A stretch of 64,000 nt of DNA. It comes from Micromonospora terminaliae. GTDB taxonomy: Bacteria; Actinomycetota; Actinomycetes; Mycobacteriales; Micromonosporaceae. Shown in pieces: positions 1 to 64,000 of the stretch. The notes under the pieces were generated by a model. That model did not search any database, had not been told where the DNA came from, and was given only the letters and a program-made list of their open reading frames with translations. Position 1 is the stretch's first letter. The number at the start of each line of letters is the position of its first letter. The stretch covers positions 2,976,001-3,040,000 of the forward strand of contig NZ_CP045309.1 of NCBI RefSeq assembly GCF_009671205.1, in the 5' to 3' direction. The translations under genes were made by a program, and so were the position numbers.

Positions 1-640
1 TGACCGCGCGTACCTGCTCGGGGTCCTGGCCGTCGACGGCGGTCGCCGGCATGCCGAAGGCGGCGGCGCGGCCGGCGATGGTGCCGGCCACCGCGCCCTC
101 GACCGGCATGGTGGTGGCGTAGCCGTTGTTCTCGCAGACGAACAGCACCGGCACCCGCCAGAGCGCGGCCAGGTTGAACGCTTCGAGGAGCATCCCCTCG
201 TTGACCGCGCCGTCGCCGAAGAAGGTCGCCCCCACCACGTCGTCGCCGCGCCGCCGGCGCGCCCACACCGCTCCGGTGAGGATCGCGCCGGCGGCCCCGA
301 CGATGGCGTTGGCGCCGAGCACCCCGACGCCGAGGTCGGCGGCGTGCATCGACCCGCCCCGGCCGCGGTTGAGCCCGGTGACCCGGCCGCACAGCTCGGC
401 GAGCATCCGGGCCGGGTCGGCGCCCTTGGCGAGCACGTGCCCGTGCCCGCGGTGGGTGCCGGTCACCAGGTCCCCGGGGCCCAGCGCCGCGCAGACGCCG
501 GCGGCGACGCCCTCCTGGCCGAGGTACGGGTGGATGCCGCCGACGATCTCACCGGCGTCGACCAGCTCGATGGCCCGCTCCTCGAAGCGGCGGATGAGCC
601 GGACCGTCCGGTAGAGGCCGGCCGGGTCGGGACCGGTCAC
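1..640 (-). CDS. 2-oxoacid (pyruvate/acetoin-type) dehydrogenase E1 component, alpha subunit, partial
   Basis: Thiamine-diphosphate-dependent E1-alpha, which decarboxylates a 2-oxoacid and passes the acyl group to a lipoyl E2. The reverse-strand frame is open from a GTG at 640 to the window edge (213 codons; the C-terminus lies outside). The ThDP motif is clear: GDGAVNEG, then [17 protein letters not shown], the expected GDG-X(~25)-N signature. [15 protein letters not shown] and [13 protein letters not shown] are also typical of the family. The start overlaps the stop of the upstream DUF3050 gene (GTGA), so translation is probably coupled. An E1-beta gene should lie just outside the window. 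Its place in a PKS operon suggests that it makes an acyl-CoA starter from a 2-oxoacid; the substrate is inference. Confidence 0.85.
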
Positions 641-1434
641 GCCGGGCGGCCCTCCTTGATCGCGGCCAGGATGTCGTCCCAGAGCCGCGCGCGGGCGGCG
701 AGGGCGGCGTTGACCGTGTCGGCGCACTCCTGCCATTTCCCGTCGTCGTCGCCGCACAGGTCGGCGAGCATCTGCATGGCCATGGGCGTGTGCTGCTCGC
801 CGTCGACCTCGATGTGCCGCTCCAGGTAGTCGACGAACGTGTTGAGCCGGTTGCTGCGCTCGTTGACCGCCACGACCTGGGTGAACATCTCCGGGATGAG
901 GTCCTCCCGGCCGAACGCGAAGGCGGCCGCCTGGCAGTGCACCGGGGTGCTCTCGATGATCCGCCAGGTGGTGGCGGCGAACGCGGCCGAGGGCGCGGGC
1001 ACGCCCGCCTCGGCCAGCGCCGCGGTGACCGGGCGGCCGGCGCGCAGCAGGTCGACCAGCCGGTCCACGGCCCCGGTGTCGGCCCCAGCCTCCCGCATGC
1101 CCCGCACGTACAGCTCGAAGTGGCTGATGTAGCCGTCGCCCAGCTCGTCGCTCTCCTCGACCATGACGATGTCGTTGATGAGGCGGCGGCTGCCGGTCGG
1201 GCCGGTGGGGATCCACGGGACGGCCACGCAGGTGAGCTGGCGCTGCAACGACTTCAGCAGCGACATGAAGTCCCACACCGCGAAGACGTGGTGCTCCATG
1301 AACGTGACCAGCGCCTCGTGGGTGTCCAGGTTGGCGTAGAGCGGGTGCTTGACCACCACGTCGCGGCGGTCGGTCACGGCCCGCTCCAGCCGCTCGATGC
1401 CCGGGTGGGTCCTCCCCCAGTCGTACCGTGACAT
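637..1434 (-). CDS. DUF3050 family protein (heme-oxygenase-like fold)
   Basis: A 265-aa protein matching the DUF3050 pattern as I know it: [20 protein letters not shown] followed by [19 protein letters not shown], a VEESDE motif and a SHFELY motif. The family is placed in the heme-oxygenase-like superfamily, which includes diiron oxidases/oxygenases. Conserved His and Glu residues (HH in FMEHHVF, EES, HFE, RHIEVD) could be metal ligands, but activity has not been shown for this protein. It lies one base downstream of the PhyH-like gene and overlaps the E1-alpha start by 4 bp, so it belongs to the same operon. It probably carries out an oxidative step on a small acid or carrier-bound intermediate; the reaction is unknown. 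Confidence 0.75.
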
Positions 1435-1435
1435 G

Positions 1436-2359
1436 TCAGCCTCCCTGCGGGGCGCGGTCGCGCCAGATGACCGGGCAGAAGTCGGGGTCGGCGTAGTCCG
1501 GCCGGCCCTCGGGGGTGCGGCGGACCAGCACGTCGTGGTTGTACGCGGCGAGCGTGCCGTCGGAGAGCGGATACTCCCGCCAGGCGTTGGCGCCGTCCTG
1601 CAGGTGCAGCGAGACGGCCTGCCGGGGGCGGCCGCTGACGTTCGGGCCGCTGCCGTGGTAGACGCGGCAGTGGTGGAAGCTCATGTGCCCCTTGGGGATC
1701 ACCATGGGCACCTTGCGGATCTCCGCCCGGTTGTGCGCGGCGTTCTCGGCGAGCATCGCCTCCAGCTGGTCGCGGTCCCGGTCGGCGAAGTGCCGGACCA
1801 CGGTGTCGTCGGCGCCGACCTCCCGCCAGCGGTGCGAGCCGTCGACGATGGTGATCGTGCCCATCTCCTCGCCGCAGTCGTGGAACGGGATGAACGCGGT
1901 GAGCATGTTCTCCGAGGAGGAGGACGCCCAGTAGTGCTTGTCGAAGTGCCAGGGCACGATGTTGGACGGCTCGCCGGAGATCGGCGGCTTGTAGATGAGG
2001 GTGGACTGGAAGATCCGGATCTCGTCGGCGCGCGCGAGCCGGGCGGCGACCGCCCCGATCAGCGGCTTGCGGAGGATCCGGCCGAGCGCGTCGTGCTCGT
2101 GGTGCACGTAGTCGTTGTGCCGCTGCACGTCGCCCTTGGCGGGCTCCCAGTAGGCCAGCTTCGGCGGGCGGACGGGCAGCCGCCGGTCCCGCTCGCCGGC
2201 GTAGTAGCGGTCGGTCGCCGCCACGAGGGTGTCCACCTCGTCGTCGGTGAGCAGCTTCCTGCTCAGGTACCAGCCGTGCTCGGCGTAGTGCCGCACGTCC
2301 TCCTCGGACGGCAGCAGCGCCTCCTCCTCGGCCGTCAGCACCGGATGTGTCGTGGTCAT
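1436..2359 (-). CDS. Phytanoyl-CoA dioxygenase (PhyH) family Fe(II)/2-oxoglutarate-dependent oxygenase
   Basis: A 307-aa protein with a complete Fe(II)/2OG facial triad. HFD lies in PWHFDKHYW (H138, D140), the distal His in [10 protein letters not shown] (H235), and Arg residues for 2OG at [10 protein letters not shown] (R244/R246). Members hydroxylate or otherwise oxidise small molecules, often in natural-product pathways. The start ATG overlaps the stop of the hydroxymandelate-synthase-like gene (ATGA), and DUF3050 follows after one base, so three iron enzymes are translated as a block. A hydroxylation or desaturation of the starter acid or the polyketide is plausible; the substrate cannot be read from sequence. 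Confidence 0.85.
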
Positions 2360-3462
2360 GCCCGAACCCCTCCTGCCGTCCCGGCCGCGGCGGCAGGGGT
2401 CGCCCCCGCCGCGGCGAGTTCGCGTTCCTTGGCCTCGTAGAGCGCCTTGATGTTGCCGCTGCCGAAGGTGCGCGCCCCGCGCCGCTCGATGAGTTCGAGG
2501 AAGAGGGTGCGGCGCACGTGCATCGACTCGGTGAAGATCTGCAGCAGCTGGCCGTCGTGGTCCGAGTCGACCAGGATGCTGAGGTCGCGCAGCCGTTCCA
2601 GCGGCGCGTCCACCTTGCCGACCCGCCGTTCCAGGTCGTCGTAGTAGGTGTCCGGAGTGCCGGCGAAGCGCACCCCCCGGCCGGCGAGGGCGCCGACCGC
2701 CGTGACGATGTCGTCGGTGCGCAGCCCGAGGTGCTGCACCCCGGCGCCGGCGTGCCAGCGCAGGAAGTCCTCGATCTGCCCGGGCCGCCGGCCGGTGTCC
2801 GGCTCCAGCAGCACGAGGGTCACCCGCCCGGACGGGCTCTGCACCACCTTCGAGTTCATGGCCTGCCCGGCGACCTCGATGTGCTCCTCGAAGATCTGCG
2901 CGAAGCCGAAGACCTTCTCGTAGTGCCCGATCGTCTCGTCGAGCTGGCCCGGCGGCACGCAGACCGCCAGGTGGTCGATCTCGGCGAGCAGCGGGATGTC
3001 CCCGCCGCCGGGCCGCGCCTCGATGGCGCCCGGCAGGAACGCCGTCCGGTCGCCGCGCCGCTCGACCAGCCGGTGCAACACGTCGCCGAAGCCGCCGACC
3101 TCGGCGGTCACCACCTCGGCGTCCGCCCCCGTGAAGGTGCGCGGCGCGGTCACCCCGGTCGCACCCCGGGCCACCAGCTCCGCATACGCCCCGGCGGCGT
3201 CGTCGACCTCCAGGGCCACCACGGCGATGCCGTCGCCGTGCCGCTGCACGTACGTCGAGGCCGGGTGCTCGGCGGTCAGCCCGCTGGTGAGCACCATCCG
3301 GACGGCGGCCTGTTCGAGCAGCAGCGAGCGCTGCCCGGCCAGGCCGGTCTCCGGGCCGCCCTGGCCCCGCAGCCGGAAGCCGACGGCCGTCTCGAAGTAG
3401 AAGGCGGCCTGGCGGGCGTCCCCCACGTACAGCTCGATGTGGTCTATTCCGTTGATGTCCAT
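2356..3462 (-). CDS. hmaS: 4-hydroxymandelate synthase / HPPD-family dioxygenase
   Basis: A 368-aa vicinal-oxygen-chelate dioxygenase with two VOC halves. The iron ligands are visible as H164 (EIDHLAV), H244 (GVQHLGL) and E323 (LELIERRG). The C-terminal stretch FGSGNIKALYEA and the segment AMNSKVVQS resemble glycopeptide-cluster hydroxymandelate synthases (HmaS) more than housekeeping HPPD, which usually reads FGKGNFKALFE. HmaS converts 4-hydroxyphenylpyruvate to 4-hydroxymandelate with CO2 release; HPPD makes homogentisate from the same substrate. A purine-rich RBS (AAAGG) precedes the ATG. No Hpg-forming oxidase or aminotransferase lies in the window, so the product probably feeds something other than an NRPS. 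HmaS over HPPD is about 80% sure. Confidence 0.8.
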   Translation of the reverse strand: MDINGIDHIELYVGDARQAAFYFETAVGFRLRGQGGPETGLAGQRSLLLEQAAVRMVLTSGLTAEHPASTYVQRHGDGIAVVALEVDDAAGAYAELVARGATGVTAPRTFTGADAEVVTAEVGGFGDVLHRLVERRGDRTAFLPGAIEARPGGGDIPLLAEIDHLAVCVPPGQLDETIGHYEKVFGFAQIFEEHIEVAGQAMNSKVVQSPSGRVTLVLLEPDTGRRPGQIEDFLRWHAGAGVQHLGLRTDDIVTAVGALAGRGVRFAGTPDTYYDDLERRVGKVDAPLERLRDLSILVDSDHDGQLLQIFTESMHVRRTLFLELIERRGARTFGSGNIKALYEAKERELAAAGATPAAAAGTAGGVRA

Positions 3463-3498
3463 CGGTAGCCTTTCCCCCTGTTCCCCCCGTTACTGCGA

Positions 3499-3516
3499 CC
3501 CGGGCGTCCGCCCGGG
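3499..3516. terminator. Short GC hairpin between KS gene and hmaS
   Basis: A 7-bp perfect stem (CCCGGGC/GCCCGGG) with a 4-nt loop in the 65-bp gap between the KS stop (3528) and the hmaS start. There is no U-run. It could slow or partly stop transcription, or pause it within the operon. It is short, so confidence is low. Confidence 0.35.
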
Positions 3517-3527
3517 GTGGAGTCCGA

Positions 3528-4793
3528 TCAGTTCGCCGAGGTCGGCCCGGCGGCCCGCCGGGCCGGTGCAGGCACCCGGCGCAGCAGCAGGCTGACGTTC
3601 TGGCCGCCGAACCCGAACGAGTTGGTCAGCGCGTGCTCGGCCCGGGTGGCCCGCGGCGCGGCACGGACGTGGTCCGCCTCGCAGTCCGGGTCCGGGTCGT
3701 CGAGGTGGTAGGTGGGCGGGAGCAGCCCGCGCCCGAGGGCGAGGGCGGTGGCCGCCGCCTCCAGCACGCCGGAGGCGCCGAGCAGGTGCCCCGTGAGGGC
3801 CTTGGTGGAGCTGACCGGCACGCCGCCCACCCCGAACACCGCCGCGAGGGCGGTGGTCTCGGCGATGTCGCCGAGTTTCGTGCCGGTGCCGTGCGCGTTG
3901 ACGTAGCCGACCTCGACCGGCGTCACTCCCCCGCCGGCCAGCGCCCGGCGCATGCACGCCGCCGCCCCGGCGCCGTCCGGGCGGGGCGCGGTCGGGTGGT
4001 GGGCGTCGGTGTTCACCCCGTAGCCGGCGACCTCGGCGTAGCCGGTGACCCCCCGGGCGGCGGCGTGCCCGGCGCGTTCCAGCACCAGCAGCGCCGCCCC
4101 CTCGGCGAGTACGAACCCGTTGCGCCGCTTGTCGAACGGGCGGCTCGCCTCGGTGGGCTCGTCCCAGCCCCGGGCCAGGGCGCGGGCGTTGCCGAAGGTG
4201 TCGGCGAAGGTCGGGAAGAGCGGCGCCTCGCTCGCCCCGCACACCACCACGTCGGCCTCCCCGGCCTCGATGAGGCGTACCCCGTCGGCCACGGCCTGGG
4301 CGCCGGAGGCGCAGGCCGTGCCCACCGCGGAGCTGTAACCCCGGATGCCGTGGGCGATGGCGATCCGGGCCGACGGCATGTTCGGCAGGATCCCGGTGAG
4401 CAGGTACGGGCTGACCGCGGCCCGGCCCCGCGCGGCGCGGGCCAGGACCTGGCTCTCCAGGGTGGACATCCCGCCGACCCCGCCGACGATCACGCCGATC
4501 CGGTCCGGGTCGACGTCCCGCCCGACCTCGAGGCCCGCGTCGGCGAGCGCCTCGGCGGCGGTCAGCAGGGCGAGCAGCACGACCCGGTCGAGCACCTTGG
4601 TCTCCGGGCCGGAGGCGACGCCGCGCGGGTCGATCTCCGGCAGGACCCCGGCCACCTCCAGGCTGTCCCGGGCCGGGTGCCCCTCGGGCGGCCGGCGCAG
4701 CCCGGACCGGCCGGTGGTGAGCGCCGTGAACGTCTCCTCGACGCCCCGGCCGGCCGGGGTGAACAGCCCCATGCCGGTGACGAGGGCGCTCAT
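3528..4793 (-). CDS. Beta-ketoacyl-ACP synthase (FabF-like KS, complete catalytic triad)
   Basis: A 421-aa condensing enzyme with all catalytic residues: C161 in GTACASGAQAV, H301 in VNAHGTGT, H336 in KALTGHLLGASG, and the C-terminal NSFGFGGQN loop. It performs decarboxylative Claisen condensation of an ACP-bound extender with an acyl primer. The ATG at 4793 overlaps the upstream ligase stop (ATGA). It is the only fully active KS in this block. With the defective KS at 6996-8186 it may form a KS/CLF-like pair, separate from the KS-alpha/KS-beta pair at 11426-13941. It closely follows the ligase, which suggests that it elongates the acyl group the ligase activates. Confidence 0.9.
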   Translation of the reverse strand: MSALVTGMGLFTPAGRGVEETFTALTTGRSGLRRPPEGHPARDSLEVAGVLPEIDPRGVASGPETKVLDRVVLLALLTAAEALADAGLEVGRDVDPDRIGVIVGGVGGMSTLESQVLARAARGRAAVSPYLLTGILPNMPSARIAIAHGIRGYSSAVGTACASGAQAVADGVRLIEAGEADVVVCGASEAPLFPTFADTFGNARALARGWDEPTEASRPFDKRRNGFVLAEGAALLVLERAGHAAARGVTGYAEVAGYGVNTDAHHPTAPRPDGAGAAACMRRALAGGGVTPVEVGYVNAHGTGTKLGDIAETTALAAVFGVGGVPVSSTKALTGHLLGASGVLEAAATALALGRGLLPPTYHLDDPDPDCEADHVRAAPRATRAEHALTNSFGFGGQNVSLLLRRVPAPARRAAGPTSAN

Positions 4794-6406
4794 GACGGGG
4801 CCTCGGCCAGGTACCGCTCGCGCAGCGCCACCTTGCGGACCTTGCCGGTCACGGTGACCGGGATGTCGTCGGCGCGTACCGGCACCACCCGGCGCAGGGT
4901 GGCGGCCAGGTCCGGCCCGACGGCGGCGCGGATCCGCGCGCTGCGGTCCTCGGCCGGGTCCGCCCCGGCGGCCAGTTCCAGCAGCACGTCGGTCACCACC
5001 CTGTCGTTCTCCTTGACGATCACCACGGTGCAGTCGGTGACGTCGGCGCAGGCGGCGAGGATGCGTTCCTCGGACAGCGCCGTGAAGAACCGCGTTCCGT
5101 CGCCCGCCTCGACCGAGTCCACCGCCCGGTCCAGGTGGTACCAGCGGCCGTCGGCGTCGGCGCGGACCAGGTCGCCCGTGAGGTACCAGCCGCGCAGCCG
5201 GGACCGGTAGGTGGTGACCGAGTCGTTCCAGTAGCCGCGGAACAGCGACGGCGAGTCGACGCCCAGCCAGCCGACCTGCCCGGGCGGCAGCTCGTCGCCC
5301 GCCTCGTCGAGCACGGCGACCTTCGTGAACCGGTACGGGCGGCCGACGCAGCGGCCGTACCGGTCGGTGTCGACGGTGTGGGTGATGTGGAACATCGAGT
5401 GCCCCATCTCGCTGGAGCCGAGCCCGTCGATGAAGACCGAGCCGGGCACCCGGGTCACCCCGTCGCGGGTCATGACGTCCCGCGAGCCCACCTTCACGAG
5501 CCGGCGCACGTGCGGCTCGTGCGAGCAGTCGCCGGTGTTGAACCACAGCCGCACCGAGTCCAGGTCGTACGCGGACAGGTCGAAGCGGGCCAGCTCGGCC
5601 CAGGTGACGGAGAACCCGAACACGCCGTCCGGCCGCCAGCGCTGGACGGCGTCGAGGACCCGCTCGCCGCCCTGCTCGGAGAGTAGGTACATCTCCGCGC
5701 GGTTGCCGAGCGCCTGGTTGACCATGAGCACGGTCGCGGTGTGCGGGGCGGGCAGCGCGTTGAGGATCCGGCTGGTGCCCTGCGCCTGCGGCATGGCGAG
5801 CAGGTGCCGGGTGGCGGCGAAGAGGCTGGCGTGGGAGTGCAGCACCGCCTTCGGCACCCCGGTGGTGCCCGAGGTGTGGGTGATGACGATCGGGTCGTCG
5901 TCGTGGTGCCGGTAGCGCTCCGGGGCCACGGCCGGGTCGCCGCCGCCCGCCTCGGCGGGCTCGCCGAGCAGGGGCGCCCCCAGGTCGTGCCCCTGCAGGG
6001 CCGCGGCGTGCGCGGCGTCGGCGAGCACCCCGGCGGCGCGCAGCCGGCGGATGTACTCGGCGGCGATCTCCGGGCGCAGCCGGCCGTTCATCAGCGCCGG
6101 GATCGCGCCGAGCCGGGCCAGCGCCAGGAACGACAGCACCATGTCGGCGGCGGCGCCGGCCCAGACGGCGACCGGGTCCCGTGGCCGGACGCCCCGCTCG
6201 TGCAGCCAGGCGGCCCGGGCGGCGACCAGCTCGTCGAGCCGGCCCAGGGTCAGCGGGGTCTCGGCCGGGTGGCCGTCGACCGCCGTGTCGAAGGTGAGTC
6301 CCGGCCCGTCCGGGTCGGCGCCGTGGGCCAGCACCCGGGCGAGCACGTTGCCCGCGCCCAGCTCGGTGTCGGCCGCGAGGGCGCCGCGCAGTCCCTTCGT
6401 CCTCAT
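4790..6406 (-). CDS. Acyl-CoA/acyl-ACP synthetase (ANL superfamily AMP ligase)
   Basis: A 538-aa AMP-forming ligase. The phosphate-binding P-loop is THTSGTTGVPK, the adenylate region includes GLGSSEMG, the hinge region GWYLTGDLVR, and the catalytic Lys lies in VTVTGKVRKVAL near the C-terminus. It activates a carboxylic acid with ATP and loads it on CoA or an ACP phosphopantetheine. Starts and stops overlap both neighbours by 4 bp (ATGA), so it is expressed together with the KS and the KS-like protein. Substrate specificity cannot be assigned. An unusual starter acid, perhaps one made by the HmaS/PhyH/DUF3050 enzymes, is an inference. Confidence 0.85.
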   Translation of the reverse strand: MRTKGLRGALAADTELGAGNVLARVLAHGADPDGPGLTFDTAVDGHPAETPLTLGRLDELVAARAAWLHERGVRPRDPVAVWAGAAADMVLSFLALARLGAIPALMNGRLRPEIAAEYIRRLRAAGVLADAAHAAALQGHDLGAPLLGEPAEAGGGDPAVAPERYRHHDDDPIVITHTSGTTGVPKAVLHSHASLFAATRHLLAMPQAQGTSRILNALPAPHTATVLMVNQALGNRAEMYLLSEQGGERVLDAVQRWRPDGVFGFSVTWAELARFDLSAYDLDSVRLWFNTGDCSHEPHVRRLVKVGSRDVMTRDGVTRVPGSVFIDGLGSSEMGHSMFHITHTVDTDRYGRCVGRPYRFTKVAVLDEAGDELPPGQVGWLGVDSPSLFRGYWNDSVTTYRSRLRGWYLTGDLVRADADGRWYHLDRAVDSVEAGDGTRFFTALSEERILAACADVTDCTVVIVKENDRVVTDVLLELAAGADPAEDRSARIRAAVGPDLAATLRRVVPVRADDIPVTVTGKVRKVALRERYLAEAPS

Positions 6407-6999
6407 TGACGTGTTCCCTCCCCCAGCAGCACCGCGGTCGCCTCGCCCGGCGTACCGTCCGGTGCCTGTTCGATCAGGACCAGCAACGCCTGTGCGGCGT
6501 CGCCGTCGTACAGCAGCAGGTCCGCCTCGGCGGCGCCCTCGGCCCACGGGTCCCCCGTCGGGCTCAGGCACACCACCGGCCCGTCCAGCCCCCAGCGCGC
6601 CGCGACGTGCCCGGCCACGCTGTTCGGCACCGACTGGAAGAAGAACAGCGGGCCGACCCGGCCGCCAGCTGCCACCGTGGCCCGGACGTGCGCGGCGCTG
6701 GCCCGGTCGCCGCTCGCGCTGACCAGCACCACCGCCGTCCGGTTGCCGGCGGGCAGTGGCCCGGACCCGTACCGGCGCCGCAGGCACCGCTCGGCCACCG
6801 CCACGACGAGCGGCGCGAACGTCGAGTGCACGAACCCCGGCACCGGAGGCGGCGGGCCGTCCCCACCCTCGGGCCACCGCGCCTCGGCGAGCGTCACCCC
6901 TCCACGCGATCTTGCAGTTTGTGCCCACGAGGCGGGCCTTACGCCCGAGTTGTCGGGGCGGGAAGTGCACGATCGCGGGTCGGGGTGGGCGGCGGTCAC
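6403..6999 (-). CDS. N-terminal-only beta-ketoacyl synthase homologue (KS-like, PF13723 type)
   Basis: A 198-aa protein resembling the short 'ketoacyl-synt_2' proteins found with aryl-polyene and other type II PKS loci. It has FFFQSVPNSVAGHVAARWG, then GPVVCLSPTG where the KS nucleophile Cys would fall, then ends without the C-terminal half carrying the two His. It may act as a structural partner, a chain-length factor or an acyl-transfer accessory. The GTG at 6999 overlaps the KS stop (GTGA), which supports this start even though residues 9-32 come from a palindromic repeat (6905-6975). A start near codon 36, after the repeat, would give a protein without the leader. Function is not established. 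Confidence 0.7.
   Translation of the reverse strand: MTAAHPDPRSCTSRPDNSGVRPASWAQTARSRGGVTLAEARWPEGGDGPPPPVPGFVHSTFAPLVVAVAERCLRRRYGSGPLPAGNRTAVVLVSASGDRASAAHVRATVAAGGRVGPLFFFQSVPNSVAGHVAARWGLDGPVVCLSPTGDPWAEGAAEADLLLYDGDAAQALLVLIEQAPDGTPGEATAVLLGEGTRQ
6905..6975 (-). repeat. Palindromic repetitive element, copy A (in KS-like gene leader)
   Basis: A 71-bp element that aligns without gaps to 46905-46975. On the minus strand both begin CGATC-N-TGCACTT and end with GGGCAC, AACTGCA and ATCGCG at the same offsets. The termini are an imperfect inverted repeat (11 of 13 positions). Here it encodes residues 9-32 of the KS-like protein and is read in frame 1 of the element. Confidence 0.75.
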
Positions 7000-8186
7000 G
7001 GCGCACTCACCAGGAGGGCCGTGTTGGCGCCGCCGAACGCGGCGTTCAACGTCAGGGCGTACGGCGTCGGTGCGGGGCGGGGGGCGTCCGTGATGACGTC
7101 CAGCGGGCAGTTCTCGTCGGGGCCGAGCCAGCCGGCGTTGACCGGCAGCTTGCCGTGCCCCAGCGCGAGTGCCGTGACCACCAGTTCCAGCAGGCCGGAC
7201 GCCTCCAGCGCGTGCCCGTGCACCGCCTTCGTGGAGCTGACCGGGATCCGCCCGGCCGCCGCGCCGAACACCCGGCCCAGCGCCGCCGCCTCGGAGGCGT
7301 CGCTGTAGGGGGTGCCGGTGGCGTTGGCGTTGACGTAGCCCACCGCCCCGGCCGGGAGCCCGGCCCGGCGCAGCGCCGCCTCGGCCGCCCGGGCCAGGCC
7401 ATGCCCCAGCGGGTCCGGCTGGCAGGGGTGGTACGCGTCGCCCGCCCGCCCCCAGCCGGCGACGGTGGCCACCGTGGGGGCGCCCCGCGCGCCGGCCGCG
7501 TGCGCCGACTCCAGCACGACCGCCGCCACCCCGTCACCGAGCAGCAGACCCTGGCGGCCGGCGCTGAACGGGCGGACCGCCCCGTCGGCGGCGAACGCCC
7601 GGCCGGCGTCGAAGAGGGCGTACTGGTCCGGCTCGACCAGGTAGCCGGCCGCGACCACGACCCGGTCCAGGTCGCCCCGGCCGACCAGGGTCGCGGCGTC
7701 GGCGACCGCGGTGCTCGCCGACACGCAGGCGGTGGTGTAGACGCGGGTGCCTCCACCCAGGCCGCAGCGGCGGGCCAGGTGACCGGCCAGCGCCGGCACC
7801 TCCGGCCCGGCGTCCCGGCCGCCTGGCGGCTCGGCGTCCCGGCCGCTCGGCGGCCCGGGTGGGTCTCCGGGCGGCGTGGCCGGCGCCGGCAGCGAGTGCG
7901 GGCCGCCGTGGGTGGCCAGGAACAGCGCCGCGCCGGCCCGGTGCGGGCCGTCCAGGCCGGCGGCCCGGCACGCGCGGTCGACCGCGTCGGTCAGCTCGTC
8001 GGCGAGGGCGCCGACCTCCGGCAGCGTGGCCGCCACGGTGACCCGGCGGCCGGCGGTGTCGAAGCGGCGCACCGGCGCGAACGCCGGGGTGCCGGCGAGC
8101 ACCCCGGCGAGCAGCGCGTCGGCGCCCCTGCCGAGGGCGCTGAGCGCGTGGACGCCGGTGATCCTCAGGTGCTCCCGCTCAGCCAT
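6996..8186 (-). CDS. Beta-ketoacyl synthase homologue lacking the first catalytic His
   Basis: A 396-aa KS-fold protein. The Cys is present (C154 in YTTACVSAST), and so is the second His (H325 in KAVHGHALEASG), but the usual HGTGT His is Asn (N288 in VNANATGT). An extra Pro/Gly/Arg-rich loop at residues ~101-130 contains a repeated GRDA unit. It may be a decarboxylase or CLF-like partner for the complete KS at 3528-4793, or a KS with altered chemistry. The start overlaps the end of the ACP gene by 8 bp, and its stop overlaps the next gene (GTGA). Assignment to the KS family is firm; activity is not. Confidence 0.8.
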   Translation of the reverse strand: MAEREHLRITGVHALSALGRGADALLAGVLAGTPAFAPVRRFDTAGRRVTVAATLPEVGALADELTDAVDRACRAAGLDGPHRAGAALFLATHGGPHSLPAPATPPGDPPGPPSGRDAEPPGGRDAGPEVPALAGHLARRCGLGGGTRVYTTACVSASTAVADAATLVGRGDLDRVVVAAGYLVEPDQYALFDAGRAFAADGAVRPFSAGRQGLLLGDGVAAVVLESAHAAGARGAPTVATVAGWGRAGDAYHPCQPDPLGHGLARAAEAALRRAGLPAGAVGYVNANATGTPYSDASEAAALGRVFGAAAGRIPVSSTKAVHGHALEASGLLELVVTALALGHGKLPVNAGWLGPDENCPLDVITDAPRPAPTPYALTLNAAFGGANTALLVSAP

Positions 8187-8424
8187 CTGCGGGGACGGTC
8201 AGCGAGGACTGGAACACCGCGAGGGCGTCGTCGACGGTGCGGATGCCGGCGAGCTGGTCGTCGGTCAGCTCCAGCCGGCGGCCGTAGCGTTGCTCGACGA
8301 GGTGCACGAGCCAGGCCAGCTCCATCGAGCCGATCCGGTCGGGCACCTGGTCGACGGGTTTCGCGGTCAGCTCGGCGAGCATGCTCACCAGGTCAGCTCG
8401 CCCCAGGTCGGGCTGACCGGTCAT
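8179..8424 (-). CDS. Acyl carrier protein (GSM motif)
   Basis: An 81-aa ACP-like protein. The predicted phosphopantetheine site is in DRIGSMELAWLVHLVEQ, where the usual DSL is GSM and the Ser is kept (S33). Acidic helix II and a terminal TVDDALAVF helix fit the ACP fold. It overlaps the preceding ACP by one base (TGATGA) and the next KS by 8 bp. With two carrier proteins side by side, one may hold the starter and the other the growing chain, as in several type II systems; this division is inference. Confidence 0.75.
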   Translation of the reverse strand: MTGQPDLGRADLVSMLAELTAKPVDQVPDRIGSMELAWLVHLVEQRYGRRLELTDDQLAGIRTVDDALAVFQSSLTVPADG

Positions 8425-8687
8425 CAGGAGTTGTCGCTGTTCGCGATCACCCGGTCGGCGACCATCGTGGTGAACTCGCCGACCGTCATGAGCGCCAGCT
8501 TCTCCGACTCGTCGTCGGGGAACGTGAGGCCGTACCGGTCCTCGACCCGGACCGCGAGGTCGGCCAGGGCCAGCGACTCGAGGTCGACGCCGGAGGGGCC
8601 GAGGGTGGTGTCGTCGTCGATGTCCTCGACGTCGTAGTTCATGTCGGCGAGCTGCTCGATGACGAAGGCGCGGACCTCGTCTCGCAT
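8424..8687 (-). CDS. Acyl carrier protein
   Basis: An 87-aa acidic ACP. The phosphopantetheinylated Ser is S38 in GVDLESLALADL. LTFPDDESEKLALMTVGE is a typical helix III/IV region. An AAAGAGG ribosome-binding site lies before the ATG. This is the first gene of the minus-strand block, but only 17 bp separate its start from the divergent PPTase, so its promoter must lie within or beyond the PPTase gene. It is a likely target of that PPTase. Confidence 0.85.
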   Translation of the reverse strand: MRDEVRAFVIEQLADMNYDVEDIDDDTTLGPSGVDLESLALADLAVRVEDRYGLTFPDDESEKLALMTVGEFTTMVADRVIANSDNS

Positions 8688-8704
8688 GGCGTTAACCTCT
8701 TTCC

Positions 8705-9388
8705 GTGAACCAGCTACCGGTGCCCGGTCGGGACACCGTGTACGTGTGGACCGGCCGTGCCGACGGCGACCAGCGGGTGCTGGCGCGGCGGCTGCTCAGG
8801 CGCGCGGGTGGCGCGTTGCTCGGCCGGCCCGAGGCGGAGATCGGGGTGGGACGGGCGCCCGGCGGGCGCCCGGAGGTGTACGCCGGCGGGCGGACGCTGC
8901 CGGTCGGCGTCAGCCACGCCGGTGGGGTGGTCGTGGTGGCCGCCCGGGCGGGCGGGCCGGTCGGGGTCGACGTGGAGCGGCGCCGGCCGCTGCCCGCCGT
9001 GTCCCTGGCCCGGCGCTGGTACGACCCGGACGAGGCGGCGTGGCTGGCCGCCCGGGCCGAGGCCGGCCGGGACCTGGACTTCCTGCGCCTGTGGACGGCC
9101 AAGGAGGCGGTCGGCAAGGCGCTCGGGGTGGGGCTGCGCGACGGGGGGCTGCGGCGCCGGATGCCGGTGCCGGACGGCGGCGGCGAGCTGCTGCGCCCGG
9201 TGCCCGGCTGTGCCGGCGTGCGGGTCGGCCATCCGGCCGGCGGGCCGGGCCTGGTGCTCGCCGTCGCGGTCGCCGGGGCGGCCGGGCCCGTCGAGGTCGC
9301 CCTCGAACAGGGGGCCGGTCATGACGCGGCGTCCCGCAGCGCCGAGGTGGCGCGGACCAGCTTGCCGGTGGTCGTGCGGGGCAACTGA
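8705..9388 (+). CDS. 4'-phosphopantetheinyl transferase (Sfp type)
   Basis: A 227-aa Sfp-family enzyme that converts apo-ACPs to holo-ACPs with CoA. Signature residues are GVDVE (D89, E91, Mg2+ site) and WTAKEAVGKALG (E134, K138). It starts at GTG 8705 with no clear RBS and is divergent from the ACP gene by 17 bp. Its last ~70 bp overlap, tail to tail, the end of the AMP ligase at 9319, an unusually deep overlap. It presumably activates the carrier proteins of this cluster. Confidence 0.85.
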   Translation: MNQLPVPGRDTVYVWTGRADGDQRVLARRLLRRAGGALLGRPEAEIGVGRAPGGRPEVYAGGRTLPVGVSHAGGVVVVAARAGGPVGVDVERRRPLPAVSLARRWYDPDEAAWLAARAEAGRDLDFLRLWTAKEAVGKALGVGLRDGGLRRRMPVPDGGGELLRPVPGCAGVRVGHPAGGPGLVLAVAVAGAAGPVEVALEQGAGHDAASRSAEVARTSLPVVVRGN

Positions 9389-10716
9389 GCGAGCAGGTGC
9401 AGGGTCCGGGGCCGTTTGTAGCCGGCCAGGCGCTCGGCGAGCAGCTTGTCCAGGGTGTCCTCGGCGAGCGAGCCGTCGGTCTGCACGTACGCGGTGATGC
9501 CGTCGTCCCAGACCACCACGGCGGCCGTCACCCCGGGCAGCTCGGCGACGGTCGCCTCCACCTCGGTGAGGTCGACCTTCAGGCCGCCCACCGACACCTG
9601 CGAGTCGAGCCGCCCCTTGACGGTGACCAGGCCGGTGCCCGGGTCGACCGTGCCGGCGTCGCGGGTGTGCAGCCAGCCGTCGGCCCAGCGGGTCGGGTCG
9701 GCCAGCCCGACGTACGGGTTGGCCGGGCAGCTCACCCACAGCTCGCCGCCCGACTCCCGGACCCGGATACCGGGGGCGGGGGCGATGGCGGGGCGGTGTG
9801 CGCCGTACAGGTCGGTGCCGATGACGCCGACCTCGGTCATCCCGTACATGTTGCCCAGGGGGACGCCGTAGCGGTCGGTGAAGGCGCGGGCGACGGCGGC
9901 CGGGACCAGCTCGCCGCCGGTGGTCATGCGCTTGAGCTGCGGGAGCGGGCCGGACGGGACGGTGGAGGCCAGCAGGCCGATGTGGAACGGCACGCCGAGC
10001 ACGGTGGCCGGGCTGTCCTGGGCGGCCACGGCGGCGAGGATCGCGTCGCCGCTCAGCCGCTCCGGCGGGCACAGCTCGACGCCGGCGTGCAGCCCGTAGA
10101 GCAGGCCGCCGACCAGGCCGAGCACGTGCACCATCGAGGGCAGCAGGACGATCCGCTCGCCGGGCAGCGCCACTCCGTCGATCCTCGTGTAGCGGTGCAC
10201 CTCGCCGACCAGGTCCGCCGCGGTGCGGCCGATCACCTTGGACGGCCCGGTCGAGCCGGAACTGAGCTGGATGACCGCGTGCGGGCTGCCGGCGGGGCGG
10301 TCCGAGTAGGCGGTCACGCCCTCGGTGACGTCCACGAAGATCCGCAGGGCGCCGCCGCCGGTCCGCACGGGGGCCACCACCACCTGCGGGACGAGGCGGC
10401 GCAGGGCCTTGTCGACCTCGTGGTCGGTGAGCCGGTGGTCGAGCAGGATCGCCTGGGCGCCGGTGCGCCAGGTGGCCAGCAGGTTCACGACGTACGCCAG
10501 CGACGGGGGCAGCCGCAGCGCGGCGGCGCCGCCGGGGCGCAGGCCGGCCTCGGTCAGCCGGGCCTGCGCCGCGCCGACGAGGCGGTGCAGGGTGGCCTTG
10601 TCGACCGGCTCGGGCAGACGGAGACAGATGTCGGTGGGACGCCCGGTGAACAGAGTGTCGTCCACCCAACTCGCGTCCGTCGACACCGGATCTTCCGCCA
10701 TAGGATGTGCTGTCAC
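9319..10716 (-). CDS. Class I adenylate-forming ligase (acyl-CoA/ACP synthetase)
   Basis: A 465-aa ANL-family ligase, shorter than most CoA ligases. The P-loop is QLSSGSTGPSK, the A5 region GNMYGMTEVG, the hinge GWLHTRDAG, and the catalytic Lys is in TTTGKLVRA. It is monocistronic on the minus strand behind a 259-bp upstream region. The start is either GTG 10716 or ATG 10701; neither has a strong RBS. It may activate a different acid from the ligase at 4790-6406 and load one of the two ACPs. The end overlaps the PPTase by 70 bp. Confidence 0.8.
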   Translation of the reverse strand: MTAHPMAEDPVSTDASWVDDTLFTGRPTDICLRLPEPVDKATLHRLVGAAQARLTEAGLRPGGAAALRLPPSLAYVVNLLATWRTGAQAILLDHRLTDHEVDKALRRLVPQVVVAPVRTGGGALRIFVDVTEGVTAYSDRPAGSPHAVIQLSSGSTGPSKVIGRTAADLVGEVHRYTRIDGVALPGERIVLLPSMVHVLGLVGGLLYGLHAGVELCPPERLSGDAILAAVAAQDSPATVLGVPFHIGLLASTVPSGPLPQLKRMTTGGELVPAAVARAFTDRYGVPLGNMYGMTEVGVIGTDLYGAHRPAIAPAPGIRVRESGGELWVSCPANPYVGLADPTRWADGWLHTRDAGTVDPGTGLVTVKGRLDSQVSVGGLKVDLTEVEATVAELPGVTAAVVVWDDGITAYVQTDGSLAEDTLDKLLAERLAGYKRPRTLHLLAQLPRTTTGKLVRATSALRDAAS

Positions 10717-10975
10717 GACCGCCCACCGCCCAGCCTCGAAGTGGGCGAAATCCGCCCATCAGGTGCGTTCTCCGGGGTGCTGACGGAACAGTACGACAGC
10801 CGTCGGATCCATTGCTACATGCAAATGGCTAGATCAATGAGGGCGGCTGGGCGGATTGCTCAGGATCGATCGGACAGGCAGGATCGATGCCACGCCGGCT
10901 CGGTACCCCGCCGGCCGCCCCGCGCTGTCCTCGGGCGGGGCGCGCCGCGGTCCGGCGCGTCGCTACGCTCGGGGC
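10717..10975. promoter_or_regulatory. Divergent promoter region between AMP ligase and GNAT gene
   Basis: A 259-bp non-coding stretch between oppositely oriented genes. Around 10790-10850 the sequence is clearly richer in A/T than its surroundings (for example TACATGCAAATGGCTAG), as expected for promoters here. I could not place convincing -35/-10 boxes or regulator sites. Confidence 0.4.
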
Positions 10976-11413
10976 ATGTTCCGTGCGGCCCGGCCCGACG
11001 ACTTCGCGCAGATCATCCGCCTCTACCGGCAATTGCAGCCCGATGATCCGCGGTTGACCGACGGATCCGACGAGCGGGCCTTCGCGCAGATCCTGAGCAA
11101 TCCGGCGCTGCACCTGTTCGTCCTCGAACTGGACGGGGTCGTCGTCGCCAGCACGTACCTCAACGTGATCCCCAACATCAGCCGATCGGCGTCGCCCTAC
11201 GCCGTCATCGAGAACGTCATCGTCGAGGAGTCGCGGCGCGGCACCGGACTGGGCAAGCAGATCATGGCCGGCACGCTCCAGGCCGCGTGGGACGCGGGCT
11301 GTTACAAGGCGATGCTGATGACCGGCTCGCGCCGGCCCGCGACCCACGCCTTCTACCGGGCCTGCGGGTTCTCGGGCGACGTCAAGACGGCGTACCTGGC
11401 TCGACCGTCCTGA
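10976..11413 (+). CDS. GNAT family N-acetyltransferase
   Basis: A 145-aa single-domain GNAT. The acetyl-CoA pyrophosphate loop is EESRRGTGLGKQIM, followed by the typical DAGCYKAMLMTG and HAFYRACGF segments. ATG 10976 was chosen because the GNAT fold starts at once (MFRAARPDDF). The upstream codons in this frame are not conserved-looking. It is convergent with the CLF gene (12-bp gap). It may acetylate a pathway product for self-protection or be unrelated; there is no sequence cue to its substrate. Confidence 0.8.
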   Translation: MFRAARPDDFAQIIRLYRQLQPDDPRLTDGSDERAFAQILSNPALHLFVLELDGVVVASTYLNVIPNISRSASPYAVIENVIVEESRRGTGLGKQIMAGTLQAAWDAGCYKAMLMTGSRRPATHAFYRACGFSGDVKTAYLARPS

Positions 11414-11425
11414 CGCGGCGCCCCG

Positions 11426-12676
11426 TCACCTCTCGTCCATCGGCGGCGGGGGCGCGGCGCCGCGGAGGACCACCGCGCTGTTGAAGCCGTCGAACCCCCG
11501 CGCGCCGACCAGGGCGATGCGGCTGCGCGGCGGGCGTGGCCGGCGCAGGAAGGTCAGTTCGCAGCCGGGCGCCGGATCCTCCGGCCCGGCCGAGGCGGGC
11601 AGCAGCGCGTGGTGGAAGGCGAGCAGGGCGGTGGCCGCGTCCAGCGCGGAACCGCCCTGGTGGGCCCGGCCGGTGAGCGGTTTCTGGGTGGTCACCGGCG
11701 GGGTCGTCGCGCCGAAGACGGTGCGCAGGGCCGCCGCCTCGGCCCGGTCGTACGCCGGCACGCCGAGCGCGTCGGGCCAGATGACGTCCACGTCGTGCGG
11801 GCGGACCGCGGCCCGGTCCAGGGCCAGGCGCAGCGCCCGGGCGTAGTGGATCGGGTCCGGGCCGGCCTCGGCGTCGGTCGGCGCCGCGTCGTGGGTGGCC
11901 GCCCAGCCGGTGATCTCCCCGTAGATCCGGGCGCCCCGGGCCAGCGCGTGCCCCAGCTCCTCCACCACGAAGACGGCGCCGCCCTCGGCCGGCACGTAGC
12001 CGGTGGCGCCCGCGTCGAACGGCCGGTACGCCCGCTCCGGGTCGGCCACGTCGCTGAGCAGGCCCGAGCGGAGCTGGCAGGCCAGCGCGTACGGGCTGAG
12101 CGGGCACTCGGTCGCCCCGGCCACCACGAGCGGGGTGCCGCGCCGGATGGTCCGCACCGCGTGGGCGAGGCTGTCCAGCCCGCCGGCCGACTCGGAGACG
12201 GTCACCCCGCACGGCCCCTTGAGCTGGTGCCGGATGGACAGCTGGCCCACGCTGGCCGCATAGAACCAGGCGATCGACTGGTACGCACCGACGGTCCGGG
12301 TCGGCCCGCCCCAGAGCCGTTGCAGTTCCCGCTGCCCGAACAGGTTCCCGCCCGACGAGCTGGCCAGGGTGACCGCCCACTGGTACGGGTCGGGCGCCTC
12401 CTCGGGCAGGCCGGCGTCCGCGAGGGCCAGGCGGGTGGCGGCGAAGCCGAGGTGCGTCCACCGGTCGGTCTGCACCCGCTGCCGCGTGTCGGCGAACCCG
12501 GCCGGGTCGAAGTCGGGCACCTCCCCGCCCACCCGCGTCGGGTAGCCGGCCGGGTCGAACAGGGTGATCGGCCCGGTGCGCCGGGTGCCGGCGAGCACGG
12601 CGTTCCAGTGCGCGTCGGCGCCGACGCCGGTCGGTGCGACCACCCCGATCCCGGTCACCACGGCCCGGGCGGTCAC
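11426..12676 (-). CDS. Type II PKS ketosynthase beta / chain length factor
   Basis: A 416-aa KS-beta. It has the KS fold but lacks the nucleophile: in [13 protein letters not shown] the Cys position is Ser (S163), where most CLFs have Gln. The HGTGT and GH motifs are also lost ([21 protein letters not shown]). CLF forms a heterodimer with KS-alpha and sets chain length. The GTG at 12676 overlaps the KS-alpha stop (GTGA), the usual KS-alpha/CLF coupling. A Ser in place of Gln may change malonyl-ACP decarboxylation priming; see findings. Confidence 0.92.
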
Positions 12677-13937
12677 GGGTGCACCGCCAGGCGGCGGAAG
12701 ATCATCGCGGACTGGAAGCCGCCGAAGCCGCTGCCCACCGACAGCGCCACGTCCACCGGCACCTCCCGGGCCTCGTTGGGCACGTAGTCCAGATCGCACT
12801 CCGGGTCCCGGGTGGTCCAGTTGGCGGTGGGCGGGACCACGCCGTACTCGATGGCCAGCGCGCACGCGGCCATCTCGATGGAGCCGATGGCGCCGAGCGA
12901 GTGCCCGACCATCGACTTGATCGAGCTGACCGGCACCCGGTACGCCGTGGCGCCCAGCGCCCGCTTGAACGCGGCGGTCTCGTGCCGGTCGTTCTGCCGG
13001 GTGCCCGAGCCGTGCGCGCTCACGTACGACACGGCCGACGGTGCGAGCCGGGCCTGGCGCAGCGCGTCGCTGATGGCCACGGCCATCTCCGCGCCGTCGG
13101 GACGCAGCCCGGTCATATGGAACCCGTTGCTGCGACTGGCGTAGCCGGCCACCTCGCAGTAGACGTGCGCGCCCCGCCGGCGGGCGTGCTCGGCCTCCTC
13201 CAGCACCAGCACGGCGGCGCCCTCGGCCAGCACGAAGCCGTGCCGGTCCGCGTCGAACGGCCGCGAGGCGTGCTCCGGGTCGTCGTTGTCCGGGCTGGTC
13301 GCACCGATGGCGTCGAAGGAGGCGACGGTGACCGGGGAGATCGGCGAGTCGGCGGCGCCGGCCAGCACGATGTCCGCCTCGCCGTCGGCGACGAGCTGGT
13401 GGGCGTACCCGATGGCGTCGATGCCGGAGGTGCAGCCGGTGGAGATCACCTGGGCGGGGCCGTGCAGCCCGTGCCGGACCGCCACGTCGGCGGCCAGGCT
13501 GCTCGGGATCAGCGCCTGGTACAGGTACGGCCCGCCGAGGGTGTGGTCGACCAGCCAGTGCCGGCCGGAGTCGCTGACCCGGACGTACTCCTTCTCCAGC
13601 GCCATGGTGCCGCCGACCGCGGTACCGAGCACCACGCCGGTCCGTTCCCGCTCGGCGTCGGAGAGGGTCAGGCCGCTGTCGGCGAGCGCCTCGGCGGAGC
13701 AGGCGAGGGCGAACTGCACGTACCGGTCGGCGCGCTGCCGCTCGGCGAGGGTGATGCCGGCGGCGTCCGGGTCGAAGTCGCACTCGGCGGCGATCTGCGA
13801 GCGGAACGGCGACGGGTCGAAGAAGCTGATCCGCCGGGTGGCGGTGCGCCCCTCGGTGATGGTCTTCCAGAACCGGTCCCGGGTGGCGCCGCCGGGGGCG
13901 ACGACGCCGACGCCGGTGACCACGGTGCGCCGGCCGG

Positions 13938-13941
<4 letters not shown>
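12673..13941 (-). CDS. Type II PKS ketosynthase alpha
   Basis: A 422-aa minimal-PKS ketosynthase with a full triad: C170 in [20 protein letters not shown]310 in [20 protein letters not shown]347 in [15 protein letters not shown]. It catalyses iterative malonyl-ACP condensation to an aromatic poly-beta-ketone with the CLF. It starts at GTG 13941, overlapping the cupin stop (GTGA). The order cupin, KS-alpha, KS-beta matches the whiE (curCAB-like) spore pigment loci, although the ACP here is fused to the cyclase instead of following KS-beta. Confidence 0.95.
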
Positions 13942-16559
<2,618 letters not shown>

Positions 16560-16560
<1 letters not shown>

Positions 16561-17048
16561 CACACGTCCCGTCCGGTGAGCGGTTCCAGGGCGATGAGCG
16601 GCTGGTCGTACTCGACGGGCTTGCCGTCCTCCACGAGCACCTCGGCCACCCGTCCGGCCTGGCCGGCGGTCACCTCGTTCATCAGCTTCATGGCCTCGAC
16701 GATCCCGACCACCTGGCCGGGCCGGACCACGTCGCCGACGGCAACGAACGGCGCGGCGCCGGGCTCGGGCGACCGGTAGAAGGTGCCCACCACGGGCGCT
16801 CGCACCGCCGGCCGGTCCGTCCCGGGCGCCGTCGGCTGGACCTGCGGCGCGGCGACCGGATCCGCCTCGGCCCGCGGCACGGGGGCCGGGTGGGCGGGGC
16901 GGGCCGGGTGGTGCCACTCCACCTCCAGCACGGTCTCGCCGCTGCGCAGCCGGACCCGGCGCACCGGGCCGGCCAGCTCGGCGACCAGCTTGCGGGCGTG
17001 CCGGCTCAGCCCATCCAGCACCTCCTCGGGCCCGTCTTCGGCGCTCAC
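16560..17048 (-). CDS. accB: Biotin carboxyl carrier protein of acetyl-CoA carboxylase
   Basis: A 162-aa BCCP with the biotinylation motif EAMKLMNE (K121) in a C-terminal biotinyl domain ([15 protein letters not shown] onward), preceded by a Pro/Ala-rich linker (residues ~48-82) and an N-terminal helical segment. GTG 17048 overlaps the carboxyltransferase stop (GTGA). It shuttles carboxybiotin between AccC and the carboxyltransferase encoded on either side. Confidence 0.92.
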
Positions 17049-18784
17049 GGCATGACCTCCGTCCCGGTGCGGCCGTTGACCTCCGCCGCCGGGTCCACGG
17101 CGGCCGAGCGGGCCGCGCCGAAGCGGCGGAACCGCTGCCGGCGGCGGCGGACGAGGGTGGCCGGGGGCAGGGCCAGGAGCGGGGCGAGGTTCGCCGCGAC
17201 GGCCCGGCCGAGCAGCTCGGCCGCGCCGGCGGGGTCGCCGTGCGCGGCGGGCCGCGGCTCGGGCACCACCTCGTCGACCACTCCGAGCCGGCACAGGTCG
17301 GCGGCGGTGAGCCGCAGCGCCCGGGCGGCCTGCGGGGCGGCCGAGCTGTCCGGCCAGAGGATCGCGGCGCAGCCCTCCGGGCTGATCACCGAGTAGACGG
17401 CGTGCTCCAGCATGAGCACCCGGTCGGCGACCGCGAAGGCGAGCGCGCCGCCGCTGCCGCCCTCGCCGGTGACCACCGCGACGACCGGCGTGGGCAGCAC
17501 GCTCAGCGCCAGGATGTTCTCCGCGATGGCGGCGGCCTGGCCCTGCTGCTCGGCGTCCACGCCCGGGTCGGCGCCCGGGGTGTCCACAAGGGTCACCACC
17601 GGCAGGCGGAGCCGGGCCGCGAGCCGCATGAGCCGCAGCGCCTTGCGGTGCCCGGCCGGGCTGGCCATGCCGAAGTTGCGTGCCACCAGTTCCGCCGTCG
17701 TGTGGCCCTTCTGGTGGCCGATCACCATGACCGGCCGGCCGGCCAGCCGAGCCAGCCCGCCGACGACCGCCGGGCAGTCCGCGCCGAGCCGGTCGCCGTG
17801 CAGTTCCACGAAGCCGTCGAAGGCGGTCTCCAGGTAGTCCAGCGTGGTGGGCCGGCCGGGGTGCCGCGCCGTGCGTACCGTCTCCCAGGCGTCCCGCGCC
17901 GGGCCGGTCGCGGCGGGGGGCGCGCCGGCCGCGGCGGCCGGCCGCGGCGCCGGCTCCTGCCGGGGTACGGGCACCCGCCGGCCGGCCTCGGCGGCGGCGA
18001 GCAGCGCCGTCAACCGGCCGCGCAGGGCGTGCCGGGGCACCACGAGGTCGACCTGGCCGTGCCGGAGCAGGAACTCGGCGGTCTGGAAGCCCTCCGGCAG
18101 CATGGCGCCGGTGACCTGGCGGATCACCCGGGGGCCGGCGAAGCCCAGCCGAGCACCGCTCTCGGCGAGCACCACGTCGGTGTTGGTGGCGAAGGAGGCG
18201 GCCACCCCGCCGTACGTCGGGTCGGTGACCACGCTGACGGTGAGCAGCCCCGCCTCGCGCAGCCCGGCGACGGCCTGGCTGACCGTGGCCATCTGCATGA
18301 GCGACAGCGCGCCCTCCTGCATCCGCGCCCCGCCGGAGGCGGTGACCAGCACCAGCGGCGTGGCGTCGGCCAGCGCGCGCTCGGCGGTGCGGGTGATCAG
18401 CTCGCCGACCGCGCAGCCGAGGCTGCCGCCGAGGAAGCGGAAGTCCATCACCGCCAGGGCGACGGGGTGGCCGCCGATGCGGGCGGTCCCGCAGAGCACG
18501 GCCTCGTCGAGGCCGGAGCCGGCACGGGCCGCGCCGAGCCGGTGCGGGTAGGGCAGCGCATCCACGAACCCGATGGGGTCGACCCGTACCGCGCGGTCCG
18601 GCAGCGGGGTGAACGAGTCCGGGTCGACCAGTTGCGCCACCCGGTCCGGTGCGTCGAGCCGGGCATGCGACCCGCACTCGGGGCAGACGTCGAGGTTGCG
18701 GCGCAGCCGCTTGCGGTAGAGCAGCGAGGCGCAGCCGTCGCAGCGGGACCAGAGCTGTTCGTCCTGGGGGGCGGTGGTGGTCAC
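17045..18784 (-). CDS. accDA: Acetyl-CoA carboxylase carboxyltransferase, fused beta (AccD) and alpha (AccA) subunits
   Basis: A 579-aa fusion. The N-terminal half is AccD-like, with a zinc ribbon CDGC...CPECG (C15, C18, C34, C37) and the SGGARMQEG motif. The C-terminal half (from ~300) is AccA-like: [50 protein letters not shown]. It transfers carboxyl from BCCP to acetyl-CoA. A Pro/Ala-rich linker joins the halves. ATGA overlap with the cyclase upstream. Together with AccB and AccC it forms a complete ACCase devoted to the polyketide. Confidence 0.93.
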
Positions 18785-19143
18785 GGCCGCCGCCCGGGGG
18801 CGTCGTGACGGTGGGACTGCCGCCCGGGGGCGTCGTACCGGTAGAAGCAGTGGGCCATGGCGTCGCGCGGCGAGCGCCAGGTCGGCAGGTACGGCGAGAT
18901 GTACGGGCGCAGCCGCTCGCTGACCCGGACGAACTCGGGATGGCCACGCGCCTCCTCGACCGCACCCTCGGCCGGCGCCTCCGTCTCCAGGAGATGGACG
19001 TAGAGGTCGTGCAGCCGGTAGAGGGAGCGGTGCCGGACGCCGACCAGGCCCGGCAGCTCGGTCGCGTCGGACGCGGCGAAGATCTCGGCGACCTGATCCT
19101 CAGCGGTCGGCACCACCTTGGCGACGATGAGCGAACGGTTCAT
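18781..19143 (-). CDS. TcmI-type polyketide cyclase (first copy)
   Basis: A 120-aa member of the TcmI / WhiE ORFVII cyclase family (PF04673): [40 protein letters not shown], then [20 protein letters not shown]. It probably forms later rings of a multi-ring aromatic. It is the first gene of the PKS operon. The last ~15 residues repeat a His/Arg/Asp-rich unit ([17 protein letters not shown]). A paralogue lies at 20540-20887 on the other strand. Confidence 0.9.
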
Positions 19144-19219
19144 CCGCGGCCTCCCCTGGGCGTCCCGGTGCGTGGCGACCGGACTCGCCGCACGACTGGC
19201 GACACGGTGCCGCCGGCAC

Positions 19220-19279
19220 CGTCAACGCGGCGTCAACCGGACACCATCGGCAGGGGAAGTCGGTGACGCTGCGTTGACG
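19220..19279. promoter_or_regulatory. Candidate SARP binding sites, two heptamer pairs in opposite orientation
   Basis: On the + strand CGTCAAC occurs at 19220-19226 and 19231-19237 (11-bp pitch). On the - strand CGTCAAC (19279-19273) and CGTCACC (19268-19262) also lie at 11-bp pitch. SARP proteins bind direct heptamers spaced one helical turn apart. The sites lie 77-136 bp upstream of the first cyclase gene and upstream of the SARP promoter. I found no clear -10 box next to them for the minus-strand operon. Confidence 0.5.
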
Positions 19280-19394
19280 CAAACTGTGCGGTAGCTATGG
19301 GAAGATCAATTGGCGGTCGTGGATGGCGACACTTTTTCGCAGTTCACCGGCCGTTCGTCTGACCATTACGGACGGTCAGCAAACCGATGCGGCA

Positions 19395-19424
19395 TTGACT
19401 CAGAGTAACAAGTGTTGATATTCT
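19395..19424 (+). promoter_or_regulatory. Probable sigma-70-type promoter of the SARP gene
   Basis: TTGACT (19395-19400) and TATTCT (19419-19424), 18 bp apart, sit in an unusually A/T-rich patch. Transcription would start near 19431, which rules out the GTG at 19412 as start codon and supports GTG 19556. Confidence 0.55.
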
Positions 19425-19555
19425 GCGTACCGGTCAGCCCGGCCACGACGGGCTTTCTCCGCCAGGGCGGAGCCGTTCCGACACCGGCGTCGTGGGCAGC
19501 CGAGCCAGGCAATGAGGACGGTCGGGACGAGGGTTCCGTTGCTGGGGGTGCGCCC

Positions 19556-20401
19556 GTGTCCGGTGGATCGAGAAAGCCGACGGCGGAGGACCCCGCCCCA
19601 GAGGTGTCGCTGCACCTGCTCGGCGGGTTCCAGCTGCTCCACGACGGCGTCCCGGTGGTGGTTCCCCGGGGCCTGCAACGGGTCATCGCCCTCATCGGGC
19701 TGCGCCCGGCCGCCACCCGCAGCCACCTCGCGGGGCTGCTCTGGCCGGAGACCTCGGAGGACCGCGCGCTCTCCTCGCTGCGGACCGCGCTGTGGCGGCT
19801 CCGGCAGGATCCCTGCTGCCCGCTGCGCACCGACGGCGACACCGTCCGCCTCGACCCCGCCGTCCACCTCGACGTCGACGAGCTGGTGGCGACCGCCGCC
19901 CGGGTACGCGACGGCGACGTCCCCCGCGGCGCCGCCGGCGCCGGCCGGCACGACCTCCTCCCCGGCTGGTACGACGACTGGGTGCTGCTGGAACGGGAAC
20001 GGCTGCGGCAGCTGCGGCTGCACATGCTGGAGGAGCTCGCCGGCAACCACCTCACCGCCGGACGGCACGGCGAGGCCCTGGAGGCGGCGTTGGAGGCGAT
20101 GGCCGCCGAGCCGCTGCGGGAGACCCCGCACCGCCTGGTGGTCCGCATCCACCTTGCCGAGGGCAACGCGTTCGAAGCCGTGCACGCCTTCTACGTCTAC
20201 CGGGACCTGCTGCTGCGCGAGCTGCGCCTGGAGCCCTCCCCCGCGATGTCCGCGCTGCTCGACGAGACCCTCGCCCCGATCCGGCGGGCCACCCGGCGGG
20301 AGGCACCGCAGCGGCGCGCGGACCGGAGCAACGCCCCCGGCCGCTCGACCGGGTCGGCGCAACGCGGCCCCACCGCGCCCACCACACCGCACCCCCGCTG
20401 A
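19556..20401 (+). CDS. SARP family transcriptional regulator (AfsR/ActII-ORF4 type)
   Basis: A 281-aa pathway activator from GTG 19556. It has an OmpR-like winged-helix domain (VSLHLLGGFQLLHDGVPVVV, LAGLLWPETSEDRALSSLRTALWRLRQ) followed by a bacterial transcriptional activation (BTAD) domain (VDELVATAARVRDGD to LEPSPAMSALLDETL). There is no ATPase domain, so it is a small SARP. It diverges from the PKS operon and is followed by a second cyclase, so it is the likely cluster-situated activator. The start was chosen from the promoter position, a GGGGG stretch just upstream, and the family's usual ~20-residue N-terminus. In-frame GTG 19412 is less likely. Confidence 0.88.
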   Translation: MSGGSRKPTAEDPAPEVSLHLLGGFQLLHDGVPVVVPRGLQRVIALIGLRPAATRSHLAGLLWPETSEDRALSSLRTALWRLRQDPCCPLRTDGDTVRLDPAVHLDVDELVATAARVRDGDVPRGAAGAGRHDLLPGWYDDWVLLERERLRQLRLHMLEELAGNHLTAGRHGEALEAALEAMAAEPLRETPHRLVVRIHLAEGNAFEAVHAFYVYRDLLLRELRLEPSPAMSALLDETLAPIRRATRREAPQRRADRSNAPGRSTGSAQRGPTAPTTPHPR

Positions 20402-20440
20402 CCGCGGCGTCACCACCGCCATCAATCGCGGGGTCGGGAT

Positions 20441-20458
20441 CGTGACGGCGAGGTGACA
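20441..20458. promoter_or_regulatory. Heptamer pair upstream of second cyclase gene
   Basis: CGTGACG (20441-20447) and GGTGACA (20452-20458) lie at 11-bp pitch, 82 bp before the second TcmI-type cyclase start. On the reverse strand they read TGTCACC/CGTCACG, close to the heptamers at 19262-19279. This would be consistent with shared SARP control. Confidence 0.4.
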
Positions 20459-20539
20459 GCCGACCCGCGAGGGTGTGCCCCACGGTGGCCGACACCCTGG
20501 GCCGGGGTCGGCGCATCACCAGCGGCGAGAGGGGTCCCG

Positions 20540-20887
20540 ATGAGTCGACTGTTGGTCGTCAGCCGGATCGTGCCGGGGGCGCAGGGCCGGGTGGCCCAGA
20601 TCTTCGCCGAGTCCGACGCCACCGAACTGCCACGGCTCACCGGGATCCGGCACCGGTCGCTGTACTACCTGCACGACCTGTGCGTGCACCTCATGGAGAC
20701 GGTGGACGTCGACCCGGACCTGGCCGCCGAGGTCCGCAGCAACCCGCTCTACCAGCAGGTCAACGAACGGCTGTCGGCGCACACGTCGCCGTACCTGCCG
20801 ACCTGGCGCTCCCCCCGCGACGCCGTGGCCGGCTGCTTCTACAGCTGGGACGCCGTCGACCTGCCCGCGCCGCGCCGGCCCTGCTGA
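20540..20887 (+). CDS. TcmI-type polyketide cyclase (second copy)
   Basis: A 115-aa paralogue of the protein at 18781-19143. It has the same core: AQIFAESDATELPRLTGIRHRSLYYLHDL, with [21 protein letters not shown] at the end. ATG 20540 follows GAGAGGGG, a good RBS; longer in-frame upstream sequence is not conserved between the copies. Two cyclases of this family in one cluster suggest two late ring closures of a pentangular-type product, or a duplication. It follows the SARP gene and is ended by a strong hairpin. Confidence 0.9.
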   Translation: MSRLLVVSRIVPGAQGRVAQIFAESDATELPRLTGIRHRSLYYLHDLCVHLMETVDVDPDLAAEVRSNPLYQQVNERLSAHTSPYLPTWRSPRDAVAGCFYSWDAVDLPAPRRPC

Positions 20888-20904
20888 GCGTTCCCGCCAA
20901 GACC

Positions 20905-20949
20905 GGGGCGCCCCGGACCCTCGAACGGCACCAGGGTCCGGGGCGTCCC
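20905..20949 (+). terminator. Strong hairpin terminator after cyclase gene
   Basis: A 17-bp stem (one G-T pair), arms 20905-20921 and 20933-20949, 11-nt loop, 17 bp after the stop. No U-run, as is common in actinomycetes. It marks the right edge of the polyketide cluster. Confidence 0.8.
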
Positions 20950-21119
20950 TTCACGCCCGCCGTGGCACACGCTCGGTCATCCCGCGGCCACCGGCCGGCA
21001 CCGCCCGTCCCACCGGCGGCGCTCCGCCGCCCACCTCCCTGTCGCCCCGCGCGTACGTGTGCGAAGCTGCCCCCGGATTTTTCGCGATTGTCGTGCACAT
21101 ACATAGGAGGAGGTTGGCC

Positions 21120-21998
21120 ATGCCGTCGAGCTTCGGGCAGTGGCTGGTCGTGATCCTGGCCCTGCTGGTGGGCCTGGGCATCGGGTGGGTGGTGATCGGC
21201 CGTCGCAACGCCGGCACGCCCACGGTGGAGGGTGCCGCCACCCCGGCGCCCGAGGTGACCGCGACGGTCGACCAGGAACGGCCGGAGGCCGTGGTCGACG
21301 AGGTGCCGCCGCCCGCCGCGGTGACCGAGGAGCCGGCTCCGGTGGAGCAGGAACCCGCCCCGGCCGCCGCCGCGCTGGCCGCCCAGGCCACCACCCTGCC
21401 GTCGGCCGAGCCGGCGACGGTCGCCGAGCCGGCCGCGTCCGACGAGGAGCCGGTCCGCGCGGTGGCGGCCGAGGACGCGCAGCCCGCCACCGTGGCGGGC
21501 ACCGATCCGGTGACCGAGGAGGCCGAGCCGGCCCGCACCACGCCGGAGCCGGTGGCCGTGGCCGAGGAGCCGGTCGCCGCGACCGAGCCGGTACCGGCCG
21601 CCGAGCCGGTGGCCGTGCCGGCCGAGCCGGTGGCCGACGCGGAGCCGGTGGCCGACGCGGAGCCGGTGGCCGACGCGGAGCCGGTAGCGCCGGTGGCGGT
21701 GCCCGCGCCGCGTGCCGCGGTCGAGGACGCCGCTCCGGCCCAGGTGGACGCCGCCGACGACTTCCGGCGGATCCAGGGCATCGGGCCGAAGCTGGCCGCC
21801 GCCCTCCAGGCCGCCGGCATCCGCACCTACCAGCAGCTCAGCGAGCTGGACGAGGTGGCGCTGCGGGAGGCCGTCAAGGCCGCCGGCCTGCGCGCCGCCC
21901 CGGGCCTGGCGACCTGGTCGCAGCAGGCGAAGGTGCTGGCCGGTGCCCGCGCCGACGCCGAGCGGGTGCTGCCGGCCGGCACCGGCGAGGACGCCTGA
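21120..21998 (+). CDS. Membrane-anchored helix-hairpin-helix protein
   Basis: A 292-aa protein starting at ATG 21120 behind AGGAGG. Residues ~5-27 form one transmembrane helix (WLVVILALLVGLGIGWVVI). Residues ~30-220 are a low-complexity Ala/Pro/Glu/Val linker. The C-terminal ~70 residues carry a helix-hairpin-helix motif (DDFRRIQGIGPKLAAALQAAGI), as in DUF4332/HhH proteins with a putative DNA or protein binding role. The linker includes a perfect threefold 18-bp repeat (EPVADA) at ~21,629-21,682. It forms a single-gene unit ended by a 16-bp hairpin. Function unknown. Confidence 0.75.
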   Translation: MPSSFGQWLVVILALLVGLGIGWVVIGRRNAGTPTVEGAATPAPEVTATVDQERPEAVVDEVPPPAAVTEEPAPVEQEPAPAAAALAAQATTLPSAEPATVAEPAASDEEPVRAVAAEDAQPATVAGTDPVTEEAEPARTTPEPVAVAEEPVAATEPVPAAEPVAVPAEPVADAEPVADAEPVADAEPVAPVAVPAPRAAVEDAAPAQVDAADDFRRIQGIGPKLAAALQAAGIRTYQQLSELDEVALREAVKAAGLRAAPGLATWSQQAKVLAGARADAERVLPAGTGEDA

Positions 21999-22009
21999 CC
22001 CGACACTCC

Positions 22010-22044
22010 CGGGCCGGTGGTGACCGTCGGTCACCACCGGCCCG
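22010..22044 (+). terminator. Perfect hairpin terminator
   Basis: 16-bp perfect stem with a 3-nt loop (22026-22028), 12 bp after the HhH gene stop. Confidence 0.85.
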
Positions 22045-22215
22045 CACCGTGTCCGGCGGCCGTCGGCCCGGCCGATCCGGCCGACCACCGCCGACGACCG
22101 CACCTCGGACGAGCGCGAATGCCCGAAACCCGGCACGGGTCCCGGCGGGCGTCGCTACGGTCGGTGCAGGGCCGGACGGCCCGCCGCGCCGATCCCGCCA
22201 CCGCAGGAGCACCTC

Positions 22216-23418
22216 GTGCCCACCGCCACGCCGGAGCAGCCCGCCGAGCGGCGACCCCCGGTGCGCGATCCCGAGGCACCGCGCCGGGTCACCCTGCTGG
22301 AGCTCTTCTTCGACCTGGTGTACGTGGTCGCGCTCTCCCTGATCTCCCGTGGGCTGATCCACGAACTCAACTGGGAGCGGGCCTTCCAGTCGCTGATCAT
22401 GCTGATGGCCCTGTGGTGGACCTGGGCGATCACCACCCTGGTCACCGACCTGTACGACCCCCAACGCTCCGAGATCAAGCTGCTGATCATCGCGGTCATG
22501 TTCGGAGCCCTGCTGATGACCACCGCCATCCCGGAGGCCTTCGGCGCCCGCGGGCTGGTCTTCGCCGGGACGTACGTGGCGATCCATCTCGGACGCGGGC
22601 TGTTCCTCATGCCGACGGTCCGCCGCCACCGGCAGACCCAGCGCCGGGCGGCCCGCATCTTCACCTGGTTCACGATCTCCGCGATCCCCTGGATCATCGG
22701 CGCCATGGTGAGCGGACACGCCCGCGAGAGCCTCTGGGCGCTGGCCCTCGGCATCGACTACCTCGGGTTCCGGCTCGCGTACCCGGTGCCCGGGCTCGGG
22801 GTCGTGCCGGACGCCCAGCGCAACGTCACGGCCGAGCATCTCTCCGAGCGCTACCAGCAGTTCTTCATCATCGCGCTGGGCGACGCCATCCTGGTCACCG
22901 GCACGGTCTTCAGCCTGCACCACTCCGAGACGGAGAACATCGGCGCCTTCGCCATCGCGTTCGCCACCACGCTGCTGCTCTGGCGGATCTACGTGCACAA
23001 GTCCGGGGAGCTGCTGCCGCACGCCATCGCCATGTCGAAACAGCCGAGCAAGTTCCTGAACTCCGCCCCCTACACCCACCTGCTCATGGTGGCCGGGGTG
23101 GTGACCACCGCGTCCGGCTTCGACCTGGTGCTGCTCGAACCGACCGGGCGGACGCCGCCGGCCTGGCTGGCGGTCATCCTCGGCGGGCCGGCGCTGTTCC
23201 TGGCCGGTCGCGCCGCCTTCGAGTTCGAGGTGTTCAGCCGGGTGTCGCGCTCGCGCCCCGGCGGCGTACTGGCGCTGCTCACCATCGCGCCCGGCCTGCT
23301 GTTCCTCGCCCCGGTCTACGCCGCCCTCGGAGCGATGCTGGTGCTGGCCGGGGTGGCCGTCGCCGACCACCTGCGCAGCCGGGGCCGGCCGCCGGAAGAC
23401 CCGGCACCGCCGCACTGA
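22216..23418 (+). CDS. ltrA: Low temperature requirement A (LtrA) family membrane protein
   Basis: A 400-aa polytopic membrane protein. The N-terminal signature VTLLELFFDLVYVVAL and the later ERYQQFFIIALGDAIL segment identify the LtrA family. About 10-12 hydrophobic helices are visible. LtrA was named from cold-sensitive Listeria mutants; its biochemical role is unknown. The start is GTG 22216 with AGGAG upstream. The gene stands alone between two terminators. Confidence 0.85.
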   Translation: MPTATPEQPAERRPPVRDPEAPRRVTLLELFFDLVYVVALSLISRGLIHELNWERAFQSLIMLMALWWTWAITTLVTDLYDPQRSEIKLLIIAVMFGALLMTTAIPEAFGARGLVFAGTYVAIHLGRGLFLMPTVRRHRQTQRRAARIFTWFTISAIPWIIGAMVSGHARESLWALALGIDYLGFRLAYPVPGLGVVPDAQRNVTAEHLSERYQQFFIIALGDAILVTGTVFSLHHSETENIGAFAIAFATTLLLWRIYVHKSGELLPHAIAMSKQPSKFLNSAPYTHLLMVAGVVTTASGFDLVLLEPTGRTPPAWLAVILGGPALFLAGRAAFEFEVFSRVSRSRPGGVLALLTIAPGLLFLAPVYAALGAMLVLAGVAVADHLRSRGRPPEDPAPPH

Positions 23419-23537
23419 ACCGGGCCCCGGATGGTCGGAATCGGCCGCGCCGCACCGGCCACGCCGTTTGACCGATCACCCGATCTGGGTACATGGCCTC
23501 CACCTCGAAACCACCACAACCCCAGTGGAGGCAACCC

Positions 23538-23744
23538 ATGCGCGGCACCTCGATACTCGGCGTCCTCGTCGTCATCTGGCTCATCATCGGCGCGATCGCC
23601 GCCGGTCAGCGCGGCTACTACAGCAACGACGACACCAACTGCGCCGAGGCCGGCACCATCCTCGTCACCATCGTGGCCGGCCCCCTGAACTACATCGGCG
23701 CGAACCCCAAGGTGGACTGCAAGCTCCCCGAGCCGTCCAAGTAG
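23538..23744 (+). CDS. Small membrane protein, unknown function
   Basis: A 68-aa protein with an N-terminal hydrophobic helix (SILGVLVVIWLIIGAIAAG), a polar segment (QRGYYSNDDTNCAEAG), a second hydrophobic stretch (TILVTIVAGPLNYIG) and a polar tail with a second Cys (VDCKLPEPSK). The two Cys could form a disulfide outside the membrane. ATG 23538 follows GTGGAGG; an in-frame ATG at 23493 lacks an RBS. A possible promoter (TTGACC at 23468, TACATG at 23490) lies upstream. The family is not one I can name. Confidence 0.65.
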   Translation: MRGTSILGVLVVIWLIIGAIAAGQRGYYSNDDTNCAEAGTILVTIVAGPLNYIGANPKVDCKLPEPSK

Positions 23745-23766
23745 GCCCGACCCCTTCCCCACCCCC

Positions 23767-23798
23767 GGCCCGCGCCCCGCTCCCCCGCGGCGCGGGCC
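23767..23798 (+). terminator. Hairpin terminator after small membrane protein
   Basis: 10-bp perfect stem (GGCCCGCGCC/GGCGCGGGCC), 12-nt loop, 23 bp after the stop. Confidence 0.7.
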
Positions 23799-23933
23799 TC
23801 TCCGTGCCCGGGCGTGCGCGGTCACCACCCGTAGGCCGTCCTAGGAGGCTGGGCTCCTCACCCCGTGGCGTTTGTCGGCCCGCCCGGCGGGAAGGGCAGC
23901 GGTCCAGCCGCGCAGGGACGGGAGACCAGGGCG

Positions 23934-24893
23934 ATGCAGATCGGCTACAAGCTGGCCTCGGAGGCCTTCGGCCCGCAGGAACTCATCCGGCAGGCGGTGC
24001 GCGCGGAACAGGCCGGCTTCGACTTCGTCGAGATGAGCGACCACTACCACCCCTGGCTGGAGGTGCAGGGGCACTCCTGCTTCACCTGGAGCGCGCTCGC
24101 CGCCATCGCGGCGAAGACCAGCACGCTCGGCCTGGCCACCGGGGTCACCTGCCCCTCGGTCCGCTACCACCCGGCGATCATCGCCCAGGCCGCGGCCACC
24201 CTGGCGCTGATCTCCGACGGGCGGTTCACCCTGGGTGTGGGCGCCGGCGAGCGCCTCAACGAGCACGTGGTCGGGCAGGGCTTCCCGAGCGTTCGCGGCC
24301 GGCACGAACGGCTGCGCGAGGCCCTGGAGATCATCCGGCTGCTCTGGCAGGGCGGCTACCAGTCGTACGAGGGCCGGCACCTCCAGCTGGAGGACGCCCG
24401 GGTGTGGGACCTGCCCGAGACACCGCCGGTGATCGCCGTGGCGGCCAGCGGGCGGTCCTCCGCCGCGACGGCCGCCGAGCTGGGCGACGGCCTGTTCGCC
24501 ACCGAGCCGAAGTCGTCGATCGTGGCGCACTACCGGGAGGCCGGTGGGCAGGGCCCCCGCTACGCCGAGGTGCCGATGGCCTGGGCGTCCGACGAGGAGC
24601 AGGCGGTCCGGGCGGCCAGGGAGACCAGCCGGTGGGCGGTCACCGGGTGGAAGGTGATGAGCGAGCTCCCCAACCCGGTGAACTTCGACGCGGCGACGGT
24701 CTGGGTGGAGGACCAGCACATCCGGCAGCAGTTCTCGGTCGGGCCGGACCCGGAGCCGCACCTGGCGAAGGCCCAGGCGTACGTCGAGGCCGGCTTCGAC
24801 CACGTCGTGCTCCAGAACGCCGGCCCGGACCCGGACGGCTTCCTCGACTTCTGCGCCGGCGGCTTCGTCGACCGGGTACGCGCACTCGGCTGA
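23934..24893 (+). CDS. F420-dependent LLM-class oxidoreductase (glucose-6-phosphate dehydrogenase-like)
   Basis: A 319-aa TIM-barrel flavin/F420 enzyme. Compared with mycobacterial FGD it keeps SDHYHPWLEVQGH (SDH and W of the F420/active site), LGVGAGERLNE (Glu) and the HERLREALEIIRLLW helix. The closest known family is F420-dependent G6PDH-like (TIGR03557), but phosphate-binding residues cannot be verified, so the substrate is open. The ATG at 23934 matches the FGD N-terminus (MQIGYKLASEAF); the 23-codon upstream extension is not typical. Convergent with the permease gene. Confidence 0.8.
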   Translation: MQIGYKLASEAFGPQELIRQAVRAEQAGFDFVEMSDHYHPWLEVQGHSCFTWSALAAIAAKTSTLGLATGVTCPSVRYHPAIIAQAAATLALISDGRFTLGVGAGERLNEHVVGQGFPSVRGRHERLREALEIIRLLWQGGYQSYEGRHLQLEDARVWDLPETPPVIAVAASGRSSAATAAELGDGLFATEPKSSIVAHYREAGGQGPRYAEVPMAWASDEEQAVRAARETSRWAVTGWKVMSELPNPVNFDAATVWVEDQHIRQQFSVGPDPEPHLAKAQAYVEAGFDHVVLQNAGPDPDGFLDFCAGGFVDRVRALG

Positions 24894-24991
24894 TCGGGGC
24901 GCCGGTAGCCGGGCGCAGCCCGGTGCGGGTGGCGGTCGGCGTACCCCTGGAGCCGGTGGACCGGGGCGGGGCCGGCGGCCCGCGGCGGCGC

Positions 24992-27094
<2,103 letters not shown>

Positions 27095-27178
27095 GTGCAC
27101 CCCTTCAGGCCCTGAAACCGACGGTAGGCGGTACCCGGGGCGCGGCCCGCCGGAACCGGGCAAGCGGAGAAAAGCTGA

Positions 27179-27580
27179 TCAGGGCGGGGTGACCAGGGCG
27201 TCGCGCAGCGCCTCCGGGTCGGTCACCGTCACCGTGACGGCCGGGTGGCGCGGCCACGGGCCGGGGACGAGCGCCGGCACGGGCGTGGCGAACCGGAGAC
27301 AGGCCCCGGCGGTCACGCCGGTGCCGAAGGTGACCCCGCCGTCGGCCAGGGACAGGTGCGGCCCGACCGCCCGCCACCAGCGGTACGGGCCGCCGAGCTC
27401 GACACCGGTGACGTTGCCCCGGGCGGTGCGCAGCAGCCAGGGGCCGAACCGCACGGTCAACTCGTCCCGGCCCAGCTCGACCCGGGCGGTCTCCGGGCGC
27501 ACCCCGATCAGGGCCAGCGGCAGCCGGAAGGCCCGGTCGAACCGGAAGGCGAAGCGGCGGACCGGCTCGGTGTGCGGCAT
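27179..27580 (-). CDS. Conserved actinobacterial hypothetical protein
   Basis: A 133-aa soluble protein, probably mostly beta-strand: RRFAFRFDRAFRLPLALIG, WLLRTARGNVTGVELGGPYRW, LSLADGGVTFGTG. The arrangement resembles small proteins of unknown function widespread in actinomycetes. No catalytic motif is visible. The coding frame is supported by codon-position GC bias and a compact domain. It is preceded by a GC-rich gap with the DLH terminator. Confidence 0.6.
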   Translation of the reverse strand: MPHTEPVRRFAFRFDRAFRLPLALIGVRPETARVELGRDELTVRFGPWLLRTARGNVTGVELGGPYRWWRAVGPHLSLADGGVTFGTGVTAGACLRFATPVPALVPGPWPRHPAVTVTVTDPEALRDALVTPP

Positions 27581-27661
27581 GGCCGCCGGGTACCCGGTCG
27601 GGCCGGGCCGACACGCGCCGGCGTCAGCCGGGACCGGCCCAGCCGCTCCCCCGGCGGCCGC

Positions 27662-27693
27662 GACCGGGCGGCGCCTCCCGACGCCGCCCGGTC
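27662..27693 (-). terminator. Hairpin terminator of the secreted hydrolase gene
   Basis: 12-bp perfect stem (arms 27662-27673, 27682-27693), 8-nt loop, 17 bp past the stop at 27710 on the minus strand. Confidence 0.75.
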
Positions 27694-27709
27694 CCGTGGA
27701 GCCCTCGGG

Positions 27710-28576
27710 TCATCCGCGCAGCCCCAGGCGGCCGGCCAGCCAGCCGAGCCGGTCGTCCCGGGTGCGGGCGGCACCCAGGTCGTGCTCCTCGTCGGGGTAC
27801 AGCGACACCTTTGCCTGCGGTGCCGCGGCCGCGAAGGCGGCGCGGGTTCCGGCGCCGACGAAGCGGTCCGCGCCGGCGAACTGGAGGTACGCCCCGGCGC
27901 CGAGCCGCCCCACGAGGTCCACCGGGTCCAGGCCGGCGAAGACCGCCCGGTAGGCCTCCTTCTCCCCCGCCGGCAGCTGGAGCCAGTAGCGGTCGAACCA
28001 GTTGGCCCAGGTCGCGTCCGGTGCGAGCAGCACGGCGGTGCGCAGCCCCGGCTCACGGGCGGTCAGGTCCACGGCGTACATGGCGCCGTAGTCGTGGCCG
28101 ACCACCGCGGTGCGGGTCCGCTCCACGCCCGGCTCGGCGAGCAACCGCCGGTACGCCGCCCGCACCGCGTCGACCTGGGCGGTGACGGCGGCACGGTCGC
28201 GGGCGTCCCCGACCGGGTCACCGGCCCACGGGAAGGTGAGCTGGGGCAGCACGGACACCACGCCCCGGCCGGCCAGGGCGGTCGCCTCGGCCAGGAACTC
28301 GCTGCGGTCCTGGCTGGCCCGGCCCGGCTCGAACCAGTGCAGGTCCAGCACCCCGGCCAGCCCGCCGCCGGCGCGCTGCGGCCGGACCAGCCAGGCCCGG
28401 ACGGCCGGCTGGCCGGCGACCGGGATCTCGATGTCGCGTACCACCGTGGGCGCCGCGTGGCCCGCGGCCGCCGGGGCCGGCTCGGCGGGTGCCTCCGCCT
28501 GGGCGCCGCCGCCACCGGCGAGCGCGCCGGCGACCAGCAGCGCGGCCACGGACACGAGGACGGGAAGACGTCGCAT
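27710..28576 (-). CDS. Secreted dienelactone-hydrolase-like alpha/beta hydrolase
   Basis: A 288-aa protein with an N-terminal signal peptide (MRRLPVLVSVAALLVAGALA, cleavage near AQA-EA). The alpha/beta hydrolase core includes VVGHDYGAMYAVDL, where the nucleophile position is Asp (D162) instead of Ser/Cys. D237 (FAGADRF) and H265 (DEEHDL) complete the triad. GxDxG elbows occur in epoxide hydrolases and haloalkane dehalogenases. GGAGGTGG provides a strong RBS. It diverges from the CGNR regulator across an A/T-rich, repeat-containing intergenic region that may control it. Substrate unknown. Confidence 0.75.
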   Translation of the reverse strand: MRRLPVLVSVAALLVAGALAGGGGAQAEAPAEPAPAAAGHAAPTVVRDIEIPVAGQPAVRAWLVRPQRAGGGLAGVLDLHWFEPGRASQDRSEFLAEATALAGRGVVSVLPQLTFPWAGDPVGDARDRAAVTAQVDAVRAAYRRLLAEPGVERTRTAVVGHDYGAMYAVDLTAREPGLRTAVLLAPDATWANWFDRYWLQLPAGEKEAYRAVFAGLDPVDLVGRLGAGAYLQFAGADRFVGAGTRAAFAAAAPQAKVSLYPDEEHDLGAARTRDDRLGWLAGRLGLRG

Positions 28577-28591
28577 GTGCCACCTCCATAA

Positions 28592-28615
28592 GTTTTTAAC
28601 TGCGTTTTACAACTG
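28592..28615. promoter_or_regulatory. A/T-rich direct repeat, candidate operator between hydrolase and CGNR regulator
   Basis: GTTTTTAACTG (28592-28602) and GTTTTACAACTG (28604-28615) form an imperfect direct repeat, each with inner dyad symmetry. This A/T block is exceptional in the surrounding ~72% GC sequence and sits at the divergent promoters. Confidence 0.5.
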
Positions 28616-28699
28616 ACGACGCTAGGATGGCGGGCGGCGATCGGTCAAGTGCGGAGGGACGGCGGGCGTGTCGGCAACCGGACGACGGAAGAGGCGCGG

Positions 28700-29248
28700 A
28701 TGAGCGCGGTGCCGCCCCTGGAGCCGGCGCTGCGCCTGGCCGTCACGCTGCTGCACAGCTACTGGGTGCTCCAGGACCCGGCCGACCAGCTCTCGGTCGC
28801 CCGGCTCCGGGCCGCCGCCCGGGAGGTCGGCCTCGCCGAGGCCGCCGAGCCGCTCACCGAGGCCGACCTGCCCCGGCTGCGCGAGCTGCGCGACCGGCTC
28901 CACGGGGTCTTCGCCGCGCCCGACCCGGCCGCCCGCGTGGCCACGCTCAACGAGGTGCTGGCCGAGGTGAGCGCCGGCACGGCGGTCGAGGCCGGCCCCG
29001 ACGGCACACTGCGGCTCGCCCCGCTGCCCCGGCCCGGCCCGGTCGGGCCGTTCGCGGCGCTGGTCACCGGGGCCCTCGCCCGCGCCGCCGCGACCGGCGG
29101 GGCGGAACGTTTCGGCGTGTGCGCGGCCGACGGGTGCGACGCGCCCTATCTGGACCGGACCCGGGCCGGCCGGCAGCGCTACTGCTGCGAGCTGTGCAAC
29201 AACCGGGCCGCCGCGGCGGCGTACCGGGGGCGGTCCCGGCGCGGCTGA
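28700..29248 (+). CDS. CGNR zinc-finger / ABATE-domain transcriptional regulator
   Basis: A 182-aa protein. The N-terminal ABATE-type domain (LHSYWVLQDPADQLSVARLRAA) is followed by a C-terminal CGNR-like zinc finger CAADGCDAPYLD...RYCCELCNNRAAAAAYR, with CNNR replacing the usual CGNR. Such proteins are predicted DNA-binding regulators. ATG 28700 was chosen because it starts the conserved domain and has a purine-rich leader. It faces the secreted hydrolase, so it probably regulates that gene or itself. Confidence 0.8.
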   Translation: MSAVPPLEPALRLAVTLLHSYWVLQDPADQLSVARLRAAAREVGLAEAAEPLTEADLPRLRELRDRLHGVFAAPDPAARVATLNEVLAEVSAGTAVEAGPDGTLRLAPLPRPGPVGPFAALVTGALARAAATGGAERFGVCAADGCDAPYLDRTRAGRQRYCCELCNNRAAAAAYRGRSRRG

Positions 29249-29274
29249 CGCGGTCACGTCGCGTGACGGACGGC

Positions 29275-29316
29275 GTCCCCGCGTCCCGCGCCGGGCGACG
29301 CCAGGGACGCGGGGAC
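29275..29316. terminator. Bidirectional hairpin terminator
   Basis: 13-bp perfect stem (29275-29287 with 29304-29316), 16-nt loop, between two convergent genes. A smaller TCACG/CGTGA hairpin lies just before it. Confidence 0.8.
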
Positions 29317-29328
29317 CCCCCGTCCCGG

Positions 29329-30099
29329 CTACTGGAGGAACGCCCCCAGGGGCGAGAGCAGCAGCCGGCCGAGCAGTGCGGCGTTGTCGTCCAGCCGCAT
29401 CCGCTCACACTCGCGGGCGTCCGGGTCGTGCCGGCAGCGCCAGATCTTCTGCGCGTTGCGCCAGGCCACGTTCCGCGTGTACTCGACCAGTTCGCCCTGG
29501 TACCAGTCGTCGATGTCGCCGTTCACCATGTCGATCATCAGCTGCCAGTGGTCCAGGTAACCGCGGCGCAGCTCCGGGATCCGCTCGGCGAAGATCTTGT
29601 TGATCTCCAGGTAGTCGTGGTGCTGGTCGCTCTCGTCGATCGGCTCCGAGTCCAGGCTGTCGAAGGTGGTCACCAGGGCGAACGGCAGGTCGTAGTTGAT
29701 GTGGGCGTTCACCCCGGCGGCGGCCGACGGCAGCGGCCGGGCGTCCGGGCCGCGCATCCGCTGGAACAGGCACGACCACGCCTTCGGGGTGCTCGGGTGG
29801 GAGTCGGTCCAGAACCGGAGCGCGTCGAAGTAGCGGGTGGCGAACTCCACGTCGAGCCGGGCCAGGAAGGTCGGGTCGGTGAAGCGGTCGTCGTACAGCC
29901 CCTCGAGGACCGTCGAGGTGATGACCAGGTAGAGCTTGTTGAAGTCCGCGAGGGGGCAGCTCTCCTCCAGCGGAGGCAGCCGGACCAGCAGGTCCTGCAG
30001 CTTCGTGAGGTGGTCGACGACCGCCGGCACGTCGGCGGGGTGGTCCGCGAGCAGCCCCACGATGTCCTGGTGCACGGGACCCCAGACCGGTTCGGTCAT
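29329..30099 (-). CDS. DUF5995 family protein
   Basis: A 256-aa soluble, mostly helical protein with FNKLYLVITSTVLEG, ARLDVEFATRYFDALRFW, GVNAHINYDLPFALV and NVAWRNAQKIWRCR. The pattern fits DUF5995, a bacterial family of unknown function; conserved His, Asp and Trp (VNAHINYDLP) suggest a metal or small-molecule site. ATG 30099 has an excellent GGAGGAGAG RBS. It stands downstream of the LAL regulator but is separated from it by a hairpin, so it probably has its own promoter. Confidence 0.75.
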   Translation of the reverse strand: MTEPVWGPVHQDIVGLLADHPADVPAVVDHLTKLQDLLVRLPPLEESCPLADFNKLYLVITSTVLEGLYDDRFTDPTFLARLDVEFATRYFDALRFWTDSHPSTPKAWSCLFQRMRGPDARPLPSAAAGVNAHINYDLPFALVTTFDSLDSEPIDESDQHHDYLEINKIFAERIPELRRGYLDHWQLMIDMVNGDIDDWYQGELVEYTRNVAWRNAQKIWRCRHDPDARECERMRLDDNAALLGRLLLSPLGAFLQ

Positions 30100-30165
30100 C
30101 TCTCCTCCACAGTGGTCGGCGCCCCCCACGACGCCACCCGGTGACGCTGGACAGCCTTCCAGCGG

Positions 30166-30209
30166 CGTACGCCGGCCGGATCAGTAGAACGACGTATTGC
30201 CGGCGTACG
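30166..30209 (-). terminator. Hairpin terminator of the LAL regulator gene
   Basis: 11-bp perfect stem (CGTACGCCGGC 30166-30176; GCCGGCGTACG 30199-30209), 22-nt loop, starting directly after the LAL stop codon. Could alternatively be an operator for the DUF5995 gene. Confidence 0.55.
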
Positions 30210-30210
30210 G

Positions 30211-33153
30211 CTAGTCGGCGCGGTTGCGCAGGAAGATGGCGCTGGCCTGCACCCGCGTGCGCACCTGGAGCTTGTCGAAGATGTGGGACACGTGCACGCC
30301 GATGGTCCGCTCGCTGATGAACAGCCGCTGGCCGATCTCGCGGTTGGTCAGGCCCTCGGCAACCGCCGCGAGCACCTCCCGCTCCCGGGCCGTGAGCACG
30401 ACCAACTCGTCCACCGTGGGCGCCTCCGCCGCCGCGGCCCGGGGCCGGGGCGCCGGACGGACGACGGCCGGGCCCTCGTCCAGGGCCACCCGGGCCCGCC
30501 CCGCCAGGGTACGGATCTCCTCGCTCAGCGGCAGCGCGCCGAGCGCCTGGGCCGTCCCGTGGGCCTGCCGCAGCAGCTTCCCGGCGGTGGCCAGCCGGCT
30601 GCGCCGGCCGAACAGCGCCTCGGCCTGCCGCAGCCGCGAGTACGCCGCCGGGTAGGGGTGGTTGCGCCGGTCCCACTCGACGGCCGCCCGCGCCCACAGC
30701 TCGGGGTCGCCCCGGCCGTCGTCCAGCCGGCTCAGCTCGGCGGCGCACAGCGCCAGGAACCCGTCGGCGACGTAACGCACCGGGGCGCCGGCCTTCCCGC
30801 TCTTGGCGGCCACCCGGTCGACCACCTCGCGCAGCCGGCGGACCGCGTTCGGATCCACCTCGACGGTGCGGCTGGCGGACGCCTCCGCCTCCGCGCGCAG
30901 ACCGTGCCAGGCCAGGGTGGCCAGCACGATGACGTCGTCGGAGCGGCTCTCGGTCAGGCCCCGCTGAACCGCCTGCCGGGCCAGGTCGTGCCGGCCCTGC
31001 CACATGGCCAGCCCGGCACGCAGGATGAGCATCGGGAGCACGTGCCGGGCCCCGCCGCCGGCCAGCACGGTGGCGACCGCCTCCAGGTCCCGGTCGGAGG
31101 CCTCGACGTCGCCGTAGCCGACGGAGAGCCGGCACCGGGCCAGCAGCAGCTCGACCGCGTCGGCGCCCGACGGGCGGTGCCGCAGCGCGGCGGCCACCAC
31201 CTTCTCGGCCTCGGCCCACTGCCCCACCCGGAACAGCCCGTTGGTGGCGATGGCCAGCAGCCGGGTCTCCCAGGTGCGGCCGAGCCCCAGCTCGGCGACC
31301 CGCTCGGCGCCCCGGCGGGCCACCACCACGCCCTCCTCGAGGATGTTCAGCGGCCCGGTGAGCAGCTCGGCGAGGTGCAGGTAGGCGCAGGCCACGTCCT
31401 CCGGCCGGCCGGAGCGCTCGGCGATGTCCAGCGCCTCGCGCATGACGGCCAGGCCGGCGTCCGGGTCCTCCAGGTAGGCCTCGCTGAAGCCGAGCGCCGA
31501 GCTGGCCAGCACCACCTCCGAGGCGGTGCCCTCGACGTCGGCGGCGAGCCGCAGCGCCTCCCGGGCCTGGTCGCCGGCCTCCGCGTAGCGGCCCAGGTGC
31601 AGCAGCAGCTCGGCCAGGCGGGCGGCGGCCGTGGCGCGTTCCCGGGGCGTGCAGTCCGCCGCCGCCAGCACCCGCCGGTATTCGGCCTCGGCCGGGGCGG
31701 ACCGGCCGGCGGCGGCCAGGTAGCGGGCCCGCCGGATGTGCAGGGCGCAGGTGGGCGGGCCGGCCGGGTCGGCCGCCAGCTCCTCGAGCAGGGCCAGCGC
31801 GCGAGCGTGCTCGCCGCAGTGGTGCGCCGACTCGGCGGCGTGGGTCAGCAGCTCGGCCCGGTCGGCCTCGACCGGCTCGGGCCGGCCGCCGTCGGGCAGC
31901 ACGGCCGGCGGGGTGGTGGCCAGGGTCAGCGCCGCCGACCAGTGGCGGTGCGCCTCGGCGTAGCCGTGCAGCCGCTCGGCCTCGCGGGCGGCGGCCATCG
32001 CGGCCGGCAGCGCCCGGGCCGGCTCGCCGGCCAGCCGCCAGTGGTGCGCCAGCCGGGCCTGGTGCAGCTCGGCGGTCGCCGAGGTCAGCGCCTCGGCGTA
32101 GCGGCGGTGCAGCGCGGCCCGCTCGGCCGGGAGCAGCTCGTGTGCCAGCACCTCGGCCACGAGGCGGTGCCGCAGCCGGTAGCCGTCGTCGGCGCCGACC
32201 AGCAGGCGGTGCGCCACCGCCTCCCGGACCGCCTCGATGAGCTGGTCCTCCGGCAGCCGGACGACCTGGGCCAGCAGCCAGTGCTCGACCGGCTCGACGC
32301 CGGCGGCGACCGCGTGCACGACGGCGTGCGCGGGCTGCGGCAGCGCGTCGACCCGGGCCAGGAAGACCTCGCGCAGCGTGTCGGAGAGGCCGTCGTGGCC
32401 GTCGCGCAGGTCGCGGGCCAGCTCCTCCACCACGAACGGGTTGCCGCCGCTGCGCTGCCACAGCTGGTCGGCGGCCTCGGGGGCCAGCGGCGCGCCGACG
32501 ATCGCGGCGGCCAGCTCGTCGGTGCCGGCCCGGTCCAGCGGCGCCAGGTCGACCACCCGGACCGAGCGCAGCCGGCGCAGCTCGGTGAGCACCCGGCGCA
32601 GCGGGTGCGCGCCCTGCAACGACTCGGCCCGGATCGCGGCGAGCACCGACAGCTGGAGGTCGCCGAGACCGGCGAGCAGGTAGAGCAGGAGCTGGCGGGT
32701 GCTGCGGTCGACCCACTGGAGGTCGTCGAGGACGAGCACCAGCGGCCGCCCGCCGGCGACCAGGTGCAGGCCACGGGAGACCCGCTCCAGCAGCGCGCCC
32801 GCGCCGTCCGGGCCCGGGGTCTCCTCGTCGAAGACCTGGAGCAGGCCGCGGACCGCCGAGGACGTGCGGGCCTCGGTCAGGTCGGCGTCGAGGCGGCGCA
32901 GCGCCTGGCGCAGCGGGTGCAGCGGCGAGGCGTCGCCGATGTCGAGGCAGGCGCCGGTGAGGACCAGCGCGCCCGCGGCCCGCAGGCGCTCGGCGGCCTC
33001 GGCCAGCAGCCGGGTCTTGCCCACCCCGCTCTCACCGGTGAGGAACACCGCGGCGGTCTGTCCGGGGGCGACGTCGTCGAGCAGCGCCGACCGCAGCGCC
33101 GCCATCGTGTCGGCACGGCCGACGAGCGGCGCGGTGTCCACATCGCTGGCCAT
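30211..33153 (-). CDS. LAL-type LuxR-family transcriptional regulator with AAA/STAND ATPase
   Basis: A 980-aa large ATP-binding regulator. N-terminal STAND ATPase: Walker A GESGVGKTRLL (residues 40-50) and Walker B RPLVLVLDDLQWVD. A long TPR-like helical region follows (~400-880). The C-terminal LuxR helix-turn-helix is LTAREREVLAAVAEGLTNRE, then IGQRLFISERTIGVHVSHIF. LAL proteins often activate secondary metabolite or sugar genes. The ATG at 33153 begins the conserved MASDVD..LVGR segment. It diverges from an adenylate-cyclase/ATPase gene, so the two may be co-regulated. Its target is unknown. Confidence 0.9.
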   Translation of the reverse strand: MASDVDTAPLVGRADTMAALRSALLDDVAPGQTAAVFLTGESGVGKTRLLAEAAERLRAAGALVLTGACLDIGDASPLHPLRQALRRLDADLTEARTSSAVRGLLQVFDEETPGPDGAGALLERVSRGLHLVAGGRPLVLVLDDLQWVDRSTRQLLLYLLAGLGDLQLSVLAAIRAESLQGAHPLRRVLTELRRLRSVRVVDLAPLDRAGTDELAAAIVGAPLAPEAADQLWQRSGGNPFVVEELARDLRDGHDGLSDTLREVFLARVDALPQPAHAVVHAVAAGVEPVEHWLLAQVVRLPEDQLIEAVREAVAHRLLVGADDGYRLRHRLVAEVLAHELLPAERAALHRRYAEALTSATAELHQARLAHHWRLAGEPARALPAAMAAAREAERLHGYAEAHRHWSAALTLATTPPAVLPDGGRPEPVEADRAELLTHAAESAHHCGEHARALALLEELAADPAGPPTCALHIRRARYLAAAGRSAPAEAEYRRVLAAADCTPRERATAAARLAELLLHLGRYAEAGDQAREALRLAADVEGTASEVVLASSALGFSEAYLEDPDAGLAVMREALDIAERSGRPEDVACAYLHLAELLTGPLNILEEGVVVARRGAERVAELGLGRTWETRLLAIATNGLFRVGQWAEAEKVVAAALRHRPSGADAVELLLARCRLSVGYGDVEASDRDLEAVATVLAGGGARHVLPMLILRAGLAMWQGRHDLARQAVQRGLTESRSDDVIVLATLAWHGLRAEAEASASRTVEVDPNAVRRLREVVDRVAAKSGKAGAPVRYVADGFLALCAAELSRLDDGRGDPELWARAAVEWDRRNHPYPAAYSRLRQAEALFGRRSRLATAGKLLRQAHGTAQALGALPLSEEIRTLAGRARVALDEGPAVVRPAPRPRAAAAEAPTVDELVVLTAREREVLAAVAEGLTNREIGQRLFISERTIGVHVSHIFDKLQVRTRVQASAIFLRNRAD

Positions 33154-33342
33154 GTCCCGCAGCCTAGTCACAGGTTCCCGCACCGTTCTACGGCCTCAAC
33201 GCCCTTGTGGTACTCCTCGCGTCGACATTGCGACTAATGGTTGCGGGTGGTCGACATACGTCGTCCTACCGATCCCCCGAGGACCCGGTGGTGAAAGTCT
33301 CCGGTGGTCGTCAGGCACCGGACCGGGGAAAGGGTGGGTGCG

Positions 33343-35694
33343 ATGCTGATCACCACGCCCGTGGGGAGTCGGGAAGCCGTCGCCGTGGCGCGCTGGCCGG
33401 TGCCGGAGGAGCGGCGCACCGTCACCGTCCTCTTCGCCGACATCGTCGGGTCGACCGGCCTCGTCGAGCACCTCGACCCGGAGGACGTCCGGGCGTTGCA
33501 GCGCGCGTACTTCGGCACGGTCACCGAGGTGCTGCGCCGGTGGCACGGGGTGGTGGAGAAGTACGTGGGCGACGCCGTGATGGCGCTGTTCGGCGCGCAC
33601 GGCTCCGACGGGTTCGACGCGTACCGGGCGGTGCGCGCCGGGCTGGAGATCCAGGGCGCGCTGGACCGGCGGCTGCCGGCCGCCACCCGCGTGCGGGTCC
33701 GGGTCGGTGTGGCCACCGGCGAGGCGCTGGTGGACCTGGCCGCCACCCGCGACGGCGGGCATGGCGCGGCCAGCGGCGCGGTGATCACCACGGCGGCCCG
33801 CCTCCAGGCGTACGCCCCGCCCGGCGGCGTGGTGGTCTGCGCGGCCACCCGGCGGGCCGTCGCCGGCCTCGTCGCGCAGCGCCCGCTGGCCGCCATGACG
33901 GTGGCCGGCCGGGCGGTGCCGCTGGACGTCTGGCGGGTGACCGGGCCGGCCCCGCACCGGCCGGCCCGGCACGAGGGCCCGCTGGTGGGCCGGCGCCGCG
34001 AGCTGGCCACGGCCGGCGAGGAGATCGCCCGTGCGGTGCGGGAACGGCGTCCACGCTGGATCTCGCTGGTCGGCCCGGCCGGCAGCGGGCGCAGCCGGCT
34101 GCTGCACGAACTGGTCCGCGTGGCGTCGACCGTGGACGGTGCCCGGGTGCGCTGGTGTGTCACGCACTGCCCGCCGTTCCCGGACGGGGACCTGGCGCCG
34201 CTGGCGGACGTGGTCCGCGGCCTGGCCGGGCTCCGCGACACCCGGTCGCCGGAGACCGTACGCCGGCGGCTCGGCGCCGCCCTGGAGGGGCTGCTGCCGC
34301 CGGCCCGGCGCGGCGCGGCGGCGCACGCGCTGGCCGAGTTCCTGGCCGCGCCGCGCGACGCCGGGGCGGCCCTGCGAGGCGCCGAGGTGTGCCGGGAGGT
34401 CCTGCTCGACCTGGCCGCCGCCCAGCCGGTGGTGGTGGCGGTGGACGACCTGGACCGGGCCGCGCCGGCGCTCAACCGGTTCCTGCACCGGCTCTTCGCC
34501 ACGGCCAGCGAGCGGGGGCTGCCGCTCGCCGTGGTGGCCACCCACGGCCCGCGCTGGGCCGACCTGCTGCCGGGGGCGGCCGGCCGCCGGCGGCGGGTGC
34601 CGCTGCCCGCGCTGGGCACCGTCGACACCGGACGGTTGCTGCGGCACCTGCTCGACCGGGCCGGTCGGCCCGCGGCGCCGGCCGCGAGGCTGCTGCCGCT
34701 GGTCGGCGGCAATCCGGCCGCCGCGGCGGCGTACGTCGCCACGCTCGACGCCGACGGCGAGCCGGCCGGGGTGCCCGAGCCGGTCCGTCGCCTGGTCGAC
34801 GCCCGGCTGGACCGGCTGGACGGCGAGCGGCGGGCGGCGCTGATGGCGACCGCGGCCCGGGACGGGGACGTCCCGGCCGACGCGGTGGCGCGGATGCTCG
34901 GCTGGCCGGCCGGGCGCGCCGAGCGGGTGCTGGGTGCGCTCGTCGACGACGGCCTGCTGCGCCGCGCCGCCACCGGCGGGTACGCGGTCGCCGAGCCGGC
35001 CGTGGCCCGCGTGGCCGCGCACCGGCTGCCCCGCGCCGTGCGGGCGGAGTTCGCCGGCCGGCTGCGGGACACCGGGACCGTCGGGGCGAGCCGCCCGGCC
35101 GTCCCGGGGCCGGCCGGCGGGGTCACCGCCGGCCGGGCGACCTGTCCGGCCGGGGTGGGGCGCCGGTCGGGTGGAGGGGCCCGACCGGCGCCGGTCCCGG
35201 GGGCGGGTGTTCCGGCGCCGGTGGTGCGAGCGGGCGGCCCGACGCCGGGTGCCGCCCCGGCGAAGGGCGTCGCGGCGGCGGGGGGCGTCACGGCGGGTGG
35301 CCGCCCGACGGTGACCGTCGGCACGCCGGGGGGCGCTGCCGCGGCGGCCTGTCCGGCGGGGGCGTCGGGGGGCGCCTCCGCCGGACGCCGGGCCGCTCCG
35401 GCTCTCTCGGCGGTGCCCGGCCGCTGGGCCACGCCGGGTCTCCCGGCGGTGCGGTCCGGCGGCAACCGGGCCGGGGGGCCGGCGCGGGCACGGCTGGGGG
35501 TGTTCCCGGGGCTGCACGACGCGTTACCGGGCGGCCCGCCGCCGGAGCCGGCGGGCCGGGTGGGACGGGTGGGCGGGCGACCGCCGACCATCGGGCCGCC
35601 GCGTGCGCGCCGGGCCCCTGCCGAGCCGCGGACCGCGGCGTCCGGCCGGGCCGGGCGGACCGTGGCCGCCGGCGTGCCGGTGCGCGCCGCCTGA
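33343..35694 (+). CDS. Class III adenylate/guanylate cyclase fused to AAA/STAND ATPase-like domain
   Basis: A 783-aa protein. Residues ~20-200 are a class III nucleotide cyclase: VLFADIVGSTGL (metal D33), EKYVGDAVMALFG (metal D77), RVGVATGEALV. Residues ~212-560 are STAND-like, but the Walker A reads GPAGSGRS (244-251), with Arg in place of Lys; Walker B is VVVAVDDLD. The last ~200 residues are Pro/Gly/Ala/Arg-rich and probably disordered. ATG 33343 has a purine-rich RBS. It diverges from the LAL gene. A signalling role via cyclic nucleotides is likely; whether ATP binds the second domain is doubtful. Confidence 0.85.
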   Translation: MLITTPVGSREAVAVARWPVPEERRTVTVLFADIVGSTGLVEHLDPEDVRALQRAYFGTVTEVLRRWHGVVEKYVGDAVMALFGAHGSDGFDAYRAVRAGLEIQGALDRRLPAATRVRVRVGVATGEALVDLAATRDGGHGAASGAVITTAARLQAYAPPGGVVVCAATRRAVAGLVAQRPLAAMTVAGRAVPLDVWRVTGPAPHRPARHEGPLVGRRRELATAGEEIARAVRERRPRWISLVGPAGSGRSRLLHELVRVASTVDGARVRWCVTHCPPFPDGDLAPLADVVRGLAGLRDTRSPETVRRRLGAALEGLLPPARRGAAAHALAEFLAAPRDAGAALRGAEVCREVLLDLAAAQPVVVAVDDLDRAAPALNRFLHRLFATASERGLPLAVVATHGPRWADLLPGAAGRRRRVPLPALGTVDTGRLLRHLLDRAGRPAAPAARLLPLVGGNPAAAAAYVATLDADGEPAGVPEPVRRLVDARLDRLDGERRAALMATAARDGDVPADAVARMLGWPAGRAERVLGALVDDGLLRRAATGGYAVAEPAVARVAAHRLPRAVRAEFAGRLRDTGTVGASRPAVPGPAGGVTAGRATCPAGVGRRSGGGARPAPVPGAGVPAPVVRAGGPTPGAAPAKGVAAAGGVTAGGRPTVTVGTPGGAAAAACPAGASGGASAGRRAAPALSAVPGRWATPGLPAVRSGGNRAGGPARARLGVFPGLHDALPGGPPPEPAGRVGRVGGRPPTIGPPRARRAPAEPRTAASGRAGRTVAAGVPVRAA

Positions 35695-35696
35695 AC

Positions 35697-35746
35697 GCGA
35701 CGTCCGGGCCGGAGCGGGCACGGGGCCACTCCGACCCGGACGTCGC
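35697..35746. terminator. Bidirectional hairpin terminator
   Basis: 12-bp perfect outer stem (35697-35708 with 35735-35746) plus an inner CGGAG/CTCCG stem, between convergent genes ending at 35694 and 35766. Confidence 0.8.
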
Positions 35747-35765
35747 CGGCACCATGGCGCCGATG

Positions 35766-36332
35766 TCACCGGTCGGCGAGGAAGGCCACGACTCGGTCCC
35801 AGGTGACGGCGGCGGCCGGCGCGTCGTGGTCGGGCGTGCCGGGATCGGTGAAGAGGTGGCCCGCGCCCGGGTAGCGGTGGACGCTCACCTCGGCGCCGGC
35901 CGCGGTCATGGCCCGCTGCCAGTCGTCCACCTCGTCCTGCGGCTCGTACTCGTCGGGGTCGGCGAGGTGCATCTGCACCGGCAGTCCAGGGCGCACCGAC
36001 GCGGGGTCGCCGCCGGTGCCGTGCAGCAGGAGCAGCGCCGCCGCCTCCGGGCGCTCGGCGAGCAGCGCCCCGGCGACGCCGGCGCCCATGGAGAAGCCGG
36101 CCAGCACGGTCTCGGGGGGCAGTGCGGCCGCCGCCGCGCGGGCTCGGTCGAGCACCGTGTCCCGGCCGACCTTCTCCAGCAGCGCGAAGCCGGCGTCCAC
36201 GGTGTCGGCGGCCGGCACCTCGTACAGGTCGGGGGTGGTCACCTCGTGCCCGGCGGCGCGGAGCCGGTCGGCGGCGGCCAGCACGGCGGGCCGCAGCCCG
36301 TAGACGGAGTGCAGGAGCAGGATGTGTGCCAT
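35766..36332 (-). CDS. Dienelactone hydrolase family protein
   Basis: A 188-aa alpha/beta hydrolase: LLLHSVYGLRPAVLAAADRL, nucleophile elbow GFSMGAG (Ser), LADPDEYEP (Asp), GAGHLFTDPG (His). ATG 36332 starts the conserved MAHILLLHS. The 44-bp gap to the paaI-like gene puts it at the end of that transcription unit. Probably a serine esterase/DLH; substrate unknown. Confidence 0.8.
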   Translation of the reverse strand: MAHILLLHSVYGLRPAVLAAADRLRAAGHEVTTPDLYEVPAADTVDAGFALLEKVGRDTVLDRARAAAAALPPETVLAGFSMGAGVAGALLAERPEAAALLLLHGTGGDPASVRPGLPVQMHLADPDEYEPQDEVDDWQRAMTAAGAEVSVHRYPGAGHLFTDPGTPDHDAPAAAVTWDRVVAFLADR

Positions 36333-36376
36333 CGGACCATCCTGGCAGACCGGTGGCCGGGTGGGCCGGCGCGCGG

Positions 36377-36787
36377 TCAGCCCCGGGCGATGGTGCGGCT
36401 GCGGCCGCGGAACTCGGCGACCACCTCGCCGTCCCGCCACACGGTGACGTCGTAGATGCCGCTGCGGCCGTAGCGGACCCGCTCGGTGGCCCGGGCCTCC
36501 AGCAGGTCGCCCTCGCGGACCGGGCGGAGGAAGCTGATCTCGCCGCCGGCGGCCACGGTGGCCGGGCCGTGGCTGTTGCAGGCCAGCGCGAACGCGGTGT
36601 CGGCGAGCAGGAAGACGAAGCCGCCGTGGCCGATGGCGTGGCCGTTCAGCATGGCCGCGGTGACCCGCATCCGGGCCACCGCCGCGCCGTCGCCGGCCGA
36701 GACCAGCTCGATGCCGAGCCCCTTGGACGCCACGTCGGCGTCGAACATGTCGTGCGCCGCCGTGCGGCGGCCGTCCCCGCCCGCCAT
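36377..36787 (-). CDS. paaI: PaaI-like hotdog-fold thioesterase
   Basis: A 136-aa hotdog thioesterase with the PaaI signature LNGHAIGHGGFVFLLADTAF (N, H, G, D) and ACNSHGPATVAAGG. PaaI hydrolyses phenylacetyl- or hydroxyphenylacetyl-CoA that stalls in the pathway. It begins one base after the paaK stop, so the two are co-expressed. No paaABCDE genes are visible. Confidence 0.88.
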   Translation of the reverse strand: MAGGDGRRTAAHDMFDADVASKGLGIELVSAGDGAAVARMRVTAAMLNGHAIGHGGFVFLLADTAFALACNSHGPATVAAGGEISFLRPVREGDLLEARATERVRYGRSGIYDVTVWRDGEVVAEFRGRSRTIARG

Positions 36788-36788
36788 C

Positions 36789-38096
36789 TCAGCGCCCCCG
36801 CCGCTGGTCGACGATCCGGCGCATCTTGCCCATCGACCGCTCGACGCCGTCGGGCTCGATGACCTGGACCGCCACGCTCACCCCGATGGTGTTCTTGACC
36901 TGCTCGACCAGCGCCGCCCCGGCCCGCTCGGCCTCGTCGGCGGCCACCCCGGCCCGCCGCTCCACCTTCACGGTGAGGGTGTCCATCCGGCCCTGCCGGT
37001 CCAGCACGCACTGGAAGTGCGGGGACAGCGCGGGGGTACGCAGGATCAGCTCCTCGATCTGGGTCGGGAAGACGTTGACCCCGCGCACGATCATCATGTC
37101 GTCGGTCCGGCCGGTGATCTTCTCGATCCGGCGCATGCTGCGGGCGGTGCCGGGCAGCAGCCGGGTGAGGTCGCGCGTGCGGTAGCGGACCACCGGCATG
37201 GCCTCCTTGCTGAGCGAGGTGAGCACCAGCTCGCCCCGCTCGCCGTCGGGCAGCACCGCGCCGGTCACCGGGTCGATGATCTCCGGGTAGAAGTGGTCCT
37301 CCCAGAGGTGCAGGCCGTCCTTGGTCTCCACGCACTCGACGGCCACCCCGGGGCCCATCACCTCGGAGAGGCCGTAGATGTCGACGGCGTGCATGTCGAG
37401 GCGCTGCTCCATCTCGCGGCGCATGTCCTCGGTCCACGGCTCGGCGCCGAAGATGCCGACCTGCAGGGAGGTGGACCGCGGGTCGACGCCCTGGCGTTCC
37501 ATCTCGTCGACGATGGCCAGCATGTAGCTGGGGGTGACCATGATGACGTCCGGTGCGAAGTCGCGGATCAGCATGACCTGCCGCTCGGTCATCCCGCCGG
37601 AGACCGGGATGACCGTGCAGCCCAGTTCCTCGGCGCCGTAGTGCGCGCCGAGGCCGCCGGTGAACAGCCCGTAGCCGTAGGCCACGTGGACCCGGTCGCC
37701 GGGGCGGCCGCCCGCGGCCCGGATCGAGCGGGCCATGAGCTTCGCCCAGGTGTCGAGGTCGGCGCGGGTGTAGCCGACCACGGTGGGCCGGCCGGTGGTC
37801 CCGGACGAGGCGTGCAGCCGGGCGACGCGCTCGCGCGGCACGGCGAACATGCCGAACGGGTAGTTGTCCCGCAGCTCGGCCTTGCCGGTGAACGGGAAGC
37901 GGGCCAGGTCGGCCAGCTCGCGCAGGTCGTCGGGGTGCACGCCGGCCGCCTCGAAGGCCTGCCGGTAGTGCGGCACGTTGTCGTACGCGTGCCGCAGCGA
38001 CCAGCGCAGCCGGTCGAGTTGCAGGGCCCGCAGCTCGTCGACGCCGGCCCGCTCGACGGGCTCCAGCTCGTCCGGACGAGGGATGCGGTTCTGCAC
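36789..38096 (-). CDS. paaK: Phenylacetate-CoA ligase
   Basis: A 435-aa PaaK: P-loop LHASSGTTGRPTVVGYT, YGYGLFTGGLGAHYG, DIYGLSEVMGPGVA, TGRTDDMMIVRGVNVFPTQIE. It activates phenylacetate (or a related arylacetate) to its CoA ester. Preceded by MarR (88-bp gap carrying a palindrome) and followed closely by paaI. Without other paa genes nearby it may serve salvage or the supply of aromatic CoA esters. A link with the polyketide starter is only speculation. Confidence 0.93.
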   Translation of the reverse strand: MQNRIPRPDELEPVERAGVDELRALQLDRLRWSLRHAYDNVPHYRQAFEAAGVHPDDLRELADLARFPFTGKAELRDNYPFGMFAVPRERVARLHASSGTTGRPTVVGYTRADLDTWAKLMARSIRAAGGRPGDRVHVAYGYGLFTGGLGAHYGAEELGCTVIPVSGGMTERQVMLIRDFAPDVIMVTPSYMLAIVDEMERQGVDPRSTSLQVGIFGAEPWTEDMRREMEQRLDMHAVDIYGLSEVMGPGVAVECVETKDGLHLWEDHFYPEIIDPVTGAVLPDGERGELVLTSLSKEAMPVVRYRTRDLTRLLPGTARSMRRIEKITGRTDDMMIVRGVNVFPTQIEELILRTPALSPHFQCVLDRQGRMDTLTVKVERRAGVAADEAERAGAALVEQVKNTIGVSVAVQVIEPDGVERSMGKMRRIVDQRRGR

Positions 38097-38154
38097 GGTG
38101 GCCTCCTGCGCGACGGGTTCGCCGACGCCGCGTCGCGCCGGGCGGGTGCGATCA

Positions 38155-38170
38155 CCGTACGCCCGTACGG
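38155..38170. promoter_or_regulatory. Palindrome upstream of paaK
   Basis: CCGTACG-CC-CGTACGG, a 7+2+7 perfect dyad between marR and paaK. The tiny loop favours a protein-binding operator over a hairpin. Confidence 0.4.
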
Positions 38171-38184
38171 CCCGTCCTGCCAGG

Positions 38185-38643
38185 TCAGGTCCCCGATGCG
38201 GCGGCGGGGAGCCGGTGCAGCGCGTCCACCAGCGGGGCCAGCTCGGGGGTGCGCTCGCCCTCGGCCAGCGCGTCGGCGAGCACCCGGTCGTGGGTGGGGC
38301 GGGCCCGGCCGAGCAGCTTCGAGCCGGCCGGGGTCAGCTCGGTGTAGATGCCGCGCCGGTCGTCCGCGCAGAGCACGCGGGTGAGCAGGCCGCGGTCCTC
38401 CAGGCGGGTGACCAGGCGGGTGGTGGCGCTGCCGGAGAGCGCTGCGGCGCGGGCGAGCTGCCGCATCCGCATGTGCCAGCCGTCCTGGCGGGAGAGCGCG
38501 TCGAGCACCGTGTACTCCACGACGGAGAGGTCGTGCTCGGCCTGGAGGGCGCGTTCCAGGGCGGTCTCGATCAGGCCGTGCAGCGCGGCGAGGGTACGCC
38601 AGCCCTGCGCGCGGATCTCGACCGCGTCGTCCGCGATGCCCAT
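38185..38643 (-). CDS. MarR family transcriptional regulator
   Basis: A 152-aa winged-helix regulator: LSVVEYTVLDALSRQDGWHM, LARAAALSGSATTRLVTRLE (recognition helix), and the wing in CADDRRGIYTELTPAG. ATG 38643 follows GGAGGGGG. It lies back-to-back with an MFS exporter, with a large dyad in between, the classic layout of MarR repressing an efflux pump and itself. paaK downstream may be in the same transcript. Confidence 0.9.
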   Translation of the reverse strand: MGIADDAVEIRAQGWRTLAALHGLIETALERALQAEHDLSVVEYTVLDALSRQDGWHMRMRQLARAAALSGSATTRLVTRLEDRGLLTRVLCADDRRGIYTELTPAGSKLLGRARPTHDRVLADALAEGERTPELAPLVDALHRLPAAASGT

Positions 38644-38704
38644 GGCGCCCCCTCCGGTGTGACCTGGACGTCCCTCCAGGCTACCACCCTTGCGCCGGTA
38701 TAAC

Positions 38705-38748
38705 GCGCGTGCAACTATCTCGTTGTCGGCGCGGGTAGTTGCACGCGC
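38705..38748. promoter_or_regulatory. Candidate MarR operator in marR/MFS divergent promoter
   Basis: Perfect 13-bp inverted repeat GCGCGTGCAACTA (38705-38717) / TAGTTGCACGCGC (38736-38748). A second, overlapping small dyad CAAC-TATCTC-GTTG (38712-38725) has MarR-operator spacing. The sites lie within the 139-bp region between the two starts. Confidence 0.65.
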
Positions 38749-38782
38749 CTCCTGTTCTCCGCGCATCGATTGGGTACGGCAC

Positions 38783-40006
38783 ATGGCACAGCGCACCTCC
38801 GCCCTCCCCGGCGGCCTCATCGCCCTGGCGATCGGGGCATTCGGCATCGGGCTGACCGAGTTCGTGATCATGGGGCTGCTCCCCCAGGTGGCCGCCGACT
38901 TCGCGGTCAGCGAGTCGGTGGCCGGCTGGCTGATCTCCGGGTACGCCCTCAGCGTCGCCGTCGGCGGGGTGGCCCTCACCGCCGCCGTCACCCGGCTGCG
39001 CCGCAAGCCCGTGCTGCTCGGGCTCATGGTGCTGTTCATCGCCGGCAACCTGCTCTCGGCGCTGGCCGGCGACTACGGCACCATGCTGGCCGGCCGGATC
39101 GTCGCGGCGCTCTGCCACGGCGCGTTCTTCGGCATCGGCGCGGTGGTGGCGACCGGCCTGGTCCCGCCGGCCCGCCGGGCCGGCGCCGTCGCGCTCATGT
39201 TCACCGGCCTGACCGCCGCCAACGTCCTCGGCGTGCCGTTCGGCACCCTCCTCGGCCAGCACCTCGGCTGGCGCGCCACCTTCTGGGCGATCACCGGCAT
39301 CGGGCTGGTGGCGCTGGTCGGTCTCGCCGTGCTGGTGCCCGGCCGCGGACCGGCGAGCGACACCGCTCCCACCGGCGGCCTGCGCGGGGAACTGCGGGCG
39401 TTCACCCACGCCCAGGTCTGGTTCTCGCTGGTGGTCACCGTGCTCGGCTTCGGTGGCATGTTCGGCGCGTTCACCTACATCGCGTACACGCTCACCGAGG
39501 TCAGCGGCTTCGCCACCGGCACCGTCCCGTGGCTGCTGGTGCTCTTCGGCGTCGGGCTGTTCGCCGGCAACCTGGCCGGCGGCCGCGCCGCCGACGTGTC
39601 GCTGTCCCGGACCCTCGTCACCGTCCTCGGCGTGCTCACCCTGGTGCTGGTCGGCTTCGCGCTGACCGCCGGGAGCCCGGCGCTCACCGTGGTCGCGCTG
39701 GTGCTGATGGGCGCGTTCGGCTTCGCCACCGTGCCGCCGCTCCAGATGCGGATCATGAAGTACGCCCGCCGGGCCCCGACGCTGGCCTCCGGGGCGAACA
39801 TCGCCGCGTTCAACGTCGGCAACGCGCTCGGCGCCTGGCTCGGCGGGCTGACCATCGACGCGGGGCTCGGCTTCACCGCCCCGATCTGGGCCGGCGCCGG
39901 GCTCACCCTGCTCGGCCTCGCGGTGCTGCTGGTGGCCGAGCGGCGCGCCCGGCGTACCCCGGGCGACGCCGCGGCCACCCGCGATCTCGCCGACGTCGCG
40001 GCCTGA
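38783..40006 (+). CDS. MFS transporter, DHA1 family drug exporter
   Basis: A 407-aa 12-helix MFS protein: AIGAFGIGLTEFVIMGLLPQ in TM1, GYALSVAVGGVALTA, GRIVAALCHGAFFG, GLTAANVLGVPFGT. The AraJ/chloramphenicol-resistance (DHA1) type exporters share this pattern. ATG 38783 was chosen because TM1 follows directly and the upstream frame runs through the operator. It is probably controlled by the divergent MarR. Substrate unknown. Confidence 0.88.
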   Translation: MAQRTSALPGGLIALAIGAFGIGLTEFVIMGLLPQVAADFAVSESVAGWLISGYALSVAVGGVALTAAVTRLRRKPVLLGLMVLFIAGNLLSALAGDYGTMLAGRIVAALCHGAFFGIGAVVATGLVPPARRAGAVALMFTGLTAANVLGVPFGTLLGQHLGWRATFWAITGIGLVALVGLAVLVPGRGPASDTAPTGGLRGELRAFTHAQVWFSLVVTVLGFGGMFGAFTYIAYTLTEVSGFATGTVPWLLVLFGVGLFAGNLAGGRAADVSLSRTLVTVLGVLTLVLVGFALTAGSPALTVVALVLMGAFGFATVPPLQMRIMKYARRAPTLASGANIAAFNVGNALGAWLGGLTIDAGLGFTAPIWAGAGLTLLGLAVLLVAERRARRTPGDAAATRDLADVAA

Positions 40007-40130
40007 CCGCGGGGCGGCCGGCGTTATGCTCGGCCCGGCGGTGGGGCCCGCCGTCCCGGCACCGCCGGGAGAACCGCGACACGCTCGCCAACGGTCCCTG
40101 CCAGTGATGCCCGTCCTGGTGGGAGGCACC

Positions 40131-40613
40131 GTGACCGGACCGTCCGAGTTCCGCGTCGACCCCGATGTCGACCTGCGCGTCCCCGCCGACCGGCGGGAGC
40201 TGACCGCCCACCCGGCGGCGGTGCTCGGCGTCATCGCCGCCGGTGGGGTGCTGGGCGCGCTGGCCCGGGCCGGGCTCCAGGCCACGTTCCCGCACCCGCC
40301 CACCGGCTTCCCGTGGGCCACCTTCGGCATCAACGTCGCCGGCTGCCTGCTGATCGGCGCGCTGATGGCGGTGCTCACGGCCCGCCCGGCCGGGCCGCTG
40401 GTCCGGCCGTTCCTCGGCGTCGGCGTCCTCGGCGGCTTCACCACCTTCTCCACCTACGCGGTGGACGCCCAGCGGGCGGTCGCCGCCGGGTCGCCGGGCA
40501 CGGCGCTGGCGTACCTGGCGGCGACCCTGGCCGGTGCGCTGCTGGCGGTGTGGGCCGGCGACGCGGTGGCCTCCCGGCTGCTGGCCCGCGCCAAGGTCGG
40601 GGCGGCCCGGTGA
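40131..40613 (+). CDS. crcB: Fluoride ion channel subunit CrcB/Fluc (first)
   Basis: A 160-aa four-helix Fluc protein with an extra ~35-residue N-terminus. Family marks: GALARAGL, TFGINVAGCLLIG (the N of the pore), GGFTTFSTYAVD (Phe box/Na+ site). It exports toxic fluoride as an antiparallel dimer. GTG 40131 has GGGAGG upstream. Its stop overlaps the next crcB start (GTGA), so the two may form a heterodimer. Confidence 0.9.
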   Translation: MTGPSEFRVDPDVDLRVPADRRELTAHPAAVLGVIAAGGVLGALARAGLQATFPHPPTGFPWATFGINVAGCLLIGALMAVLTARPAGPLVRPFLGVGVLGGFTTFSTYAVDAQRAVAAGSPGTALAYLAATLAGALLAVWAGDAVASRLLARAKVGAAR

Positions 40614-40972
40614 CCGTCCTGCTGATCGCGCTCGGGGCGGCCGTGGGCGCGCCGCTGCGCTACCTGACCGACCGGGCCGTGCAGGCCCGCCACGCCTCCG
40701 CCTTCCCGTGGGGAACGCTGACCGTCAACGTGGCCGGGTCGCTGGTGCTCGGCGTGGTGACCGCCCTGCCCACCTCCCCCGCGGTGACCGCCCTGCTCGG
40801 CACCGGCTTCTGCGGCGCGCTGACCACCTGGTCCACCCTGAGCTACGAGACCCTGCGGCTGCACCGCGGCGGCCGTCGCGGCCACGCTGTGGCCAACGTG
40901 CTGGTCAGCATCGCGGCCGGGCTCACCGCGGCCACCCTCGGCTACGTGCTGGCCCGCGCCGTCACCGGCTGA
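40610..40972 (+). CDS. crcB: Fluoride ion channel subunit CrcB/Fluc (second)
   Basis: A 120-aa Fluc protein: GAPLRYLTDR, LTVNVAGSLVLG, GALTTWSTLSYE. The phenylalanine-box Phe of the first copy (FTTFST) is Trp here (LTTWST), suggesting specialised halves of a heterodimer. GTG start within the GTGA overlap. Convergent with cbiX-cobA (15-bp gap). Confidence 0.9.
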   Translation: MTVLLIALGAAVGAPLRYLTDRAVQARHASAFPWGTLTVNVAGSLVLGVVTALPTSPAVTALLGTGFCGALTTWSTLSYETLRLHRGGRRGHAVANVLVSIAAGLTAATLGYVLARAVTG

Positions 40973-40987
40973 TCCCCCGCCCCCCAC

Positions 40988-42664
40988 TCACCCCTGAGCC
41001 GAGACGGCCGCAGGCGCCGGAGTGGTGTCGGCGGCGAGCGCCACCACGGGCCCGATCACGAAGACCGCCGGTGGCCGGACGTCGTCCCGCGTGGCGAGCG
41101 CGCCGACCTCGTCCAGCCGGCACCGGGCCGTCCACTGCCCCGGGTGGCCGGCGTCCCGGACCACCAGCACCGGCGTCGCCGCGGCCCGCCCGTGGGCGAG
41201 CAGCTCGGCGGCGATGCGCCCGACCGTGTCCACCGCCATGAGCAGCACGAGCGTGCCCCGGGCCCGGGCCAGCGCGGCCCAGTCCACGAGGGAGTCCGGA
41301 TGCCCGGGCGGCAGGTGCCCGGAGACCACGGTGACCTCGTGGGCCACCCCGCGGTGGGTGACCGGCACCCCGGCCAGCCCGGGCGCGGCCACCGCGCTGC
41401 TCACCCCGGGCACCAGCACCGTCTCCACCCCGGCGGCCGCGCAGGCCAGCACCTCCTCGTGGCCGCGGCCGAAGACGTACGGGTCGCCGCCCTTGAGCCG
41501 GACCACCCGCCGCCCGGCACGGGCGTGCGCGACCAGGGTGTCGTTGATGGCGTCCTGGCTCATCGACGGGCCCCGGGGCACCTTGGCGGCGTCGACCACC
41601 AGCACGCCGGGGCGCAGCCGGCGCAGCAGCCCGGCCGGGGCGAGCCGGTCGGCCACCACCACGTCGGCGGCGTCGAGCAGCGCCCGGCCCCGTACCGTGA
41701 TGAGGTCGTCCGGGCCGGGCCCGCCGCCCACCACGGCCACCTGGCCGGGGCGCAGCGCCGGCGCGTCGTGGTGGTGCTGGTGGTGGTGGTGGTGGCCGTG
41801 CCCGTCGGCGGGATCGTCGGGGTGGTGGTGCGGGGTCTGCGGCCGGCCCACCTTGTCGGCGAACCCGGGCAGCGCCACCCGGTACGCGCAGGTGTCGCAG
41901 TTCATCCGGATGTCCCCGCGCAGCGCCTCGGCGTGCCGCTCCAGGACCAGGTCGGCCAGGTCGTCGCAGTCGCCGATCACCTCGGCGACCCGCACGTCCA
42001 GGCCGGGGTGGTCGGCGGCGAACTCCCGGCTCTGCGCCAGGATCCGGTCCGGCAGGACCCCGGCGAAGAGGAAGTACGGCGCGACCACGATCCGCCGGGC
42101 GCCGAGCCGGCGCAGCCGCTCCAGCACGGACGGCACGGACGGCTCGGCGAGCGAGATGAAGCCCGGCTCCACGCCCGCGTAGCCGCGTCCCTCCCAGAGC
42201 AGCCGGGCCACCTTGGTCACCTCGGCGTTGGCGTCCGGGTCGGTGGAGCCGCGCCCGATGAGGGCCACCCAGGTACCGGCCCGGTCGGCGCCGTCGAGCG
42301 CCGCGTCGATCCGCTCCGCCAGCACCTCCTGGAGCCGCGGGTGCGGCCCGAGCGGCCGGCCGTACGCGTACCGCAGGCCGGGGTGGCGCTGCCGCTCCCG
42401 GGCGAGGGCGGCAGGGATGTCGCCCTTGCCGTGCCCGGCGGCGGCCAGCACCAGCGGCAGCGCCACGACGCTCCGGTGGCCCCGGCCGACCAGCGCGCCG
42501 ACGGCGTCGGTGAGCGGCGGGCGGGACAGCTCGATGAAGCCGCCCTCGACGTCGGCGACCGCGCCCCGGCGGCGGATCCGCTCGACGAGCGCGCCGAACT
42601 GGGCGACACCGGCGGCGCTGCGGGTGCCGTGCCCGACGATCAGCAGGGGGGTCCGGTCCGTCAC
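40988..42664 (-). CDS. cbiX-cobA: Sirohydrochlorin cobaltochelatase (CbiX) fused to uroporphyrinogen-III C-methyltransferase (CobA)
   Basis: A 558-aa fusion. Residues 1-~265 are long CbiX (LLIVGHGTRSAAGVAQFG; GHGKGDIP) ending in an M-x-C-x-x-C motif (M254, C256, C259), a possible Fe-S site as in Bacillus CbiX. Residues 279-299 are a linker with 12 His. Residues ~308-540 are CobA/SUMT (VVGGGPGPDDLITVRG; RLKGGDPYVFGRG), which makes precorrin-2 from uro'gen III. GTG 42664 overlaps the cobH stop. Last gene of the cobalamin operon. The fusion links the enzymes just before and after precorrin-2/sirohydrochlorin. Confidence 0.9.
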   Translation of the reverse strand: MTDRTPLLIVGHGTRSAAGVAQFGALVERIRRRGAVADVEGGFIELSRPPLTDAVGALVGRGHRSVVALPLVLAAAGHGKGDIPAALARERQRHPGLRYAYGRPLGPHPRLQEVLAERIDAALDGADRAGTWVALIGRGSTDPDANAEVTKVARLLWEGRGYAGVEPGFISLAEPSVPSVLERLRRLGARRIVVAPYFLFAGVLPDRILAQSREFAADHPGLDVRVAEVIGDCDDLADLVLERHAEALRGDIRMNCDTCAYRVALPGFADKVGRPQTPHHHPDDPADGHGHHHHHQHHHDAPALRPGQVAVVGGGPGPDDLITVRGRALLDAADVVVADRLAPAGLLRRLRPGVLVVDAAKVPRGPSMSQDAINDTLVAHARAGRRVVRLKGGDPYVFGRGHEEVLACAAAGVETVLVPGVSSAVAAPGLAGVPVTHRGVAHEVTVVSGHLPPGHPDSLVDWAALARARGTLVLLMAVDTVGRIAAELLAHGRAAATPVLVVRDAGHPGQWTARCRLDEVGALATRDDVRPPAVFVIGPVVALAADTTPAPAAVSAQG

Positions 42665-43254
42665 GAGTCCTCCAGGTAGAGCAGGGCGTTGAGGGCGGCG
42701 GCGGCCACCGCGGAGCCGCCCTTCTCGCCCACGTTCGACACGGCGGGCAGGCCACTGGCCCGCAGCGCCGCCTTGGACTCGGCCGCGCCCACGAAGCCGA
42801 CCGGCAGGCCCACCACGAGTGCCGGGGCCGCGTCGAGCGCGATCAGCTCGACCAGCGCGGTGGGAGCGCAGCCGACCACCCAGACGGCGCCCGGGCCGAC
42901 CCGGTCGGCGGCGATCCGCACCGCCGCCGCCGAGCGGGTGATGCCGGCGGCGCGGCCCAGGTCGGCGGCGGCCGGCTCGGCGACCGGGCAGACGATCTCC
43001 CGCCCGGCCCGGGTGATGCCGGCGGCGACCATCCACACGTCGGTGACGATCGGCGCGCCGGACGACAGGGCGGCCCGGCCGGCGGCCAGGCCGTCCTCGT
43101 CGCAGACCAGGCCGGTGACGTAGTCCAGGTCGGCGCTCGCGTGCACCACCCGCTCGGTGACCGCCCGGGTCAGCGGCGGCAGGTGGGACAGGTCGACCCG
43201 CTCGCGCAGGATCCGGTAGGACTCCGCCTCGATGGGGTGCACGGTCCGGCTCAT
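42661..43254 (-). CDS. cobH: Precorrin-8X methylmutase
   Basis: A 197-aa CobH/CbiC: SYRILRERVDLSHLPPLTRA, the catalytic ERVVHASAD His, IVTDVWMVAAGI, NVGEKGGSAVAAAALNAL. It moves the C11 methyl to C12, giving hydrogenobyrinate (or the cobalt form). ATG 43254 overlaps the Ni/Co transporter stop (ATGA). Confidence 0.93.
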   Translation of the reverse strand: MSRTVHPIEAESYRILRERVDLSHLPPLTRAVTERVVHASADLDYVTGLVCDEDGLAAGRAALSSGAPIVTDVWMVAAGITRAGREIVCPVAEPAAADLGRAAGITRSAAAVRIAADRVGPGAVWVVGCAPTALVELIALDAAPALVVGLPVGFVGAAESKAALRASGLPAVSNVGEKGGSAVAAAALNALLYLEDS

Positions 43255-44330
43255 GATCCGGCCTGCCCGTAACGGCTGTCGTGGCCGCGCAGCCGCCAGA
43301 GCAGCACGGCGCCGCCCCAGGCGAGCGCGAAGAGGACCACCACGGCGTAGCCGAGCTGTTCGAAGTGGTCGGCGATCGAGGCGTACCCGGCCAGGGCGGT
43401 GAGGCCCAGCTCGTCGGCGAGCAGCCCGGCCAGGTAGACGCTGGCGACCAGGCCACCGACCAGCACGGTCATGGTGGTGGTGGCCAGGTTGTACCAGAGC
43501 CGCCGGGCCGGCTGCCGGTACGCCCACGAGTAGGCGCGGCTCATCAGCAGGCTGTCGGCGGTGTCCATGGCGGACATCCCGGCGGCGAAGAGCAGCGGAA
43601 GGGTGAGCAGGGCCAGCACCGGCAGTCCACCGGCGGCGGCGGTGCTCGCCGAGAGCGCCAGCAGCGTCACCTCGCTGGCCGTCTCCAGGCCCAGCCCGAA
43701 GAGGAAGCCGACCGGGGCCATGTGCCAGGAGGAGCGGACCAGGGTGCGGGCCCGGGCCCCGAGGATCCGGTGCAGGAGGCCCCGGTTGAGCAGCAGGAGG
43801 TCCAGCTCGTTCTCGTCCAGCGCGCCGGCGCGAAGGCGCCGCCAGAGCCGGGCCAGCCCGGCCAGCACCACGGCGTTGAGGGCCGCCACGAGCAGCAGGA
43901 AACCGGTGGCGGTGACGACGGCGACGGTGGCGCCGACCTCGCGCACGCCGGCCATGCGGTCGCCGGTCAGCCGGGTGGAGGCGAGCCCGACCACCAGCGC
44001 CAGCAGCAGCACCACGGCGCTGTGCCCGAGGGCGAAGAAGAAGCCGACGCCGACCGGCCGCCGGCCGCGCAGCAGCATGAGCCGGGTGGTGTCGTCGATG
44101 GCCGCGATGTGGTCGGCGTCGAAGGCGTGCCGCACCCCCAGCACGTACGCGAGGGTGCCGGCGCCGGCCAGCCCGCCGGCCGCGGCCGGCTGGTTGTTCC
44201 AGTAGAGGTAGAGGGTCACCCCGGCGACGTGCAGCGCGGCGACCGCGCAGAGGATGCCGCCGAGGCGGGCCCGTTCGGCGCGACTCCAGCGGCCGACGGG
44301 CGGGGCGGCGGCGGTCGGGGTCGAGGTCAT
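43251..44330 (-). CDS. Nickel/cobalt permease, HoxN/HupN/NixA (NiCoT) family
   Basis: A 359-aa membrane protein with the NiCoT signature RHAFDADHIAAIDD (residues 67-80) in TM2 and LGLETASEV and GMSAMDTADSLLMSRAY further on. About 8 helices. Inside the cobalamin operon, cobalt import is the likely role. ATG 44330 (TSTPTAAAPP start) overlaps the ferredoxin stop. Confidence 0.9.
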   Translation of the reverse strand: MTSTPTAAAPPVGRWSRAERARLGGILCAVAALHVAGVTLYLYWNNQPAAAGGLAGAGTLAYVLGVRHAFDADHIAAIDDTTRLMLLRGRRPVGVGFFFALGHSAVVLLLALVVGLASTRLTGDRMAGVREVGATVAVVTATGFLLLVAALNAVVLAGLARLWRRLRAGALDENELDLLLLNRGLLHRILGARARTLVRSSWHMAPVGFLFGLGLETASEVTLLALSASTAAAGGLPVLALLTLPLLFAAGMSAMDTADSLLMSRAYSWAYRQPARRLWYNLATTTMTVLVGGLVASVYLAGLLADELGLTALAGYASIADHFEQLGYAVVVLFALAWGGAVLLWRLRGHDSRYGQAGS

Positions 44331-44506
44331 TGCTCTCCTCGGGGGTCGGGGTCGACGCGGATGGCGTCCACGGGGCAGATCTCCAGGCATTCGAGGCAGC
44401 CGGTGCAGCGGTCGGTGACCCGCAGGCCGGCGGGGGTGGGGCGGATGGCGTGGACCGGGCAGGTGAGCAGGCAGGCGCCGCAGCCCTGGCAGGCGCCGAT
44501 GGTCAC
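44327..44506 (-). CDS. Dicluster [4Fe-4S] ferredoxin
   Basis: A 59-aa ferredoxin with two CxxCxxCxxxCP motifs (CQGCGACLLTCP; CTGCLECLEICP) for two [4Fe-4S] clusters. GTG 44506 overlaps the cbiG-cobJ stop (GTGA) and its own stop overlaps the transporter. It may supply electrons for a reductive corrin step (cobalt reduction or ring-contraction/reduction enzymes encoded elsewhere). Confidence 0.88.
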   Translation of the reverse strand: MTIGACQGCGACLLTCPVHAIRPTPAGLRVTDRCTGCLECLEICPVDAIRVDPDPRGEQ

Positions 44507-46314
44507 GACCGCCACCGGTACCCCCGGGGCGTGACCATCCGGCCGCCGACGACCCGCGTCTGCGAGCTGCCGACGACCACCACGCTGTACATGTCGACCT
44601 GGGCCGGGTCGAGGGTGGCCAGGGTCGCGAGGTGCACCCGTTCGCCGGGGCGGCTGGCGTTGCGCACCACGCCGACCGGGGTGTCCGGCGGGCGGTGCGC
44701 GGCGAAGGCGTCCAGCGCCGTGCCGAGCTGCCAGTCGCGGGTGCGGCTGCGCGGGTTGTAGAGCAGCGCCACCAGGTCGCCCTCGGCCGCGGCGGCGACC
44801 CGGCGCGCGATCACCTCCCACGGGGTGTGCAGGTCGGACAGGCTCAGGTAGACGTGGTCGTGGCCGAGCGGCGCGCCGAGCAGCGCCGACGCGGCGAGCC
44901 CGGCGGTCACCCCGGGCACGCCGACCACGTCGATCCGGTCGTCGGCGTGTTCCAGGGCGGGGCTGGCCATCGCGTACACCCCGGCGTCGCCGGAGCCCAC
45001 CAGGGCGACGGCGTGGCCGGCGGTGGCCTCGGCGACGGCGGCCCGGGCCCGCGCCTCCTCCGCGCCGAGCCCGCTGGCCAGCACGCGGGTGCCGGGGCGC
45101 AGCAGGTCGCGGATCTGCTCGACGTACTGGTCCAGGCCGACCACCACGGCGGCCCGGCGCAGCTCGGCCACCGCGCGCGGGGTGCGCAGGTCGGCGGCGC
45201 CGGGACCGAGGCCGACCAGCGCGAGCCGGCCGCGCGGGGCGTGCCGGGCCACCGCCACGGTGGCCATGGCCGAGGCGGTCTTCGGCACGAGCAGCGTGCC
45301 CCCGGCGCGCAGCGCCGCGGCCTCCGCGACGCTCGGCGTGCCGACCGCGGCGCGGACCACCTCGCTGGGGTGCGGCACGTCGACCGCCGCCAGGTCCGCC
45401 GCGGGCCAGGTCTCCAGGGGTACGCGGTACGCGTCGGCGGTCGCGCGGATGCCCGCCTCGTCGGCCTTGAGGTCCACGCTGGCCAGGCAGCGCAGGCTGG
45501 CCGGGCTGAGGCCGGCGTCGGCGAGCACCCGGCGCAGCAGGCCCGTCACCTCGGCGGCCGGTACGCCCCGGCTGGAGCCGATGCCGGCGACGAGGGACGG
45601 CGGCCGGAGCACCACGGTCCGCCCGTCGAGCGGCACGACGCGGTCGGTGACCAGGATCCGCCAGCCCGCGGCGCTCTCACCCTGCTCGGGTGCGGCCGGG
45701 TCCGTCGATGGGGGTGCGATCTCGACGCGGACGTGCTCCGGCAGGGCGGGCAGCGGCCAGGTGGCGTCGGCGACCAGGCGGACCGGCTCGCCGTCGAGGA
45801 TCGCCCGGGACACCGCGGCCACCGCACCCTCCACGGGCCAGCCGAGGGTGTCCAGCCCGGGCAGGCCGACCGCGTCGGTGGCGGTGGTGACCACCGGCCG
45901 GGCGCCGAGCAGCGCGCCGACCTCGGCGGCGAGGGCGTTGGCGCCGCCGGCGTGCCCGCCGAGCAGGGCCACGGCGTGCCGGGCCGCCTCGTCGACCACG
46001 ACCACGGCCGGGTCGGTGTGCTTGTCGCCGAGCAGCGGGGCCAGGATGCGGACGACCGCACCGGTGGCCAGGAAGGCGACCACGGCGTCGCAGTCGCGCC
46101 AGGCCGCTCGCAGCGCGCCGGCGACGCTCTCCGCCTCCACGAGCCGGGCGTGCGGCCAGGCCGCCGCGAGGATGCGCGCGTGCCGCCGCCCGGCGGCGGT
46201 CGCCGCCACGAGTCCGACACGGAACGGCCCCTTCCTGCCGCCTGCGCCGGCGATGGGGTCCCCGGTCGACGGGTCCGAGGGTGCGGTCACGGCTTCCTCC
46301 GGGTGGACGGTCAC
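44503..46314 (-). CDS. cbiG-cobJ: Cobalt-precorrin-5A hydrolase (CbiG) fused to precorrin-3B C17-methyltransferase (CobJ)
   Basis: A 603-aa fusion. The N-terminal half (~20-350) is CbiG: FLATGAVVRILAPLLGDKHTDPAVVVVDE, LLGGHAGGAN, GIGSSRGVP, ASVDLKADEAG. The C-terminal half (~365-600) is CobJ: LALVGLGPGAADLRTPRA, ALVGSGDAGVYAMASP, ALLYNPRSRTRDWQLG. CobJ does C17 methylation with ring contraction; CbiG opens the delta-lactone in the early-cobalt route. Starts at GTG 46314 in a GTGA overlap. Confidence 0.92.
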   Translation of the reverse strand: MTVHPEEAVTAPSDPSTGDPIAGAGGRKGPFRVGLVAATAAGRRHARILAAAWPHARLVEAESVAGALRAAWRDCDAVVAFLATGAVVRILAPLLGDKHTDPAVVVVDEAARHAVALLGGHAGGANALAAEVGALLGARPVVTTATDAVGLPGLDTLGWPVEGAVAAVSRAILDGEPVRLVADATWPLPALPEHVRVEIAPPSTDPAAPEQGESAAGWRILVTDRVVPLDGRTVVLRPPSLVAGIGSSRGVPAAEVTGLLRRVLADAGLSPASLRCLASVDLKADEAGIRATADAYRVPLETWPAADLAAVDVPHPSEVVRAAVGTPSVAEAAALRAGGTLLVPKTASAMATVAVARHAPRGRLALVGLGPGAADLRTPRAVAELRRAAVVVGLDQYVEQIRDLLRPGTRVLASGLGAEEARARAAVAEATAGHAVALVGSGDAGVYAMASPALEHADDRIDVVGVPGVTAGLAASALLGAPLGHDHVYLSLSDLHTPWEVIARRVAAAAEGDLVALLYNPRSRTRDWQLGTALDAFAAHRPPDTPVGVVRNASRPGERVHLATLATLDPAQVDMYSVVVVGSSQTRVVGGRMVTPRGYRWRS

Positions 46315-47609
46315 GGGAGCTCCCCGGTGAGCAGCACGACCGGGTTGGTGGCGGCCAGGCGCAGGGAGCCGCCGGGCAGGTCGGCGAGGCGGGCGGCGGC
46401 GAGCTGGCAGCCGTCGACCGCGTAGCCGGCGGCGCGCAGCAGGTGCACGGCCGGCGCGACACGGTCGAGGGCGGCCAGGGTGGCGACGATCCGGGGCGGG
46501 CGGCGGTCGGCCACGGCGGCGAGCACGTCCGTGCCGCCCCCGCCGACGAAGACCGCGTCGGGGTCGGGCAGCCCGGCCAGGGCCTCCGGGGCCGTCCCGG
46601 TCACCACCCGGACGTCGACGCCGTGCCGGGCGGCGTTGGCCCGGATCGGCGCGTCCGGGTCGCGTTCGACGGCGAGCACCGCCGCGCCGAGCAGCGCGCA
46701 CTCGATGCCGACCGAGCCGCTGCCGGCGCCGACGTCCCAGACCAGCCGGCCCAGCCGGGGCCGCAACCGGGCCACCGCAAGAGCCCGCACCTCGGCCTTG
46801 GTGATCATCGAGTCCCGGTGGACGTACGCGGACTCGGGCAAAGCCCAGCCCCCGACAGGCGCGGCAGCAGGCTGGTCATCAACACGCATCCCGCCGGCGC
46901 CCCCCGCGATGGTGCAGTTGGTGCCCGGGTGAAACGCTCGAACCCGACGTGAGCCGGGCCGTAAGTGCAAGATCGACGGGTCCGGGTCCTCGGGTGGGGT
47001 GGTCTCCGGGGCGAGGCTCAGCAGCACGTGCGGGTCGGACCAGGTTCGTGCCGCGGCCTCGGCCGGGGTGGTCCAGGTGACGCGTTCGTCGGGGGTGCCG
47101 AGGTGCTCGGCGACGACCAGGCGGCGGTCCCAGCCGGCCAGGCCGGCGCCCAGCTCGGCCGCGCCCGCGCCGGGGGCGGTGAGCACGGCGACGGTGGGCA
47201 GCGCCCGGCAGGCGTTGAGCGCGGGGGCCAGGTCCCGGCCGTGCGCGGTGACCACTGCCGCGCCGTCCCAGGGCAGCCCGGCGCGGGCGAACGCGGCGGC
47301 GACGCTGGAGACGGCGGGGAGCACCCGCACCGGCAGGCCCGCCGCGCGGAGCCGGCGGACGATGCCGAAGAGCCCGGGGTCGCCGCTGGCCAGGACCACC
47401 GCGGGCGTTCCGGCGGCGACGGCGGCGGCGAGCCGGTCCAGCGCCGGTGCGAGCGGGCCGAGCACGACGGTGGCGCAGTCGGCCGGCACCGGAACGGCGG
47501 CCAGGTGCCGAGCGGCGCCCACGACCAGGCCCGCGCCGGCCAGCGCCCCGGCGAGCGCGGGGTGGGCGGGCCGGCCGGCGGCGTCGGTGCCCACCACGAG
47601 CACGCTCAC
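46311..47609 (-). CDS. cobL: Precorrin-6Y C5,15-methyltransferase (decarboxylating), CbiE-CbiT fusion
   Basis: A 432-aa CobL. Residues 1-~205 are CbiE-like methylase (LASGDPGLFGIVRRL; VVTAHGRDL). Residues ~250-430 are CbiT (DSMITKAEVRALAVARLRP; VWDVGAGSGSVGIECALL). It methylates C5 and C15 and decarboxylates the C12 acetate. The linker contains a 71-bp palindromic element (46905-46975) read in frame as residues ~212-235; family members lack this. GTG 47609 overlaps the cbiD stop. Confidence 0.92.
   Translation of the reverse strand: MSVLVVGTDAAGRPAHPALAGALAGAGLVVGAARHLAAVPVPADCATVVLGPLAPALDRLAAAVAAGTPAVVLASGDPGLFGIVRRLRAAGLPVRVLPAVSSVAAAFARAGLPWDGAAVVTAHGRDLAPALNACRALPTVAVLTAPGAGAAELGAGLAGWDRRLVVAEHLGTPDERVTWTTPAEAAARTWSDPHVLLSLAPETTPPEDPDPSILHLRPGSRRVRAFHPGTNCTIAGGAGGMRVDDQPAAAPVGGWALPESAYVHRDSMITKAEVRALAVARLRPRLGRLVWDVGAGSGSVGIECALLGAAVLAVERDPDAPIRANAARHGVDVRVVTGTAPEALAGLPDPDAVFVGGGGTDVLAAVADRRPPRIVATLAALDRVAPAVHLLRAAGYAVDGCQLAAARLADLPGGSLRLAATNPVVLLTGELP
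46905..46975 (-). repeat. Palindromic repetitive element, copy B (in cobL linker)
   Basis: 71 bp, ungapped alignment to 6905-6975 with nearly identical terminal ~20 bp and divergent centre. Terminal inverted repeat matches 10 of 13 positions. Lies exactly between the CbiE and CbiT domain codons and is read in frame 2 of the element. Confidence 0.75.
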
Positions 47610-48751
47610 GCGGCCCACCGCCCGGAGGAGGCGACCACCAGGGCGCCCGCGAAGTCCACCATGGCCACGTCGACGCGGACGGCGTGCCCGGCGAAGCGGA
47701 GCAGCACCTGCCGGACCCGCCGGCAGAGCAGGTCCCCGGCGGGGCCGAGCAGCCCGGCGGCCGCCCACAGCTCGTACGCGTGCCGGCCCGTGTTGGCGGC
47801 GGTGACGGCGGCGACCAGGTCCGGGTCGCCGCCGGCCTCGGCGGTGACCGCGCCGAGCAGCGACAGGTCCACCTTGGAGCGGGTGTAGTGGGTCATCAGG
47901 ATGCCGGCGGCGAGCTTCGCCAGCTTGCCGGCCATGCCGACGAAGACGACGCCGGTCATCCCGTCGCCGACGGCGGCGGTGACCGCCGCGCCGGTGAAGT
48001 CGCCGACCTCGACGAAGCACACCTCGGGCAGCTCCGGCAGGAGCGCCCGGGCCGCCCGCTCGGTACGCCCGCCGGTGCACAGCACCACGGTCCGCTCCCC
48101 CTGTGCGGCCATCACGTGCACGGCCTGCACCACGCTGGCCCGCCAGGAGGCGGTGGAGAAGGGCCGGACGATCCCGGTGGTGCCGAGGATGGAGATGCCG
48201 CCGAGGATGCCGAGCCGGCGGTTGGTGGTCTTGCGGGCCATGATCTCGCCACGCGGGACGCTGATGACCACGCGGACGCCGGTCTCGCCGAGGTCGACCA
48301 CCTCGGCGACGGCCTGGCCGATCATGCGGCGTGGGGTCTCGTTGATGGCCGGGCCGCCCACCGCCAGGCCGAGCCCGGGCCGGGTGACCGTGCCGACGCC
48401 CGGCCCGCCGTCGAGGCGCAGCCCCGGCTCGTCCCGCCAGGTGACGGTGGCGGTCAGCTCGGCGCCGTGCGTGACGTCCGGGTCGTCACCGGCGTCCTTG
48501 ACCACCACGGCCTCGGCCCGCCGCGCCGGTTCCAGGTCGCAGCGGGCCACCGCGAAGCTGACCCGCCGGCCGGCGGGCAGGCCGATCTCGACCTCGCGCT
48601 GCGGCTCGCCGGTGACCAGCGCGGTCAGCGCCGCCTTGGTGGCCGCGGTGGCGCACGCGCCGGTGGTCCAGCCGGTGCGCAGCGCCGTGGGCCGGACCTT
48701 CGCCGTACGCGGGAGGTCCGGCTCGCGCAGCGGCGGCTCGGCGTACGTCAC
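47606..48751 (-). CDS. cbiD: Cobalt-precorrin-5B (C1)-methyltransferase
   Basis: A 381-aa CbiD: LRTGWTTGACATAATKAALTAL at the start, PRGEIMARKTTNRRLGILGG, LGTTGIVRPFSTASW, GKLAKLAAGILMTHYTRSKVD. In the anaerobic route it methylates C1 of the ring-contracted cobalt-precorrin. GTG 48751 overlaps cobM (GTGA). Many actinomycetes carry CbiD in otherwise Cob-type operons. Confidence 0.92.
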   Translation of the reverse strand: MTYAEPPLREPDLPRTAKVRPTALRTGWTTGACATAATKAALTALVTGEPQREVEIGLPAGRRVSFAVARCDLEPARRAEAVVVKDAGDDPDVTHGAELTATVTWRDEPGLRLDGGPGVGTVTRPGLGLAVGGPAINETPRRMIGQAVAEVVDLGETGVRVVISVPRGEIMARKTTNRRLGILGGISILGTTGIVRPFSTASWRASVVQAVHVMAAQGERTVVLCTGGRTERAARALLPELPEVCFVEVGDFTGAAVTAAVGDGMTGVVFVGMAGKLAKLAAGILMTHYTRSKVDLSLLGAVTAEAGGDPDLVAAVTAANTGRHAYELWAAAGLLGPAGDLLCRRVRQVLLRFAGHAVRVDVAMVDFAGALVVASSGRWAA

Positions 48752-49578
48752 CGGTCGTCCCCGGCGTCGTCGCGGGCACGGGTGCGGCGCAGCGCGGCGC
48801 GGGCACCGGGCTCGGCCCGGCGGTAGGTGTGGAAGTGCCCGGGGTGGTACAGGTGCGAGCGGGTGCCGCTGGCGGCGAGCGCCGGCCCGACCAGGAAGAG
48901 CGTGTGCTTCCACAGCCGGTGCGCCTTGACGGTGGCCTCCAGCTCACCGAGCGGGCACTGGACCACCAGCTCGTCGGGCCAGGTCGCCTGGTACGCGACC
49001 ACCACCGGCGTCTCCGGCGGGTAGCCACCGGCCAGCAGCTCCGCCTGCGCCTGCCCGGAGCGGGCGGCGGAGAGGAACAGCGCCATGGTGGTGCCGTGCC
49101 GGGCGAACTCGCGGACCCGCTCGCCCGGCGGCATCGGCGTCTTGCCGCCCTCCAGACGGGTGAGGATCACCGACTGGGCCACCTCGGGGATGGTCAGCTC
49201 CCGGCCGACCAGCGCGGCGACCGCGGTGAACGAGGACACCCCGGGCACCACCTCCACGGCCAGGCCGAGGTCGCGGCACAGGTCGAGCTGCTCCTGCACG
49301 GCGCCCCAGAGGGCCGGGTCGCCGGAGTGGATGCGCGCGACGACCAGCCCGCCGGCGGCGGCCCGTTCGTAGAGCGGCCGGACGCCCTCGATGGGCAGCT
49401 GGGAGGAGTCGACGATCTCGGCGTCCGGGCGGGCGTGGGCGAGCACGTCGGCGTGCACGAGGCTGGCCGCCCAGATCACCACGTCGGCCTCGGCGATGAC
49501 CCGGGCGGCGCGCAGGGTGAGCAGGTCGGCGGCGCCGGGGCCGGCCCCGACGAACCAGACCTTGCCGGTAGTGGTCAC
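48748..49578 (-). CDS. cobM: Precorrin-4 C11-methyltransferase
   Basis: A 276-aa tetrapyrrole methylase: VWFVGAGPGAADLLTLRAAR, IHSGDPALWGAVQEQ, GVSSFTAVAALVGRELT, RLEGGKTPMPPGE. Adds a methyl at C11. GTG 49578 has GGAGGAAAACT before it and overlaps cobI (GTGA). The C-terminal ~30 residues are an Arg/Ala-rich extension. Confidence 0.93.
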   Translation of the reverse strand: MTTTGKVWFVGAGPGAADLLTLRAARVIAEADVVIWAASLVHADVLAHARPDAEIVDSSQLPIEGVRPLYERAAAGGLVVARIHSGDPALWGAVQEQLDLCRDLGLAVEVVPGVSSFTAVAALVGRELTIPEVAQSVILTRLEGGKTPMPPGERVREFARHGTTMALFLSAARSGQAQAELLAGGYPPETPVVVAYQATWPDELVVQCPLGELEATVKAHRLWKHTLFLVGPALAASGTRSHLYHPGHFHTYRRAEPGARAALRRTRARDDAGDDR

Positions 49579-50324
49579 AGTTTTCCTCCCCGCCGGTCCC
49601 GGCGGGCCGGGACCAGCAGCGTCGACAGGTACGGCAGGTCGGCGGCGGCGCCGTCCACCGGCCCGATCCGCTCGCCGGGCAGGCCGAGCGACCGGCCCAG
49701 CACGGCGTCGGCCAGCCGGCCCTGCCGGCGCAGCTCGCCGACCAGGTCGGGATGGCGGCGCCAGCCCTTGTAGACGACGACGGTGCCGGGGCCGGCGAGC
49801 GCGTCGGCGACCGGCGTGAGGCCGGCCGTGGCGGGCAGCAGGGTGAGCGGTTCGCGGCCCTCGCACAGCGGCACGCCGGCCCGGGCGGCCAGGTCCTGCA
49901 TGGCCGTGATGCCGGGCACGGTCCGCACCGCGATCCCGGGCCGCCGGTCCCGCACCCCGTCGGCGAGGTAGCCGAAGGTCGAGTAGACGTTGGGGTCCCC
50001 GATGGTGGCGAAGGCGACCGACCGGGCCCCGGCGTCGACGGCGGCCACCACGGCCGCCGCGGCCGCATCCCAGGCCCGCTCCCGGCGGGCGGTCACCCCG
50101 CCCCGGTCGTCGAGGGCGAACGGCAGCCGGCGCAGCCGGTCCGCGGGCACGTGCGCCCGCACGGTCGTCTCGGCCCGGCCGGGGGGCGCGTCCGGGTCCG
50201 CGGCGTGCCGGTCCAGCACGGGTACGAACACCAGGTCGGCCTCGCCCAGCAGCCGTACGGCCTTGAGCGTCAGCAGTTCGGGATCGCCGGGTCCCACCCC
50301 GATGCCGGTCAGCACGGCGTTCAC
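49575..50324 (-). CDS. cobI: Precorrin-2 C20-methyltransferase
   Basis: A 249-aa tetrapyrrole methylase: LTGIGVGPGDPELLTLKAVR, TIGDPNVYSTFGYLADGV, VPGITAMQDLAARAG, VVYKGWR. Methylates C20 of (cobalt-)precorrin-2. GTG 50324 overlaps the cobB stop. Confidence 0.93.
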   Translation of the reverse strand: MNAVLTGIGVGPGDPELLTLKAVRLLGEADLVFVPVLDRHAADPDAPPGRAETTVRAHVPADRLRRLPFALDDRGGVTARRERAWDAAAAAVVAAVDAGARSVAFATIGDPNVYSTFGYLADGVRDRRPGIAVRTVPGITAMQDLAARAGVPLCEGREPLTLLPATAGLTPVADALAGPGTVVVYKGWRRHPDLVGELRRQGRLADAVLGRSLGLPGERIGPVDGAAADLPYLSTLLVPARRDRRGGKL

Positions 50325-51676
50325 CGGCTCGCCGCCTCGACCAGCCGGCGCGCCGCGGCCGGGTGCCCGGCCCAGTGGGTGTGCAGGTAGGACGCGTGCA
50401 CCCGGCCGGTCACGAAGCCGTGCGGGGCGCCGTCCCAGTGCCAGGCGGGACGGTCGCCGTGCCCGGGGTCGGTGACCGTGCGGTGGAACTCGTGTCCGCG
50501 TACCGGGTCGCCGGCGCGGTGGACCGGGGAGTCGGCGGCGGCCACGGCGTCGCGGTAGCCGAGGGTGAGCCGGCCGGTCATCCGGGCGGTGTGGTCGAGC
50601 CGCCCGCACATCGGCACCCCGTCGAGGGCGCGCCCGAGGTAGAGCAGCCCGGCGCACTCGGCGACCACCGGCCCGTCGAAGCCGGCCAGCTCGGCGCGGA
50701 GCGCGGTGTTGCCGGCCAGGGCGTCGGCGTACAGCTCGGGGAAGCCGCCGCCGATCACCACGGCCCGGGTGCCGGGCGGCAGGGCGTCGTCGCGCAGCGG
50801 GTCGAGGGTCACCACCCGCGCGCCGGCCGCCGTGAGCAGTTCGGCGGTCTCCGCGTACGAGAAGGTGAACGCCGCCCCGCCGGCGACCGCGACGACCGGG
50901 CGGGCGGTGCCCGCGGGACCGCCGACGGCGGCGGCGGGATCCCAGGCGGGCGCGGTCAGCGGCGGCGCGGTGCGGGCCAGCGCCAGCACGGCGTCCAGGT
51001 CCACGGTGGACTCGACCAGGTCGGCGAGCGCGGCCACCACGGCGACCGACTCGGGCGCGCGTTCGGCGACCGGCACCAGACCGAGGTGGCGGGACGGCGC
51101 GGAGACCTCGGCGGCCCGCGTCACCGCGCCGAGCACCGGCACGCCCACCTCGGCGAGCGCGTCGCGGAGCAGCGTCTCGTGCCGGGGCGAGCCGACCCGG
51201 TTGAGGATGACCCCGCCGACGCGCACCGCCGGGTCGAAGGCGCGCATGCCGAACACCAGCGCGGCGGCGGAGCGGCCCTGCGCCGTCGTGTCGAGGACCA
51301 GCAGGACCGGCGCCTCGACGAGCCGGGCGACGTGCGCCGTGGAGGCGTACCCGCCGTGGCCGACGGCGCCGTCGTGCAGCCCCATCACCCCCTCGACCAC
51401 GGCCACGTCGGCCGGGCTGGGCACGCTCGCGCCGTGGCGCAGCAGCGGGGCGATCCGGTCCGGGCCGACCAGCCAGGGGTCGAGGTTGCGGCCGGGCCGG
51501 CCGGCCGCGAGCGCGTGGTAGCCGGGGTCGATGTAGTCGGGGCCCACCTTGTGCGGGCTGACCGTCAGGCCACGGCGGCGCAGCGCGGCGAGCAGCCCGG
51601 TGGCCACGGTCGTCTTGCCGTGCCCGCTGGCCGGGGCCGCGACGACGAGCCGGGGCAGCGCCCAGGGCGTCACCAT
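50321..51676 (-). CDS. cobB: Cobyrinic acid a,c-diamide synthase (glutamine amidotransferase)
   Basis: A 451-aa CobB/CbiA. N-terminal ATPase P-loop VVAAPASGHGKTTVATGLLA, KVGPDYIDPGYH, VEGVMGLHDG. C-terminal class I amidotransferase with nucleophile Cys in VVAECAGLLYLG. Amidates the a and c carboxyls. The start is ATG 51676 or the adjacent GTG 51673, both overlapping the cobO stop. Confidence 0.93.
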   Translation of the reverse strand: MVTPWALPRLVVAAPASGHGKTTVATGLLAALRRRGLTVSPHKVGPDYIDPGYHALAAGRPGRNLDPWLVGPDRIAPLLRHGASVPSPADVAVVEGVMGLHDGAVGHGGYASTAHVARLVEAPVLLVLDTTAQGRSAAALVFGMRAFDPAVRVGGVILNRVGSPRHETLLRDALAEVGVPVLGAVTRAAEVSAPSRHLGLVPVAERAPESVAVVAALADLVESTVDLDAVLALARTAPPLTAPAWDPAAAVGGPAGTARPVVAVAGGAAFTFSYAETAELLTAAGARVVTLDPLRDDALPPGTRAVVIGGGFPELYADALAGNTALRAELAGFDGPVVAECAGLLYLGRALDGVPMCGRLDHTARMTGRLTLGYRDAVAAADSPVHRAGDPVRGHEFHRTVTDPGHGDRPAWHWDGAPHGFVTGRVHASYLHTHWAGHPAAARRLVEAASR

Positions 51677-52281
51677 TCGATGCCCTTCTGGCCCTTCTGA
51701 CCGGCGTCCATCGGGTGCTTGACCTTGGTCAGCTCGGCGACCAGGTCGGCCGCCTCGACCAGCCGCGGGTCGGCGTCCCGGCCGGTGATCACCACGTGCT
51801 GGAAGCCGGGCCGGTCGCGCAGCGTGGCGACCACCTCGTCGACGTCGACCCAACCCCACTTCATGGGGTACGTGAACTCGTCGAGCACGTAGAGCCCGTA
51901 CCGCTCGGCGGCCAGGTCGCGCCGGATCTGCCGCCAGCCCTCCCGCGCGTCCTCGGCGTGGTCGGCCTCCCCGCCGCGCTGGATCCAGGACCAGCCCTCA
52001 CCCATCTTGTGCCAGGTGACCGGGGCGCCCTGCCCGGTGCGTTCGTGCACCTCGCCGAGGGCCCGGAAGGCGTTCTCCTCCCCCACCCGCCACTTGGCGC
52101 TCTTGACGAACTGGAAGACACCGACGGGCAGCCCGGCGGTCCAGGCGCGCAGCGCCAGCCCGAACGCGGCCGTCGACTTCCCCTTCATCTGTCCGGTGTG
52201 CACGATCAGCAACGGGCGATGCCGCCGCTGCCGGGTGGTCAGCCCGTCGGAGGGCACGTGGCTCGGCTTCCCCTGTGGCAT
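51670..52281 (-). CDS. cobO: Cob(I)yrinic acid a,c-diamide adenosyltransferase
   Basis: A 203-aa CobO/CobA(Salmonella)-type: LLIVHTGQMKGKSTAAFGLAL (P-loop), VGVFQFVKSAKWRVGEENAF, YVLDEFTYPMKWGW, HVVITGRDADPRL. Adds the adenosyl ligand to Co(I). ATG 52281 has GAGGAG twelve bases upstream. 40 bp after the chelatase stop, within which a 19-bp-stem palindrome ends. Confidence 0.93.
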   Translation of the reverse strand: MPQGKPSHVPSDGLTTRQRRHRPLLIVHTGQMKGKSTAAFGLALRAWTAGLPVGVFQFVKSAKWRVGEENAFRALGEVHERTGQGAPVTWHKMGEGWSWIQRGGEADHAEDAREGWRQIRRDLAAERYGLYVLDEFTYPMKWGWVDVDEVVATLRDRPGFQHVVITGRDADPRLVEAADLVAELTKVKHPMDAGQKGQKGIEW

Positions 52282-52317
52282 CAGGCAACGCTCCTCGTCG
52301 GTCCGGCATCGACATCC

Positions 52318-52389
52318 GCGATCATGGAGTTGTGGCTCCGTTCTTCGACGCTTTCGTCCCTTGTGTCCCGGCCACAACTCCATGATCGC
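52318..52389 (-). repeat. Palindromic repetitive element, copy C (3' end of chelatase gene)
   Basis: 72 bp, near-perfect 19-bp stem (52318-52336 with 52371-52389) whose arms start GCGATCATGGAGTTGTGG. It resembles copies A and B in length, in the terminal CGATC-N-TG, and in the shared TT..GCC positions. It encodes the last ~22 residues and stop of the chelatase gene, read in frame 3 of the element. In RNA it could fold as a terminator or attenuator before cobO. Confidence 0.75.
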
Positions 52390-54766
52390 CGGGAGCGGTG
52401 GGGCCTGTCGTGAGGTTGGCGAGGGGGTGGTGGGGGGCGTTCAGGTGGGCTGCCAGGCGGCTCGCCAGGTGCAGGCGGATCGGGCCGGACTCGCAGTCCA
52501 CGACCACGCAGGGGGCGCCCGTGGCGGCGAGGACGGCTGCCGCGCGGGCGGCCCGGTCCAGGGGGCGGGGGCCCGCCGTGGCCCGGCCGTCGGTGACCAC
52601 CAGCACGAGGGGGCGGCGCTTCGGGTCGCGCAGCCGCTCCACCCGCAGCAGGTCGGCCGCCGCGAGCAGCCCCTCCGCCAGCGGGGTACGCCCGCCGGTG
52701 GGCAGCTCGGCCAGCCGGGTCGAGGCGGCCAGCACGGACGACGTAGCCGGGAGGAGAGTCTGTGCGCCGGTGCCCCGGAAGGCGACCACGGCCACCTTGT
52801 CCCGCCGCTGGTACGCGTCGGTGAGCAGCGCCAGCACCGCCCCCTTCACGGTGGACATCCGCTCCCGGGCGCCCATCGACCCGCTGGCGTCCACCACGAA
52901 CAAAACGAGGTTGCCCTCGCGTCCCTCCCGGACCGCCTCGCGCACGTCGGACGGGCGCAGCCGCAGCGGCCCGCCACGCCGGCCCCGCGCGGCCTGGTAC
53001 GGGGCGGCCGCCCGCACGGTCGCCGGCAGGTGCAGCGCCTCGGCGCGGCCGGCGGGCACCCGGGCGCCGGTGGTGCGGCCGCGCCCGGTGCGGGCCCGGG
53101 AGCGCCGGCCGGGCACGCCCTCGCCGACGCCGGGCGCGGTGAGCAGCCGGGCCCGCAGCCCCCGGTCCGGCGCGGCAACGCTCCCGCCCTCGGCGTGATC
53201 CGGGTCCCCTGGCCGCCTACCAGCGCCGGGCCGGCGGGTGTGCGCCCGGCCTCCACCCCCGGCCATCGCGCCCCTGGCGGGCCCACCGGCGTCAGGGCCG
53301 TCCCCGTCCTGGCCGATGCTCCGGTCGTCGCCGGGCTGTCCGAACCGGTCCCACTCGACGTCGCCGCGGTCGCCGGGCAAGCCGTCACCGGGCAAGCCGT
53401 CGCCGGGCCGGTCCTTGCTGGACCGGTGGCCGCCTCTTCCGTCCCCGATCCGCCCGCTGGCCGGCCAGCGGCCGTCCCGGCCGGTCCCGCTCCCGTCGTC
53501 CGGCGACCCGCGACGGCTGGCGTCGTCGGACGTCCCGGACACGTCCCGCCCGTCGTCGCCGCCCTTCCCGCGGGCCGACAGACCGGGACCGCCGGAGCCC
53601 ACCCCGTCACCACCCGAGCCCTCGGGACCGTCGGCCGCCCCGGGACGGCCGCCGGGACCACCGTCCGGACCACCGTCCGGCCCGGGCCCGCCGCCGGATC
53701 CACGGCCGGGGTCGCCGTCGGGGCCGTCGTCGTCGGGGTCGTCGTCGGGGTGCTGCTCGCGGGCGCGGCGCAGCGCCTCGTCCAGGCGCTGCTCGTCCAG
53801 CCCGGGGGTGTCGAACGGGTCCCGGCGGCGCCGGTGCGGCAGGGCCAGCCGGGCGGCGACCCGCACGTCGTCGGCGGTCACCCGGTCCCGGCCCTGCCAG
53901 GCGGCGTGCGCCACGGCGGTCCGGGCCGTGACGATGTCGGCGCGCATGCCGTCCACGTCGAACGCCGCGCAGACCTCCGCGATCTGCCGCAGGGCCGCGT
54001 CGGGCAGCGCCACCCCGGCCAGCCGGTGCCGGGCGGCGGCCACCCGGCGGGCCACCTCGGCGTCGGCCGCGGCCCAGCCGGCGGCGAAGCCGGCCGGGTC
54101 GGCGTCGGCGGCCAGCCGGCGGCGGACCACCTCGGCGCGTACGGCGGGGTCGCGGCTGGCGGCCACCTCGACGGTGAGCCCGAACCGGTCGAGCAGCTGC
54201 GGGCGCAGCTCCCCCTCCTCCGGGTTCATGGTGCCGACCAGCAGGAACCGGGCGGCGTGGCTGACCGAGACGCCCTCCCGCTCGACGTGGCAGCGGCCCA
54301 TGGCGGCGGCGTCCAGGAGCAGGTCGACCAGGTGGTCGTGGAGCAGGTTGACCTCGTCGACGTAGAGCACGCCGCGGTGGGCGGCGGCGAGCAGGCCGGG
54401 CTCGTAGGCGCGTACCCCCTCGGCGAGGGCCTTCTCCAGGTCGAGCGAGCCGACCACCCGGTCCTCGGCGGCGCCCACCGGCAGTTCGACCAGGCGGGCC
54501 GGGCGGCGCTCGGCCGCCGACCCGGCCGGGTGCGGGCCGTCCGGGCAGCCCGGGTCGGGGGCGGCCGGATCGCAGGCGAAGCGGCAGGCGGCGACCCGGT
54601 CGACCGGGGGCAGCAGGGTCGCGAGGGCGCGCACGGCGGTGGACTTGGCGGTGCCCTTCTCGCCGCGGACCAGCACCCCGCCGATGGCCGGGCTGACCGC
54701 GTTGAGCAGCAGGGCGAGGCGCATCTCGTCCATCCCGAGCACCGCGCTGAACGGGTACGACGTCAC
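52322..54766 (-). CDS. ChlI/ChlD-type AAA+ and VWA subunit of cobaltochelatase
   Basis: An 814-aa fusion. Residues 1-~330 are AAA+ (Walker [10 protein letters not shown] 35-43; [19 protein letters not shown]). Residues ~345-540 are a Gly/Asp/Pro/Arg-rich disordered linker. Residues ~600-790 are a VWA domain with MIDAS motif [15 protein letters not shown] and GGRTPLAEG. With CobN it inserts cobalt into hydrogenobyrinate diamide, replacing CobS/CobT. GTG 54766 has GGAGG. The last 22 residues come from a palindromic repeat. Confidence 0.9.
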
Positions 54767-54821
54767 TGTGCCTCCTTCGCTCGCGACTGCGGGGCTCGCA
54801 AACCCGGCTCACTCCTCGCGC

Positions 54822-58490
<3,669 letters not shown>

Positions 58491-58643
58491 GGACGGCTCC
58501 GGAGCGTGACGCCCGGCGGCGCGGCGAGGGCCGGCGGCGGGCGGGGGTGGGCGCGGGTTCGGCGGGTACGCGGGTCCGGCGGACGGTTCACCGACGGCGG
58601 GTCGGCAGGGGCGCCCGGCCGGGTGCGGGACCCGGCGGGACGG

Positions 58644-58778
58644 TCAGCGGCGGACGGCGCGGGCCCGCCCGGCGCGCGGCACGGCGGCCTGCGGGGCGGC
58701 GGGGTGAGCGGTCAGCGGCGCGTCGGTGCGCGCCGGCCGGGAACGACGATCGTCGTCGATGGCGGAAAGGCCGTGCAT
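58644..58778 (-). CDS. Small ORF (44 aa) behind the B12 riboswitch
   Basis: A 44-codon ORF starting at ATG 58778 behind an excellent GAGGAG site, directly after the riboswitch. The product is basic and Ala/Pro/Arg-rich (MHGLSAIDDDRRSRPART at the start), with no recognised domain and no membrane helix. The RBS-start spacing is near ideal. It may be a leader peptide or a small protein co-expressed with cobN. Unknown function; translation is likely but not proven. Confidence 0.5.
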   Translation of the reverse strand: MHGLSAIDDDRRSRPARTDAPLTAHPAAPQAAVPRAGRARAVRR

Positions 58779-58811
58779 CGGGTCCTCCTCGGGTGTCCAC
58801 GCCCTGGGGCT

Positions 58812-58985
58812 CTCCGACGGCCGAAGTATCCTGGCTCCCGGATCGACGCTCACCCCCGGCCTTCCAGCCGCGCACGCACGGCCGTGACTCACGAGGGGGG
58901 ATCGCTCCCCGGTGACAGTGGCGGGACCGCGCCGGAATCGCACCGGCTTCCTTCACTGCCGTCAGGCCGCGAATGCTGCCACAGC
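58812..58985 (-). promoter_or_regulatory. Cobalamin (B12) riboswitch
   Basis: The minus strand carries the conserved core: AAGCCGGTGCGATTCCGGC followed by GCGGTCCCGCCACTGT (58949-58915), and GCCAGGATAC, the B12-box (58835-58826). These match the AdoCbl riboswitch consensus. The edges are approximate. It should turn off the 13-gene operon when B12 is abundant. Confidence 0.93.
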
Positions 58986-59039
58986 CGCCCGGCGCGGGTC
59001 AACGCCGGGTCCCCGGCCTTGCCCGCGACCTCCGGCATC

Positions 59040-59070
59040 CGCCCATGTCGATATTAATTCCTTTTCCGTC
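59040..59070 (-). promoter_or_regulatory. Possible promoter of the cobalamin operon
   Basis: A/T-rich patch (GGAATTAATATCG on the minus strand), rare in this DNA, ~60-90 bp upstream of the riboswitch core. No confident -35 box. The remainder of the 59,000-59,259 interval shows no gene. Confidence 0.3.
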
Positions 59071-59259
59071 GTCCCGATCGCAATGGCCCGGGTCGATGGG
59101 AACGGCGGCATTCCGGCGGCCCGTGGCGGGCCTTCCCGGTGCGCGCCGGTCCGGGCGCCGTGACCGCGTCGCCGCAGCCGGGGCGGCCCGGAGCGGCATC
59201 CGCCCGATAGCATCGCGGTCGACTGTGATCATGTGCCACGGAGCGGGGAGGAATTGCCG

Positions 59260-59967
59260 GTGACGCTGCGCCATCTCGCCGGCCGGGTCTGGTTGTTCCC
59301 CGGCGATCCCGACCCGTTCGCGGTCCGCCCGGCCGTGGCGGTGGTCGCCGACGACCGCGGAAGTGTGATCGTCGACGCGGGCCAGAGCCCCGCCCACGCC
59401 CGGGAGGTCCGGGCCGCGGTGGCGGCGGCCGGGTTGCCGGAGGCGCGCTGGCTCGTCTACACCCACCACCACTGGGACCACGTCTGGGGCGCCTGCGCCT
59501 GGCCGGACGTGGAGATCGTGGGGCACGAGTCGGCCGTACCCCTGCTGCGGGCCGAGGCGGCCCGGCCGTGGAGCCACCGCTACCTGCGCGAGCAGGTCCG
59601 CGAGAACCCGCGCCTCGGGCACAGCTTCCGCGCCCGGGCCCTGGCCGTCGACTCCTGGGACGGCTTCGCGGTGCTGCCGCCGACGCGCACCTTCACCGAC
59701 GAGCTGAGCCTGCCCACCGGCGTGGTGGTCCGGCACGTGGGCGGCCGGCACGCGCCGGACTCCACGGTGGTGCGGGTGCCGGACTCGGGGGTGCTGCTGA
59801 TCGGCGACTGCTGGTACCCGCCGCCCGCGCACCTGCGCACGGCCGAGGACGGGCCCGACCTGGCCCTCGCGGCGAGCCTGCTCGACGACGACGTGGCCTG
59901 GTACGTCTCGGCCCACGACGAGCCGCTGACGCCGGCCGAGGCCCGCGCCGCGCTGGCCGGCGGCTGA
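59260..59967 (+). CDS. MBL-fold metallo-hydrolase
   Basis: A 235-aa metallo-beta-lactamase-fold protein with the HxHxDH motif in YTHHHWDHVWG (H69, H71, D73, H74), GGRHAPDSTV, LLIGDCWYP (metal Asp) and AHDEPL near the end. GTG 59260 follows GGGGAGG. Substrate unknown (a hydrolase of the lactonase/glyoxalase-II-like type is possible). It diverges from the riboswitch region. Confidence 0.85.
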   Translation: MTLRHLAGRVWLFPGDPDPFAVRPAVAVVADDRGSVIVDAGQSPAHAREVRAAVAAAGLPEARWLVYTHHHWDHVWGACAWPDVEIVGHESAVPLLRAEAARPWSHRYLREQVRENPRLGHSFRARALAVDSWDGFAVLPPTRTFTDELSLPTGVVVRHVGGRHAPDSTVVRVPDSGVLLIGDCWYPPPAHLRTAEDGPDLALAASLLDDDVAWYVSAHDEPLTPAEARAALAGG

Positions 59968-60040
59968 GCCGGCTTCGGGGTCGAGCGAACGCCGCCCCGG
60001 CCGGCGCCGGAGCCGGGCTCCGCGGCGGCGCGCCGACGGG

Positions 60041-60373
60041 TCAGCGGGCGCGCCGCTCCGGGTGCGCCCGGTTCCAGGCGCGCATCCGCTCCGGGTAGCC
60101 GGTGCGGGCGGCCTCGTAGAGCGGGACCGCGTGCTTCTGGGCGATCTTCCCGGCGGCCCGCGGCGAGCCGGTGCGGCGGCGGATCCACTCCCCGTCGTGC
60201 GCGATGGCCACCACGGTGGTGTCGGTGGCGGTGGTCTCGGGTTCCAGATAGAACTCGACCCCGCGCCGGCTGGTGACGAACGCCTCCAGCGCGGCCAGGT
60301 CGTCCCGGTTCGCCTCCCGGTCGAGCTTGGTCGGGGTCGTCGGATCGGTGGCCCGGCGGCTGAACCAGCCCAT
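60041..60373 (-). CDS. Small conserved hypothetical protein
   Basis: A 110-aa soluble protein: MGWFSRRATDPTTPTKLDRE, LAALEAFVTSRRGVEFYLEP, TTVVAIAHDGEWIRRRTG, YPERMRAWNRAHPER. ATG 60373 with GGAGAGG. The pattern appears in many actinomycetes as far as I recall; no catalytic residues are obvious. Function not known. Confidence 0.65.
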   Translation of the reverse strand: MGWFSRRATDPTTPTKLDREANRDDLAALEAFVTSRRGVEFYLEPETTATDTTVVAIAHDGEWIRRRTGSPRAAGKIAQKHAVPLYEAARTGYPERMRAWNRAHPERRAR

Positions 60374-60459
60374 GGCCGCCTCCTCTCCTCGGCGTCCCAG
60401 CCAGTGCAGCACGCGAACCTGGCAACCGGCTGGACGCCGGGTGGACGTCGGCTGAGGCG

Positions 60460-61677
60460 TCAGCGGGCCGGCGGGCGCAGGATCGGGACCAGCGCGAGGG
60501 TGGGCAGCAGGAGCAGGGGGACCAGGCCGAGGGCGTGGAGGATGCCCAGGTGGTCACCGAGGAAGCCGAGCAGCGGCGGGCCGGCGAGGAACGCCGTGTA
60601 GCCGATCATGGCGACCACGCTGACCCGGGTGGGCGCCCGGTCCTCGTCGTCGGCGGCGGCGCTCATCCCGACCGGGAAGCCGAGCGACGCCCCGACGCCC
60701 CACAGCGCCACGCCCACCACGGCGAGCGGCCCCGAGCCGGCCAGCACCGCACAGGTGGCGCCGGTGACGGCCAGCGCGATGGTGCCGAACAGCACCGGCA
60801 CCCGGCCCCACCGGTCGATCGCCACGGTGCCGGCGGTCCGGCCGAGGGTCATGCCGACCACGAACACCCCGAAGACGGCGGCGCCGGCCGCCTCGCTCAC
60901 CCCGTACCCGTCGACGAACGCCACCGCCAGCCAGTCGTTCGCGCTGCCCTCGGTGAACGCCATGACCAGCACGAACAGGCCGATGAGCAGGGTGCGCGGC
61001 TCCCGCCAGGTGGCCAGCAGCGCGCGCCGGTGGTCGGCGGGCTCGGCCGCGCCGGCCGGCTCGGCCGGTGCGGCCAGGAAGGCGCGGACGCCGAGCAGCG
61101 TGCCGGCCAGGACCAGCACCGCGATCACGGGCAGGTGCCAGCCGACCGGTACGCCCAGCCGGGCCGCACCGGCACCGAGCCCGGCGCCGGCGACCGAGCC
61201 GAGGCTCCAGGCGGCGTGGAACCGGGGCATGATCGTGCGGCCGAGCCGCTTCTCCACCGCCGCGCCCTCGACGTTCATGGCCACGTCGCAGGTGCCGGAG
61301 CCGTACCCCACGGCGAACAGCCCCACCACGACGCCGATCAGCGAGCCGGCCAGGCTGGCCGACAGGCCGGCGGCCGTCAGGCCGAGCGCGACCAGGACGG
61401 TCGAGGACGCCACGGTGCGGGCCGGGCCGAGCCGCAGGGTCACCAGCCCGGCGGTGGACATGGCCACCAGCGCACCGGCCGACATGGCCAGCAGCAGCAG
61501 GCCGAGGCGCCCGGCGCTGAGCCCGAGGGACTCACGGATCGCGGGGACCCGGGCGAACCAGGTGGCCACGGCGAGCCCGTTGAGGGCGAACACGGCCGCC
61601 ACGCCGTTGCGGGCGGCCAGGACCGCCCGCGGGCTCACGTCGCGGGCCCCGGCCGGCGCGTCGATGGTGCTGCTCAC
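60460..61677 (-). CDS. MFS transporter
   Basis: A 405-aa 12-helix MFS protein: ARNGVAAVFALNGLAVATWFARVPAIRESL (TM1), LSAGRLGLLLLAMSAGALVAM, ANDWLAVAFVDGYGVSE, GVGASLGFPVGMSAAAD. It resembles the FucP/YbjJ-like MFS proteins. The start is GTG 61677 with GGAGAGG. It is divergent from a LacI-type regulator, so the substrate may be a sugar or a metabolite sensed by that regulator. Confidence 0.85.
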   Translation of the reverse strand: MSSTIDAPAGARDVSPRAVLAARNGVAAVFALNGLAVATWFARVPAIRESLGLSAGRLGLLLLAMSAGALVAMSTAGLVTLRLGPARTVASSTVLVALGLTAAGLSASLAGSLIGVVVGLFAVGYGSGTCDVAMNVEGAAVEKRLGRTIMPRFHAAWSLGSVAGAGLGAGAARLGVPVGWHLPVIAVLVLAGTLLGVRAFLAAPAEPAGAAEPADHRRALLATWREPRTLLIGLFVLVMAFTEGSANDWLAVAFVDGYGVSEAAGAAVFGVFVVGMTLGRTAGTVAIDRWGRVPVLFGTIALAVTGATCAVLAGSGPLAVVGVALWGVGASLGFPVGMSAAADDEDRAPTRVSVVAMIGYTAFLAGPPLLGFLGDHLGILHALGLVPLLLLPTLALVPILRPPAR

Positions 61678-61726
61678 CGTGCTGTCGTCCTCTCCCCGGA
61701 GTGTCGTCCGACGACCATCGCACACC

Positions 61727-61740
61727 TGAGAGCGCTACCA
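61727..61740. promoter_or_regulatory. Candidate LacI-family operator
   Basis: TGAGAGCGCTACCA: the left half and centre match the common LacI-family operator TGAGAGCGCTCTCA; the right half is degenerate. Lies between the MFS and lacI starts. Confidence 0.45.
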
Positions 61741-61824
61741 CCACAAACGGCTCCCACCCCTTACCCCGGGGGACCTCGGCCGGGCATGATGCCGACAGAA
61801 CGGCCAGCACGGGGAGGACCAGAC

Positions 61825-62814
61825 ATGGAGACACCGAGCGCCCGCCCGGCGACCCTCGACGACGTGGCCCGGGCGGCCGGGGTCTCCCGGGCCACCGCGT
61901 CCCGGGTGCTGGGCGGGTACGGGTTCGCCTCGGTGGACGCCCGGGAGCGGGTGCACGCCGCCGCCGACCGCCTGGGCTACGTGCCCAACGTCACGGCCCG
62001 CGCCCTGGTCCGGGGCGCCGGGGTACGCCTCGTCGTGGCGGTCTCCGGCACCGACGCCACCGTGCTGGACGACCCGTACGTGGACCGGCTGGTGAGCGCG
62101 GCGGCCCGGGTGTGCGCCCCGCACGGGGTCGGCGTCGCCCTGGAGTGGCTGCCGCTGGACGCCCCGGCCGGGCTGCGCCGGCTCGGCGACGACCGCAGCG
62201 TGTGCGGGGTGCTGCTGGTCAACACCACCGCGCGGGTGCTCGACGCGGTTCCCGTGGGGCTGCGCGGGCGGGTCGTCTCGATCGGCACCGGCTCGCCGGC
62301 CGTACCGTCCTTCGACGTGGACAACGCCGCCGGCGCCGGCGCGGTCCTGCGTCACCTGCACGCCGGCGGCCGCCGCCGGATCGCCATGGTCACCGGCCCC
62401 CGCTGGCTGAGCTGCGCCGAGCGGTCGGTGACCGCGTACGAGGGGCTCATGCGGGCGGCCGGGCTGCCGGTGCGCCTGGTCACCGGCGACTTCACGGCGG
62501 CGCGGGGCGCCCGGGCGGCGCTGGAGGCGCTGGACCGCTGGCCGGACACCGACGCGATCTACGCGGCCAGCGACGCCACCGCGCTGGGCGTGATCGCCGC
62601 GCTGCGGGGGCGCGGGCTGCGCGTGCCGCACGACGTGGCGGTGGCCGGGTTCGACGACATCCCGTACGCGGCCGTGAGCAGCCCGGCGCTGACCACCGCC
62701 ACCCACCCCGTGGCCCGGATCGCCACGGCGGCGGCCACCGCGGTGCTCGACGGCCGGCCGGTGCCGCCGGTCACCGCGTTCCCGTCGACGCTGGTGGCAC
62801 GCGAGAGCGCCTGA
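61825..62814 (+). CDS. LacI family transcriptional regulator
   Basis: A 329-aa regulator. N-terminal LacI HTH TLDDVARAAGVSRATASRVL with hinge helix VPNVTARALVRG, then a periplasmic-binding-like sensor domain (FDVDNAAGAGAVLRHLHAGG; VAVAGFDDIPYAAVSSPALTT). ATG 61825 follows GGGGAGG. It probably represses the divergent MFS gene and itself. Ligand unknown. Confidence 0.92.
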   Translation: METPSARPATLDDVARAAGVSRATASRVLGGYGFASVDARERVHAAADRLGYVPNVTARALVRGAGVRLVVAVSGTDATVLDDPYVDRLVSAAARVCAPHGVGVALEWLPLDAPAGLRRLGDDRSVCGVLLVNTTARVLDAVPVGLRGRVVSIGTGSPAVPSFDVDNAAGAGAVLRHLHAGGRRRIAMVTGPRWLSCAERSVTAYEGLMRAAGLPVRLVTGDFTAARGARAALEALDRWPDTDAIYAASDATALGVIAALRGRGLRVPHDVAVAGFDDIPYAAVSSPALTTATHPVARIATAAATAVLDGRPVPPVTAFPSTLVARESA

Positions 62815-62905
62815 GCCGACGGTCGAGCGCCGGCGGCGGACGCGCGGTTGAGCCGCCGGCAGCCGGGTATCCGCCGCCCGACCCGACCGACGACAGGGGG
62901 GCGAG

Positions 62906-63601
62906 GTGACCGAACCCGCGCCGCCGCACCGGCAGCCCGAGGAGGGCTACCGGCACGGCCGCCTGACCGCCCGCCCCACGACCGTGGCCGCACCCGGCCC
63001 GGCCGGCCCGGCCGAGGTCCCCGACCCGGCCGGCGGGCCGCCCGCGCTGCGCCACGTGCCGATCGGCGGCGCCGGGCCGTACCGGGTGGTGGTGCTGCTG
63101 CACGGCGCGGGCGGCTCGGCCCGGCAGGGCCTCGACCTGCTGCTGCCGCTGGCCGACGCGCACCGGTTGCTGCTGCTCGCCCCGCAGGCGCTCGCCAGCA
63201 CCTGGGACCTGATCGCCGAGGGGTACGGCCCGGACGTGGCCCGGATCGACGCGCTGCTGGCCGGGACGCTGCGCGCGTACCCGGTGAACGGGGTGACCGT
63301 GGGCGGCTTCTCCGACGGCGCCTCGTACGCCCTCTCGCTGGGCCTGACCAACGGTGACCTGGTCGACGCGGTGCTGGCCTTCTCCCCCGGCTTCGCGGCG
63401 CCGCTGGTGACCCACGGCCGGCCCCGGCTGTTCGTCTCGCACGGCACCGACGACCGGGTGCTGCCCATCGACGTGTGCAGCCGGCGGCTGGTGCCCCGCC
63501 TGCACTCCCTCGGCTATCCGGCCGAGTACGCCGAGTTCACCGGCGGGCACGAGGTGCCGGCGGAGATCCGGCAGCGGGCGGTGGACTGGCTGGTGGGGTG
63601 A
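62906..63601 (+). CDS. Alpha/beta hydrolase (carboxylesterase/phospholipase-like)
   Basis: A 231-aa hydrolase: VVVLLHGAGGSARQGL (oxyanion loop), GGFSDGASYAL (Ser nucleophile), SHGTDDRVLPID (Asp), GGHEVPAEI (His). It fits the PHB-depolymerase/phospholipase-carboxylesterase group. The N-terminal ~45 residues are Pro-rich. GTG 62906 with GGGGGG-rich RBS. Convergent with the next gene. Confidence 0.85.
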   Translation: MTEPAPPHRQPEEGYRHGRLTARPTTVAAPGPAGPAEVPDPAGGPPALRHVPIGGAGPYRVVVLLHGAGGSARQGLDLLLPLADAHRLLLLAPQALASTWDLIAEGYGPDVARIDALLAGTLRAYPVNGVTVGGFSDGASYALSLGLTNGDLVDAVLAFSPGFAAPLVTHGRPRLFVSHGTDDRVLPIDVCSRRLVPRLHSLGYPAEYAEFTGGHEVPAEIRQRAVDWLVG

Positions 63602-63607
63602 GCCGGG

Positions 63608-64000
63608 TCAGTGCCCCGGCCCGGTGACCGCCGCGTCGACCCGGGCCAGCACGGTGGCGTCGTCGTCGCCGCGTACGCCGCGCAGCAGGTCGATGGCGGT
63701 GGCCCGGACCTGGCCGATGATCATGGCGAGCGGCAGCGTCTCGCCCGGGGTGAAGAGCCGGCCCGCGACCCGCACCGCCTCCAGGGCGGCGACGTCGACC
63801 CGCTCGGCGTGGGCGTCGGCGACGCCGTCCTGCCCGGTCAGGTCCGCGGCGAGCGCGTCGCCGGCCGAGCGCACCGCCTCGGCGAGGGTCCGCACGGCGC
63901 CGCCCAGCTCGGCCGGGACCGGCGCCGGGCCGCGGGTCAGGGTGACGGCGGCGCGCGCCAGCACCCGGACGTTGCGGACGGCGTAGTCGATCTGCCGGAT
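63608..64000 (-). CDS. Probable FUSC-family/aromatic acid exporter, C-terminal part
   Basis: 131 codons open from the window edge to TGA 63608. The stretch IRQIDYAVRNVRVLARAAVT followed by helical Ala/Glu/Leu-rich segments resembles the C-terminal cytoplasmic region of actinobacterial FUSC/ArAE efflux proteins. The transmembrane part lies outside the window, so this rests on a short motif. Confidence 0.5.
   Translation of the reverse strand: MRQIDYAVRNVRVLARAAVTLTRGPAPVPAELGGAVRTLAEAVRSAGDALAADLTGQDGVADAHAERVDVAALEAVRVAGRLFTPGETLPLAMIIGQVRATAIDLLRGVRGDDDATVLARVDAAVTGPGH

Follow-up and report, generated by a model that had tools for sequence, protein, structure and literature searches.

A conserved actinobacterial ketosynthase block with a putative hydroxymandelate synthase, beside an aromatic polyketide cluster in Micromonospora terminaliae

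Gene content and layout of the block

The window analysed here is a stretch of 64,000 nucleotides from Micromonospora terminaliae (contig NZ_CP045309.1, positions 2,976,001 to 3,040,000), which carries an aromatic minimal PKS at 11426-15052. The second ketosynthase block at its left end (1-8687) is real, and the genes given for it in the initial annotation (two ACPs, the KSs, a ligase, an HmaS-like enzyme, PhyH, DUF3050 and E1-alpha) are all found there, on the minus strand. The series runs from ACP1 (8424-8687; Pfam PF00550) and ACP2 (8179-8424; no Pfam match, recognised by an NCBIfam ACP hit with E 0.008 and an invariant Ser) through KS-A (6996-8186; PF00109/PF02801), a half-size chain-length factor (CLF; 6403-6999; PF13723, 33.7 bits against a cutoff of 25), the AMP ligase or adenylate-forming enzyme ANL (4790-6406; PF00501) and the FabF-like KS-B (3528-4793; PF00109/PF02801). 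It continues with an HmaS-like 2-oxoacid dioxygenase (2356-3462; PF00903), a PhyH-family Fe/2OG oxygenase (1436-2359; PF05721), a DUF3050 protein of the haem-oxygenase-like oxidase family (637-1434; PF11251, 1.6e-96, 323 bits against a cutoff of 22.2, and PF14518; PDB match 9vwb) and E1-alpha (1-640; PF00676, 6.7e-63). Between adjacent genes there are overlaps of 1-8 bases or gaps of 1-3 bases, the exception being a 65-base gap before HmaS.

Two further genes belong with the block: ANL2, an AMP-binding ligase with an AMP-binding_C domain (9319-10716, minus strand; PF00501/PF13193), and an accessory 4'-phosphopantetheinyl transferase (PPTase; 8705-9388, plus strand; PF01648). The operon also continues left past the window. 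E1-alpha, cut by the window edge, runs on into L009, the locus fetched from the same genome, where E1-beta (L009:18704-19669; PF02779/PF02780) completes the pair and is followed by an ATP-grasp-like gene (L009:17345-18700), whose product has an amide-ligase fold and is probably amide-forming. Of the genes that the initial annotation had hoped to find by extending leftwards, E1-beta was there, accompanied by the ATP-grasp-like gene; reductases and a dedicated E2 were not seen in the operon. A second E1 pair, 36-37% identical, lies with an E2-like ORF 28-31 kb left of the window.

A ketoreductase and dehydratases, which aryl polyene clusters have of their own, were not seen among the operon genes or their immediate flanks. 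The initial annotation's argument that a reduced starter is therefore less likely carries little weight: FabI serves the cispentacin system (PMC10698177), and use of a fatty-acid dehydratase is proposed for the p-coumarate system (PMC10777205).

Ketosynthases, ligases and the hydroxymandelate route

The ketosynthase with a lost histidine is KS-A, whose triad here is Cys-Asn-His instead of Cys-His-His, the first His being replaced. One catalytic histidine is missing in 79 of the 80 loci fetched for comparison, and the catalytic Cys is retained in 83/83 sequences. In the KS-A tree the changed residue follows clades: H/Q forms a single clade and N/H needs 2-3 changes. Plain decay was rejected on the retained Cys and this clade-wise change. 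The family offers a natural ketosynthase series in which one of the two catalytic histidines, the first in some members and the second in others, is lost and the cysteine never. KS-B is the one complete KS of the initial annotation, with C-H-H in every row counted in the triad alignment. What had been called an N-terminal-only KS is indeed a short PF13723 protein, but its fold resembles that of ApeC, a half-size chain-length factor: its predicted model (pLDDT 74.8) has 6qsp_B, ApeC, as best Foldseek match (TMq 0.49). KS-A is probably its partner. Both carrier proteins keep their serine throughout (Ser38 of ACP1 in 78/78 rows, Ser33 of ACP2 in 79/79).

ANL2 probably loads an aryl acid onto an ACP; it is 57% identical to a counterpart that adjoins pabB in locus L091. 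ANL is an adenylate-forming enzyme of the AvaA6 diazotase branch, scoring 493.9 bits with the NCBIfam AvaA6 model (below its cutoff of 975) against 142.2 for the next family; its nearest PDB neighbours are 8ztz and then Tri17.

The HmaS-like protein has PDB 2r5v as its closest solved sequence (312 bits). Its metal ligands His, His and Glu are found in 75, 75 and 73 of 76 rows, the rest being gaps and one Gln. The position that is Phe in HPPD (Ile338 here) holds Ile in 72 and Val in 2 of the 74 readable rows, residues which we take to be a hydroxymandelate synthase marker. An HmaS-type dioxygenase, putatively forming 4-hydroxymandelate, is supported by the 2r5v match and these residues. The protein also passes the NCBIfam TIGR01263 4HPPD model (351.7 bits; cutoff 277), and this copy has Val217 and Leu219 where HmaS proteins usually carry Thr and Ile, so its product is best called putative.

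Also in this genome, at L009:2866-5404, are an aminotransferase gene and an Hmo-like gene, the nearest solved sequences to the latter being 4-hydroxymandelate oxidases. Among 25 genomes from other genera, the Hmo-like gene lies within 25 kb of PhyH in 21 and the aminotransferase in 22. Because both genes travel with the operon, oxidation to the aryl 2-oxoacid, a step suggested at the outset, is supported. Within Micromonospora, the aminotransferase is present at an identity of at least 60% in all 37 genomes with PhyH versus 1 of 24 lacking it. Hmo was rejected as a strict operon marker there: it is kept in 19 of the 24 genomes lacking PhyH and so may serve another role in them. Streptomyces angustmyceticus has a compact HmaS-Hmo-PhyH-aminotransferase operon with a DMT transporter and without KS. 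The PhyH gene contexts in Planktothrix and Paraburkholderia were no help.

Distribution of the block and of the neighbouring aromatic PKS

The 80 fetched loci comprise 49 from Micromonospora and Salinispora and 31 from other genera, among them Kribbella, Kitasatospora and Catellatospora. A set of ten core genes is complete in 66 of them, and gene order is the same across many genera, far more than chance would allow. The initial annotation knew of no cluster with this exact set; our searches found no published literature on it and no characterised cluster with it, though the set itself is far from rare. ANL2 is present in 76 loci (absent from L014, L046, L087 and L089), KS-B at an identity of at least 55% in 76, PhyH in 75, ANL at an identity of at least 55% in 73 (absent from L052, L057, L070 and L073), DUF3050 in 64 and a PPTase match in 52. 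L057, L059 and L060 lack E1, and L054 and L089 lack both HmaS and PhyH. Sampling of 61 Micromonospora genomes showed KS-A in 35 of them. A phylum-wide sample gave close KS-A sequences in 2 of 396 genomes, both Micromonospora, and eight others at 36-44% identity; since only four candidates per genome were scored, it is no gauge of multi-genus spread.

The initial annotation suggested that the block may supply the neighbouring aromatic minimal PKS with an unusual aryl starter for priming. The two do adjoin in 43 of the 49 Micromonospora/Salinispora loci, and Hmo is next to that PKS also in the absence of the block. However, the aromatic PKS stands beside the block in none of the 31 loci from other genera, and no aromatic KS-alpha was found in 9 of 25 block-carrying genomes of those genera. 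Conversely, 13 fetched stretches have the aromatic PKS without the block, 22 of the 24 Micromonospora genomes lacking PhyH retain it, and it occurs in 59 of 61 Micromonospora genomes, KS-A in only 35. In the reading that we favour, the block does not prime its neighbour; such priming is not supported by these occurrence patterns, on which it was rejected, and we regard it as very improbable. Genus-specific recruitment of the block for priming, in Micromonospora and Salinispora, could still have taken place.

Proposed pathway and relation to known systems

As judged by sequence, the type II module (ANL2, two ACPs, KS-A with half-size CLF, KS-B, often a PPTase) stands in one operon with HmaS, PhyH, E1-alpha/beta and usually DUF3050; the Hmo-like gene and aminotransferase lie nearby. 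The reading that we favour, with rather better than even confidence, is a self-contained, actinobacteria-wide cluster for an aryl-acid-primed, aryl-polyene-like type II system that has no reductive genes of its own and is fed by the HmaS route. HmaS would convert 4-hydroxyphenylpyruvate to 4-hydroxymandelate and Hmo the latter to the aryl 2-oxoacid, which could be transaminated to the arylglycine or else, as in the mandelate pathway, lose CO2 through E1 and become a 4-hydroxybenzoyl unit. ANL2 would charge one ACP with the aryl acid, malonyl being on the other, and KS-B would condense the two; KS-A with the half-size CLF would be a partner, hardly capable of normal decarboxylative condensation. 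PhyH, DUF3050 and ANL may tailor the unit, and the ATP-grasp enzyme, where present, may make an amide. We infer all of these chemical steps from the genes. ANL2 would be superfluous if E1 itself made the acyl thioester, and having an aminotransferase among the genes favours an arylglycine over a benzoyl unit.

A different product would be an arylglycine in modified form, either free or amide-bound, which the KS and ACP proteins acylate or tailor on a carrier, with no benzoyl-primed polyketide. The linkage of Hmo and aminotransferase, the S. angustmyceticus cassette with its transporter and no KS, and the fold of the ATP-grasp protein speak for it; the full triad kept in KS-B, and the relatives of ANL2 and the KSs that sit with aminobenzoate-type supply genes, speak against it, and we consider it rather unlikely. 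Somewhat less probable still is a reading in which free E1-alpha/beta moves a tyrosine-derived aroyl group from an aryl 2-oxoacid directly to an ACP of an aryl-polyene-like PKS, KS-A, short of one catalytic histidine, serves as partner or transacylase, and the unreduced aroyl is amide-joined to arylglycine of the same pathway. The ANL scores (494 bits with the AvaA6 diazotase model, 142 with the next family), the Tri17 structures 8TF7/9BQ0 among its near PDB neighbours and the description of MgoB as a DUF3050 protein in PMC3298696 could instead mean that ANL activates nitrite and that the cluster, DUF3050 helping, leads to an aryl compound with an N-N bond or an oxidised nitrogen. The AvaA6 score is short of its cutoff, however, nitrite-forming genes were not noticed beside the loci, and ANL and DUF3050 are missing from some of them, which leaves this improbable.

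The block represents a conserved cluster class of many actinobacterial genera, undescribed as far as literature searches show. With the hydroxyphenylglycine pathway, HmaS-Hmo-HpgT, the block shares HmaS-like, Hmo-like and aminotransferase genes; it differs in having PhyH in the set, a link of these genes to a KS/ACP operon and no peptide synthetase seen. The AmcF-AmcG KS-CYF system of cispentacin (PMC10698177), whose ligase loads 2-oxoglutarate, shares a KS with a short PF13723 partner, an ACP, an AMP ligase and a non-aromatic type II logic; membership was rejected on scores below the cutoffs (AmcG 34.5 bits against 80; AmcF 155.8 for KS-A and 213.4 for KS-B against 325), and no AmcC/D/E genes were seen with the block. 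The avenalumate/p-coumarate systems (ava/cma; PMC10777205) share a starter ligase, two ACPs, a KS pair and an adenylating enzyme of the AvaA6 branch, whereas the block has a half-size CLF, an ANL below the AvaA6 cutoff and no visible aminohydroxybenzoate genes in its operon. Aryl polyene systems (ApeO-ApeC, ApeR; PMC8358021) share two consecutive ACPs, a second KS, a starter (benzoyl) ligase and a KS adjoined by a half-size CLF that folds like ApeC; unlike them, the block lacks ketoreductase and dehydratase genes in its operon, adds HmaS, PhyH, DUF3050 and E1, and has a KS-A minus one catalytic His.

A plasmid cluster of Streptomyces sp. NBC_00335 keeps the same gene order, with ANL2 57%, KS-A 54%, KS-B 58%, half-size CLF 42% and PPTase 43% identical. 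There, pabB, a class IV aminotransferase and a diiron oxygenase replace HmaS, PhyH and E1, and the KS-A triad is intact, in contrast to the block. Sister clusters have pabB or aminohydroxybenzoate-type genes in the place of starter supply. The same KS/half-size CLF core is found with differing aryl supply (the HmaS route, pabB or aminohydroxybenzoate-type genes), and starter choice can therefore be tested by cluster comparison.

Gene content and conservation of the operon

All members of the gene list in the initial annotation were found on the minus strand at 1-8687, in the transcription order ACP1, ACP2, KS-A (the ketosynthase with an altered His), a PF13723 protein of 198 residues (half-CLF), the AMP ligase ANL (4790-6406), the complete ketosynthase KS-B, an HmaS/HPPD-type dioxygenase, PhyH, DUF3050 and E1-alpha. 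Genes overlap by 1-8 bases or are separated by gaps of 1-3 bases, except for a 65-base gap before HmaS. The top-scoring protein matches come from Micromonospora. Of the E1-beta and E2 that were to be sought further left in this 6.7 Mb genome, E1-beta lies beyond E1-alpha (L009:18704-19669; L009 is the stretch left of the window), and no E2 follows it in the left flank of the operon. Also in this flank is a protein of 451 residues (L009:17345-18700) with only a sub-threshold ATP-grasp match; it is likely an amide-forming ATP-grasp enzyme, because its AlphaFold model (pLDDT 89) matches glutathione and glutathionylspermidine synthetases. A second E1-alpha/E1-beta pair, 36-37% identical to the operon pair, is encoded 28-30 kb to the left of the window, next to a putative E2 ORF (-31230..-29788) called from its first residues read by eye. 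Scanning also revealed a P450 gene at L009:6377-7600, near the hydroxymandelate-oxidase-like gene Hmo, and putative P450 genes follow DUF3050 in the Actinophytocola loci L059 and L060, both without E1.

The KS-A alignment was scanned against genome contigs, yielding 86 relatives, and the best 80 of these 86 loci were all searched with the reference proteins (core presence, at least 40% identity). Ten genes (ANL2, ACP1, KS-A, half-CLF, ANL, KS-B, HmaS, PhyH, E1-alpha and E1-beta) occur jointly in 66 of the 80, with mostly unchanged order, in Micromonospora, Salinispora, Actinophytocola, Catellatospora, Kribbella, Kitasatospora, Rhizocola, Catenulispora, Streptomyces and others. Gene by gene, among these best 80, HmaS is present in 76, PhyH in 75, E1-alpha in 73, E1-beta in 72, ANL in 73 and KS-B in 76 (the last two at 55% identity or more), DUF3050 in 64 and the ATP-grasp gene in 53. 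The second AMP-binding ligase, ANL2 (9319-10716), is a member of the set, though omitted from the initial annotation, because it is present in 76 of the 80 loci. Some absences are due to contig ends; those that are not include E1 in L059 and L060, ANL in L052, L070 and L073, and both HmaS and PhyH in L054. Two or three PhyH copies per genome were seen in G469, G471, G472, G473, G474, G476 and G478 (loci L074, L077, L079-L083 and L085), mostly Kitasatospora by their loci.

Relation to the aromatic PKS

The block had been proposed to prime the aromatic minimal PKS (11426-15052; KS-alpha, CLF, cupin and ACP-cyclase). Among 49 Micromonospora/Salinispora loci, KS-alpha does adjoin the block in 43; five of the six exceptions are truncated at a contig end, and in the sixth, L086, the 4.7 kb upstream contain no KS-alpha. 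Beside the block in the 31 loci of other genera it was found in none (best match, 42%), and priming is not borne out. Within the genus, 61 genomes including this one, KS-A was found in 35, PhyH in 37 and KS-alpha in 59; the last count would fit a spore-pigment-type role for the aromatic PKS. Stretches were fetched from 15 of the 26 genus genomes without a KS-A match: 13 have the aromatic PKS and lack the block genes, apart from a 42% E1-beta match at the edge of L103 and a 76% aminotransferase piece in L106; L108 ends short of the PKS, and L105 carries the operon, its KS-A broken into several matches. The split KS-A (L105:9375-10557) and the piece left at L106:13083 may reflect loss in progress or assembly errors. 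Among 25 other-genus genomes with the operon, several of them draft assemblies, 16 have KS-alpha at 57-73% identity and nine have nothing above 42%. On these counts the block very probably does not serve the aromatic PKS.

Starter pathway and catalytic enzymes

Compared with solved structures, the dioxygenase matches HmaS 2r5v best (312 bits), followed by two HPPD-named chains (292 and 252) and 1t47 (243). Its metal ligands are conserved in the alignment of loci, and at position 338, where HPPD has Phe, 72 of the 74 readable rows carry Ile and the other two Val. Left of the operon are Hmo, an FMN alpha-hydroxyacid oxidase whose top solved relatives are 4-hydroxymandelate oxidases (L009:4181-5404; 385 bits), and an adjoining aminotransferase (L009:2866-4179). 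The latter was found at 60% identity or more in all 37 PhyH-bearing Micromonospora genomes versus one of 24 lacking PhyH (Fisher 6e-16, not corrected for kinship), and that one gene has an internal stop; the piece in L106 appears to be a further remnant. Aminotransferase and PhyH share a contig in 34 of the 37 and lie within 25 kb in 32; of 25 genomes from other genera, 22 have the aminotransferase and 21 have Hmo no more than 25 kb from PhyH. Retention of Hmo in 19 of the 24 PhyH-lacking genomes counts against its linkage to the operon. Judged by these gene distributions, an arylglycine-type arm appears to accompany the operon, and of the earlier interpretation the HmaS route to an aryl 2-oxoacid is supported, delivery to the aromatic PKS is not.

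None of 83 KS-A sequences, from the 80 loci and L091-L093, has lost the Cys. Of these, 71 have N/H as the His pair, 8 have H/Q and 4 (L052, L091, L092, L093) have H/H; no sequence lacks both His. KS-B is C-H-H in 77 of 77 rows, after omission of five below 250 bits and of L076, an aromatic KS among the remaining 78. Because of these counts, KS-B is probably an ordinary condensing enzyme in this system, and the pair of KS-A and half-CLF probably is not. L074 and L078, from one species, differ in KS-A type (H/Q and N/H). In a 41-row KS-A tree, 38 HmaS-type sequences, including L054 and L089, group with support 98/96, and the pabB-type L091 falls outside. L091 (9700-24457), a plasmid of Streptomyces sp. 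NBC_00335, combines the same KS/ACP core with pabB, an additional ACP, a diiron oxygenase and a gene resembling aminoacyl-tRNA ligases; the NBC_01343 plasmid (L092:9487-21374) has aminohydroxybenzoate-type genes, FabV, hotdog, MaoC and E1-beta/E2 beside its distant KS-A.

ANL scores 494 bits with the NCBIfam AvaA6 model, below the cutoff of 975 (next family, 142), and its near neighbours include Tri17 structures. It thus appears to sit on the AvaA6 branch, and for these reasons nitrite activation is possible. MgoB belongs to the DUF3050 family, according to PMC3298696; a term search of a 2026 review of such oxidases (PMC13108848) did not return that name, and the 2026 MboA paper (PMC13185094) concerns another protein.

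Comparison with known systems

The likeliest reading is a widespread and uncharacterised cluster in its own right, in which an HmaS pathway feeds an aryl-polyene-like module that lacks reductive genes of its own; a search of open-access full texts found no published account of the gene set. The lack of a ketoreductase or dehydratase had been read as making reduced starters less likely, which is a weak argument: absent reductases leave reduction undecided, because cispentacin formation employs FabI (PMC10698177) and a fatty-acid dehydratase is the proposed recruit in the Cma system (PMC10777205).

The predicted half-CLF model (pLDDT 74.8) matches ApeC best (6qsp_B; E 7e-7, TM 0.49), then 7f28_A. 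A paper on the A. baumannii aryl polyene system (PMC8358021) names 7F28 and describes a starter ACP, a malonyl ACP, a KS with a half-size CLF and a second KS that cooperate, with a benzoyl group loaded by a ligase. The carrier-protein block resembles an aryl-polyene system, and we infer that ANL2 would load a benzoate with a para substituent, or else a closely related aryl acid. A plasmid of Streptomyces angustmyceticus (L109:11726-18372) bears consecutive genes for HmaS, Hmo, PhyH (66% to that of this operon), an aminotransferase, a DMT transporter and prephenate dehydrogenase; no KS is annotated in this stretch, which looks like a stand-alone modified-arylglycine operon. NBC_00335 is like ours in ANL2 (57%), KS-A (54%) and KS-B (58%), and its cluster includes pabB together with genes for a diiron oxygenase and a class IV aminotransferase. 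In NBC_01340 there is a pabB match, and the KS-A is more distant at 44%. For NBC_01343 (KS-A 41%) the annotation lists an aminodideoxyheptulosonate synthase and a 3-dehydroquinate synthase II; E1-beta, E2 and an E1-alpha match are present as well. The gene content of these three NBC relatives suggests that the KS/ACP core is supplied with different starters.
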